64,000 nt of DNA from Bisporella sp. PMI_857 (lineage: Eukaryota; Ascomycota; Leotiomycetes; Helotiales; Helotiaceae). This document shows, one piece after another, positions 1 through 64,000 of this stretch. Below the pieces are notes generated by a model. That model saw only the letters and a program-made list of their open reading frames with translations, was not told where the DNA came from and did no database searches. The stretch's first letter is position 1, and each line of letters opens with the position of its first letter. The stretch lies in contig JAJSPD010000104.1 of NCBI GenBank assembly GCA_021307315.1, positions 1 through 64,000 of the forward strand. Reading direction: 5' to 3'. The position numbers and the translations under genes are program-made.

Positions 1-65
1 TGGGTCTCAACCCGTATCCAAACCTCCTATGAAGCTTACTGACCAGTGTTCAATATTCATGGTAG

Positions 66-1404
66 GAAACTACGGCATAGCCCCATACACAAGAGAAACA
101 AAAGCCACGAGTCTGCAAAAGTCAAGGTCTGCTTCGGATTCCTGGATAAGACAGGTCGCAGCTTTAGCTCAGTCGTCAAAGAGCTACACCCCGAGCTACT
201 ATTGCCCGTGTGCATGTTCTATCTGATACTGCGTGGCCTTGATACCATTGAGGATGATACCTCGATCCCTCTTGAGACAAAGGAGCCGCTCCTTCGAGAC
301 TTCAAAAATTATCTGGAGCAGGATGGCTGGACCTTCACCGGCAATCGCCCGGAAGAAAAGGATCGCCAATTATTGGTGCAATTTGACAACGTCATTGCCG
401 AGTTCAAGAATATGAAACCAGTCTACCAAGCAATCATCAAGGACGTTACCGACAAAATGGGAAATGGCATGGCTGATTTCGCGCGAAAGGCAGCTTTCGG
501 GGATGCCGCTGTTAACACTGTCGAAGAGTACGACCTCTATTGCTGGCACGTAGCTGGGGTGGTCGGCGAGGGTCTGACTCGCCTCTTCGTTGAGGCTGGG
601 CTGGGTGAGGCAACCTTGATCAACCATTTCCATCTGTACAAATCGATGGGCCTCTTACTGCAGAAGAACAATATCATTCGTGACGTCCGTGAAGATCATG
701 ATGACGGCCGCCGTTTCTGGCCCAAAGAGATTTGGTCCAAGCACGTCGATAACTTTGAAGACCTATTCGAGCCCGAGAATCTCGAGCTTGCCCTCACCTG
801 TAGCTCCGAGATGGTATTGAATGCTCTGGGGCATGTAAACAACTGCTTATCGTATCTTGTTGGTTTGCGTGAGCAGAGCGTGTTCAACTTTTGTGCCATT
901 CCCCAATCTATGGCCATGGCTACGCTGGATTTATGTTTCCGTAATCCGAACCTCTTCAAACGAAACATCAAAATTACCAAGGGCGATGCGTTCCAGCTGA
1001 TGGTCGAGTCCAGCCAAGATCTTGGGAAGGTGTGTGAGGTCTTTTGTCGTTATGTTCACCGAATTCAACAAAAGAATAACCCCAAGGACCCCAGTTTCTT
1101 GAAAATCAGCACTGCATGCGAACAGGTCGGTACTCTCATAGCTGTCAGTGGTTTCTCAGTGGTGACTGACTCTGTCTAGATTCAAAGATTTGCCGAGGCT
1201 CTAGCACCACAAAGTATCGAATTTGCCAATAGCAAGACCAAGAAGAAGCCTTTTGTTGCCGGCGAGGGGCGAGTGCAGCATCAAGCCGACGTGAATGAAG
1301 AAATTTGGTCCACTGCTGGGCAAGTGTTTGTCATATTAGTAGTCATCTCAATCTTGGTTGTAGGAGCCGCCTGGCTCATGGAAGCACGTTTCGATCTTGC
1401 CTAA
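66..1404 (+). CDS. ERG9: Squalene synthase (farnesyl-diphosphate farnesyltransferase), 5' partial
   Basis: Joins two farnesyl diphosphates head to head and reduces the product to squalene, the first committed step of ergosterol synthesis, at the ER membrane. The reading frame shows [11 protein letters not shown], the first Asp-rich motif in [10 protein letters not shown] and the second in [15 protein letters not shown], followed by a C-terminal hydrophobic anchor ([18 protein letters not shown]). Exons read here are 66-1125 and 1180-1404. The 54 bp intron begins GTCGGT and ends CTAG. The ATG at 46 is probably not the start: a branch-point-like TTACTGAC near 36 and an acceptor GTAG ending at 65 give a frame beginning [12 protein letters not shown]. 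That matches the family a few dozen residues in, so the first exon lies left of the window. Catalytic motifs are intact. Confidence is high for the family and moderate for the exact boundary. Confidence 0.93.
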
Positions 1405-1852
1405 CCCCTCGCCAGGCAAGAGCCCAAGAGTGGAAACTTGCGCCTACCCTATTTTGCTGATTGAGATTTTGCGTTTCCCACCTCACACTCCAATATCGAG
1501 CGCAATGCCCAATCAACTGCAAGAAAAAGCTCTTTAGATGACATGTTTTTGCAACTCTGACTGAGCCATCATACGCTCTCTAATGCCCAATTAAACCTCG
1601 AGACCCATTGTTTGTGAAATACACTTTCTACAATTCCTATTGGGCTTGTGGACTTCTTGGCAGTAGGCAGCAGCAAGCAACCTTGCGAAACTAGTAAGCG
1701 AGAATCGCTCTTTTAATCCCTTTCAAGCATCTTTCATTCCTGCCGCTATGTCTTCTAGGGGAGAATCATTCATGCATTACCCGCTTCTTTTACAGCCTGT
1801 TCCTTCTACACTAATTACATGCCTGAATTTTCATTACCTACATTCTAAGATG
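1405..1852. other. Intergenic, ERG9 3' flank
   Basis: About 450 bases between the ERG9 stop and the transposon. Short unrelated reading frames only. I see no RNA gene, and the only structure is the TA target duplication (1853-1854) that starts the mobile element. Confidence 0.5.
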
Positions 1853-1854
1853 TA

Positions 1855-1879
1855 CAGTCAAACCTGGTTATATCGGAAC
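1855..1879 (+). repeat. Left terminal inverted repeat
   Basis: 25 bp beginning CAGTCAAACCTGG, an exact reverse complement of 4166-4190. It is followed by further copies of a TATATCGGAA-like word near 1885, 1926 and 1947. Confidence 0.88.
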
Positions 1880-4165
1880 TCTTTATATCGGAAGGATGGC
1901 CCGGAACGCACGATTTTTGGCTGTAAATATCGGAATCCTGTTTATTTCGGGATCGGAATAAAGTACAAAAAATTTAAGTTGGTTCCGATATAAAATTGCG
2001 GTAAAGCCAAGTACTCAATTCGGAATTAGCAAATATTTGTATAAATAAAAGCTTTCGAATACTGTATTTTCACTTTTTTTCAATTTTTATTAAAATGCTT
2101 TTTTGTCGAAATTGTGTAATTATTCTTTAAAAGCGCTTAATTGAACTACAACTAAAAAGCAAAAAACTGCGCTATAGTTCTTTAAATAAATAAAAATACA
2201 GTTTACGTACGTAGTATTTTAATTTAAAATACTCCAGAAACAAGCTTTACAGCAGTAAAACTTTTAAAGATTGTAGTATATAGTAGTAAAAAAAGTACGA
2301 GTAGTATTTGCTTCTATTTAGCGCTTCAAATTATATATGCGACAAATACAAGTTTCTTAATAATTCGACTATAAAAAATATATATAAAAAAGCTCGTAAA
2401 CGTTCTAAAAAATAGCTTGTATTAAAAGATTGCTTATACGAATAGCAGCAAAAGTTCGAAAGTGCTAAAAATTATTTAACAAGTAAAATATTGCAAAAAA
2501 AAACGACGGAATTTTAAAGCAAATTAGTTAAGTATTAAAGTAAAAACTTAGTTTACCGATTAGCAACTTTTTACTAGTAATTTGTTAAAAAAAACTTGCT
2601 TAAAATAAACTAATAGCTAGTTAAAAAACTTTAAGCTACACTACTAAATTAAACAGTACAATCGATATAGTAAAGCCGCTTTTACTGATTGCTTTGCCGA
2701 AACTTAGCGTATTATAAAAGAAATTCGGCAAACTTACGAAAATTATTAAGCCAAAAATGTTTTTAATACCGATAAAACTAAATATTACTAGAAAGCGTAC
2801 TCTAAGCGTAAACTAGCAACGTTTAAAGCTTTTAGCAAAAAGCAAAAAAAGCTAAAGTTTCTGCTTTTTTGACTTGTAACGCTAATAGCTTAAAAAAGCT
2901 TTCAATTTAGTTTATAAGCAAAGCTAAAACTTTAAAATGCTTTAAAACTAACAAATTAAAGATTTTCGCACTTTTAGTGGTATTTAGCGGCACAACAAAA
3001 AAGCTTAAATAAACAGCATAATTTTTAAAAATTCTTACTAGATTTTAACAAAAAAATAAAAAGCAAGTTTGTATTGCAGTTAATAAATAATTTCAGCGCT
3101 TATATACTTACTGTTAAAAAGTTGTTAAAAGCAAAGTTGTTGCGTAATACTAAAGTAATATAGTAAGTTTAATATCGAGAAATATTGCTGCTGCACTTTT
3201 TTTATCGCTTTTTTTTTAGATTTTTTTTTAATAATTTTATTAGCTCGAAAAGTATTATGTTTACGTAACTGACTTCGATTAAATTATAAGCTTTTTTTAA
3301 ACGCAACGTTGTTACATTAACTTTTCGATCAAAAAATTATATAATGCTAAAAAACGTATATTCGATTTAATAAATTTAATTTATAGTGCGAAACTTCGAC
3401 GAAAATCGCGATTTTTTTATTAAAATGACTGTTTTGAAAACTATTCGATAGTATATATCGGTATAAAAAAGTAACGTTTTTGCAGCGACAATACAAAACT
3501 GTTAAGCACGTTTACAATGTTACAACTTTGGCCAGTTTTTTCGCGTCGACTCGAATACAATAGTTGTAAATATAAAAAATCGGTAAAAAAAAATACAAAG
3601 CTAAATAAAAAGCTTAAGCAACGCTTTACAGCATTTGCAAGCTCGCAAAACTATTAAAAAAGTTAGAAATTTACAAGCTTTTATATTACTTTTTAACAAA
3701 AAAGTTGTTAACAATCTTTTTGACGATTTTTTAGCACAGCAAATCGTCGACGCTTATAATACTATTAACGAAATAAAATCAAAAAATGAAATAAAAGCTC
3801 AGCCAGAAATTACGAACTAACAAGCTTTATACTACTTTTGCGAGCTTTAGCGATACGAAAAGCAACAAAAGTACTATTTTAGTACAAACAAACTGTTGCG
3901 TTTATTTAAAAAGTACGAAAAAAAAGTATTAAAGCGTGATTTTAAAAGCAAAAACACGAAACAAACTGATTTTAAATTTTATTTTTCTACGCCGAAAACT
4001 AAAAATGGCCGATAATAGCTTCAATTCTTTAATTTGTTCAGCTGCAGATAATTTAATTGTATTTACTACTGTAAATAGCTTCTAGAGATCAATGTATTGT
4101 TGCTTACGTAAGACCTTTTTACATCGGAAACCTCTATATACCGGAATACTGGTGTGGAACCGATG

Positions 4166-4190
4166 GTTCCGATATAACCAGGTTTGACTG
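4166..4190 (-). repeat. Right terminal inverted repeat
   Basis: Mirror of 1855-1879, directly followed by TA. More CGGAA words occur inside it (about 4125-4145). Confidence 0.88.
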
Positions 4191-4192
4191 TA

Positions 4193-4751
4193 CACTGTTA
4201 GTGCGTGATAGAATTCCGCACATTGATGCTCTCCTCTCACAAATTGCCATTTTCCGGGATCACAATTATACCGAAACCTGAGATTCTCTACTACTGCTAG
4301 CAGATTTATTTAGAGATCCGTTGTATAATAACAAAGCAATCGACACAAGAAGTTAACGCAGACGAGACACTGATGATTCTAGCGATTATAATCAACCATT
4401 TTGTGCCCAGCCGTGCTTTGCGCCAGTACGCTGCTAAGTGATCAAAAACCATCGAATATAGTGTAGCAATAAGTAACAGAGCACCGACATAGGTTTTTGG
4501 TCTGCACTGCTCGCAGTACTGTAACACTAACGACGTTTCCGACCGTAAATATTCCCATCTACGGCGCTAGGTGGAGTTAATCACTTGTGATGTCAACTGT
4601 CCACTATCAGTACCACCATATTTATATCATAACAAAGTGTACCTAAGAGACATTTGCAATATTACTTTGTACGAGTTAGCTAATCACGCCCACCTAGCGC
4701 CCACTATCAAGGCCTCGACAACAAGCCGTGGATTGTGCAGGAAGAACACAA
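4193..4751. other. Intergenic, transposon to gasdermin 3' end
   Basis: About 560 bases with no supported gene. It presumably includes the 3' UTR of the minus-strand gasdermin-like gene. Confidence 0.45.
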
Positions 4752-5582
4752 TCACCAGACTGAAAACGTCGAAAGTCCACTCGTGCTTCCTTCTATATCA
4801 TCATCCTTCAAATTATGGAATACAGCAACGGTCTCAAAGTCCTCATTCGCATCTTCATCGTCATTTCCAGTGCCGAAAAGTGCACCCGCACTTCGATCAT
4901 CCTTCATCTTGACCTTGTTGCTCCTATGCTTCCAATACGTAAACTCTCTAATACGATAAGCAAAGTCGCAATCCTCTTCGACCTTTAACCCCGAAACTGT
5001 CTCCTTAGATCTATGATCCTGTCCCTCGACTGTCACCTCCGTCCCAGATCCTCCCTGAGGAGCAGCCGTAATACCAGCGCCTGCCGAATCTTGTTGCGAA
5101 GTTTCTTCATCAATGCTAAGTTTCTTCGCCGACGCAACACCGATTATCATGTATAGTGTCTTCGAGAAGTTACAATCTTTGATATAGTCCTGTACCCCAG
5201 CGAGCTCCACACTAGCACGCATATACTCTTTGTCTGGCAAAAATATTTTCGCCTTGATATCCAACGCATCAACAATCGTCTTCCTATCTTTACTAAGCTT
5301 CCCATTGATACTCAACCCAGCGCCTAGAAGCGGTTGCGCCACCTTGAACAGAATGCTGTCGTTGTTGGACACTTCTGCTCGTATGGTGCGTTGAACGGCC
5401 GCAGATTCGTCGAGGATGTATTTAGGGTTTATTTCCATCGCATCGAGCCGATTTAGACGGGTTTCCGGCTCTTCAGGGTCAGACAGGATGGCGCCGAGGG
5501 CGATGAGTTGGCCGGGAGCCTTGGGGTAGCGGGTGACGAGCCATTTCATCTTCCCCGTTAGTTTCCCTGAGGTTTGTGACAT
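4752..5582 (-). CDS. Gasdermin-like protein of the fungal RCD-1/HET-Q1 type
   Basis: One intact exon, 276 residues, close to known fungal gasdermins (about 240-280). The N-terminal part contains SDPEEPETRLNR (residues 34-45). The middle is amphipathic, beta-rich sequence, including a Gly/Ala-rich patch (QPLLGAGLSINGKL). The stretches TLYMIIGVASAKKLSI and, after a loose Gly/Ser/Thr-rich loop, DFAYRIREF match the paired strands seen in animal gasdermins (LYVVT... and ...LAFRVAQ). From about residue 224 the chain becomes a short acidic tail rich in D/E, G and S, the kind of autoinhibitory end that fungal proteases remove. In this family the freed N-terminal fragment oligomerises into plasma-membrane pores and kills the cell. 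The neighbouring minus-strand gene encodes a subtilisin-domain protein, the usual genomic partner. The call rests on motif pattern, size and context, and a structure prediction would settle it. Confidence 0.78.
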   Translation of the reverse strand: MSQTSGKLTGKMKWLVTRYPKAPGQLIALGAILSDPEEPETRLNRLDAMEINPKYILDESAAVQRTIRAEVSNNDSILFKVAQPLLGAGLSINGKLSKDRKTIVDALDIKAKIFLPDKEYMRASVELAGVQDYIKDCNFSKTLYMIIGVASAKKLSIDEETSQQDSAGAGITAAPQGGSGTEVTVEGQDHRSKETVSGLKVEEDCDFAYRIREFTYWKHRSNKVKMKDDRSAGALFGTGNDDEDANEDFETVAVFHNLKDDDIEGSTSGLSTFSVW

Positions 5583-5932
5583 TTTGGATTTTTAGTTAAG
5601 GTACTGGGTGGAGAGGTTGTATTGTGATGGCAGTAAACTCTGGTAGACGCGTGCAGTTTTGGTGTGGCTGTGTCCTCAAGTTGGCAACCAAATATCTGGA
5701 ACAGCCTAGAGCCTGCTCCGCCCCTCTGCCTGCACTACTGCGAGGCTTTTCTTTTACGTTGGAAACGAAGGTTATGCTACAGCTATGATTGGATACTGGA
5801 GGCGAAGCTAATGGTTGCATATGCATGGGCTTAAGTGCAGCGAGTAGGAGGCGCATTTTCATGATCGGATTGTTCCGAAAATAAAAGGTGTATTAAGCTG
5901 TGGGGACGCACAGTAGAATGAGTCCAGTCAAG
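5583..5932. other. Intergenic between protease and gasdermin genes
   Basis: 350 bases between the protease stop and the gasdermin ATG, both on the minus strand. It must hold the protease 3' end and the gasdermin promoter. No clear TATA box or structured element was recognised. Confidence 0.4.
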
Positions 5933-8900
5933 CTATCTTTGCAAAGCCCTGCATATCTCCTCCCATGCATACTTTGCTGTCGCGCTGGGGTCTATTTCTT
6001 GCATTTGGGTCGGCTCGTATTGGCTCCAAAGCAATTGAGGCCGTATCCAGTAATAATCCTCGACCTCAGTGCAAATGTGTTTCAACAGAGTTCTCATACT
6101 CCAAAGTTCTTGAAGTCTTACTAGACCTACCTTATCTTCGACATCTTTTTTTTTCTCCTGGTCAACAGCATCTTGTCGTGTGAATGCCATCAAAAGCGCA
6201 GCAATTGCAGTGGCTACAGGCGTTGCTATGGACGTACCACTCATGGTTCGAAATCCCCGCCTTTGGATACAGGCCAGTGTGAGCATACCCTTTCTCCAGT
6301 TACCATAAAATTGACTGTCCCAGAATGGGGTTTAGGGGTGAATTTCGAATAATACGTCCCAAGATCGATCGAAGAATGAACACAGATTGCTCTCTCAGGA
6401 TCTCTTGCTGGCCATGCAACTCTTTCATGATTACCGAAATTTGACGCTGCGGCAAAAATCACTATATGATGGTCTCGCGCTTTCTTTAGAGCCTGATCGA
6501 GCTTTGGATCCCAGATCTTGTAGCCAAAGGACATATTGATAAGGTGAACTCCGTGCCCAATAGCCCATTCCATTGCCTGTTCGATTTTAAGAGTCACGGT
6601 AGTAAAGAATTTTCGATGGGAACAACTCTACCTTTTCAACTCTGCTAGGATAGACCTTCTTGGTATCCACTGAGGACTTCAGCTTTTCGTTCGCTTCATT
6701 TGCTTTAGAGGCTGATGGACTTCTGCCATAACGTTCATCTCCTTCACACACTCGCGCTATGTAAAGCTCGGCCGCTGGTGCAAGCTGTAGAATGATTCCA
6801 GCGACATGAGTACCATGACCGTCGATATCTGTGACATCCTCGACGTCTTTTCGGTCGTCGCAAAAGTTTTGGCATGCCTTAATGCGCTTGATCTGCTCCA
6901 CTTCGCCCCTAACGGGGCTGATTGTCCCACTTCTTTTGGGCTTCGAGCGAGGATATTGGAAATCTGGGTGGGTCCGGTCAATACCAGTATCAAAAATGGC
7001 AACCTTGACAGGCTCATCAGATAATGTATGCTGAAAGCGGCTTCCATAGATCTGCGATAACGTTTTGAATGTCCTACCCCACTCCAACGATCTAGCCACG
7101 TCAGTTTGTAATAATGGAGTCATTGAATGAAGATATCACTCAACTCACGCAGATTCTTGCAAATCTGACTCCTCGGTATCGAAGCTTCCGAGCAGTCTGC
7201 CTCCAGCTTCATCAGAGTCAGGCTCTGATTCTGTTTCTGAAAGTGACAAGGCGTCTACACCGCTCGTACGCTTGCCATGATGCTGTAGGTGTTGGATGGC
7301 TATGGTGGGGGAAACTTCTTGGCAGACAGCCTCTTTTGCCTCTACTCCTATGGTTTGAAGGAACACATTCTCTTTCTTAATAATGGGTAGGCAAGCCTCC
7401 CGTTGGAGCCTCGAGACACAAGCTGACTGTGAATTGGAGAGGTCGATGGATGGCGGTGGGTGATTGTTAGGTTCTAGACTTATGGCTTGTCTAGCTGCCC
7501 CCGGTACTGGAGAGTGAGATGTTGTTGATAGGAGTAAGTCAGAGACTTGTGGCAATGCTAACAAGATCCCATCCTGGAGATGCAGATCTCTTGGGCCATG
7601 GGGATCTAGCAATGACCTGTTCTCTCTAGTCCTCTTACCATTTATCTTGGTAGATATTGGTTCTTTGCTGAATAACTGAAGATTACGTTCCAAAGGCTGA
7701 ACAATCTTTTTGAAAATGGTCGTCCGTATCCGAACCTCCTCGTCCAGACCTCTTTCGTTCTTGACAAACTTCTGGAATTTTAAGCATCCTTCTATTGCTT
7801 CTTTATAGCTGTCACTGAGACTTCCTGTGTTTATTTGGTTAAAATTTTCCATTAGCGTCTTGTATGGACTGAAATCTCCGGTCTTTGTAGTTGCAACAGG
7901 AAGCCTCTCCCCATTTGCGAGCTCCAGCAAGAACTGACCGAACGATAAGAGTAATGGATACTTGTCAAAATGACGCCGCTTAGGAAGGCTAGGCGGACTA
8001 TCAGAAATTATGCAGGATATGAACGGATTGTGGATATTGCACAATTTGCCACCGTCTTTGGGTTTCTCACACAAAAAAAAAGGTTTTCTGAAGTCCATAA
8101 GGTCTGGATCCAAGGCCCGTTGTGCAATTGAAGCAGACTTTGAGCGAGATTAAGCGCTAGTATCCACCTGTCTTTGAGATGAAATCCACGCAAGTCTCTC
8201 AGAAATCCACACTCAATGAGTTGCGACATGGTTATATTGGGAAGCGCTTCCGGGTATAAAGGTTGTTGGTCGTCGCAACACTTGTACTGGAAACTTTCTT
8301 CGTAAACATGAATATGAAGCATACAACTATAGTCGTTTGCAATCTGCACCGTTTGGCAAATATCTTCGGGGAGTATGTCATCCTCGGCATCTGACCTGGA
8401 ATGGCTGTGAAGCAGTCAGGATAAATATCAAAGGAGTAGATTTCTTTATTATCACCTTTTGTAGATCACACGGCAAAGGACTTCTTGCCAAAAGCCCTGT
8501 TTCGGACACGATGATAGAAGAATGTCAAACTCGGTATGTTCATCCTGTAGATTGGGAGGCTTTACACCTTTCAAATTTAGCATTACCGAGTGTGTAGATA
8601 ATTTACAAGATCCTAAATTGTGTACCAACGCCTTGAATAGCTTTTGGGAAGAACCCCAGAAGGAAGGGTTGAATTTTGTTTGGAGCCATGGCATGGGGGT
8701 GTTCGAGGTAGATCTACCGTTTGTCTTTGACTTTGAAACAGCTGATCTATCCGTACCACTTTTACTCATTTCCGCCATTAACCGCTTGTTGAAGTTCTCA
8801 ACGCTGGCTAAAATATTCCTGAGATTGGCAGGGTCTTGGTACAAACAGAGAAATTTCAGATACTCCTTCACATCAAAAACGTTGGTAATGGAGCTCTGGA

Positions 8901-9339
8901 TCATAAGGCTCAAAGCATTGAGTTTTAGGAGTTTTTGATTGGAATTTCTGATCTGCAACTTGGTGTTAGAGGTCCCCGAAGTTATGAAATATGGGTCTAT
9001 TGGATGGAGCACAATTATTGTTTTACTTACGGTGGCGACATTGGCGTATTCCAAGATTTGATCATCCACAAGTTCTTGCAGTATTAATAAGAAGGGTCGT
9101 AAATCATCAGCGATAAAGAGAGCGAATCCATCCAAGGTATCAAAATGCTCCATTCGGACATAAGCTGGAATCTCCAACATACAGGCTTTGATCAAATCCC
9201 CAGTGTTCTCGATAGTAGTTTCTGCGGAGACATCATCTTGGTTGCCAAGTGCAACTTCCCACGGAATATCAGAGGCGAACAAGGGCTGCAAAGATGTGAA
9301 CAGCTGCCATAAGTCTGATTCGTTCGAAGATGTCTGCAT
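5933..9339 (-). pseudogene. HET-Q2-like DUF7580 + subtilisin (S8) protease, with two apparent frame breaks
   Basis: Exons read on the minus strand: 9339-8456, 8395-7149, 7091-6632 and 6576-5933, with introns of 60, 57 and 55 bp and good GT/AG sites. An alpha-helical N-terminal region is followed by a segment matching the fungal DUF7580 domain (RWILALNLAQSLLQLHNGPW, later YPLLLSFGQFLLEL), a Ser/Glu-rich linker, and an S8 peptidase domain. Its triad is visible: Asp in VAIFDTGID (about 6990), His in DGHGTHVAG (about 6816), Ser in SGTSIATP (about 6231), plus the oxyanion Asn in AASNFGN. Two places need a change of frame that no GT-AG intron explains: the nine-base T run (plus-strand A run 8073-8081) inside DUF7580, and a four-base G run (plus-strand C run 6255-6258) just before the catalytic Ser. 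Either the gene is a recent pseudogene or these are homopolymer errors in the assembly. An intact product would be the expected activator of the adjacent gasdermin. Confidence 0.72.
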
Positions 9340-9949
9340 TGCTGAAGCGGCAGAGGAGCATTAAGCCAACAGTGGAGAGGGACCATGACAAGTTGTAAAG
9401 GCTCCTCCTGCTGGTGGAAGCGATTCCACCACGCTTTTAGTGCAGATGAGTAGTGGATCTAATGCCAGTAACAAGTATGTCATTCAGTTTATATCTGTTA
9501 GCGGTGGGGAATAATTCAGATTCTCCGGGATAGTAGAAAGGAGGGGATTGAGGTCACGACTCCACTCATGGGCAATGGCAGTCTTGCGGCTTAGAGGATC
9601 CTGTATAGATGCCTCAGGCTTTGATGCCGGCCCTTAGACAACAATTTCACCCATGTCATGGGGTGCAATCTTGGCTTTATAGGCATGCCCCGCGATGTTG
9701 AACTACACTCGAGGATGCTGCCGTTTGACAGAGACTACTGAGAATCTTACGTTGGCACCACATAGCTGTGGTGTCTTGCCTTAGCATATACAGACGAATT
9801 TGGTAGAATTCGAAGCAGAGAACAGCAAATTGGTACAAGAAGCTAGTATCACATATGAGATAGCCATTCTGGCACCTTTCCCAGAAGTCTATTGATGACC
9901 TCTGACGCCAGCCGTTTCCACAATCTGGTATATAGCATCATTGATCAAT
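9340..9949. promoter_or_regulatory. Shared upstream region of protease and fusion gene
   Basis: 610 bases between two divergent start codons, so it must contain both promoters. Joint regulation is an inference from the arrangement. I found no defined operator-like motif. Confidence 0.4.
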
Positions 9950-12900
9950 ATGGATAACAACACACCAATCTATGATATCTCCAAGACCTGCGATTACCTT
10001 TTTATCAAGATTCTCAGTAAACCGGAAGCCGCCAGTGGGCTCGTTGCTGAAGCATTGTACCAGAGATTTAAGCAATGGGCAAAATATCTCGGAGTTTTCG
10101 CCCCAGAGAATGTCTCACTAGATACTCGTTTGCAGTATAGCGACTCAATCAGCCAAATCATCCTCCAGTTTTTGCAAATAGCGTCCCGGAATTTAGACCG
10201 TGGTGAGCCGCCTTAGTGCTTTTATTTCTCCCCATTATGAGAACTGAACTTTGTCAGTCAGCAAACTTGATGAAGCCCTGAAAGTGAGCAACTCTGAAGG
10301 AGAGAATTTGCAACGAAAAGTTGCAGAGGGGGTCGACCATGCGCCAGAGTCAGGTCCTTCCTCCCTTTTGGTGGAATCGTTACGAGCAGTAAAATCGGCC
10401 ATCGATGGTCTGTATCGCCTCGGAGCTGCGATTCGACAAACATCATCCTCGGCCCTTAATCAAAGAATAAACAACTTCGCTCAAGAAAATGACGATGTGG
10501 CCATTGAAGACATGGTATTTCTTCGACTCAAACACAAATTCTTTGACAAAGATCAGGAAGAAGGCACTATCAAAAGCCCGCTGTCTCTTTACAGACAACT
10601 AGCTATGTCTGTCTCCTTCCGCTATTTCGGGCTTCTGTATCGGCAAAGTCGGCGGGAGAAATTTGAAAAGAATCGAGAAACTGCTCCAGTACAACCTCAG
10701 ACTGAAAAATCACCGCCTCGGAAACCCAATCAATTGGAGAAGAAAGGCGGCTTAAATGATCTGAAGAAGTTAGCGGTCGCTAATTCTAAAATGAAGCCAC
10801 AGCCAGATAAATCAAAAGACGCGCCGACGACGGTCGACACTGAAAATGTTATTCAAAAGTATGCTGCCACAGGAACGGCATTTCTCGCACCCAAATCTGT
10901 ATTGTCTGCCGACATCAAAAATGCCAAGTACCCTAATCCCCCAATAGTTGATCCTCGCACCCGAGAAGCCTTGTGTTCATTCTGTGGAACGCCCATTTTC
11001 GAGATGGATTTGAAGAAGGACTGGTGGCGGTAAGCGCTCTCCGGCACCTTAAACAAAATACCCTAACATGTGTCAGTCATCACCTTGACCAAGACCTCAA
11101 GCTTTATACTTGTCTCTCTGAGACATGTGCGGAACCACCACAACTCTTTATCCGGTTTCAAGACTGGACTCAACATATGGATGAGCATCATTCGAAAGAA
11201 TGGATAAAGGAAATCCATAAGCCCCTTGGTTGGTGTTGTGACGTGGAGCACGACGATCGATATTTTGACAATGAAGAAACCTATGACCAACATGTTCAAG
11301 AAGCTCACCCTGAATATGAATCTGAGAAAACCGAACTTAAGGAATGGAGCGAACTGCAGCGAGAAAGATCTCCTTACATATGCCCCATTTGCAACTGCGT
11401 ACCAGAAGAGCTCGCCGTTATATTTCCATGGCTTCGAGAGGGACAGCTTACCAATCCAACAGCCATCGGAACAGAAGCTACAGCTCGAGCTTGGGCTGAA
11501 AATGAAGAGGCTGCTCGAAACAAGTTACTACTTCATATTGGCACCCATCTGAAGCAGCTTGGATTGATGTCAGTTGCGTACTTTAGAGATGACGCGGACG
11601 ACAATTCGATAGGCAGCAGAAAAGGTTCCATCTCTGTCGATCAAGATGGAGAAGTCCTCTTCGTTGAAAATCCACCAGATTATATTGACCCCCAGTTTGG
11701 AGACTATATGATGCCGACACGTCCAAAAGTATCCGATGAGGGCGTAGATTGGTCAGACGTCAAGAATTTGGATGTGGAAAACAAATCTATAGAAGATGAG
11801 AACGATCCCATATTGCAACACTTTAAGAGCCATCAGCTCTATTCACATAAGCAGCGTCTCTCGTCCACCCACGAAAAGGTCCAAGGCAAATATTTCGTAT
11901 TTTGGAATATGCCAGTGCCTTCTGGAGATGTTGCTCGTTGGGAGAATGACATTCATAAGCGTTTGACGGAAATTTTGTTACACTCTCTCAGAGCAGAAAA
12001 TGATAGCGATACCTCCATTTCCATCGATTTGCAAATGGCTGCCAAATCCTCACATGCGTCCAAACTTCGGCCTTCGATCATTATAAGATGTCGCACAATG
12101 AATATAAAAAAACAATTGCAGTCTTCTTTAAGCAAAATCGAATGGTTTAAAAATACAGGCTTCCCAAGGATCATTCATGTGGACGAAAGTGTCGGTTCCC
12201 ACGCTGTGGTTGGTGGAATCGAGACGGACATGGTCTTAAATATTGAAGCGCGGATACCAGATGATACACAAGTGTTATCTGGGGCTTTCGCGCGATTGAA
12301 GCCTTCAAACTCTGGATTTACGCTGGGAGGAAACATCCTCTTGAATGGGAAAGCATACTGTCTCACAACTTCGTATCCCTTCCATTCACCTGAACCCGAC
12401 CACGAACGCTCAGATTATGTTTCAACAACCAGCCTCGATGAAGATTGGACATCCGAATTTGGAGAGGATTCCAGTTCAGATGAGTTTACCGACGAGCTCA
12501 GTGATCCAGACAGAGACTATTCTAACGCCTTAGTCGATGAATCGGTGTATGCGCCAGAGGAAGTGCCTTATACTCCTCTAACATGCAAATTAGCGCATCC
12601 TTCACTCTCCAATAGTGCATTTCATGAGGATGCTCAGGATCCCTGGACCAATCTACCGAGAAATTGCTCTTGGGCTTTACTTAGAATAGATGATTATGCA
12701 TTAGTCCATAATACATATAGGCTCCCAGGCACTTCTTCTTCAGACGTACATATAGATGGCCTCTATATGAATAATGAATTTACGGAGGAAAAAGTGTGGA
12801 TCCTTGCTGGCAGTGGTATACGTCAAGGGGTTCTGAACAGCAACGCATCTTCAATTTTCATGCAAGGAGGTTACCATCATGTTCGGCATGTCTCGTTGAG

Positions 12901-14945
12901 AACTGCTCTCAGTATGTAAATCTTGTATAACCTCGATTCTTCCGCTGCTAACGCAGACTCAGGTCTTGGCGATTCAGGTTCTTGGGTGGTACAAGGTTCT
13001 CGATTGTGTGGCTTTCTAATTGCAGGTTCAGACTCACCACCGTGCGGTTACATGGTTACTATCGAAGACTGCTTTAGAGATATCAAATCATTATTTGGAG
13101 AGAACTCATCAATTTCGATTACTGTGAGTCGCTCTCTTTAGTCGAATTCTTAACAATCGATAGCCTCTTGCTACGCAAGTCATCTGATGGACTCTGACCA
13201 TATCATAGAAAATATCTGGCTCACCGTATCTTCGATCTACTCTTCAGAAACTTGATAGGAGCATACGTGAAATCCATGAAATCTCAAGAACCGATTTGGT
13301 CACGATTCACGTTCAAACGAGATTTGAAAGCCTTTTTGCAACATATCACTTATCAGGTGATGGCAGGGCAGAATGTATCGCACTGAACAATGATAATCGC
13401 GTTTTTGCTGTCGCTTCCCTATTCAAACCGTTTATTGCTGTTGGCATTGCTCGAATAATTGACGACTTGTCAATCTCTCTGAATGGCAATCACAAACAGT
13501 ACGCAGACCTCCGAGGGAGTTGGGAGAAAACATTTACAGAGGTTTTCAATCACTTTAGCGATGTCAAAATAGCACCTTTAGCGGGAGATCCGACCGTGGA
13601 GAATCTTCTCGTCCATTACAAAGGCGTAGACAATATGACTCATATTCTTTTCGCGCCTGACGGGTCGCCTCTTTTGTCTCAAAATGACTTTCGGGATATA
13701 GTGTCTCAATTTACGATCGACACAAGAAAAAAGCATAATAACAACACAATTTGGGCGACCTGTTCAAATGAGAACTATATTCTACTTGCTCTCCTTATCC
13801 AAGTTGTATCTAAAATGTCTTTGCCAGACTTTTTAAAGAAGTACGTTTTCGAACCTCTTGGAATGGAACACATTTACATGACGGAGGATGAATTAAAAAC
13901 CTTAGAGTATAAGCTGCTTGCGAAACCATACACAGTGTCAGCAAATGGGGTTAGCCATCTCGTCGTTTCCAACCATATTTCTTACTTTGCCGATACGATA
14001 AAGTTCGCTGTTGCTAGCGGTTATATTTCCGTTGGTGATTACGGAATATTTTTCCAAGCAATTTTCCAAGCACTATTCGAAAAGCCAAAAGCCCCGTGGT
14101 TCAATGAAAGATTTGCTAAACGCTTACTTACTACATCTTGCATAATCGATGGGCAAAATGGTGGGTACACACCGTGCGGAATAATGACACAATTATACGA
14201 CCGTTGGCCTGGATCCCATTCTTTCAACCAATCAATATGTCAAAACAGCCTATACAAAGACTTTATCTTAGGAAAGCGTCCCAATGCAAAAGCAATTAAA
14301 GCTCGGTATCTTGCTGGATCTGCGACTGGTTGGACTTCTTCTGCTTACCTTATGCCAGAACAAGAGGCCTTTATCATTGTTTTGACTAACACTAGCGGAG
14401 CTCTAGATACATCAGATCTTATCTCCAAGCTATGGCTGTCCGAGATATTTGACTTACAGCCAGCTAAATACATAAACGGCAAACCTGTACCTGCTTTTTT
14501 GGGTCCAGACACGACTCCGCCAGACAAAAGATCTGAAGTTCATTACGTTGAACTAGCGCGTCTAATTTATGCCGAAAACTCAGCGGCTTTCCAACAGCTT
14601 GAAGCAGAAGACTCACTTCCAGATACTCGAGCTTCAGACTTCCCGAATATCTGCGGAACCTATGTCAATATCAAAATGCGCCAGTCTTTACAAGTTTTTG
14701 ATATGGGAGGTGCGCTTTGCATTAAGCTGATTGGCTCAAGAGAGTCAGGGCTGATGCGGTTTGTTCGTATCGGCAGAGTATTTCGCATTTGTTCTTTTCC
14801 GAGAAATAACTCGCGTAGCCTAAGTATCGACTGCTTTGGTGCGTGGCGAAACCGAGATTTTGAGTTTAAAGAAACAGATCAGGAGGCATGCCTCCTCAGA
14901 AAAGGATTAAACCTTATAGATCGATTCATTCGAACAAGCTTTTAA
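9950..14945 (+). CDS. C2H2 zinc-finger / trypsin-like / beta-lactamase-like fusion protein
   Basis: Exons 9950-10202, 10258-11029, 11077-12911, 12957-13123 and 13209-14945 join in frame with introns of 55, 47, 45 and 85 bp and give 1587 residues. Order: a helical N-terminal part, charged linker, a C2H2-type array from about residue 325 (CSFC, CLSETC, CCDVEHD, CPICNC, each with downstream His), then an acidic linker. Next is a trypsin-like fold: GGNILLNGKAYCLTTSYP (about 755-772) and GDSGSWV (about 958). The C-terminal 550 residues are beta-lactamase-like: SxxK as SLFK (Ser1079/Lys1082) and LLVHYKGVDNMTHILFAPDG. The last intron (GTGAGT donor, CTCTGAC branch, ATCATAG acceptor) joins what could be taken for two genes. 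The usual catalytic His of the protease is replaced (TTSYP instead of a TTAHP-like motif), and the Tyr of the lactamase Y-x-N motif is Cys (about 1194). It lies head-to-head with the subtilisin-domain gene. Function unknown; a role in the same recognition locus is inference. Confidence 0.72.
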
Positions 14946-15355
14946 ACCATGTATCAGAACGCGACGAGATACCAAGTGTATTTTGGAGATGTATCGGCGC
15001 CAAAGGCAACCAAGGACTTGCACTTGCAAGTGTTAGAATCGGGCTTGATAATATTTGAACTGGAGCATCCAAGGCACGTTGAACAATATAAGTAGACCTA
15101 GCTTCAACCTACTGGCATCTAGAACGAGGGAATGAGGCTGAGGACTGGGAGGTACAACTGATGGAGACGACTTTAAGAATGCTTAGTCCAGAGCATCTAG
15201 ATACTCTAAGAAGCAGGAACAACCTAGCCAGTTCATACCGCTAACAAGAACGGTGGAATGGAGAAGAGTACTTGGACATTGAGTCAGCGAAAGGTAATGT
15301 CCTTCAAGGCCTGGAAGACGTTGGTCTTGGTGAACACTCGAAGATAGAGAAGATC
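14946..15355. other. Intergenic
   Basis: About 400 bases downstream of the fusion gene. Nothing recognised. Confidence 0.35.
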
Positions 15356-15986
15356 TCAGTCATAACCGAAGTCTATTTGGAAGGCTAGAGGACTTATATG
15401 GGCCTGCAGAATTGTGTTGATGCTCTTCGATTCACGACAGGAGATCACACACGTACATTCCGGCTCAGCGAGGCGGAAGCTTATCCGCGAATCTTGTGTG
15501 TACTGCTCCTGATTAATGCCGTAAACCCGATCCCAGATGTGAAGCGAATACATCAGAGGCAGGAACATGCCTAAAAATAATGGCAATGATTTCAAACTTT
15601 CTCAACATAACAGGCAACGCTAGACTGTAGAAAGACACCTCCAAACAGCTATCAAGCCCACCAAGGGCACATCGCAATGGCTCTATAGGTATTTTCACAT
15701 ATCGACGGTAGAAAGCTTTTCGTCCTCCTGAATCTCTATATCTTGGGAAGCCTGGTTTTGGGGGAAGTGTTATCTTCAGAGCGTACTGGAACGACTTCAA
15801 GGACATCCTGTTTCGGAAAACACGACAGATTGAGAGCCCCAGGGCAACATCTCTTATTGCTTTGCTCTTAGTGCATATGAGTAGGGGAGATACATGCTTG
15901 AGGAATCCATTGAAATATCCAACGCACTTATCCAGATCCATCATTCCAAAGTAGAAATACGCCGGTGCATTTTCCTTTTTGGGCAA
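15356..15986 (-). pseudogene. Possible gene remnant: two overlapping protein-like frames
   Basis: Two minus-strand frames look coding. One covers 15986-15513 (LDKCVGYFNGFLKHVSPLL ... ALPVMLRKFEIIAIIFRHVP). The other covers 15595-15356 (SLHIWDRVYGINQEQY ... ECTCVISCRES) and overlaps the first. They read like successive parts of one protein with a frame change around 15520-15595. A good intron signature (GTAACA donor, TTCTGACC branch, CTAG acceptor) ends at about 15987, just before the first frame, but joining it upstream runs into a stop. I do not recognise the family. Either a degraded gene or a gene whose introns I cannot place. Confidence 0.3.
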
Positions 15987-16748
15987 GTCTAGTTGTTGGT
16001 CAGAATCGCATAGGAAAAGCTGTTACCTGATCACAGATCATTTTTACCTAGCCCGAGATCACTGTTACCCATGCACTGGATTCTTTTCATATATGTCCTT
16101 AAAGCTGGTGATTTGAAGATGTCTTAGTAGGGCCTGAGACCGGTCGAACAGACGCTGGGTATGCCTGTCTCGCGGCGGGAGAGGCAAGGAAGGGGAATGC
16201 CCATTTTCAGATTGATGGATGCAAGAAGCCGTTTGTGTTGAGATCTTACCAAGGTGGCTACCGACTCGCCGGTGAAGGATACATATATCAAAGTGAATGC
16301 TGGCGTGGGGGCGGCAGATAAGAGGCTAGAATCAGAAGGCCGGAAGGTAGGTGCTCGATTATATTGATGGGATTAGCTGTAGTTGGAACATTACGTTGCT
16401 AGTGGCTAGAGCACGCTTTTGTGCTATCCCGGTGTTGGCATCATGTCTCTTTTGGTTCCTGATTGAAATGTAGACGTTGCAGTTCACGCAGATTCAGAGA
16501 ATAATATCACCTGCGCGTCAGATGTGTAATAATACACAGATACCGCGGTAGGACGCAGGCTTTTGTATGCAGGTCATCTGGAACTATCTTTATATTATAC
16601 AGCTCGAAGGGCTAGAGCTCAAATATATACATGGCAGACTATGGGCTCAGTTTTAGGCTTGGCAGATACCCCATGTTTTTTTATACAGTCTAATAACCAT
16701 CCAACCCCCCCCTTTCCCACCTTCATTACACCCCATTGATCCTTATTT
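15987..16748. other. Intergenic
   Basis: About 760 bases up to the VTC4 stop. No supported gene or structured RNA. It presumably includes the VTC4 3' UTR. Confidence 0.4.
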
Positions 16749-19322
16749 TTATATCTGAAACCAGTCTACAATCCCCCTATCATTCAGCTCAAATATGGCG
16801 TTAAGCACAATCGCAATGAACAGCGCCGCACAAAGCACCGTCGGTCCGACTTTATCATGATACTTGATGGCTTTTCGCTCGCGAATCGCTCGAGAGCGGT
16901 ATAGATAGATGGCTACACTATAGAGAAGGGAGAGGATGGCGACGAAGCTGAAGGAGCCGGCTGCGATGAATGAGATGCGAGTAGGTTTCGCGCCGAAGTT
17001 CAGCAGTGTGGCGGCGATTGTGCCGATGTAGATTGAAAACTCGAGCTGGAAAATGTTAATGTCTTGTTTGAAGGTATGAAGCGATGAGAAAAGGAAATGT
17101 GCTTACCCAAGAGAGGAAGGTTCTTTCGGCGGCAAAGTACACTTTTGGCTCGACACGGACGGGAACATGGATTTTCTTGCCTTTTGGCGCTTTGAATTTC
17201 TTATTCTGAATTTGATCATTTCGGATGGGCGCCATTGTTCCACTAGTAGGTGGCAAGATGGTGGGTTTGGGTCGAGGGTTTAAATAACTTAGGGCTGTCA
17301 GGAGCCGATCGCCAGCTATGTTAGCATTCTTCTTGAGAGCAGCCTTGTAGAATGTCCATCCACCTATCCGCCGAGCTTCCTCATACGCATCGCTCTCTGC
17401 ATCTTCGTCGTCTGAATCATACAGTGCATAATCATCACTCAGGGGTTGGGCTGCCAATTGCTCTTCGACATCAAGAGCATTTCCAGTCGCACGCGTCTCT
17501 AGGTCCCTTGCCTCAAGAGCTTCACGAACGCCACGTAGCCTCTGCACATCTTCTTCAGAATCGCCTGCCACCGTGGTCCCTTGTGATTCTGGGAGAAGCT
17601 CAATCTCATCATCACTGTCATCATCTTCGTCATCGTCGTCACTTGTCGAACTTTTAGACTGACCCGGACGTCGAATACCAAAATGCTGTGTTACAGGCTT
17701 TTTGATATCGACATTCATTTGCGGCATCCAGAAAGGTAAGAGATTGATACGATCTGGGAATAGTGTTGCCGTTCCGTGGATGAACTTTGAAAATTTTGGC
17801 ACGGCTTCCACAAGGTGGCTCGCAATGAGCTCTCGAATCCACTCAGGCGGTTCTTGTCCGACTTGAGTCTGTAACTTGACTTCTAGGACCGCATAAGGGA
17901 AACGTTCGATGTCCTCTGCGGGTAATTGGGAGAATGGCCAATCAATACCAATATCCATTCTCCGCCAGTTGTCTCCGGATCTCCGTTTGCCATCTAGATT
18001 ATCTTCTCGTACCATGGTAAGCTCGGTGTCAAGGGAGATGCGGACTCGTGCATCAGCAGGAAGCTGAAAAGCAGTTCTGTTGTAGAATGAACGGCAGACT
18101 GGCTTGTATCCCTTCTTGATGACCGAGTACTGCACTTCTTTTGCAAGTCGTTCATCTTCATCTATTTGCTTCGCTGTTTTCTTGCCATCTTTCCGTGCCT
18201 TGTCAAAGATGGCAGCAGGTAGCAATTCTCCCTTCATAAATGCATTGACATTTTTCTCCTTGATGCCAAACCTTGCTTTGACAGATTTTTCGCCTGTCCA
18301 GTCTTCGCGATGCGTTTTTCGCTCTACGAATATCTGCTCAGTGTCCATGCTACCATACCATCTCAGGCGTATAGCTTCTGCGCCTTCAGTCTTCTTCAGG
18401 CGGCCCTCATATAGCTCCCATGTTTCAGGATTATCGTAGTAAATCGACGTGATAGCGGAATCGGCTGTCTCGAATTCCTTGTTAGGATTGAAGACCAAGA
18501 CTGGCAAATGCTACCCAAGATTAGTCATTCCTGATTTGTGAGAAATTCTAAATTCTTACCTTAAGAATCAGAAGCTTCAGCTCTGTGATATTGTCCGGAT
18601 GAACCCAATATTTGGTAGTATTACGAATGAAGCTGCCTTGACTTCCACCAGCAGAGCTATCACCCTTAACAGGATTACCTCGAGTCCTCACCATATCATA
18701 CAACTTCGACAACTTAACAATGTCCGCATCGTAATTATTCTTGAAAAACGGCTTGGCCTTTAATCTGGCGGCAAATACAGGTTTCAGCATCCATTTAGGG
18801 TTTTGTTTCTACCAAGGTTAGCCAAGTACCTCTTACTCAATCAATCGAACCTACATCATGCTTTTTAATGATCTTCTGGAATCCGGTATAATTCAGTTGC
18901 ACAAACTTGGCCAAGTCATGCACATCCGCAATAATATCACTCAGATCATCCTCCAGCATCATAAACTCCTCCTCTGTTGGCGCATCATCATCGTTCCTCT
19001 GCCTATCCCGCCCTACAGGACCTCTGTTATGTAGTCTCGAAACCACGTCATCAACCTCCTTCTGGCTCGCAACAATGCGTCTGCCAATCTCAATCAGCTT
19101 GACCTTCTGCTTCGTATACACCTTATCGAGCTCCGTTTCCAAGCGATCGATAAACCTCCTCTCATCCTCATCGGTCCATTCTTTGCGCTGAGGCTTCGGT
19201 TTGCCGAGCTGAAGTGGCCCCCTGTATTCTGTCTTCAGGAGGTCCTTGAGCTCATCATAGTTTATATAGTGCCATGAGTATTCCTTAATAACGCTCGTGC
19301 GGAGCTGTTCGCCGAACTTCAT
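16749..19322 (-). CDS. VTC4: Vacuolar transporter chaperone 4, polyphosphate polymerase
   Basis: Catalytic subunit of the VTC complex, which makes polyphosphate from ATP and moves it into the vacuole. Exons 19322-18855, 18808-18560, 18510-17107 and 17045-16749 give 805 residues. An N-terminal SPX domain (MKFGEQL..., with KIIKKHD at its end) binds inositol pyrophosphates. The central VTC tunnel domain keeps the basic catalytic set: RLRWYG (Arg287/Arg289), [21 protein letters not shown], the metal-binding Glu in AVLEVKLQ, and [10 protein letters not shown]. These residues argue for VTC4 rather than the degenerate VTC2/3. A long acidic insert follows (about 520-620). The last exon encodes three hydrophobic segments of the DUF202-like membrane domain. 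I chose the ATG at 19322 because it starts exactly at the SPX consensus. The next gene upstream (DPH4) is divergent. Confidence 0.93.
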
Positions 19323-19840
19323 AACGATGACGCCGGGCTTGAAGTGGTAATGGCCGGGAGCACCTGTGGTTCGTTTCTGCCAGTAACTTGTGCGAGTCTG
19401 GAGGTCGTGGACAATCAGCATTGAGTGCTATGACGGAAGAGCATAACTATTAAAAGAAAGAGCACAGGTGGAATGTCTCACGAATGGGAGAACATATGAT
19501 GAAGCTCTGAGTTGGGGGAAATACCTTGCTGAAAAACTGATTACAACAAGAATGCACTTGAGCTGCAAGCCCCGCCCAAGACTTGGTGATAGCACCTAAA
19601 ATCCATAGTTTAGAGGATAGCTCAGAGCTTGTGTAATTGACCAATGATAAGGCCGACCCGGCCCATGTGCTTGTGGGTTGTAATTGTAGCCGGTCCGACA
19701 TTTTTCCGAAGCTCGGCACCTCACCCCTGCCACATCAATCTTGGCATAGATTAGCACTCTGAATTTCAGGCACAGCCTATCTACGGTTCACCCCTCCTGC
19801 CTACCTGATATCAAATTCAATCTTCTGGGCAATAAGAACA
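19323..19840. promoter_or_regulatory. Bidirectional promoter region, VTC4 / DPH4
   Basis: 518 bases between divergent start codons. No specific site was identified. An 89-codon minus-strand open frame here has no protein-like features. Confidence 0.4.
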
Positions 19841-20365
19841 ATGCCTGCCTCTACTGCTTCCGCAACATACTACGACATCCTCGCCCTTCCCACCCCTCTC
19901 CGCACCTCTTTCATCCCACCAAAAACTCTCAAAACCGCATATCGACACGCGCTCCTCCAAAACCACCCAGACAAATCCTCCCCAGCTTCCTCTTGTACGT
20001 CAGAGAGGCCTATAGTCTACTCAATAGATGAGATCACGCGTGCATACCAAGTCCTAGGGCATACAAAGAAGCGGGCAGAGTATGATCTTGTGCTGCTGAA
20101 GATCACTCAAAGTGGTGGTGAGAAAGGGATTGCGGAGAGGGAAGGGAAGACAGGGTTGGAGACGGTGGATTTAGATGATTTAGAGTTTGAAGGGGAGGGC
20201 AAGGAAGCTGGAACTTGGAGTAAACAATGCAGATGTGGGGATGAGAATGGATTTGTGGTTACCGAGGAGGATTTGGAGGGCAATGTGAGTGAAGGGGAAA
20301 TAGTTGTTGGGTGTAGAGGATGTAGTCTTTCGTTGAAAGTTTTGTTTGGGGTGCTGGATGGGTGA
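19841..20365 (+). CDS. DPH4: Diphthamide biosynthesis protein 4 (J domain + CSL zinc finger)
   Basis: Single exon, 174 residues. The N-terminal J domain starts TYYDILALP and holds the HPD motif (NHPDKSS, about residue 44) and a helix IDEITRAYQVLGHTKKRAEYD. The C-terminal CSL zinc finger has the two CxC/CxxC pairs: CRCGDENGFVV and later VGCRGCSLSLKVLF. This order and size are typical of DPH4/JJJ3, which delivers iron or electrons to the Dph1-Dph2 enzyme in the first step of diphthamide formation on elongation factor 2. The fungal J domain here has a short insert (PTPLRTSFIPP) after the first helix. Cytosolic, with no signal peptide or membrane segment. Confidence 0.9.
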   Translation: MPASTASATYYDILALPTPLRTSFIPPKTLKTAYRHALLQNHPDKSSPASSCTSERPIVYSIDEITRAYQVLGHTKKRAEYDLVLLKITQSGGEKGIAEREGKTGLETVDLDDLEFEGEGKEAGTWSKQCRCGDENGFVVTEEDLEGNVSEGEIVVGCRGCSLSLKVLFGVLDG

Positions 20366-21606
20366 CTGGACTATATATCACGAGAAATTCTGGCGTGCGC
20401 ATTGTGATGGGGGATGGGAAAGAATTATGCCATCAACATATACGAGCGAAGGCAACGATGGACCGTGGAAAGGATGACCACAGACCTGCGCAGACGAAGC
20501 CTCTATGCAGGATTCGCGCAGATGGTGCGAGAAGTTGGTGTGCTAGATGGCAGCCAAAATATCTTGACAATATGCGGTACCACCAAAAATGCCATCCACC
20601 TACCGCTTAGTCGGGTAGACAGATGACACTGGAAATCGAATAGGCACGTCACCCAAAACCCCGCAAGATATAAGCTGAACAGAATCCACGTGGACTCCAT
20701 CGCACTAAACTATGGTCGCCAATACGCCTACTACGGGTGGAAAGCGAAATTACTTCAACTCTTAATATCGAAATGTGCCGACTTCCTATGACTTCCAATC
20801 AAAGCTCGAGAGCTATTGGTCGCCTCAAACTTGCGGTTATTCCTCTTGCAACATGTTGAATATGATCAACGTACGTCAACACCGCAGAGAATATTGAGCG
20901 GCGTTGAGAGGACTTGTGTTGCTGAAGAAGAAACGCGTCCCAAAAATGTGAAAATATATACTACGCTAACTGGGCGGTGAATGAGAGGCTAGCCGAGAGT
21001 GGCAGTTTCATGTCCTCAAACCCCAGGAGGATTGAGTGGAAGGATGTCCTTTGGTCACGAGTTCTGAATATCCCTGGTATTGTTAAAACAAGCCTTTTCG
21101 GCGCAAGTGATCTTCTTATTATAAAAGAAACATCTTGTATCACTAATTGAGCAGGTCGGTTACTGACGGCATATCTGCTATCTGATAGTTTGCTGTTTAT
21201 GATGTACTGTATAGGATCTGTACTGTACCTACGTCCATAAAATTTACAAGGAAGATGAAGTGGAGCTCGAAGAGAATGAACCGTGATCCGGTAATGCATA
21301 ACAGGAGTTACACTAGTATGATACAGTTCAAGTACAATCCTCAGGATTTGGCCTGCATGCAGAGGAGGGTCACTTACCGTACTTGGGGTCTTGTCTTGGC
21401 ATATCTCCATGCCAAGATAATGCTCAATTCCAGGGCACGGCAGAAGCTTTCATGCATGCTACCATACACTATGCTGCTGTGAGGAACTTTGGAACGAGGT
21501 ATTCACATACTTGTAACTTACCCGCATCCCCCACCTTCCTATAGAGGTCCCCTCTTTCATTGCCTCTCATTCCTCGAGCGCATTTGCTCACCTCCTCCCC
21601 TAGTCA
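20366..21606. other. Intergenic, DPH4 to aminopeptidase
   Basis: About 1.2 kb. A 149-codon minus-strand open frame at 20961-21410 shows no domain, membrane segment or plausible context, and I take it as chance. No tRNA or repeat seen. The right end must carry the aminopeptidase promoter; pyrimidine-rich tracts occur at 21520-21600, as is common upstream of fungal start codons. Confidence 0.4.
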
Positions 21607-24600
21607 ATGCGTGTCCTTACTTCTGTGATCGATGCCACGATCTTTTCCTCTTTGATTCGCCGACCAAAAGTACCTACATGCTCGACGCCTCTTTCAATAT
21701 TTCAAAAGCGAACACTCGCCTTTAATTCCACGTTCTCCAATGCTTCAAGCCATCGGTATCATACTATGTACGTATCAAGCAACCTTCTGCGGCCAGCAGC
21801 CAGAGAATCTACTCGCTTTGGCAATTGAGTTGCTTCCTAGCGCACCCGAAGTAGGATGCGCCATTGAACACTAAGCTTACAAGTTTCAGAATTACCAGCC
21901 CTTCTGCCAGCGGCATCAATCAGCGACCTCGACAGTCTCAACCAACATTATTCTCTTCCCTTACCCCTCGCAGCATTCGTTACTGTTCTTGTCGACGGCA
22001 TACAGGCAATATGTGTAGAGGACAGCAAGTCGGGGATGGTTTGGATGGAGCGGCGATTGATGTGACCAAAGGGAGAGAGATCCTGCCCGGAAATGTCATT
22101 CCAACGCACTATGATGTTACATTAGAGCCAGCTTTCGATACTTTCAAGTACAAAGGAACAGTGGTCATTGATCTGACAGTGGTTGAAGATACTACATCTA
22201 TCTCATTGAACACCTTGGAAATCGAGATCAAGGGAGTCAAGATTTTGTCTGGATCCGAAGCTGAGGGAGAATTCAAACTTCTGACCGACTCCCCTGAGAT
22301 CGCTCACCATGAGGATAGTCAGACCACAAAGATTTCGTTCCCAAGTACGATTAGCAAAGGAAGCTTTGCACAGCTTCAAATCGAGTTCGTTGGCGAGTTG
22401 AACGATAAGATGGCTGGCTTCTACCGCTCTACATACAAGAATACAGATGGTAGCCAAGGAGTCATGGCCACCTCTCAGATGGAGCCTACAGATTGTCGCA
22501 GAGCTTTCCCGTGTTTCGATGAGCCAGCATTAAAAGCGGCTTTCACAATCACGCTTATCGCTGACAAAAAGTACACTTGCTTGAGCAATATGGATGTTCA
22601 CTCTGAGCAAGAGCTCCCGGGCAACAGGAAGGCTGTAAAGTTCAACAAGTCGCCAATCATGTCCACTTACCTAGTGGCCTTTATCGTTGGAGAGCTTAAG
22701 TATATTGAGACGGATAAATTCAGGCTGCCTATCAGAATCTATGCACCAGTCAACCAAGAAATTGAGCATGGGCGATACGCATTAGAACTTGCAGCTCGCA
22801 CATTGGAGTTTTATGAAAAGACCTTTGATAGTGATTTTCCTTTACCAAAGATGGACATGGTTGCTATACCAGATTTTGCGGCTGGTGCAATGGAGAATTG
22901 GGGTCTTGTAACATACCGAGTAGTTGACATTCTTTTCGATGAAAAGAACAGCGGAGCATCTCACAGAGAACGTGTTGCCGAAATTGTGCAGCATGAACTT
23001 GCTCATCAATGGTTTGGAAATCTCGTCACAATGGACTTCTGGGATGGTCTGTGGCTCAACGAAGGTTTTGCAACTTGGATGTCATGGTACTCGTGCAACA
23101 AATTCTACCCAGAGTGGAAGGTGTGGCAGAGCTTTGTAACAGACAATTTACAGAGCGCTCTAGGTCTCGATTCGTTGCGTAGCAGCCATCCAATTGAAGT
23201 TCCGGTGAAGAGGGCAGATGAGGTTAATCAAATATTTGACGCCATTTCCTACTCCAAAGGCTCTTGCGTGATCCGTATGATCTCTGCATACTTGGGCGAA
23301 GACGTTTTCATGGAAGGTATACGCATTTACTTGAAAAGACATGCCTATGGCAATACTCAGACAGGTGATCTTTGGGCAGCACTGAGCGAGGCTAGTGGCA
23401 AGGATGTAAAGGGGGTGATGGACATCTGGACCAAGAAAGTTGGATTTCCAGTCGTCGGAGTTACCGAGAACGAAAAGGAAAAGACAATCACAGTGAAGCA
23501 AAATCGATTCTTACGCACCGCCGATGTTAAACCTGAAGAAGACGAGACATTATTTCCGGTTTTCTTAGGCCTTCGTAGCAAAAACGGCATTAATGAGGAA
23601 TTGGTTCTATCAAAACGAGAGCAAAGTTTCGAGGTACCAGACTTTGACTTCTTCAAGCTTAACGCCGATTCTACCAATCTTTATCGCACCTCTTATACAC
23701 CTGCCCGTCTCGAAAAACTTGGTCAAGCCGCCAAGGATGGTCTTCTGACCGTGGAAGATCGAGCTGGGATGATTGCTGATGCCGGAGCTCTTGCTGCATC
23801 GGGATATCAGAAGACTTCAGGAGTCTTAAATCTTTTGAAAGGGTTTGATGCTGAGGCCGAGTTTGTTGTGTGGAACGAGATCCTCACCCGAATAGGTACT
23901 ATTGAGAATGCATGGATCTTCGAGGAGCAGGATATTCGTGATGGTCTTGAGTCGTTCCGCCGAGACCTTGTGAGCGAAAGGGCACATAAGATGGGTTGGG
24001 AATTTAGCGACAGTGACGACCACATACAACAACAATTCAAGGCTATGTTGTTCGGAAGCGCTGGCGCTGCTGGCGATGCTGCAATTATAGCAGCGGCGCA
24101 GGACATGTTCAAGAAGTTTGCGAAGGGCGATTCCTCTGCTATCCATCCAAATATTCGAGGATCTGTGTTCAATATTGCCCTGAAATATGGTGGAAAGGAG
24201 GAGTACGAAACTATTCTGAAGACTTACCACGAATCCAAGAACAGCGATGAACGTAATACCGCGCTTCGCAGCTTAGGACGGGCCAAGGATCCTGAGCTCA
24301 TTGAGAAAACCTTATCCTTGACACTGAATGGAGACGTCAAAGACCAGGACATCTACTTGCCTCTCAGCAATCTACGAAGCCACCCTGAGGGCATCGAAGC
24401 ACTATATGTTTACTTGCAACAGAACTGGGCCGAGCTCCAGCGGCGTTTCCCAGCCGGTCTATCCATGCTCGGCATGCTTGTCCAGATATGCACATCCAGC
24501 TATACCTCTGCTGAGAAAGTCGCAGGTATGTGATTCTTATAGCTCATCGGCCAAATTACGCTAACATAAAGCAGACATCGAGAAGTTCTTTCATGACAAG

Positions 24601-24741
24601 AGCAAGAAGGGCTATGATCAGAGCTTAGCCCAAAGCCTGGATGCCATTCGAGCCAAGAGCGCATGGCTGGAACGTGATCGCGATGATGTTACGGCCTGGG
24701 TGAAGGCATACCAAGTCAAGAACGTTAAGGCGGTACTGTAG
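21607..24741 (+). CDS. APE2: M1-family zinc aminopeptidase (AAP1/APE2-like)
   Basis: Removes N-terminal residues from peptides. Exons 21607-21767, 21890-24525 and 24575-24741 give 987 residues, with introns of 122 and 49 bp. The exopeptidase motif GAMENWG (about residue 385) and the zinc site HELAHQWFGNL (HExxH, about 422) with the third ligand in WLNEGFATWM are intact. The Tyr in the SYSKG region and the C-terminal helical ERAP1-like domain (YTSAEKVADIEKFF...) are also present. The first exon is rich in Arg, Ser and Leu without acidic clusters, which suggests a mitochondrial targeting peptide. An internal ATG at 22011 (MCRGQQVGDG) would make a shorter cytosolic form. Two compartments from one gene are known for yeast Ape2, so alternative starts are plausible here. 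Gene symbol given at family level, since AAP1 and APE2 are close paralogs. Confidence 0.9.
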
Positions 24742-25450
24742 AATTATGCAAATCTAGGTCAGGAATCTAGGACCATCTAAAGTGGACCGCTAAAGCGGGA
24801 CACGGCTTGCCTCCTACCTAAGTAGCTAAATAGGTGGATAGGTAAATGCCATAGGCAATAGGCAATCACAACTTAAGAGTAGCCATATGTATTCTATAAT
24901 TTTGAGTGAAACTTTCAGCGTTCTGGGTACCTACCAAACTTGTACCACATGTAATATATCTATCACCCAGACATGCTGCGATGCTCAGTAGTCATTGGAC
25001 CAGCCAGATCGTTACTGTCGCGTCGGCCCGATATTGTTTAACACAGCGTGTATTACGGATTGATTAGATACCGTCTGGCAAGCATACTGGGGTATGCCAT
25101 TCTGATATCAAGACATGCTAAGCCGTGCCAAAAGCATCTTACCATCACTTGACCCGATCGATTTGCACTAGCTGGGCGCGCGTCACGGTAAACTTCAACA
25201 CACGAGCATGTCTAGATTCTCAATTGCGGGCAGTTCTGCGCGCATCTCGCATCTCGCGCAGGGATGGAATCGTGGTGGCACACAGGTCATTCAGTGTAAC
25301 TAGGGCTAAGTGAAGCGAGCAGCTCCCTTCCGTCATGGTCAAGAACATCCCGGTGTTCTTGAATACCGTTTACAATTCCCGGCTAATCCTCCTTAATTAG
25401 GGTATCTGACCCCTTTTATAAAGCCTATAAAGCATATCTTCCCAAACATA
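24742..25450. other. Intergenic, convergent gene ends
   Basis: About 700 bases between two converging stop codons. No gene, repeat or RNA recognised. Confidence 0.45.
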
Positions 25451-27389
25451 TTAGCGCGCACTTGCGATGGGCACGACGCTCTGTCCTGCATGTTTATAGG
25501 CATCCTCGATCTCAGCAGCATAGAGATCTAACGCCGCCTTCCGCATCACCGTTCCCTTCCCCGTGCGAGGAAGCGGCCGGTCCGGCTCCTGGGCCTTGTC
25601 AACGCTTCTTGATATTCAGGGAAGAGGATGCAGGCAAACATACCGTAGCGACGATCAGATCCGTCCCTAACCGCAGCCGTTCCACCATCCCCTCGTTCAC
25701 CTTCTCGATCCTGTCCCAGATGCCGTCGATCAGCTCCCTCCTTTCGAGATCCGGGTCTTTGGGCTCGACGAGAACGCCGATCCGTTTCTGATTGGCGCCG
25801 AAGACCAGACATGCCCCGAGGAGCGCGTGCGATGCAAGCACGACCTCGATGTGCAGCGGGTTGAGCTTTGTGGTGTCTGTGAGGATGATGAGGTCGTCTG
25901 TGCGCGACTCGAACATGTATAAGTTCAGCTTGGTGGGGTGTCGTCGGAAGAGATCCTTGGAGCGCCATTCGGAGAGCTGGGGAAAGATGGTGAAAACTGG
26001 GCGTGACCAGTCAAGGTCTGGATTGGGGTGGGGCCTGTGGACGACTTCATAAAGGCTATTAGAGGGTGGTTAGTGATGTAGGAATAATTGAAAGAGGCAA
26101 TTCGGGCAGCACTTACTCGGTTCCGGGATGGCGCTCTAAGGTTGGTCCAATCTCTGGATGGAATTCCATCCACTGCGTCTTATATCAGCAACAATCCCTT
26201 GCACATACTATAGCTTGACTTTTACAGACATGCTTACCTGCCAATCTTCTCGTTCCGTAACCAGCAGAGGGATCATGCTCATCTCAGTGCTACCATATCC
26301 TTGCCAGAATGCTCCGTTTGGACCTAAACAACTTGCAATCCAATCGCCGGTCTCCTTGGCCATCGGGCCACCAATCCAAGAGATCTGACTCATGGTCTTG
26401 AGATATGGCTCAACTTCTAGACGGTGCTCGGCATAAATGGCGTCAAAAATGGATGGAACGGCGACGAGACCGCTAGGCTTCTGAGACTTGAGAATAGAGA
26501 CGATAGTGTTGGCGTTTGGCTGTCCGGTAAGCCATTAGCGTTAGGTTCAGTTCTCCTCCTAGGCCATCTTGGAAAACGCAAAGACGGGGAAAGCACTTAC
26601 CGGTCTATCACTAGGTCCAATGATCCACCGGATTCCATGGAACAACACTGAACACCCTGTTGTCACACCGCTGAGATGCATAAACGGCGTTGCACTATAG
26701 AATCCCTCCTCACCCATCAAAGAGCAACCCGATAGTTTCCTTCCCGGCTCAGGGGGAATCAGCATATCGGCATCGATGCGCGCAAGGAACTCATGCGTGT
26801 AGGGTATCGCTTTGGGAACCCCTGTCGAGCCAGAGGTGTGTAATATCAACACGACATCTTTCTTCGCCTCTTCGTAAGTCTTGCTATACGGATATAGCGG
26901 CCTTGCGAGCGAGGGATCAAGCATCGACTCCAGAGACGGCAGCTCATAGATCTCAAGCCCGGGCATAAAGGATCTGAAGCGAGTCGCAGCCTCTTTATAC
27001 TCCGCAGAGTAATAGAGCGACTCCACGCCGACCTCACGCAATAGGGACAGTGTGTTGGTCGGCGGGTTCCGTGGCGAGAATAGGAGGAGCGGGTGCGAGG
27101 TTTGCATCGCTGCTATTTCGACCACGAGGTATCGGAAGTCTTGCACGCCGAGGTAGGCGATTGGAGAGATGTTCCCGGGCCTAAGTTGCGAGCTGAGTTG
27201 GTAAGATGTCGCATTTACGGCAACGGAGAGCTGGGAGGCTGTTAGAGGAGAGAATTGGAGTGGAGTTGTAGAGGGGAGCGTGGAAATGCCGAGGATTCGC
27301 GAGGGCGTGTGGGTGCAGAGGTCGCGGAGGACAGTGGGGAGGAGGCGGCGGCCGTAGGGGATATCATGGATGGGTTCGAGGGAACTCAT
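25451..27389 (-). CDS. NRPS-like adenylation-domain enzyme (AMP-dependent synthetase), stand-alone
   Basis: Exons 27389-26601, 26519-26238, 26172-26117, 26055-25644 and 25594-25451 give 560 residues, with introns of 49-81 bp. It is an ANL-superfamily adenylation domain: A3 P-loop HTSGSTGVPKA, A5 GYGSTEMS, A8-like SRTDDLIILTDTTKLNP and the A10 lysine region RTGKGTVMRK. The N-terminal style and the FARxxKGT-like end match the A domain of fungal aryl-acid/alpha-keto-acid NRPS-like reductases. In those enzymes a carrier domain and a thioester reductase follow; here the frame stops 28 residues after A10 and no such domain is encoded downstream. So it can activate an acid as an adenylate, but the acceptor is unknown. 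No other biosynthetic genes surround it. Confidence 0.82.
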
Positions 27390-30300
27390 GGTGGTGGGTT
27401 TGCTATCGAAGATACTGTGCGCTTTTTTCTAGTGACAACTTCTGGTGGAAAGGGGGGGTTTAAAGTTGTAAGGTTTACAATTCAAGGGAACTGATTTTCA
27501 AGTTGAAAGTAGGCTGGAGGATAAAGCTATTAAGGCTGATGATGCTCTTGAAAGAACACCGAAGAAACGCCCCGTTTAAGAAGAACTCATTTATACATAG
27601 TTGGAAGGAGCGGTTGAGAGAAGGCTAGGCTTCAGCCAAAGAGTTACGAGCGGTTGGAGAATGGGAGGAAGTACCACATCATGATTTCGTCTGGCTTACT
27701 ATCCCGGCGGAATTCTCTGAATAGGACTACTACCGCAAGAAAGCCCGAATTGGCAATAGTGATGTAGCAGCTGTGTGCCTCTGGCGTTCGTGATTCGTCG
27801 AATATGTTCAGATAGCCTCACACATCCTTACTCAGAAACTAACCACTGAGGTGCTGTGGGAGGACGAATCTAAAGATCGAATTTTAAAGTTGTGACAATG
27901 ATGCCCGTATAGTTCTGAGGCTCATTCCTAAAATCCCTTGCTCGCCTGAAGGCTATGTGGAGGTTGGTATCATCAACCCTACCAACGGGCTTTGCCGCAG
28001 GGATTGCGTCACGTCTAGGTAGACATCGTTGGTTCTTGGGAAAGCGTTGGTTCTGGCTTGTTGTATAGGAGCCTGCCACCGTGGTCAGCCAATGAGAACG
28101 GCAAAAAGAGGATCTGATGATAGGGTGGTGAAGGAGATTAATAGGTGGGATATTGAGGCAATATAAATGTTTGATTCTTTTGCGTGTGTATGGTGAAAGA
28201 GTTGTTATATGCGCTAGCTATGTTCGTCCGTGAATTAACGTCTGTAATTGGTATTTCCTGCGCATCGTGAAGTGAAGAATGTCTTTTCCATCATGATATT
28301 TTGACTCTTCATCTCAGATAAACATAATTCAAGGCATAGTTTGTCTTGCTCAGCTTGCCTTGCATCATTTGAACTCAGCTATAACCTTAGTCTTCTAGGT
28401 CTTTGTTTCGCGGAGACGGTTCGTGATATCGTCCGCCTGAACTCTAAGCTACGACCACTGATACGAAGCCCAACGGTTGCCAGACCACTTCCATCTCAGT
28501 TTTGTGGCATCATTTGAGTTTGGCCCGCGACGCTGACAACAGAAGAGGGATGCAATGTTGGGATGAAGATAACGCGCGCTTCGACTTTCCCCCGACGAAG
28601 CACTTTCACGATGTGCTTTATGAATACCGTATGGGGATGATATAAGTTATTGTCGTATTGGGAGCTGTGAAGTGGCTGGCGGAAAGGCAGGATGTGGTAA
28701 TCAGTGTTTCCCTTTTGGGGATTTGTATAGCTGGTGGCAGCTTGTAGGGGAACCATCAACCATTAATCATCAACGGCCCCCAAAAGTGGAACTCATCGAC
28801 TTCCCAATGTATCTGGGTGGCAAATACCTCTACTCAAACGATATGTGTCTACCTCTACAATGCAGATTCAAAATGGAGGACCGAAAATATCAGTCTCCGT
28901 ATTAGAATCGAACTTGTGTCTCCCGAAGTCCGCCTTCGGGTTTCTACCAGTGAGCCAATGGAGCGACCTGATTGATGCTGATGTGCAGGAGGAACAGCTT
29001 CAAGTGATAATATATGTGCCTGGGCATCTGCATCAGCCGCACTGTGCTTGAGCGTAGGGAAAGGTGCTCAGTAACAGCAGCATTTGGTGCCTCTACCCTC
29101 TTTTTGACCGAAATCCTGAACAAGGCTGACCGCATGATCTACATCATTCTTCTTCAGCACCGCATAAGTTAAGAGGGAAATTACTAGCAAAGGCATTGAT
29201 CTTCAAGAAGAAAGTCAGAGAAAAGGAAAAAAAGAAATATTGGGATATCCGATTCAAGTTGGTGTCCCAACCCGCTCGACTTAGCAAAAGCTTTTACTTC
29301 ATTTTGTAATCTTCCACCTTCCTCGACCAAAATACAATTATATCACGGTTTTTTAATTTTTATATATATATATATTTTGGGCGTGCGTTCGTGATCGTCG
29401 CAAAGGGGATAAAAAAGGAAGATCAGGGATTGAATGTAATCCACCAAAAGCCGATCTCATCAATAAACAGAAATCCCTGTCAACCATTTAAGTACGAAGC
29501 TACCGCTCTACCCGCGCAGACTATCAACATTCCTAGAGAAAAAAAGAAGTTACACATACAGGAATAGAAATCGGGCTGCCTTATGTGCATTGCAGAGAAA
29601 AACATACCTGAGATGGATTGGCAGCGGTAAAATCCGATGTGTGTCTGTATCGCAATCAACCTAGTGCCTGTCGATGAACCGCATCAGGGATTGAGTCACG
29701 AAACTTAAAAAGCTGAAAGCGGTCTCGTTGAGCAGTGTAGTGTCCAGATAGATGTCTATGCTTCTCCAGAAGGCTTGTTTTCTATTTGAGGTGGCCCAGC
29801 CTCAATAGTTGGGGGTCGAGGTGATATTGCCCGCCAAAACTTTCCGCTTGAATGGTTTCACAGCCATCAATTTCGACATGCGAAAAGGGAATAGGCTTTA
29901 GCCTCACCTCACATCTTGGGGACAAATACATATCACGGACATGCCCGTGGACTTTACACTTGAAAAGGGTGTGGAGGGGCTGACAGCCAAAACGATCTGC
30001 GAACTGAACAAGGGCACCACCAATATTTTGATCTGGAGACCAATGTGAGAGAAGTCCACGTGGAAGAGATTGTCTATGCATTTTTGGGAAGACGCCATAT
30101 GTCGCCCGGCAATCTTGGACAACGCGGCTATTGAACATGGGCCTGCATGATGAGCCCCCCCAGCTCTGCCTCAGCTTTGCCCCTGGCAAAACATGCCCAG
30201 ACCATGCAGAACGATAAGGTTACACTGTATCCGTCAATGCGAGCCTCTACTTCAGCTGACAAATGTACCGGAGAGGTCAAAGATTCCCCTCCTTGTTTGC

Positions 30301-31521
30301 TCCGAGGCAGTATGAAGTGCCATACAAGACAAGGCCCAGCAAAGAAGGGGGGTGGAAGGGTGTAAATTGAGTGCTGACTTTTGTAAGTCCACCGCTCAAT
30401 TACCCTGTGATGATCTTTCGGGTGTGCGCGGGGGGTGCAGCACAGCCGGTAGAATTACAATTTCATTAACCAGTAAGAGCGGGTCGTGTCGCATGTGCAG
30501 GGGGGAGAATTTCCAAATATAAAGTCCACTTACACCTGCAAGGTTGTTCAGTCACACCGCACGCAAAACAGATAAAGAACGACGAACATGGGACGCCAAG
30601 TCCCGCTCACTTGAACGCCAGAATATCCCGAGCCGCCGCAGTATGTTGCAGTTCAGATCACATGACGGGCGGAAGTCCACTCATGAGGTGTGGTGGGCAC
30701 GATGGTACCTGAGCAGGCTGATCAATCAATATCTTATCGCATCCAATCTGATCTCCGAATGCCTTCATGCTCCATCACATCGCTGTATATTTCAGCTTGA
30801 CTCGTATCTTCGCGCACGTATACACACTTGGATAGTACTACCATACTCAGGGGGATAACTGCTTAACAAAGCCCCCGTCGACATCACACCTCTGTAGCGA
30901 GAGGTTTAGTGGAGGCGCCACAAGCGTGGATCTTTACCCGTTCCAAGCTTAGAGGTGGGAGCAAAAGCGTCGTCAGGGTCCAATACCTGGTCTGAAATGT
31001 CAATCATATTAAGATCCACATAAGTATCACCTATCAATAAAACCTAAATTCAATATATCACTCAATCCCAGCATTCTGACTTAGCGTCTTTTTCATGATT
31101 CGCTTCATCACTCGATCTCTCATATCCTCTCCACTGAAAATAGATGATCCAGTCGAATGCCCATCCTCCCATCCCTTTTAACGCACAGCTCTGTTATTCC
31201 ACGTCTGTCCCCTAACAAAAAGCCCCTTGACGAATGAATGCGAGTATTCGGGATGTGACCCTTTCCATACCCTGATCGTCCACAGAAAGAGCCTCGAAGT
31301 GGAGTCTCAAGTGTACACCGAGGTGTGGAGCATGCCGCTCGATCTTCATGTTGGATTGATGGGAATCTATCGACAGCCTCTTCCGTAATAAATAATTGCT
31401 TGATTGTCCGCGTCTGTCTTGGCCGAATGGTTATAACCCCACGGTGCGAGCAAACCGAGAAAAAAGAAGCGAACTCAGACGCTTCGTCCCACAGCGCTTC
31501 TTCTCTACCACCTACCACCAT
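27390..31521. other. Gene-poor 4.1 kb interval
   Basis: No convincing protein gene. Open frames here (for example 135 codons at 29782-30189 minus, 104 codons at 30544-30858 plus) lack recognisable domains, have no spliceable partners and show no amphipathic pattern. An AT microsatellite lies near 29361-29373. A tRNA-like sequence sits at 28893-28965. The right end must hold the promoter of the next gene. Confidence 0.4.
28893..28965 (-). tRNA. Degenerate tRNA-like sequence
   Basis: 73 bases on the minus strand with an A-box-like TGGCTCACTGG, a B-box-like AGTTCGATTCT, an anticodon-arm-like stem (CCGAA/TTCGG) and ends that pair 5 of 7. The seven-base loop has G where U33 is required, and the D stem does not close, so I would not assign an amino acid. 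It is related in layout and ends to the sequence at 37587-37659. Confidence 0.4.
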
Positions 31522-33883
31522 ATGGCCAGCATTCCAGACTTTCGTGGCGTCCCCTTACGTGTACCGCTGGCGGACAGCAGTGAGCAGCAAGCCTTGGATG
31601 GAGCTGTCAAACCGGCGGACGATGAGGCGGTGGATGTAGACGAGACACAAGCGCAAAACCAGGCCCAGCCACGTATGAAATGGGTTTACAATAGCGACCA
31701 CACGGATCCTGTCAACTTTGGATATATGTTTTTAGTTCCCGATGATAATCCAAAAGATCCGGACTCTCCTCCTACTGAGAATCAAAAGAAACCCGTCGTG
31801 TCGAAAGACACGGAAAAAGCGGCTGCTGTTCCGGTAGCTAGTAGTTTTACGAGTGGAGCAAGGAAATCATCGATAACCAATTTGACATTACAAATTTCAT
31901 CTCAGCCCATTCCTGACTTTGTTTCAGAGGGGTCATATCTCTCGAATGTTTACAGCACTGGGGTGAAGGCTTCGACACCACATCCTCTTACATCCTCCGA
32001 GTACAGCGTGCAGAACCCTCACTCTGGACAACTGCATAGCCCACCCCATAGCGATTCATCAGGTTCATCTCATCATCATTATCCCCGTTCCAACTCTGCA
32101 CATTCAGTCACCAGCCCACAGCACCTTGTTTATCGTCCCAGCCCTGAGCTTAGCCCTCCTACTCTTCCTCCCGATAATTTGGTGCTCGACGAAGGCTGGT
32201 CATGGTGAGTCCAAAATGCTTTTGGAGCGTCATAGCTAATTTCTCTAGGCAACCTCCTTCAGACCGAAACCTAGAACACCGTCAACTCCCTAATCAATGG
32301 GGCGTTTTGTTTAGGGATACTACGACCTCAACTCATCCGTCTTTCAGCAACACAACATCATCCGCTCCCGCTCCAGCTCCCGTTCTAATACATGCGCCCT
32401 CATTATCAAAGAAAAGACAGCGATCGCCGTCACCATTCCAGGATGCCTCTTCCAGTGGCATTTCTTTCCCTCTGTTGAAGGCGTTTCCAAAACGACAACG
32501 TCCAATCAATGCCGACCTTACATTCAATCGAGATGTGCCTACAACCCCGCTTATCTGCTCCAAATGTCAAATCTATCAAGTTGCTGTACGTGAGCTGCGT
32601 TGTTTGATTATGTCATTCTAACTTATTGGCAGCGTTTTACTCCCCAGCAAACTCGAGACCTGCTAAACAGACAAAAGGAGACGCAGGGTCCTGCAATTTG
32701 CAATCTCTGCCTTCAAGAATTCAACATGTATAAATGGCCCAGCGCGAATCAAAGTCGGATGGAGAATCTGGAAAGCTTGGTCTTGTTCCTTCTACCAGGT
32801 AAGATGAAATACTCACACAATGGATTTTATCTGCTAACCTCAAGACAGCGCACATGGAAGATAGTTTGCTAAATAGCCCTGGTTTCATTCCTCGACGACC
32901 GAGTTGGCGGGGTTTCTTCCTTGAAAAGCCTCACCTGCAATATGACTTTGACGCTTTAGCCCCTCAAGATCAGATATCGACATCGGTCCAGCGTGCACGT
33001 TCGACGATGCTGTGGGGAGACGATTATGGTACACTAGCTAATATCACGCGCGATTATCAGAGTTCCCTGCCACAACCTGTTTGTTTTTCCCCTCCATGCA
33101 TGCCCGAAACACTCGTCTAACAAATGACAGAATGTCTCTATAGAGGCGGCGTCGACATGCCTGAGTGCGGTCTGCGATCTTTACAACTGCTTCATTGCTT
33201 CCCCAACCCGCCCTCCAACCTGCTCCGTGAATGAAATAATCGCCAATGTCCGTACTGTACGCATTACGCTCCGTAATGCCTTCCAACAACTGGAATTTCT
33301 CGCTCTTGCCCCTTCCGAGAAAAGGTCAAGAAAAGATTGGTTTCCGACGTTCATCAGTGCTGTGATATTGGCTATGGCTGCTATTACATATATCGATATC
33401 CTCGGCTCATGTCCGTCCCCCTATAAAGAGCAGATTTGGGGGGTGGATTGGGGCGAGAGGGTGAAGCGGATGAGGCATGGCGGATATGGCATGCTGATCA
33501 ACGTGTTAAGACAGAATACGAATGGTGTGAATCCATTGAAACTGGAGTGTTGGGAAGAAGAGGCAAGCCCATTCATTATCTCGACGCCGAAGAGCTATAG
33601 TCAAGGGAAAAAGAGCCCCGATGCAGAACCGAGGAATAGGAGGGAGTCGATAAAGGGACAATGGGGAATTGGAACGCGCGCGGAAAGGGAGCGGAATGTA
33701 TTATTAGGGAGACAAAGCCCAGCGGCAATGGAAGGCGTGCTGGCAGTGAAGAAGTGGCAGCAAAGGTATAAGGAAGATCTAATTCTTGGGCAGGACATGT
33801 TTACCAAGGAGATGTATGCGCAGGCTATGATGCGTCCGGTTGCGAGTCTGTGGAAAGTGTTTGAAATGACGGACACGGGTTGA
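31522..33883 (+). CDS. Conserved fungal protein of unknown function with a CxxC zinc-knuckle
   Basis: Exons 31522-32204, 32249-32585, 32633-32798, 32849-33078 and 33131-33883 give 722 residues, with introns of 44-52 bp. Start chosen at MASIPDFRGVPLRVPL, where protein-like sequence begins. The first third is low-complexity (Ser, Pro, His). The middle has a paired CSKC ... CNLC motif separated by about 35 residues, which looks like one zinc site. The C-terminal third is better ordered, with the helical segment ECWEEEASPF and the region AVKKWQQRYKEDLILG. No catalytic motif or membrane segment is visible. It could be a nuclear or regulatory protein, but I do not recognise the family. The clean splice chain makes a real gene very likely. 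Confidence 0.75.
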
Positions 33884-34576
33884 CCGCTGTAGGATACAAA
33901 TAATAAAACCTATCCAGAAGTATGTAATATTTGTTCTTTGTGCAACACTATAGTTACCTAAAAAAGCTTGCGGCTCAGGCTGAATTCAAGTGCATTGCAT
34001 GGGTGTCAGCTTGAATGGCAACAAATACTAGACCTAAAAGCAATACATGGCGGAGGAAGATCTGTAGCCAAGGCTTAATGATATCTATGTTTTTCATTCT
34101 AGTTACTGGCATGTGTGGGAAGAAGATAAAATATTGTGCGATCCTAAACAGGAAGCCAAGCACGTGGGGTCGGCTTTGCTACACTGCCAATCAAATCCAA
34201 GCGATGACGATGTTCGTTTTTCAAGGCTGAACCTCGACCTCGTTGCGCCCCAAACATTCTTTTATCCACAGCTCTCTACCCGCCCCAGATTTTTTAGAGC
34301 TTGATTGTGCTACACTTGGCTTCTGCGTGCCATCTGCCGGTTTCCAATTGGGGCGATGTGTGTTGTACGACGCACTCGTTACACGGCGAAATAATCCGCG
34401 ATCTAGCCTACTAAAAAGCTTCTCTGCATCGCCATCCTGGTACGGAGATAGCATCTACAATTGCGCAAGCAGTGAAACACTCGAATCACTCTTTCCCCAA
34501 CAACCAGAAATATCCCTGTCGCCTTTCACTGCTTGGGTTATTGAGGGAACCCTCTTGAAGCAACCCTCACATTGTG
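33884..34576. other. Intergenic / 5' region of the magnesium transporter gene
   Basis: About 690 bases. Open frames overlapping it are not in phase with the transporter and lack protein-like features. No RNA gene or repeat recognised. Confidence 0.4.
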
Positions 34577-37305
34577 ATGTCAGCGCCGCTTCCTCCACGA
34601 CTCAATATGCAACCAGCACCGAGCTCTGGCAATACTGGCGCCCAGCGCCCAGATCTCACCATTATCCAACTCACCACGGAAGGGCCGCAATCGAACACAA
34701 CGCTAACACCTGCTGCTGGCGCATCGACAGTTCCGTCTCGCAAAAAGCGGAATCATCGCGGTGGGAAGAAGAAGCGTAGGAGGCAATCTTTTGCGGTATC
34801 CGTTGAAGATGGGTCCGGTATGCCGCACTCGGCTCGGCCTGGGAACTCGAGTAATGAGACGAGGACAAGTTTCTATAATCGAGGACAGAACCTGAGCGGA
34901 ACGAGTATTGAGAGCGAAGCGCTTCTAGACCATCGGTATGTGCTTGTTGACGAAGGGAGTAGGATAAGCTAATGGATAAAATAGAGAGCAAAAGAGTATG
35001 CGGCCAAGACGATCGAGTGTTATGGCTTTGGGTGCAAATCCCTTTGGACAACAACCTGTTTTTGAATCCCCTACTTCGTATCGACCTACATACCCGAATC
35101 CGTTCTCTGAACGTCAGGTTAGTCGGAAGGCGACAGTTAAAAGTGATAGTGGTGATGAGGACGACGAGAGGGCACCGCTTCTGTCAAGCAGCTCGCGAAT
35201 AAAGACAATGTCAGGGTTGGGCTTTGGTACACAGAGTGGAGACGGCACAAAGCCAAAGCTTAGCAGACAATCATCGAAGTCATCATCGAGGAGCAAGAAG
35301 AGGCAAACTATATATGACAAGATAAGCCCGGCTTTTCCAAGCAATAATGAGGAGTATAATGTCAATTATCCGCCGTCTGTGCCTCAGAGCCCAGAACTAG
35401 GAGCTTCAAATATGGATTTTGGAGATATGCTTGCAAGGGAAGACTTCTCGCCTCCAAATGGAGGGGAATTAACTAGCGAGCATGATGTAGACGAAAATAG
35501 TACTCCCCCGTCTTTCCAAAGACGGCATACCATCGCTTTGCAAGCGCAAGAAGATGTGTGCTTCCCAATTGAAGGCATGTCTGAACTGGGAGACGACGAT
35601 TTAACGAGGCCAGGGGACGGTACGTACCGGAACAACAATGGACCCAGGAGAAGAAGAGCGAAATGGCCAGATTTGACTATGCTAGACGAATGGAGCAGAT
35701 TTGAGAAAGAGGGTAGAAGTGAGGAACGACGGGCAAAGAGAATCACAGAGCCACAACTCATTGGAGGACGACTAAGGCCAGTACATAAAGGCTGGCATCG
35801 CGCTGAGGATGACGCACCTTACAGGTTTACGTACTTCAATGAAGAGTTCCAGAGCACAATTCACAGTCAAACTATATCCGAGTTGGTTCAGCCTGGAAGC
35901 AGTTTCCGCGAGCTTTTCATCCCTGACCGCCCAGAATTAAGTGATTCTGAATCGGATGAGGAGGAAGAGGAAGCCAATCCTATGTTTCGTCAACCAAGGG
36001 ATGATCATCATATCCGACATACAAATGGGCAAAATGGGGATTCGAGAGGTCCCACGCGTCAGACATCGATCGCAGAGACTATACGACCAGGTGGTTCTGT
36101 TGCAGGAGATACTACTCGTCCAGGGTCAGTCAAGGCCGATGAAAAGGGTTCTAGAGAAGCATCGAATGACACGACACCGAACCGCTCCAAATCACCTACA
36201 GCCAGCAATATCGAACCAAACGGCGAGAAGCCAAAACGGTATGGTGAGCGTCCTACATGGTGGCTCGACGTCTTGTCCCCTACGGAAGCTGAGATGAAGG
36301 TCCTTTCTAAGACTTTTGGCATCCATCCGCTCACTGCAGAAGATATCATGATGCAAGAAGCCCGTGAAAAAGTTGAACTCTTCCGAAACTACTACTTCGT
36401 CAACTATCGCTCTTTCGAGCAAGATATGAACAATGAAGACTTCCTAGAGCCTGTAAACATGTATGTTGTGGTCTTCCGCGAAGGCGTTATCAGCTTCCAC
36501 TTCTCTCTGACTCCTCATCCTGCCAACGTCCGCCGGCGGATTCGCCAGCTGAAAGATTATCTTATCCTGAGCTCAGACTGGATCTCTTATGCCATTATTG
36601 ACGATATCACGGATGTCTTCGCCCCGTTAATCCAAAATATCGAGGATGAGGTTGACGATATTGACGATGAGATCCTTAAGATGCACACTGTAGGCGATGA
36701 TGATGATAATAAAGACGAGAAAAAATCTGAAGCAGGCGACGGTACGTCGGGGCAAAGCGGCGGCGATATGCTGCGTCGTGTCGGCAATTGTAGGAAGAAG
36801 GTCATGGGCCTCTATCGATTGCTGGGGAACAAAGCAGATGTTATTAAAGGCTTTGCGAAGCGATGTAATGAGCACTGGGAAATTGCGCCACGCAGCGAGA
36901 TCGGGCTTTATTTGGGTGATATCCAGGATCATATCGTGACCATGACCGGTAACCTTTCACATTACGAAAAGTAAGTCCATTCCTTCTTCCCTTCTTGCCA
37001 GCGTAATATATACTGACGGTCAAGCCAGGATCCTGGCCCGTTCTCACGGCAACTACCTGGCACAAATTAACATCCGAATGAATGAGCGCCAAGAACAAAC
37101 CGCAGACGTCCTCGGCAAGCTTACCGTCCTCGGTACTATTGTCCTGCCTATGAACATAATCACGGGTTTATGGGGCATGAACGTCTGGGTACCAGGACAG
37201 GAGTACGAGGGGGACCTAACCTGGTTCTGGTGCCTCACCGCGGGTCTGTTGGTATTTGGTCTTTCATGCTTCTTCATCGCGAAGTTGTTGTATCGCATAG
37301 TGTAG
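34577..37305 (+). CDS. MNR2: CorA-family magnesium transporter, MNR2/ALR-like
   Basis: Moves Mg2+ across a membrane as a pentameric channel; MNR2 acts at the vacuole and ALR1/2 at the plasma membrane. Exons 34577-34935, 34997-36970 and 37029-37305 give 869 residues. About 400 residues of low-complexity, basic and acidic N-terminal sequence (RKKRNHRGGKKKRRR, SDSESDEEEEE) precede the CorA domain, whose start is near PTWWLDVLSPTEAEMKVL. An acidic insert (GDDDDNKDEKKSEAGDG) lies inside the domain. The signature YGxMN-type loop is present as GLWGMNV in the last exon, between two membrane helices (KLTVLGTIVLPMNIITG and FWCLTAGLLVFGLSCFFIA). The very long N-terminal extension favours MNR2/ALR over the short mitochondrial MRS2 group. 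Which subtype it is cannot be settled by motif alone. Confidence 0.9.
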
Positions 37306-37586
37306 GAGAGATGAGGAAGGTGTACGATTATCGGACGGAGAGAAATGTACATATGACGGCGGGTATACGCAAATGCCGGTGAGGCTAACTTGGAACGTAT
37401 TGGATACTAGCATAGCGGGATGTACAAAAGCAACGATAGAGCGTCTCCCAGTACCTTGTTTCTCGCATGCTGTATGATTTATGCCCGTGGCCATATCACA
37501 CAAATGAATCATTCTCTCACCCAAGGTGAATTTAGTTTATATCCTCATTTAGAGCCCGGAACCTCACAAATAGGCGAACGACACAC

Positions 37587-37659
37587 GCTCCGTTGGTCCA
37601 ATGGTATAAGACGCTGGCACAAACAAGCTAGAGATATTGGTTCGACTCCGGTACGGAGA
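37587..37659 (+). tRNA. tRNA-like Pol III gene with a non-canonical anticodon loop
   Basis: 73 bases that fold as a tRNA. The acceptor stem pairs 6 of 7 (gctccgt with acggaga). There is a D arm with GG in the loop (TGGTCCAATGGT is a good A box), and a T arm ATTGG/CCGGT with loop TTCGACT (the B box GGTTCGACTCC is an exact consensus). The anticodon stem CTGGC/GCTAG closes an eight-base loop of only A and C, so there is no U33 and no readable anticodon. A run of ten T begins four bases after the end. Either a tRNA pseudogene, a tRNA-derived SINE head, or an unusual Pol III transcript. Confidence 0.55.
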
Positions 37660-37663
37660 CATG

Positions 37664-37683
37664 TTTTTTTTTTCTTTTTTTTT
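37664..37683 (+). terminator. T-rich Pol III terminator
   Basis: Ten T, one C and nine T, starting four bases after the tRNA-like fold, as expected for RNA polymerase III termination. Confidence 0.6.
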
Positions 37684-38619
37684 CCCCCTTCTCTTTCTCC
37701 TTGTCGCTTCATCCTCCTATTTACCCCGATGAGGAATATCCTGTTGCAATGAACAACAAATGCTTTTGTTTATAGGAGGGCATTGTATTGAAGCAGGCGC
37801 GATCCAAGCTCGGGGTGGTATGGGATACGTAACACACCACGGCAAGAGAGGGAGAGCGGATCTGCGTGAATCGCGCACGCGCTGAAGCAGTGATATTCTT
37901 TTTATTTCCTGATGTGTCGTAAGGCAATTCTTGGTATGTTGTTCGTTTGCGCTTTGGTCTAATCGCCTAATTATGCTAATACCGAGTTATATAGGGTAGC
38001 AAATACGTCTCTCATTGATGAGTGGTTTTGTCTTGGTTCTAGTATCTTTTATAAGTAGCGGGGAAGTATACTAATAGCATTACTGCAGCGCTGGAGGCTC
38101 CTGGGACTATACTTTGAACAAATTGTTTATACTTTAATAATGAAACTGTGGTTTTGCAACCCTTTCTCCGCCTCTCAAAAGGACAAACAACGTGGTAGTT
38201 TATTGCGCATACTTGTTCAGTGTGGTGTTATATCTATGGTTATTGATATGGATTCTTTTATGATAAAACATAAATTATTATGCGGCTTGTGAGGCTCTGT
38301 GAGGTATAATTTACATGTATAAGTGAGTACGCGAGTACTTCGTTGACCGAGGCTGATTATAATTCATCAGTCGACCTTTTCACATGCCGACCTGCCAACT
38401 TTATATCTCGATTCCACCCAGAACTCAAGGTCGGTTTGAATAAGCTACATCAAAACAAGCACAGAATAGTATTAGCTTACCCATATACCACGAGTGTTGG
38501 CTTATAACCTGGTCCATGTGGGGTTCAGAATAGCCTCGGCTTTCCCCAGCTCGACTTGGCATATATATGGGCTACGTTAAACCACAGCATGACTTCCCAT
38601 TCAACAAACAACCAGCAAA

Positions 38620-39647
38620 ATGTCATTATCCATCGTTGACGCGTGGGCGAACCCGGTGCTCCCATTAAATGAAGGTGTTCCGGAGGTAGCACGGCTGTTC
38701 GCCCAGTCCGGCGCCGACACCACGCTCCTCTCGAAGCGGCGGACCCCAGCGGAGCTGGTAGCGCTGATGGACGAGGCGGGCGTCGGCCAGATCTGCTTAA
38801 GCGCGTGGTATCGGCCCGGCCAGGTCGTCTTCTCGAACGCCGAGGTCGCGGAGTTCACGAGGGCCTATCCGGACCGGTTTATCGGCATTGCTGGCTGCGA
38901 CCTGCTTAATCCTGTCGAGGCGGTTCGGGAACTGAGGAAGTATATCCAGGAGGAAGGGTTCAAGGGATTGAGGGTTGTGCCTTGGTTGTGGGGGCTGCCT
39001 CCCAATGATAAACATTATTGGCCGCTGTATGTTGAGTGCATAGCTTTGGATGTGCCGTTTGTGAGTTTTCGCTTTTGAAATTTCATATTATACCGGAATA
39101 TCTAAACTGATAATCATGAATTAGTTCACTCAGGTTGGGCATACAGGCCCTTTGTGTCCTTCTGAGACTGGTCGGCCAGTCCCTGTAATCATTACCCAGT
39201 TCTCCAGCTGTTCAATACTAACCATACTTAGTATATCGATGAAATCGCTCTCAAGTTCCCGCAGCTCCGTATAGTATGCGGGCACATCGGTTTTCCATGG
39301 ACGCAAGAAATGATCGGCGTTGCATGGAAACACGAGAACGTGTTCATTGACACAAGCGCATATCTCCCAAAGTACTATCCTCCTGTATGTTTTGCCGATT
39401 GCGGTCGCTTTCTGAAATGCGAGCATACACTAACTGTCACTAGGAGCTCATCCAATTCTTAAATACTACGGGAAGGAAAAAGGTACTTTTTGGAACAAAC
39501 TTTCCCCAGCTTTCTTGGAAGGCGTGTGTTGAGCAGGCAAAGAAGTACTTGAAGCTTCGGGAAGGCGTTGCAGAAGACTTCTTTGGTAACAACATTACGA
39601 GGGTGTTAAAATCTAGCAGAACGCAAGGACGAGATGTGAAACTTTAA
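38620..39647 (+). CDS. Amidohydrolase-2 family protein (TIM-barrel metal-dependent hydrolase)
   Basis: Exons 38620-39060, 39125-39184, 39232-39384 and 39444-39647 give 285 residues, with introns of 64, 47 and 59 bp and clear GT-AG sites. The barrel pattern of the ACMSD/2-hydroxy-acid decarboxylase-like group is visible: FIGIAGCDLLNP, GFKGLRVVPWLWGLPPND, VGHTGPLCPSETGRP, LRIVCGHIGFPW and NVFIDTSAYLPKYYP, ending with VLFGTNFPQLSW. In well-studied members an N-terminal HxH binds the metal; here that position reads VDAWANP. Remaining candidate ligands are the His of GHTGP and GHIGFP, and the final Asp position reads Asn (GTNFP). So it is either a variant with an altered site or a non-catalytic member. 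No neighbouring pathway genes hint at a substrate. Confidence 0.85.
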
Positions 39648-40417
39648 GCAAGGGCATCTAGTGATACCTGCTGGCGGGTTTATATAATGTGCAATGTAGT
39701 CAGCTTTATACATAAAGTCAAGATTACTCTCAGAGAGTTTTAAAACATTTAGTTTATTTATTAACCAGACAGCAAACCAACGATTGTTTTCAAGGGGTTT
39801 TGGTTACTGCATTTCGCGATCTACTTGCCAAAAATCTCGCGCCACTCTAAAGCTGGTGGCACGTCTCAACCAGAGCACCCCAAATTGGACGAGGATGCGA
39901 GAGAACATCAGAAATGTTGGGAGAACTACGCAGCATGAGAGGAGGAAGGATTCTGATTAGGATTGAAGAAATCCGCACTTAATGGGGGATCAGAGCAGAA
40001 TCAATTCTGGCAATAGATATGTGGGGTTGGAGCGAAAGTGCTACAAAAGAGGCGTATCGGTGGCGTTGAGCTGAGCTTCTGTATGTCTCGCCTGGCTCAC
40101 GACCCGCATTGAGGCTTGATGGAAATAGTGGAATTGCCTCTTAAACAGAAAACATGGCCGGAGAGCTGAATCTCGCTATATACAACTGCCCAACCATCTT
40201 GCAATGAGGACGCCTCCCTCATGCCATGTGCTACCTTTTAGCGTAAGGCTCTGGGTCACTCTTTCTTTGACTGATAAGCATTGTGCTCCGCCCTCAACTG
40301 GTTGCTTTGCCGGATTCTGAAACACATATTTTCATTCGAAGAATCTTTGAGATTCGGGATAAAAGGATTGTTGAGTCTTTGCTATAGTTTGCTCTAGTTA
40401 CGAGCAGTTTATTAAAG
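39648..40417. other. Intergenic
   Basis: About 770 bases upstream of the glycine-zipper gene. No gene, tRNA or repeat recognised. Confidence 0.4.
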
Positions 40418-41653
40418 ATGGAAGTCCTAGCTTTCTTCGCAGCTAAGGCAGTAGTTGCACATTTTACAGCGACGGTAGTTGGCGGTGCCGCCACAACGGC
40501 TGCCACCGCGGCAGGGGCTCACTTTATAGCTGGCGAAGCTGGGACTCACGCTGCTGCGTATCTGCTCGCTCATGGCTCCTCTAACATCGCAATGCATGTC
40601 GGCGCGAATGCAATAGCATCTACAGCCGCCTCTGTAGCTGTAGCAGGGACCGCTCTGTCGGCAGCATATGTAATAGGAAATGGTGCTTGGAGCGCGTATT
40701 CTGTAAGCAAGAAAGTGGAGGAAATTAGGAAAGAGGCAAATGGTGACGACGCCGGTTCTTCACTCCAGGAGAAAGGACCGTCAAAGCGCACCAGCACCAA
40801 ATCAGCAGAGGATTTCGGCAAAGCGAGCTTGACTCCAGCGGGGATCTTGGTGTTTGAAGGTAGTTCTTACAATGACTCTGTCAATCTCCTCTTGAAGAAC
40901 ATTTTCGCCACAATTTTCCAAGCCGTGGATCTGTTTGTTGCGGAAATGAAACATAAGGACCATAAAGGCAAGCTCAAGACCGAACTGGCGCAGGTAGCAC
41001 CCTGCAGCGGCTGCGGTAAATGCATCGATTTCGACCAGCGGCAGCAAGGCTCCCTGCTTTGCACTTGCGAATGCTCATTTGAGAAGCATCATACCCTATC
41101 TTTGATGCAGCACTTCCAGCAAGGCAGGCCGGGTTTTCTAATCTTGAAAACCATCGCACTCAATATCTACCCGCAGCTGAAGCGTCGTGGCCGCAAGGAA
41201 GGAAAGGAAATTAAGAAGAAGACTCTTAGGACCGGTAATGCTTGTATTGAATGCGGTTGTGGCGACTACGCCGCCATGTACTCCGGGGCCTCGATTTGTG
41301 TGTGTCAGCATGACACGGAAGAGCACAGCGCGTCGTACAATGATTCTCCTACCCGTGAGCTGGATACCTATCTTTCTATTATCGGGGATCGTATTTATAT
41401 GGAGCAACGCCACTTGCGTGGCCCGGATTGGTTAAAGACGTCTTTGTTTCAGATTGAGGATAGTGGCGAGTGTCAGGATTTTGAATTTCGTCGCCATAGG
41501 ACGTTCCATACGGATAATTCGGCGCATGATTATTGCCGTTGTGGGGGTAAGAGGTATTCGGACCATCGTCGTATTTTGGCGACGAGACTTGAGTTTGTTT
41601 GGAATATGAAGGAGAGAGAGGGGGTAAAGGCGGCATATGAAACTAATTGGTAG
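40418..41653 (+). CDS. Glycine-zipper protein with three Cys/His repeats, unknown family
   Basis: Single exon, 411 residues. Residues 1 to about 95 are almost wholly Ala, Gly, Thr, Val and His with recurring small-residue spacing (VVGGAATTAATAAGAHF, AHGSSNIAMHVGANAIAST), like glycine-zipper membrane-inserting segments. A charged linker (KKVEEIRKEANG) and a helical middle follow. The C-terminal half holds three related modules: CSGCGKC...CTCECSFEKH (about 193-225), CIECGCG...CVCQHDTEEH (about 278-308) and YCRCGGKRYSDH (about 385), each ending in a C-x-C/C-x-H pattern that suggests zinc binding. I do not recognise the full architecture. It could be a membrane-active protein with a zinc-based sensor or partner domain, but function is unknown. 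Confidence 0.7.
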   Translation: MEVLAFFAAKAVVAHFTATVVGGAATTAATAAGAHFIAGEAGTHAAAYLLAHGSSNIAMHVGANAIASTAASVAVAGTALSAAYVIGNGAWSAYSVSKKVEEIRKEANGDDAGSSLQEKGPSKRTSTKSAEDFGKASLTPAGILVFEGSSYNDSVNLLLKNIFATIFQAVDLFVAEMKHKDHKGKLKTELAQVAPCSGCGKCIDFDQRQQGSLLCTCECSFEKHHTLSLMQHFQQGRPGFLILKTIALNIYPQLKRRGRKEGKEIKKKTLRTGNACIECGCGDYAAMYSGASICVCQHDTEEHSASYNDSPTRELDTYLSIIGDRIYMEQRHLRGPDWLKTSLFQIEDSGECQDFEFRRHRTFHTDNSAHDYCRCGGKRYSDHRRILATRLEFVWNMKEREGVKAAYETNW

Positions 41654-42682
41654 AGTAGTGGAGAGGAACTTCTTGTTCTACTCTATCCTGTATATGATCA
41701 AAGAATCTGCCTAGATGAATTTGAGATATATCACCTTGTAACTTTACTCGAAAAACAGCTCCCAATGGGTCATCCACTTGCGGGGCCTGAGGCACAGCTA
41801 GGCGGAAGTCCGAATCCGCACGAAGGCCGCGACGGGTAAAGGGTTATTAGGGCTGTAAGCAGGAAAGAAAAAGGAAATAGATCAAAGAAGCGAGCAATGG
41901 ACGACGCGACATTCTCATACTCGCGAAAGTGGTGACAGGTCCGTGCGCACCTAGCCATATACAGGCTTGCCGTCAAGTTGTTTACCAAAAAAAGAAAAAA
42001 GATTTCTGGCCGATAGTGCCATAATATAACGAGTCGGTCAATAACCATATTATTCTCACCCCGCTCTTTGCCAAATAGTGAAACAAATCTTCAGAAACGG
42101 GCCAAGCGCCATATCCAGCTGGCTGCTTTCATTCACTGCATCTCTAGCAGTTTCGATTATGCCAATTGCCAAATGCTTTTGGCACGTAACCGGTCAATCT
42201 AAAATCACAATCTGTATCGGCTTGAAAGCTGTCGATATTTCCATTACCGGGCTGACCATACCTCTGTTGTACTTACCTCGAATTTACAGATTTTTTGATT
42301 ATGTCCGGCAGATTCTCCGCTATATATGACGAGGCTGGAGGTCATGAAGCCTCGGAAGACCACAGATATCCAGAGCGTTGGATTCAAACCAGCCGAGGAC
42401 AGCATAAGGATTGAATAATAACTTCCAGTTTAGTCCATTATTGCAGCCCTTGCTGGTCAAGTGACAAATATTAACCGCTGTACCTTCGTAGGCTGTAGGT
42501 TAGCAATCTATTCGTTATAACCGAAGGTATGTTGGGATGGATGGATGGTCATATCCTGTTCAGCATTATCTTGATAAGCGTGATTTTGTGCGAAATGCTC
42601 TAGTCGTTTTCTAAGGTGCTCAGGGTTTTCAGATATACATGATTGTACCTAACATACAACAAAATCTACAAAGCATCCTATA
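41654..42682. other. Intergenic
   Basis: About 1 kb between the stop codons of two convergent genes. Small open frames only, and no repeat or RNA recognised. Confidence 0.4.
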
Positions 42683-44918
42683 TCACCTCTGATCAAATTG
42701 AATATCTGCTGCGGACACCACCTTTCCGGCTACTATATTCTTGAAAGTGAGGTTGCTGCCTTTACCACCGAAAACTACCTGGATTTCATGACGGAATTCA
42801 TGCACTAATTTACCTAATTTGGTGTTGAATCTACTTTCTGTTTGAGTACCATAATCGAAACTGGGTGGGAAAATTGATTTGATAACGCCAACTTTGTCGG
42901 CCCCTACAGGAAATTAGCCCCATGCTTCTCTCAATTACATCCTGGGGAAATAAGATACTTGGGTGAGAAGTGTGTTCTGGAGCGTCCACCAATGAGGACG
43001 AATATAGGTCATCCTCAAAGACCATTTCACGACCAGGAGTATATGGCCTCTGACAAGATACCGTTCTGGAAGTGCCTTGAACTACCTCATCCCCCTTCAA
43101 TAGTTGCGTTGTTAGCTAGCTGCAGAAGACATGCTGAGAGCAGACTTTGGATAGCTTACCTTAGAGATCAGCCACTTCACCCTGCCGTCACATAACTTCT
43201 CGTTGCTTAACTGGCGATAATAAGCCTTTTCCTCTGGGTCAATACCTTCTCGGAAGGGCAATCCCATAATAAAACCATAATGCCTACGGACGCGCTTCAT
43301 TCGGGGTGCAATGCCCTCAAGCCCGCGGAGCGCTGCACCGCGGACAACTGCAGATTGACTAAGAAGAATCAGCATGATACTCACAATTCTTAGAGGAAGG
43401 ACTTGCGAATGTTCAGGGCGTATTAGAGTGATGTCACCATTCTGCCAGCACCAGTTTTCCAGGGCATTATGGAGATACGGTGACTCAGCGAATCCGCCTA
43501 CAAGAACCACGCGCTAGTGCAAGCACAATATCAGTACCATATCTCGAGATGAATCTTAATAGAAAGGCTACTCAGTACATCAATATTCGAGCCTCTCTTC
43601 ACCTTTATCTCCTTCACTTGTTGACTAATTAGACTAGTGATTTGTGAAACGACAGGATCGAAAAGCGTCTGCATATCTTCGCTGGAGGATGGTTAAATCA
43701 ATGCTAACTGCAATTCTAATAGACTTACTATGTTAGTTTTACCATACGTTCTTCTTCGTCGTAGTGCTCTGAGTCTGGAAGCTCTAACTTAATTGGCCCG
43801 ATCTCTCGTACGTCTCTATCATCACTCAACCCGAAGTCTCGTTTGTATGTCTCGAAGGCTATCATGAATCTGCTTCCTGGGCCTTTTTGTGCAAATGGAA
43901 GATCATCAAAACTTGGCCCGAAACGCTCAGAGAGGAGAGTGTGCAGGTTACGATCTATGTATGTTGCTCCGCACTTCCCACCTATGAAGCAACAAGCAGA
44001 AAAACACGTAAGCCTACATTTCCCAAAATCTTAGAAGGCGACAGAACAGGAAAATCATACCAATGCCAACATGGAGTTCGTCAAATTCCAAGCGTGGTGA
44101 TGTCTGGGTGATGGTGTACGTTGTTATATCAACAGTTCCACCACCACAGTCACATATTAGAATATTTTCATTGGTCTAGACCTCTTAACGATAGTTCAAA
44201 TATTGAGTCGAAAATATACTCATACCTTGACGGCATTCAGAGCGTTAGGATCGGAGAATTTCTTCAACGTTGCTATTGCTGCTGCTTCTGGCTCTGCAAT
44301 AGTGAAAACCTCGTCCCCGATCCGATTCCCGAACCCAGCCCTCTGTGCAGCGACTAGAGTTGCATCCTTCGCTTCATCTGACCATATAGCTGGTAATGTA
44401 ATCCAGCACTCCATGGGGGTAGAATCAAAGATCAGGCTGGTCATTTGCTGACGCAATTTTTTGGATATATAAACGTATACTTCGTGCAGAAAGTCCTCGC
44501 AGACGCCTACAGCCAGGCGAAAAGGGGGTAGCTGCAGCATTCCAGAACCTACCATCTTGGAAAGCGCTGGGTCGTCGTGCTCCCCTACGATAGCATTCTT
44601 ATCAAGCAAAAGTTTCGTCCATGAGTAAGAAATATGTTTCGGCTTAACCTCGAAACCCCACTTGTCTCTATCGATCTGGGGATTTTCGCGAGCATATGCA
44701 ATCCTTGTTGGGGTCTTCCACATAGCATGTTGCTCCCCAGGCCAGGACGAATTGATAGTGATATCATCTATGTCACTCTTGTCCGTGGTAACATAGCTCA
44801 CACCTACGTGAGGTTTTGTGAGCATCATCACTTGCAGCAAAAATTAAGCTAGCCACTTACCAGAGAACGTGGTTCCATAGTCAATTCCGATGATAATCTT
44901 GTGCCGAGTGTTGGACAT
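42683..44918 (-). CDS. Hsp70-like ATPase (fungal non-canonical Hsp70 family)
   Basis: Nine exons: 44918-44861, 44803-44226, 44175-44061, 43981-43729, 43681-43579, 43513-43407, 43358-43160, 43094-42959 and 42903-42683, giving 589 residues. Actin/Hsp70-fold ATPase motifs: IIIGIDYGTTFSG at the N-terminus, ILICDCGGGTVDIT (phosphate 2) and RVVLVGGFAESPYL (adenosine). The C-terminal part is short and does not look like the peptide-binding lid of canonical Hsp70, as in the expanded fungal HSPA12-like group. The intron 43406-43359 has a GC donor (GCAAGT) with AG acceptor; only this choice keeps the conserved PEHSQSAVVRGAALRGLEG region in frame. It is transcribed away from the coiled-coil gene at 45252, and such divergent pairs suggest a joint role. 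Client and process are unknown. Confidence 0.85.
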
Positions 44919-45251
44919 AGCCAGCGTAATAAATGTTGAAGCAGTATATCAGATTCTGTATTGGCTTGATTATTTCCTGCGTGGCTTTTTGAATTGTGAA
45001 TGTTATCCTGGACCGATGGGAAAGACTGAGTTGAGGAGTCACACAACAAGATACAAGAACGCGGTAGCTCTTCTGTAGCCGCGTTCAAAAATGTATTAGC
45101 TGTGTGGGCCTTTCGCTAAGCGCGCGGCTACCGTGCTTCATTCCCTAGCCGGCTGCTTATCCCTGCACTGGCCTTGTAACCACTAACTATAATTATGAGA
45201 AGTGGTTGGCATTTCCCGGTCAACCTCACCACAACTGACAAGTAGCCCAAG
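44919..45251. promoter_or_regulatory. Bidirectional promoter region, Hsp70-like / coiled-coil pair
   Basis: 333 bases separate two divergent start codons, so both promoters must lie here. No specific binding site identified. Confidence 0.4.
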
Positions 45252-46858
45252 ATGGATTCTGAGCAATTCCGTTCTCAGCAACAAGATTTCGTTCAGCAAA
45301 TAGAGGTTCTTGATCCTGACAGCGTTCCACCAGAATACCGAAGTTCCAGAGCTCCATCAGATCGTGAGCGGCGGCTTAGGCACAAACATGGATACAGCGA
45401 TACAAGCCACCACAAAACCCCGGGAGACCAAACTATAATGCCCCCTCATAGGACAGCCGGGAGGGTTCAGAATTATGAAGTTCGCCTTTCAGAACCAGTC
45501 AGCGATCCACCAAGCTTATTCAAGAAAATCACCGGCATGATGTGGTCGCCAAATTTGAAACGACGATCCTTTGTGCAAGGCGACCTCGAACAGCACGAAC
45601 AGGAAAGGCATGTGACGCAGAACGATGCGAAACATCCACCCGAAGAATCCTATGAAGCGGATCGTACGACTGAATACATATCTCAACAAGATGTCGACCA
45701 GTTAAGGCAAGCACACCATGATGCCATTGAGAGTAAGGAACGCGAGTGGGAAACAAGGGAACGAGAGCTTCAACAACACATCGTCGAAATTAGCCAACGT
45801 TCAGAAGAGGATATCAGTATTCTACGGACCAAACTCCAGGAAAGTGAGTCCGAAAAGCTGTTCATGCAAAGTCAGCATAACGCCTTTGTTCGCAAGCAGC
45901 AAGAAGCATCATTCAGTCTGATGGAATCTGCGCGCTGGCTTCCTACGGATGAAGGTAAGGTTATGGGCGACCTTGACAGGTTGAAGCGGGACATGAGAGC
46001 TTGGGCAAAAGCAACATCCGTTCAAGGTAGTTCACTGACCCAGCTCCTCAAAGATGGGGAGACTACAGCATTGATGAAAGATTTGGCCAATGTGGCTCGG
46101 GTTGAGAATGGCCAACTTCCAGAGGGACTATCCGCAGTAGCAAAATGTCCAATGCTTCTCTTAAATGCTCTCCTCGCCCATAACGTCTACACGAGCCTTT
46201 TTCGAAGCCCATTTTTCTTTCTCAGCAGTGGTGGGAATGCCTCGTCCAGAATTAAGCCAGAGACCCTCCTAGAAGACATTTATGAAGGGGCGAAGGCGGG
46301 TAAGTCGGTCGCCATATGCATATTTGACATTCACTGACGACTATAGCAAATCAAGAGGAAACCCATATATGGCGTTCTCAAACATTGCGACTACTTTTGC
46401 CCCCCGTACGAAAAGATGCATCAGATGCCGAGCAACAGCTGCGTCACATGACAGAAAGCTCGATCAACCGGTCTGCAGAGCAGCAAGCTTTAGACTTTTT
46501 AGCTGGTCCAGCAAGCTATCTTATTGAGAGCAAGGGCAACGAGGAATCTACAAGCAAGCTCAAGAAGATATATAGCCGCGCTGCCGGACTTTCGTATATG
46601 CTATGGACAAGAAGGACAGAAATGAGATGTTTCACCTTGCATGAAATCGGCAATTTAGCCTTTAATGCTGAGAGTCCTTATTTCGATCCCGATAGCCTGG
46701 TGAAATATGATGACCATGAGGATCATTTAAAAGGCAGGATGGTTACTTTAATAGTGCATCCTTTACTCCAAGTATATGGTACTGATGAAGCCAAAGACTA
46801 TGATCAGGAACGGGTATGGGCAAAGGGGGTCGTATGGCTTAGCAGCAAGAAGTTGTGA
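45252..46858 (+). CDS. Coiled-coil protein of unknown function, paired with the Hsp70-like gene
   Basis: Exons 45252-46299 and 46347-46858 (47 bp intron) give 519 residues. The N-terminal 130 residues are polar and disordered. Residues about 145-215 form a long charged coiled coil (QQDVDQLRQAHHDAIESKER and following, rich in E, Q and R at heptad spacing). After that comes a globular part with a hydrophobic segment (LLLNALLAHNVYTSLFRSPF), then in exon 2 helical sequence (AEQQALDFLAGPASYLIESK) and an ordered end (VTLIVHPLLQVYG). This layout is common among fungal proteins of unknown role encoded near HSPA12-like ATPases. No enzyme motif is seen. The neighbour suggests it could be a partner or client of the ATPase, which is inference. 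Confidence 0.72.
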
Positions 46859-48810
46859 TCTATTTGATGCTATCTTTAAAATTCGCGGACTTGCGACGTA
46901 AATCTGAAAACTGTAAGCAAAATAATCTTGAATCAAGAGAGAGTGTGAGCTATATGTATTATAATTGACAACACCCTAAGTTGTTATTTCCTAATATCTC
47001 TATCACGGTAGCTCGGATCATCCACCACTTTGAGAACGAGCCAAGCGGCTATACTCGATTCGGTAACGTGTAGCACAAATAGGGTATCATAGGTGGCAAT
47101 AAGTTGATTACCCTCTGGCAGTCTCTATAATGTTAGAGCACCTATGCAATCATTTTCATGACGATTTAGCTCTGAACACAAAAGTACTTCAGCGTTAATT
47201 TTCCGTATGTTAAAGGAGAAGGACAAACGATATAATTCCTTGCTGCCTCAAGATGTCTACAAGAGACTACTGCAAATGGAATCATGGGTGTCTTAATCTA
47301 TGATAGCAGAAACGCGTATTATCTAACATGAAGCTCGAGAGTATTGAAGACCACCGGGTGAAATATCTCTCAGTAGAGAGGCTATATCATAATACTGCAC
47401 TTACCAGGTTACGTTGTTTTGCTGTAGGCTTAGGCATGTGGCCGACTAATCCAGAACCGCCTTCTTTGCCGCTTTCTAGTGTTAATATCCGTGTAAATAA
47501 TTGGTCGTTGCAAATGAAATATTTCTTTGCCTCTGGATATCTAGGTAGTTACTCTCAGCACCATTCCTGCATTTTGCTGCCCTGATCTGATCAAGTTTTG
47601 CTACTCGCTTTGGTTTCTCGGTCGTTTACCCTTACAATCGCACTCACTCACGATTTCCGTACTGAGATTAAGACTTTAACTCAAAAGCTAATAAGTAGGT
47701 CATTTGGCACAGTATAAACAATAGTATTATTACCGTATATCGACTTTTCGGTTTTGATGTGCGATGTCATCGAACTGCCTAACAATATGGTCTGAGGCTA
47801 CTGCCCTTTGCAATACTTGTAGAGCCCCGAGCTCGCGAAGTTGCTCAGTGCTATCAGCCCTCTTGACTTTAATCGACACCCACATGTCAAGTCTATCGTT
47901 TCATTTGTAAGCAAGAGCTAAATATAATGTATTGATGTCGCAAATGTGGTAATATACACTCTATCCTACGCAAGATAGACGGTCGAGTACCTTAATAACC
48001 CAGTTTAGTATGGTGTGTAACGACCCTCCTTGAAGTTGTCGCCGAGGCATATGGGATGGAACCCGCCGGGCTGATAGCGCGACATTGTCTCCTGGCTGTA
48101 GAGAAGGTTCGATGTATGGTAGACGGATAATTCATCCATAACTATATCGGGACAGGATAAAGGGTGACGGATATTGTAGGGTCCAGTTGACAGGAAGAGC
48201 TTGTGCGGTATGATGTAGGATCCACGATTGTTGAACTATATACCCCTCATATCCGAAAATTACGACATGACATGTGACAATGACTCCATGCAACATCATC
48301 TCCTATTTTGGCGATGTCACAGATGGAGACCATTTTAATATCGTCATTTTCCATAACCGTTTATTTAGACAAGAATTGACTTTTCAGCTCGTGCTGTTTA
48401 GTGATTCACGTTCAACCTCGGCGGTCTGGTGCCCTTAACGTCAGAGCACAGTCCTATTTCTGTTGCTATCTGGATTGAATCTCCGAGACAAAATATCCTT
48501 TGTCTCCCGCTTCCGCAACTCACTTCTTACATACACATTATCCACGGCCTGGATAGTTGTCATTGATGGGGCCCTCGCAATAGGAATTTGAAGCGTCAAT
48601 GCCAATCCAAGAATTTATAGCTCTTGAATTGCAATACTATTCTGTCCCTTCGTGCGTTAGAGGGACTTTGAGTATTAACATCGCGCTACTTGATGCTCCA
48701 CAACGATTAAGTGCTTAAATCCTTCTGAAATCATTGGATTTGATCGACGGCATTACACAGGCGAGTTCTAAGGCCTTCTGGCAGTCGAACGCAATCTTCT
48801 TAATATCTAT
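46859..48810. other. Intergenic, 1.95 kb
   Basis: No supported gene. The longest open frame (85 codons at 47328) has no protein-like features. Slightly AT-rich. No repeat shared with other parts of the window was noticed. Confidence 0.4.
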
Positions 48811-50748
48811 TCAACAAATGCGTATCATACTACATTTTGAACCATCAAAAGCCTCCCCGTTCATAATACCATGTATGTAAGCATCACCAACGATCTGCCA
48901 CTTTCCGTCTTCCGCCTCACGAATTACCAGCGGCAGTTTACCGCCCTGAAAGAGAGCAACCGAATCACCCTCCTTGACCCATCGAGATGATATCCCCACA
49001 TAATCACGTTCCGTTCTGAATAGAGTACGATGAAAAGCCAAGATTTTAGACGGCGGTGTTCTATTTCTGTTATTGAGCATGCTCATCCCAAATTTCATTG
49101 ACTTATACATCATTTTCCCAAACCAGCCTACGCCGGCAGCGACTTTGTAAGCGGTCCCGGAGTCACTATTCCTAATCTCTTCGATGCGATCCCCTGTGTA
49201 ATCAGTAACAGATCGAAGGTCCCTGAATGGCTTGTACCATTTCTCAAATGCAGCTTTGGTTTGCTGTTCATCTCCATGTGGGTAGCTGCCCGCGTACAGT
49301 GTCTTCCAGTATAAATCCCAAGCCGCCTCGCCGGTGAAGTATGTAGTGTTGTTAGGTACGCCACAGATATCTTCCCATTTTGGGAAGACATCGGTGGACT
49401 TTTTGATCAGCATGTTGATTTCTAGGAAGGGGTGTCCTGGTTGTGTCTCGTAGTAGTCTTTCTCAAGGATTCCACCCGTTGTCGCAACTTTGTCTAGCAC
49501 ATATCCCGAAAGCATAATGTTCTTTTTATCGTCCACAAGTTCGACTACTGGGTAACTGGATCCAGTTGCTGAGGCCCATGTACAAGCCCACCGGTGCTCT
49601 CCGAACGAGAGAGCTGACAAAAACCGGGGCGATAATGGTTTAGCGTGGTCCTGATAGGCCCAGTCAGGCACCCAAGTAGGAAGTTGACTATGCGCCGGGA
49701 GGCAGTCCTGCCCGCTAAAGGAGAGGACATCCAGGTTTCCCTCAGTAGTAATACAGTCGATGACGGATTGTGTATAGACTTCAACTACGTCTAGATTGTA
49801 GTCCGGCTGCAGTTCAAGCACCGCCAGATCCGAAGGACTAAATAAGCTGTAAAGGCCGAACACTTTATCTCGCGGATCCGTTGCAAGAAAAATTCGGAAG
49901 GAGGCCAAAAGGTCAAGCGGCCGAGGGCATCGGTTACTGGCAAGATCCCGACGAGCTCGCTCAATATTCTGCATCGAACTGTACATCTCTGGTAGCGTAG
50001 ATGAGAAATAATCCAAATCAATTGCATAGCTAACGGCGCGATAAAAGTCCTCCCAGCTCGCCGAGTTATTCCCACATAACACCACCGCGCGGGTAGCGAG
50101 AGCAACCTCCTGAATGATCCAGGTACGTAGAAACCAGGAGCTGTGGAGCAGCAAGATCAAGCTCTTGATAATCGCATTCCACCTTTTATCATTAAGGTCC
50201 CCGTTCGTCGTATAGTCAGGCCGAAGTACATGTCTAACCCAGTCCTTGGTACCGTGGCGAATAGGTAGCTCAGTGCGTTTGAGATTCTTCTGTGCTGCCT
50301 CCAGAAGTGGCGGGATAGGCCAGAGGTCTTTACCGTCAACCTCGATAGGCCCGCCCAGCCAGACAGCGACAGAGGACGCAAGGCGGTAGATATCTTTCAT
50401 CATCCTAACCTGGGAGCCGCGCTCCTCAATGTCATTCTGGTTGATACATATTGCGTCTGCCCAGATCAGCCGCGATTGATTCGGCAACTGAAGACGGCGG
50501 AGGGCAGAGTTTAAGTTCTTTGTAATTTCCAATCCTCCGTATCCATTACACTTAATCGGAAATTTCTCGCTTGCATCACCCCAGCAGTAGCTTAATGCCT
50601 CGTAAGTGGGAAGTCGAGTGACATGCGCGACTTCAAGGTCGCAGACAAGATCGGTCTTGGCGCCAGGATAGACGCGTAGCAGGCGGATCGTACCAGGTTG
50701 GAGTGTACTGTAAGGATATCCTGGCTGTGAAATCATTGACGCCTCCAT
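48811..50748 (-). CDS. HET-domain (heterokaryon incompatibility) protein
   Basis: Single exon, 645 residues. The three HET-domain blocks are present: YEALSYCWGD (about residue 50), LIWADAICINQND with the following IYRLASSVAVWLG (about 94-135), and RTWIIQEVALATRAVVLCG (about 215). The C-terminal part ends with the usual PLVIREAEDGKWQIVGDAYI and GIMNGEAF block. HET domains trigger cell death when incompatible hyphae fuse, generally after a signal from a partner protein; the domain has a TIR-like fold. No second domain such as NACHT or WD40 is attached, so this is the stand-alone type. Intronless, with a clean ATG. Confidence 0.92.
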   Translation of the reverse strand: MEASMISQPGYPYSTLQPGTIRLLRVYPGAKTDLVCDLEVAHVTRLPTYEALSYCWGDASEKFPIKCNGYGGLEITKNLNSALRRLQLPNQSRLIWADAICINQNDIEERGSQVRMMKDIYRLASSVAVWLGGPIEVDGKDLWPIPPLLEAAQKNLKRTELPIRHGTKDWVRHVLRPDYTTNGDLNDKRWNAIIKSLILLLHSSWFLRTWIIQEVALATRAVVLCGNNSASWEDFYRAVSYAIDLDYFSSTLPEMYSSMQNIERARRDLASNRCPRPLDLLASFRIFLATDPRDKVFGLYSLFSPSDLAVLELQPDYNLDVVEVYTQSVIDCITTEGNLDVLSFSGQDCLPAHSQLPTWVPDWAYQDHAKPLSPRFLSALSFGEHRWACTWASATGSSYPVVELVDDKKNIMLSGYVLDKVATTGGILEKDYYETQPGHPFLEINMLIKKSTDVFPKWEDICGVPNNTTYFTGEAAWDLYWKTLYAGSYPHGDEQQTKAAFEKWYKPFRDLRSVTDYTGDRIEEIRNSDSGTAYKVAAGVGWFGKMMYKSMKFGMSMLNNRNRTPPSKILAFHRTLFRTERDYVGISSRWVKEGDSVALFQGGKLPLVIREAEDGKWQIVGDAYIHGIMNGEAFDGSKCSMIRIC

Positions 50749-51276
50749 TGCATGAGATTGATTATTTTCTAAAAGATTGGTTTTTGTTCTGGCGTAACTT
50801 CACAATCAATTTTGGATGTGAAGCCACTTTGGGGCTGAAACGTGTCGCCTTTTTGGCAGCCCTGCTGGGCTCATACGGTTTGTCGACGGACGTGCGATCA
50901 CTACGATTTCTAGGATTTCCGCGGCCGACGGTGAGAATAAAAGTAAAGGAGACTTCTTTTTGTGAAACTTGGATCGGCCCATCATGCTTTTTTGCTGGCG
51001 ACACTAAGTTTTGACAATGGGCTAGCATACACCTGGTCCACCACTCGAGGCATCTGTATTTATATTCTCTGTCGTACTCTCTTCACCTATGGTCTCTGAT
51101 AAAACAAGCCCAAGTGTATCCACGAGCCGACCATCTTTGAAACAGAGAATTCCATAATCTCGGACGATGTGACAGCCCTTGACTATTTATGTATAAATAT
51201 TCTGATTAATTTTGATTATTTTAATTTGGTGTGATTTGGTTTTGACTATTCTATTTTTATTTTTATTTTTGTTTTA

Positions 51277-51326
51277 ATTTTGATTTTGGAGTTTAAAATT
51301 GAATATTCAATTCATTTATCACACTG
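51277..51326 (+). repeat. AT-rich dispersed repeat, copy 1
   Basis: 46 of 50 bases match 54877-54926 in direct orientation. Three of the four differences are C-to-T or G-to-A type, as RIP would leave. Looser similarity continues upstream. Confidence 0.65.
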
Positions 51327-51380
51327 TTTTTAGTTTCTTGTAATTCAAGTATATAAAATTAATATAAACAAGCCTGAGAA

Positions 51381-51445
51381 GCTCAACCCGGCCGAGCGGG
51401 GTTTTGAAGCGACCTAGGCTCTAAGTTCAAATCTTTTCTCGAGCA
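51381..51445 (+). tRNA. tRNA-like relic (class II-like)
   Basis: A-box-like GGCCGAGCGGGG and B-box-like AAGTTCAAATCTT lie at tRNA spacing, with ends that pair 5 of 7 (gctcaac with the ctcgagc end). The sequence is too short for an intact tRNA-Leu or tRNA-Ser and sits in AT-rich repeat sequence. Likely a tRNA or SINE relic. Confidence 0.35.
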
Positions 51446-51823
51446 AATATAATAATTATTAATAATTATTTATACTGTGCTGTATTTACACTATTTTTAT
51501 AAACGCCAATGCTGCCCCGCGCTAGTGAAATTTAAGCGCAAGCCGGTTCGATGGTTCTTGACCTGGTCAGACGAGCCACAAGCGACAACGGCGCTGTGTG
51601 TACAAGACGCCGAAACTGAAATAGCTCGATCAGAGCATATGCCCCGGCTGACCTGACATTCAACGGTTCCTCTCCTATCAACTATACCCCTTTTTTCAAC
51701 TACATCTTATTCGAAGTCAACTCTATCGATCCATGGCATCGCGGGACGATATTCGAGGCTTTATCGTTCTTCTTAGTCTGCCGCATCTTTTTGTGCAAGC
51801 CTGAATTATCTGAGAAATCCCCG

Positions 51824-53160
51824 ATGTATGAGTCCGGTCATGACGCAGATGAAAAAGTTGATGATAGTCCGTTAGAGCAGTTGTACGAACGAGGTTGGCT
51901 CCCTAACGCGGAGAATCGCGAGGAATATCGACCGGGGGGGTTTCATCCCGTGCATATCGGGGACAGATTTGGCACAGCTGGCCGATTTCGAGTCATACAC
52001 AAGCTGGGCAGCGGCGGGTTGGCAACAGTTTGGCTTTGTCGGGACCAGGACACTCAAAAATACGTCGCATTGAAGATTATCATTGCCGATGAGTCTCGTG
52101 AAAAGTCCTCGGAGCTCCGGTTGGTGAACCAAGAAGGCCTAGATTTTGGAGAGGCTGGAGGAGAGTGCATTGCACTCCCGTGTGAATACTTCTGGCACGA
52201 TGGACCTAACGGGAGACATCTGTGCCTAGTTCTTCCCGTACTGGGGCCACGAGTTTCTGCTCTGTGGGGCAAATTCGAGGATCCTGCAAGGGTTTCTCGA
52301 GACATTGCATTGCAAGTTACGCGTGGACTACATTTTCTACATAAGAATGGAATCTGTCATGGTGGTTAGTCTTCATAAAGACAACAGTGTGTGATTTCTA
52401 CTAATACTTTCTATTAGATTTCCGGCCATCTAACATCCTCTTGAGACTCACAGGTTTTGACGAACTAAGTGAGGATGAATTGGTAAAGCAGCTCGGAGAG
52501 CCAAATAAAGAACCTCTTCTTACCATATCTGGAGAGGGCCCAGCACCTTCTGGGCCTGAATATTTGGTCGAAGGCCTTAGCCTAGACCGACTGGATGCTC
52601 GATTCATATCAGATCAAGTCTCTATCGTCGACTTCGGCGAATCCTATGATATGCATAGTCCACCTGAAGATCTTGGGATCGCAGCCTCCTTTCGCTCTCC
52701 CGAGCTCCTCTTTGACAATACTATCGGTGTTGGATGTGACTTGTGGGCTCTTGCGTGCACGATTTACGAAGTTCGGACCAGGAGTCCCCTCTTTGAGAAT
52801 TTCATGGACGACGACGACGAGGTGATTGCGCAGATGGTACCGCTGCTTGGGAAGGCCCCAGAACCTTGGTGGAGCTCTTGGAAAGCACGGGGGCAGTGGT
52901 ACGAGGAGGATGGAACGCCGCTGGTTAATCCTGAGACTGGGAAACCGTACATGTTGATGGATAGTCTTGAGGAGCTCCTCTCTAGCAGCTCACCACCCGG
53001 CGGTGACCCTGGGGGAAAGAAGAATGAGGCAGGTGGTTTTGCTGTTCAGGTTGAGGAAAGCAAAGTTTTAGGGAATCTTTTGATGGGTATTTTGAAGTAT
53101 GATCCGAAGGAACGACCGAGTGTTGAGGCTGTGTTGGAGCATCCTTGGTTCAAGAGATAG
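51824..53160 (+). CDS. SRPK-like (SR-protein-type) serine/threonine kinase
   Basis: Exons 51824-52364 and 52418-53160 (53 bp intron) give 427 residues. Start chosen at MYESGHDADE, because the frame upstream has only a non-ATG codon. Kinase motifs: glycine loop LGSGGLATVWLC, ATP lysine in KYVALKII, catalytic loop CHGDFRPSNILL (HGD in place of HRD, as in many fungal SRPK relatives), DFG as VDFGES, and SPELLF in place of APE. The long insert between the two lobes (about residues 185-250) is the hallmark of SRPKs. Such expanded SRPK-like kinases are frequent in accessory regions of Pezizomycotina genomes, and their substrates are mostly unknown. Flanked by AT-rich repeats and HET genes. Confidence 0.88.
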
Positions 53161-54174
53161 CCAAGGTGGCTAGTTCATCTTTTGTATACTGTAGAACAAT
53201 ATACACTATCACAAAACCCCTTATCCTACAAAAAGCTTAGCGGCAAGCCGCGATGCTATGTACGATACATCTTCCTTCCTTTCCGCAGAGATCTCAACAC
53301 AGCTTGGGGACGATTACGAGCAGCCTACCAACTCGATTTAGAGTATGCCCAGTCTTAACAACCTAAGCAAACCCGGCTCGAGTATATTTATTCACTTTTG
53401 AACTGGCGTAAAGTGATTAGATTAACTGGTCTACCGAAAGGGGTAAAGTAAATGTATTGGAATAGATTAGCTTTAGAGCACTAGCGCGAGACGAGGCGTA
53501 GATGGTAACAAACTAAATTACAGTTCCAGATGATTCCGAAAATTAAAAAAAAACATCTGACGGCGGATGAACTTCCACAGTTCCATCAGCTCGATTGAAG
53601 AACAAAGTCTGCATGTTACCTGAGATACTTCAATCCGGCATCCTGCCACGATGAATAATCTCTCAAGAGCTCATAACTGTAACCAGTTACCGCTACTCAC
53701 CAATCTCGACATGGCCGGTTCCGTCCAAGAGGATATTCATGCAGCTTAGAGATCCATGTCGAAATCCTTCAGATTTCAGATAGACGATACCCTGCAGTAT
53801 CTACCTCGACATTGATATTTATCTTTAAGGAATGGGGAAGGATTAGGGCTTCACTAATCTAACAATTGCAGCAAGATTGCGTTCGTTTGGATACTGCGGA
53901 CAGAGGAAAACCTGACTGAGGGTGATGGACATGTACTCAAGAATGACATAAAGAGAAGTATCTGAGCTGGATGTTCCGAGATCGTTCACGACATTCTGCT
54001 GGCGAATTTACCCACACCTATAAAGTGTCCTTTCTGCATATACCAATGAGAACTCCCTGGCATGAACCAGTCCAGATGACGGCATTTATGTTCCGCCACC
54101 ATAACTGGGCCATTTAGGTCGATTTCGAAGAATTTGTCGTATATATCCTATAGCGAACCATATTTATTTTTACG

Positions 54175-54594
54175 GTAAATATCTGAAATACCACAAAATG
54201 TAATCAAATATCTTATATACTATGCTTTTCTTAACGAATATCTGAAATACCACTATTTTGCGCCAAGAGACAAAAGATGGTATTTCATATATTTACTAAC
54301 AAACAATAGTATATAAGAAACACTAATATATTTATATACTACTGTTTTGTTGCGTTAGGGTTATCACTATAGCAATTACGCTGTAGCAACTACAACACAC
54401 GCTGTAGCGATACATAAGTAGCAGTATATAATTTATCGATATAAATTAATGTATAATGCGTTTGGTGTGCAAATGTATTGTTATAGTATGTATTGTGGTT
54501 GCTACAGTGTAGTTACTACGGTATGTAATACAGGCTTTATAATAAATGTTGACGGATATCTCATATACCACAAAAGTGGTATTTCAGATATTCG
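54175..54594. repeat. Nested inverted repeats, MITE-like
   Basis: The word CGAATATCTGAAATACCAC (54235-54253) recurs as its exact reverse complement at 54576-54594. A variant (54175-54193) pairs with 54278-54296 with one mismatch. A further copy at 54554-54571 forms a hairpin with the right end around an AAAA loop. This fits a palindromic non-autonomous element, or two overlapping copies. Target duplications are not obvious. Confidence 0.6.
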
Positions 54595-54876
54595 TCCAAA
54601 AATGTATGTGTTTGTATCACTTCCTGTGATACGTCATATTAATGACTTGCAATTGCTTAAGTCGGTTACCTACGGGGCATGTAGCACCGCAATCTCAGCG
54701 CAGTGCTATATATATATGCTCGTTGTAGGTGGTTGACTTGTTCTTGATTGTTCTAAGTTCTACATCTACGAGCGAGAACTTAAATACATCCATGTGGTGG
54801 TCTGTGCGTCGTGGGATATTCACATGACTCTATACCAACAGTATTGTATATGAGATATTTAATTATTTTAATTTGA

Positions 54877-54926
54877 TTTTGATTTAGGAGTTTAAAATTA
54901 AATATTTAATTCATTTATCATACTGT
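54877..54926 (+). repeat. AT-rich dispersed repeat, copy 2
   Basis: Direct repeat of 51277-51326, 46 of 50 identical. CA in copy 1 is TA here at two places, a RIP-type change. Confidence 0.65.
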
Positions 54927-55646
54927 CAGTTCCCTAAGGCTTTGCAATTATCAAGATAACACAAGACAGACTCGTCTCGATAATAGGATATGTGGCCGTA
55001 CAATGCAAACCAAAGACGTAGGTGATCTTGAAATGTGTGGGTATACTGTCTAATTAGAAGATAAAGGCAAGGAAGAGAGAAGTCTAGAAGACTTGGGTGT
55101 GACAGCTCAAACTAAAAAACAAATGGACAAACGACGATTTATTCTATCTCTCAGAATACAAAGGCAAGAAAGGAACCAGAGTGTGAGAGGAGGTAGGCTA
55201 TATATAGTCGCGCCGGTCATAGGCCAGCGAGGAACGGGCTAAGGCTGGCTGCAAGGCCGCCCGCATGCAAAAGCTCGTACCTAAGAACATCCAAAAATCA
55301 TACTTTTAACCACTATACAAGGTATAATGAGCCCAGTACTAGATGAAAGAGCTTATTTTAAGGAGCCTAACGATGCATAATTCATTTGTTTAGGATCAAA
55401 ATTGAGCTTACAAGTGGTTAACAGGTCAAATATGGTGCGCACAAGAAATGGTGCACGCGCCAGCTTTTACCGCGATTTGCGCCTTTCTTCGCAGGTCTGC
55501 ATAACGATATCTTTTATCAGTAATGTTTTTAGGCTTCCGTTTTTTGAGGTTTGACCGCTTTACAGTTGATTAACTTGACTTTCATCCTGCCACAGCCTGT
55601 GTCTTCTTATTTCTATTCTACGATATTCTTTCCCGGCATAGCCAAC

Positions 55647-57389
55647 ATGTGCGAACCTTGCCTTGGAAAATTCGAATATGAGCCCCTCGACGATGATTCA
55701 GGTGCATTCCGTCTTCTTGTCCTTGCCCCAGGAACCTGGGACACACCGCTCGACTGTACCTTAATCGAAGACTCCCGCGAGGCCAACACTTTTCCCTACG
55801 AAGCCTTATCATACACATGGGGTGATTCAAGTGCGTCGCACAGCATCACACTCAATAATGGCTTATTCCTCGTTACGACGAACCTATACCTTGCTCTACG
55901 AAACCTTCGACAGGCAGACGTGGAAAGGATTTTGTGGGTTGATGCGATATGCATAAATCAAGCATGCCCGCTTGAAAAGACACAACAGGTCTCCCAGATG
56001 CGCAATATATACGAGGCTGCCGAAAAGGTGTTGGTATGGCTCGGAGACGGTTGTGTTGAAACTCACCGTGCTATCTCTTGGATGTCTAGCCATTTTGAGG
56101 GGGATGAACAGGGCTTGGAACACTTGACGAAGGCTGCAAGGACTATTATGGACGGCTGTCCTGAATCTGCTATCGATTTTGGCGATGATGGATTGGATAG
56201 TGGAGAAGAAAGAACCCAAGATCGTCGGCTCCAACTGCTCAAAGGCTTCAATAATCTTCTCAGCCGACCATGGTGGTCGCGGGTCTGGGTCATCCAAGAG
56301 GTTTTCGTTAACTCGGACATAATAATCATGTGCGGGCGTTCCGAAGTGTCGTGGACCACCTTCATGGCTTTTGTGCAGGGAATCTATAACAGCAAGCTTC
56401 TCTTACGAGCATCTCTGGATGAAAGCACCAAGTATCGTCGATCAATTGATAGAGCCTTTTCACGACAGCAATTTGCCTGCCATACCGCGCAGAAGATGGG
56501 CGATCTATTGCTTCGGCATCGCGGTCTTAATGCCTCGGACCCTAGGGACAATACATATGCATTACTTGGTCTTGCTTCAGACATGTCAACTAGCAAATTC
56601 TTGCCTGACTACTCGAAGTCGACAAATGAAGTCTACAAACACCTCACAAGAGAGATCGTGAAACGGCACAATAACCTCACGATCATCTGTGCCAGCCAAC
56701 CATCTGCAACATCACGGAGCAGCCTGCCATCCTGGACGCCGGACTGGAGCTCCCCATGGATGTATTTCTGCTTAGCTCGAGCACCATACAACGCTTGCAG
56801 CAGTTCAACTGCCGATGTAACATTCTCTAAAGACCTTTCCAGGATGAGAGCCACAGGGCGGAACTTAGCCACCATCGAGAGTGTAAGCGCTACATACGAG
56901 TCTTCAGGGCCGACTTTAATTAATTGGCTCAAACGTGTTCACAGCTGGCGCACTTTAATTGGGGACTGGGACGCCGACTCACGTCCATTTGCATTCGATA
57001 ATTTCCGCCAGATCTACTCGCGGCACATCATGGGTTGTGAGCCGGCATACCCGGTAAATCTATCTGCCAAGACGCCGAAACGGGCGAAGAAGAGCTCGAA
57101 GAAAGACGTTATGAAGTTTGAAACACATATGAATAGTATATGTTGGAACCGAAAACTTGCTACATTGAAATGGTATGGATTGCCGCTAGAAGGACTAGTT
57201 CCAGCCAATGCAGTAGCAGGAGATAATATTATTGTGCTTCATGGATGTAGGGTGCCTGTTGTTCTAAGAAGAAGTGGAGCGGAGGATTGGAATTTTGTGG
57301 GAGATGCCTATCTTGCTGGATATATGCATGGGCAGGCTTTCAATGGATATCTGTCAACTACTAGCGTAGAAGTGTTTTCAATTCGGTAA
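55647..57389 (+). CDS. HET-domain (heterokaryon incompatibility) protein
   Basis: Single exon, 580 residues from MCEPCLGKFEYEPL; upstream in-frame sequence has no ATG. HET blocks: YEALSYTWGDSSASHSI (about residue 51), RILWVDAICINQACPLEKTQ with IYEAAEKVLVWLGDG (about 93-130), and RVWVIQEVFVNSDIIIMCG (about 210-228). The C-terminal half has the usual LPSWTPDWSSPW and VPVVLRRSGAEDWNFVGDAY block. The role is presumed to be in incompatibility-type cell death. Independent of the HET gene at 48811: identity is limited to family motifs. A 22-base A tract starts 22 bases after the stop codon. Confidence 0.92.
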   Translation: MCEPCLGKFEYEPLDDDSGAFRLLVLAPGTWDTPLDCTLIEDSREANTFPYEALSYTWGDSSASHSITLNNGLFLVTTNLYLALRNLRQADVERILWVDAICINQACPLEKTQQVSQMRNIYEAAEKVLVWLGDGCVETHRAISWMSSHFEGDEQGLEHLTKAARTIMDGCPESAIDFGDDGLDSGEERTQDRRLQLLKGFNNLLSRPWWSRVWVIQEVFVNSDIIIMCGRSEVSWTTFMAFVQGIYNSKLLLRASLDESTKYRRSIDRAFSRQQFACHTAQKMGDLLLRHRGLNASDPRDNTYALLGLASDMSTSKFLPDYSKSTNEVYKHLTREIVKRHNNLTIICASQPSATSRSSLPSWTPDWSSPWMYFCLARAPYNACSSSTADVTFSKDLSRMRATGRNLATIESVSATYESSGPTLINWLKRVHSWRTLIGDWDADSRPFAFDNFRQIYSRHIMGCEPAYPVNLSAKTPKRAKKSSKKDVMKFETHMNSICWNRKLATLKWYGLPLEGLVPANAVAGDNIIVLHGCRVPVVLRRSGAEDWNFVGDAYLAGYMHGQAFNGYLSTTSVEVFSIR

Positions 57390-59181
57390 AGAACGATAGA
57401 GGAATATATTAAAAAAAAAAAAAAAAAAAAAAGGAAGCTATCTATTATTCGGGCTATAGTTCTGGACTTTCTGAGTGGTCCCAATTCAGCTAGTCTCGAA
57501 CTTATTCGCCCAGAACTACTAGTAATAAACGATGTTGAAAATCTGCTATCGAAGGAGGCATCCACTTTAATATCGCTAGGAACTTCTTTGGGCTTGTTGA
57601 GTATCTTGTTAAAACTTTACAAATGAATACAAGAGAACTTTAGGTAAGACTAAGTGTAATAAGCTAAGAAGCCGGAGGGCAGCATCACTTGATAAGGGGC
57701 TCAGGGGGCTGGTGGGCCGAGGGTGATTAGCGCCTGAGAAAGAGCGACAAGCTTTCTAACTGCATAGAAAACGTAAAGGAGAAAACTGGTTCACAATACC
57801 CCGATACACAAACCAATTTTTCCTTTGTAAAGGAATAAGACACTAGGGGGGGTCAATTTAGCACATACAGGATGATAAGAGGGCAGCTAGCTATTCATAA
57901 TTGTACTAGCGATAGTAGAAGCTTCCCGGTATAAGGCTCAAACACAATTTATATTAAGTTTAAAGACAGACATTAATTCGTTGGCGACTGCACTTTATTG
58001 AACTATCTTAGGTTTATTTTAGCTTTCTTTAAAATTTAAAACTGTATCGACGCTGGATATTTTTCTTTTCAACGTTGCTGTAAATCAGCTCAAGGCGTAT
58101 TTTAATAAGTTAGCTCGGCAAGCTCGCGAAAACATTTAGGCAACTTACATATAGCAACACGAGATTAGATAGTCGGGTTACCACACGCTGCTAGCGTGCT
58201 TCTATCACAGCACGCGCTGTGCATCTACAGATACAGTGGACAACGGTAGTATTGTGCAAGAATCTAAATCTAAAGCTGAAAAAATAGAGAGCCCGAGGCT
58301 ATATATATATGATGAGCTCCCCGAAAAGGCCTAGCGCGTGCAAGCGTGCCAAGCATAACTGGCACGCTTATTCAGAGCTTCACATGCCCAATGGCCAACT
58401 CGTCATATTGCTATCATGACAACTGCCTATCGCACCGAGTTATCTAGAGTTTTTTTTTTAGCGCCGGCAAATCCCATCCCCAGAACTCCGTCTAAGCTTC
58501 ACCATTCGCAGCAAGGTTAATTGTGGCTGTAGCGAGGAATCTCACTATATCTACTTGTATGCCCCAAGGATACCGGCTAAGCTCAGACTTGAATCCTAGC
58601 ACCCCCTCAACTTGATCCCATCTGTTTTTAATCTGACTACATGTTCTTAATCAGGCTGCGACACATTCTTTCATTGGCGATATTCTTTTAATGCCTAAAA
58701 GATTTTTTATATTCGAGTGAGTTGGGACGGCGTCTCACTACGCTGTGGCGGACTCAGTGGGTGCCCACCTTGGGTTGGTGGGTACTCAACCTAGTGGGCT
58801 GGGTTGACCCAGCTCTATAACCCAGTGGGTTGCCAAGACTAGTTAGAGTTCAATATGTGGAGAGTCTGGCTTTTTAAGCTCATTTAAACTACTGATTATG
58901 GCGAGAATGGGTTATTCCCTACGATTGTGGCCCCACTGGGTTGTCCAAAGGTCCAAAACCTACCCAACCCAGGCCCATTCTGTCTCACCGCCCTAGAAGG
59001 TTTAAGGTCACTTAGGTTATCTTCTGTTAGCGGCTGTCGGTTGGGTTAATGCATAGATTTAAATTCAGTTGAAGGTGAGTCCCGTGAGCCCTCGTTTACT
59101 TCATTGTTACTGGTTTTATATTTATTTTGGTTGGTGTCCATCCCTACACAGCTAGGCTTCTAATGACTTGAATATCTAGCC
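57390..59181. other. Intergenic with repeat fragments
   Basis: About 1.8 kb. Contains an A22 tract (57411-57432), a perfect 10 bp stem hairpin (58342-58369) and a TGGGTT-rich segment (about 58720-58995). No protein gene recognised. Confidence 0.45.
58720..58995. repeat. TGGGTT-rich segment, possible non-autonomous hAT element
   Basis: Many copies of TGGGTT or its complement in both orientations (CTGGGTTGACCCAG, AGTGGGTTGCC, ACTGGGTTGTCC, TACCCAACCCAGGCCC). The right end reads TCTCACCGCCCTA, that is TAGGGCGGTGAGA inward, like hAT ends (CAGGGCGGTGAGA). The left end is less clear (GTTGGGACGGCG). Dense subterminal repeats of this kind are typical of fungal hAT elements. Boundaries uncertain. Confidence 0.4.
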
Positions 59182-61432
59182 ATGCTTTGTGATAAGTGCT
59201 CAGAAATCCATTTCAGACGGCTTCGGGAATGCGATATTCCACTAGATGAGCTCCCGGAAAAGTTCAGGTACAACTCCCAGTATCAGGGAGAAAGCGTGTA
59301 TTATTTTCACCATAAAGATAAATTCGCTCTTGAAGCCTCCGCGGACAGGGGCTGTCATTTCTGTGGAATGATATGGGGCAATCTATTTGGTTCGTTTACG
59401 GGCCACGTTGAGTACATTCCAGAATCTTTTGCAGATAAAAAAGTTTTTATTCGTCGGTCTTGGCGTCAAGCTTGGTTAGTAAAAGAAGGCGCCGACGCAC
59501 TCGAATGCACCGAGTGGCTAGTCGTCTGCTGTGAGGGCCGCAAAACATACAGCAGCTTCCATTTAAATTTACAGCGTAAGTACAGCCAAAAGAGAGAGAG
59601 AGAGTCATACACCCTAACAGGAAACAGAGCACATCCGAAGCTTTCTCTCCGCATTGACGCTTTGTTGCGATCCGAACGATCCAAGCTCCTTTAGGAACAG
59701 CATAATACCATTCTCTAGTATTGGAGGTATCAGTGATAGTTATGCTGCTAATACCAGCGAAGTTGAGCTCATGCGATGCTTTTCAATATACTCTCCTTGG
59801 TTAGATGCACGCACAAACTCTCCAGCAAACCTAATACTGGCAAAAATTTGGCTATCAAATTGCCTCCGCGATCATGAAGAGTGCTCTAGTATTTTGCTAC
59901 GTTCTATCCTTCCGCGGCGAGTTATCGATGTTTCAGATCCGGAGGCGCCATTTCTCTGCATCCCAAATGGCCAGTACGAGAGATACATGACTTTGAGCTA
60001 CAAGTGGGGAGATAGTGCAAAGTACATGACTACAACCGGAAATGAAAACCGCCATTATCAAGCAATATCATTGAAACTCCTACCCTGGACTTTTAGGGAG
60101 GCCATCTACATCACGCACTGGTTAGGAATTCGCTTCCTTTGGATTGATGCTCTCTGCATAATTCAGGATTCGATCGAAGACGTTCAGCAAGAAATTGCGG
60201 TAATGGATGAGATTTATAGGAATTCGACCCTAACTATTTTTGCCGCGGGAGGAGATAATGCAAACTCAGGGCTCTCTGTAGATCGTAACCCTTTTTGGAA
60301 CAAGCCCTGCGAATTATTCTTGAGAACTACTGCATCTGGTCACTACACCGAAGGTCATGTCACAGTTACGCTCGATCATTTTCAACCAGAAACTCTCCCA
60401 CTTTCTGAGCGTGGATGGGTTTTACAAGAAGAAATTCTCTCAAGAAGAGGACTGATCTTTAGCAATACACAACTATCATGGCGATGTTTATGTGCGACCG
60501 CATCTGAGAGAGATCCGCAATTTTTTTCATGGCAGCAAAAGTCACAATCAGGGAACCGGTCAATACAAGAACGATATCCTCGGGGCACCGATGACTTTAA
60601 CCGGCTGCGATTCTGGCTTCTGAAGAAAAATGCTATGCCAGAGCGTGACGGATTCCCTGGGAAACGTACCAATCAATTCGACGAGTAGTACAATATGGTC
60701 TCTAAATATAGCCTTCGGGCTCTGACGAAACCTTATGACGTGCTGTTCGCAATATCTGGGTTGGCGGCTGCTATGGCCAAGTTGCATAAATGCTCTTACC
60801 TATGCGGCTTGTGGAAAGAGGATCTGCAGATCGGGATTGCTTGGTACATCAAAAAGAACGACACGCCAAGACTTACTCCCACCCAACCTCAGGACCCCAG
60901 AATCCCCACTTGGCCATGGGTGTCTCAATGGGGAAAGCACATTGGCTTCCGTGACTGGGAAACAAATGCAACTCTCGAGGTTTCTAAAGGGTTGTCATTT
61001 ATATCAGCGCGCAACTTGTATCCCACTGATGTACCGAAGCTCTTTACGAGGATGAACAATATAGGTCTCACTGTTTCTGGCCCAGTCAGAAGGGCGCTTG
61101 TGGAAATGAAGAATAGACGCTACTTTTATAGAGTTGATGAAAAAGCCCGATGGGTCGCGTTGGTTAAAGATCCAAAGACCGACAAAGAGCTTGGACAGAT
61201 TGCACTTGACAATGATCCAGCGATCACGCCAGTGGATGAAATATTTTGCTTGCTCTGTACTGTACGGTGAAAGTACCATGAATGGCAATTAACTTGTCTA
61301 GCATTGGTGCCGATGGAGAAGGAGAGAGAGTATCGCCGCGTCGGACTGGCCTTTTTGAGAAATGAGGACTGGTTTGGGCCGTTAGTGCTTCGTGATCCGA
61401 ACCAGTTTCTCATGACAGTCACAATGTATTAG
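59182..61432 (+). pseudogene. HET-domain protein gene with in-frame stop codons
   Basis: Exon 59182-59575, a 52 bp intron (59576-59627), then a frame running to 61432. An N-terminal Cys pair (MLCDKCSEIHF, GCHFCGMIW) is typical of one HET subgroup. HET blocks: YMTLSYKWGDSAK, FLWIDALCIIQDSIEDVQQE with the following IYRNSTLTIFAAGG, and SERGWVLQEEILSRR. The frame is interrupted by TAG at 60686 and TGA at 61268, while HET-like sequence continues in the same frame on both sides (KYSLRALTKPYDVLFAISGL after the first, EWQLTCLALVPMEKEREYRR after the second). Each stop is one transition from a Trp codon. The second might be removed by a 45 bp intron, the first not by any I can find. Truncated after TAG, the product would still keep the HET domain. 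Confidence 0.7.
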
Positions 61433-64000
61433 CTCTAGATATACGGTACCTCGACTACCTTAGTGTAACAGCTTATCTATCAGCGCGAAAGTCTCGCCTG
61501 CGAGAGTGAGCGCACCCGCTCCTAGAACCTGCACGATGGAATGCAGAAATCGGTGCCGCTACTGTAAAGTAGTCTTGTAAATTTGAGTTTATGCAGAAAT
61601 GTGGCTAAGCTTAAAATCGATCAGAGTTTCGGATGGAAGCCGCTTTTGCTATCGACTGTACATTATACGGTATAGATTGATGGAACTAGAACCAATTTTA
61701 CTGTAAGGTTAATCCTGTTATATCCCCTAAGATAGAAGTAGTGACTTAGTAAAATACATGGTGTAACAAACACGCACGGTGTCACTCACATTTTTTTAAG
61801 GAGAAAGAGGACGAAGCCGACTTTGCAAGGGGCTGTATAATACATTTCAAGGAGCCAGAATCTGCTCTTAGTCAGCTGGAAGGGTTAGCAAAGATGTTGG
61901 CACGAGCTAGGACTTATATCTCTTATGTGAGCAGAGAAGCTAGCACAGCGATGTTCACCAATATCTACTAATTCTCAGACGGTAATTTATATTGTGACAC
62001 CCTAGAGTTGGGGAAAGAGGCTAATGCACATCACCTAGCCACAATAGTACTAATACGTCTAGAATATGGGGCAAATAAAAAATTATTGAGTGTTCCGACC
62101 TAAAGCCGATTTCGAATTCTACTGTAATGAAGTTTTTACTGGGTTTTGGAACTTGCAAAGGCTTTTATGAATTCTTTTATAGAAAAAGCAAAATTAGAAA
62201 GCTATATGTTGCCTTTCGTAAAATCGTAGTATGTTGCTTTTCTTCTAGATTTATAGACAGTAAGCGGCCGATTGTAAATTTGTGAAAAGCCCCATTTGAC
62301 TATTGTTCCTTCATTAAATCAATAAACCAAAAGTTAACACTGTTTGTTTATACTTTTACTTATTTGCCAAAAAAACAAATTCTGACTTTTTAACAATGCT
62401 TTAGTTGGCAAAATAAAGCTTGAAACTAGTAATTGTAAATTACTAGTAGTTGAGCTTTTTTTTAATAAATGAAATCTTGTTTTTAAAAGTTTTTGTGCAA
62501 GCTGAAATCGACGCTATAAAAAATAAAAAACTGTTTTACAACTCGACCGCAATATATGTCTTATTCGCAAACAACGATTTTTTGTTAACAATAATAAAAA
62601 CAAAAAAGCTATTCTCCAAAGCGGCTGAAAAACAATAAGTTTTTTTCGTATACCGATAAACACTTTATTATAATACTAACGAAAGTATTCCCAAGTTTTT
62701 TACTTTTCGTAAAAACACCAGCAGTTCGAGTACTTTTCACTAACAACGCAAGTAAACTAAGCAACAAGCTATAAAATAAATAAAACTGCTTTTCCCCCTC
62801 CTTTTAAAAAGAAAAAATGTTTCTTTTTCTGAACCCAAAATACATACATTCTTAGCTCCCGACTTTAGTCAGAATTCCACAGCTTACACTTATTCTAAAC
62901 CTTCAACACGCACATCCCAAGCACAGAATTATTACGCGCAGCGCACAAAAGAAATCTATTTCGATCAAACCATGACAATGGCGTCCCAGCCAGACCAGCG
63001 CGCGGCAAAGACGGAAAAACGCCGACAAAAAAGAAGAAAGGAGCGGCGTGGTAAAATCCCAGAAATAAGGTGCCGTTGTGTTAATCCCGATCGCGAGCAC
63101 AAGCGAGGGGTGAAGGAGAGACATGCGGCTTTGAACATAGGCCACTCAGGATCTGCTGGCGTGACAAGGTCGAGAGGGTGGTGGTGAGTATGAGGAGGGG
63201 AGGCAGGTAGGGAGATTGTATTATAGTGTGTTTGGTTTTTCTTCTTGCTGGGGAAATATCATCAAAAGATCAAAAGAATAAAAGAGCCTAAAAAAGAACA
63301 ATATAGCGAGGAGCGATTGCGGCTTCTGTATTTCCACACTCTATTCAATTTTTATTTAGCTGTTGCCCAAATGCCTAGGTTTGTGCTAAAACAGTTTCGG
63401 TTAACTATTCTTTGTCACCCGCTTTGGGGAAGCAGCGTCGCGGCCATCACATCACACCTGAGGCACTAGGTGAAATAAGTTGGTAAATGGGAGCTGGAGC
63501 GATAGAGTCACTAGCGAATCGGCTTCCCCCCCAACCACTTCTTGAAATTAAATTAAGCCACATTTCTGTTGTGTAACATGTATGGCCAAGTTTTAGAACC
63601 AGAGTGGTTCCGATACAGATGGGTGTATTCCACTCATCATGAGGATTCGGACCGTCGCTATATTTAGAATAGACGCCACAGTGTCGAATGGCTTGCCAGG
63701 TTTACCAGATCACTTAGTTCTGCTATGAGTCCACCTGCAGTGAGGCTAACTGTCTGCACTGCGAGGTTTATCTGCCTCGTCGAGGCTGAGCAAAAGCTAA
63801 AAGGGAAGACTGACGTTATCTCGCCGCACAGTATACTTTAATACCGCATCTACGAGAGGGAAACCTGACTCATATATATACTGTTCCGTTGATCATAGTT
63901 ATTTTCATGTCCAAATATCTTGAAATGTTCTTAATGTTATGTCAGTAGGCAAAATTACTGCGGCGCTTGCGTCCGCTACGAACGAAGTGACTCTTGCAGC
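61433..64000. other. Intergenic / AT-rich repeat relic
   Basis: About 2.6 kb. From about 62100 to 62820 the sequence is strongly AT-rich with stops in most frames, like the mutated transposon at 1855-4190, but without terminal repeats that I can see. A Lys/Arg-rich 71-codon frame at 62972-63187 has no supporting features. Nothing recognised in the last 800 bases. Confidence 0.45.

Follow-up and report, generated by a model that had tools for sequence, protein, structure and literature searches.

Fungal Gasdermins and Their Proteases

Roughly 80% of fungal gasdermin genes adjoin a gene for a protease, most commonly of the peptidase S8 type, and 18 architectures covering about one third of the sequences have been recorded, according to excerpts of reviews of Clave et al. 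2022 (PMC10989679, PMC12881547, PMC10197012). In the HET-Q1/HET-Q2 system of Podospora anserina, as outlined in the same excerpts, HET-Q2 is an S8 protease of 388 aa (PMC10989679), and HET-Q1 loses ~5 kDa, likely through a cut at F238 (PMC10989679, PMC12881547, PMC10197012). HET-Q1 and HET-Q2 are idiomorphs, with distinct genes occupying a single locus (PMC12881547). RCD-1 of Neurospora crassa is controlled without cleavage, by the meeting of two allelic variants (PMC12881547). Fusions of protease domains with “other predicted kinase-like domains” have already been mentioned (PMC12881547); among the matches listed for the open-licence literature, and as far as the excerpts go, this is the sole source to use the term “kinase-like”. 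The signals that switch on the proteases controlling fungal gasdermins are named there as an open question (PMC12881547).

The locus considered here lies in a 64,000-nt stretch of contig JAJSPD010000104.1 of Bisporella sp. PMI_857, referred to below as the window (Table 1). A search of the open-licence literature for papers on both Bisporella and gasdermin returned none. We read the locus, with a probability of roughly 0.8, as a fungal gasdermin encoded beside a kinase-like, subtilisin-type protease that likely acts as a sensor, cutting off the gasdermin’s short acidic tail to free a predicted killer pore domain. It is thus a well-supported case of a kind of gasdermin–protease unit that is already known, with its sensor part described more sharply.

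Table 1. Features of the gasdermin–protease locus (positions in the window)
Feature	Position	Strand	Description
Fungal gasdermin gene (fGSDM)	4752..5582	-	276 aa, one exon
Acidic C-terminal tail	4755..4874	-	Residues 237-276, 4.3 kDa; presumed inhibitory, removed by cleavage
Intergenic stretch	5583..5932	.	350 nt, protease stop to gasdermin ATG
Q2L-type protease gene	5933..9339	-	Exons 9339-9031, 8952-8456, 8404-7149, 7091-6632, 6576-5933
DUF7580 (PF24476)	7676..8667	-	Kinase-like, without HRD Asp and DFG Asp
Peptidase S8 (PF00082)	6179..7009	-	Asp AIFDTGI, His DGHGTHV, Asn AAASN, Ser GTSIATP
Frame break 1	8073..8081	-	Frame shifts in nine-base homopolymer within DUF7580
Frame break 2	6255..6258	-	Frame shifts at four-base homopolymer just before catalytic Ser

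The Gasdermin Gene

An initial annotation, made from the DNA letters, had proposed a gasdermin-like protein with a short acidic tail, and both proposals are borne out. The coding part occupies 4755-5582 and the stop codon 4752-4754 of the minus strand, while the public gene model (P0001) begins at Met12. With the HET-Q1 pore (9uv9), the ORF shares a phmmer match at E 1e-26, well above chance, which places it by homology with the HET-Q1/RCD-1 pore domain. The structure model (pLDDT 67, pTM 0.65) has the gasdermin N-domain fold, so that the outcome named by the initial annotation as refuting did not arise: every one of the eight Foldseek matches at or below E 0.001 is a gasdermin, led by 8jyz (3.3e-8), and rows 1-18 of the VIA search are gasdermin entries. 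RCD-1 has the nearest known fold to the predicted structure. On sequence and predicted fold together, the protein, tail included, is a gasdermin.

Of the HMM matches that the initial annotation had anticipated, those to DUF7580 and Peptidase_S8 were obtained for the neighboring gene, whereas, even at E 10, a Pfam-A search of 4755-5582 assigned the gasdermin to no family. This is a gap in Pfam-A and no argument against the assignment, and it may be why named relatives of the gasdermin are called “hypothetical protein”.

The tail lies outside the HET-Q1 pore match, whose last aligned pair is query 235 = chain 231, and holds 11 D/E vs. 1 K/R. A tail was detected in 30 of the 31 rows of the gasdermin alignment, the window’s own included, and is net acidic in all 30; that of P0030 is barely so (8 to 7), and the tail pattern missed P0032. 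By length and charge, the two properties compared, it resembles a short C-terminal tail of ~5 kDa, and its inhibitory role is presumed. Immediately before it, F236 is nearly invariant in the family alignment.

The Protease Gene

The protease gene lies upstream of the gasdermin on the same strand, adjacent to it in the manner of Q2L genes; here the coordinates and Pfam matches agree with the initial annotation of a DUF7580 + S8 gene followed 350 bases downstream by the gasdermin. It starts with an ATG at 9339, ends with a stop at 5933-5935, and is interrupted by four introns of 78, 51, 57, and 55 nt, all four junctions of which are also present in the public model (P0035). The product, ~1050 aa long, consists of an N-terminus of ~190 residues (helical in a low-confidence model), DUF7580, a linker, and peptidase S8. 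Three Pfam pieces were matched for DUF7580 (9.9e-11, 1e-16, 3.1e-22) and three for Peptidase_S8 (4.7e-10, 5.8e-7, 5.5e-6), all above the Pfam cut-offs, and a profile of the protease family matched subtilisins at 1.2e-23. Each of the Asp, His, Asn, and Ser motifs is present in the window’s DNA, with Ser in another frame. In the relatives P0036-P0043, the four motifs occur within one protein in all eight.

DUF7580 appears to be a kinase fold that lacks the catalytic Asp. Foldseek ranks 1-19 for its predicted structure are kinases, as are the folds of 50 of 50 VIA rows among the matches listed, and the domain corresponds to a kinase C-lobe; furthermore, in three of ten ORFs scanned, DUF7580 and Pkinase were matched over the same stretch. 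Both the HRD Asp and the DFG Asp are absent from an alignment of the relatives P0036, P0037, and P0052, the window’s own segments read TSENLF and IHNPF, and the domain is therefore regarded as pseudokinase-like. This makes the protease most likely a pseudokinase-bearing Q2L sensor. DUF7580 was named in no paper of the open-licence literature searched, and the present work assigns this Pfam entry a likely fold and a likely role.

Two further ORFs of the genome carry DUF7580 in other settings. In one (L036:1-2178; C13, near 127348-129513), a protein kinase domain is followed by the DUF7580 kinase-like domain, i.e., a tandem kinase–pseudokinase layout. The other (L038:1384-3174; C68:668554-670221) has a HeLo domain and then a stretch matching both DUF7580 and Pkinase, as an MLKL-like fungal protein. 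The Bisporella protease shares its DUF7580-type domain with such HeLo/HELL-kinase proteins, L038 being an example, but its output is a protease, and in a small test its N-terminus showed no similarity to HeLo: hhalign gave a probability of 0.83% against a five-row HeLo alignment, with five sequences a side (positive control, 99.7%; negative control, 0.33%).

Frame Breaks in the Protease Gene

In the assembly, two breaks interrupt the reading frame of the protease and leave the catalytic Ser out of frame; therefore, the gasdermin may be an orphan in this strain, or the breaks may be assembly errors. The Pfam DUF7580 profile continues across break 1 (to 183, then from 179), and the Ser motif is found in all eight of the other DUF7580 + S8 relatives (P0036-P0043). 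The chances are about even that the breaks are errors and that the pair is intact and working in PMI_857. Both sites are homopolymers, the usual place of sequencing error, and the DNA retains all four catalytic motifs. Against sequencing error, long frames elsewhere in the assembly are unbroken, and a model from Scytalidium lignicola (P0039) quits the family frame at the very residue where break 1 falls (SENLFF), as judged from the protein models. Random error does not predict this, and a departure at one residue in both species would not be expected of two unrelated sequencing errors.

It is somewhat less probable, though a serious contender, that the protease is a true pseudogene in this strain and the intact gasdermin an orphan. 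Consistent with decay are the presence of two separate breaks within a single gene, a public model without part of the kinase-like core and without the catalytic Ser, and eleven unbroken frames of at least 350 aa (18.2 kb) in the same window, though these were picked for length. Decay is harder to reconcile with the homopolymer context of both breaks and with the remaining frame, which is well kept (72% identity to Cudoniella). An orphan gasdermin could be the origin of a het-Q-like incompatibility gene, upon fusion with a strain carrying a working protease; indeed, pseudogenization has been proposed as a route to het-Q1/het-Q2 (excerpts of a review, PMC10197012). The orphan possibility bears on the origin of incompatibility genes.

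Splicing was also considered. P0035 skips break 1 and ends at break 2 without the Ser motif; it drops the DUF7580 core, apparently via a 180-nt GT-AG step (8168-7989). This step is unlikely to give the main product and was set aside, since the stretch is retained in most of the relatives’ models (in part in P0043). An intron at either break was likewise rejected, as none of the GT..AG candidates listed after filtering by motif and length, and inspected by hand, joins both frames in phase.

Pairing within the Genome and in Relatives

The Bisporella genome has 20 matches to DUF7580 and 41 to S8, and the two occur together at five loci: C7:6-9 kb (the locus in the window), C7:108-110 kb, C12, C252, and C274. 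Gasdermin searches with three protein queries hit 3, 4, and 6 places, together amounting to five gasdermins plus one doubtful piece (E 0.07), a count that could have missed distant gasdermins. All five adjoin the five DUF7580-S8 loci, in same-strand, convergent, or divergent orientation. A profile of 34 gasdermin proteins likewise matched at each of these loci (E 1.6e-138, 2.1e-12, 8.9e-11, 2.4e-9, and 2.4e-5), and at none of five sampled S8 loci lacking DUF7580, whose flanks were short, one being ended by the contig end. At C12, only the C-terminal part of the gasdermin is in one frame.

The second pair on the window’s contig (L005, C7:106500-116000) lies ~100 kb away, and a further DUF7580 match occurs at C7:76298-76876.

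Beyond Bisporella, the same pairing is seen again in Cudoniella, Xylaria, and Trichoderma. A protease search, in which 7991 candidates were scored, gave 16 matches, nine of which (own gene included) combine DUF7580 with S8, the other seven being weak S8 matches without DUF7580. Seven of the nine DUF7580 + S8 proteins are on contigs of the same size as the contig of a gasdermin match, including the pair P0037/P0015, for which two different strain names are given (TUCIM 5745, SZMC 28014). In Cudoniella, one public gene model (P0036) runs from the protease on into the gasdermin, and in Scytalidium the two genes have consecutive numbers (g12582/g12583). The protease and gasdermin matches of T. atroviride are on contigs of different size. 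When the DUF7580 part alone served as the query, ten of the 12 matches carried S8 and two did not, one of the latter being marked partial.

In the gasdermin tree, 22 of 32 rows group in a single clade with support 100/99, and its members include the Lecanoromycete Thelotrema, the Leotiomycete Cudoniella, and two Sordariomycete Xylaria, one of them X. telfairii. Identity matrices of protease and gasdermin for nine species, T. chlorosporum being represented by a 165-aa piece, are correlated (r 0.67, reached by none of 10000 permutations). Joint inheritance predicts this correlation, and the species’ common descent would give the same.

In the identity matrices for both genes, the Xylaria proteins look closer to those of Leotiomycetes than to those of Trichoderma. 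No claim of horizontal transfer of the pair is made, because the tree does not resolve this.

Comparison with Known Systems

The initial annotation had likened the two genes to the HET-Q1/HET-Q2 pair. The likeness holds at the level of families, i.e., a gasdermin pore domain homologous to that of HET-Q1, a short tail, and an S8 protease. The equivalence does not: HET-Q1 and HET-Q2 are alternatives at one locus and HET-Q2 has 388 aa, whereas here both genes are neighbors in one genome and the ~1050-aa protease carries a kinase-like domain. Because HET-Q1 and HET-Q2 are idiomorphs, the co-encoded pair is not the HET-Q1/HET-Q2 system, but it probably relies on the same kind of cleavage. By the same token, an allorecognition (het) locus of that kind is improbable: the two protein families are those of HET-Q1/HET-Q2, but the genes are co-resident and recur together in other genera, the protease has an extra kinase-like part, and het-Q1 and het-Q2 are idiomorphs according to the excerpted review (PMC12881547). 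That the protease and gasdermin are neighbors by mere chance is hardly credible, since a gasdermin adjoins all five DUF7580-S8 loci of the genome and both genes recur together in other genera.

The closest fit is with two-gene clusters of Q2L and fGSDM, to the extent that these are portrayed in excerpts of the reviews of Clave et al. 2022. They, too, consist of adjacent protease and gasdermin genes, with S8 the commonest type and kinase-like fusions mentioned, and a defining difference was not found. The suggestion that the DUF7580-bearing pair was possibly undescribed is therefore weakened by the kinase-like fusions in the excerpted PMC12881547. What sets the present pair apart from Q2L clusters in general is that its gasdermins form one supported clade and that its sensor is identified as a pseudokinase-like DUF7580. 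RCD-1 is alike in fold and differs in its control, which, per the excerpts, involves no cleavage.

Proposed Mechanism

Sequence and predicted fold show a gasdermin domain with its tail, the motifs of an S8 protease, the kinase-like character of DUF7580, and the pairing here and in relatives; the steps beyond homology we infer as follows. A danger signal would be received by the ~190-residue N-terminus and the pseudokinase, which would then release the S8 protease. The protease would cut the gasdermin near F236, and the freed gasdermin domain may form pores, predicted to kill the cell. The role would be one of defence and not of allorecognition.

A bolder reading, which we hold to be rather unlikely, is that fungi have coupled a pseudokinase switch, akin to the regulatory half of the necroptosis protein MLKL, to a subtilisin that triggers its own gasdermin. 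Such a unit would be a one-to-one hybrid of necroptosis and pyroptosis, and all gasdermin units found in the genome would be of this kind. PMI_857, with one such protease genuinely dead and its gasdermin intact, would then offer a snapshot of the birth of a het-Q1-type incompatibility gene.

Gene deletion is routine in Trichoderma. With a conserved pair, a recognizable pseudokinase sensor, and Trichoderma orthologues, the question of the activating signal becomes testable.

Other Features of the Window

Three frames with a HET domain are located at 48811-50799, 55548-57389, and 59618-60688. They were considered as a defence island and rejected as such, since three frames are ordinary in a genome where HET was matched at least 150 times, with 150 of the 729 candidates scored. 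Finally, a 578-aa frame at 13209-14945 encodes a serine beta-lactamase-like domain (PF00144).
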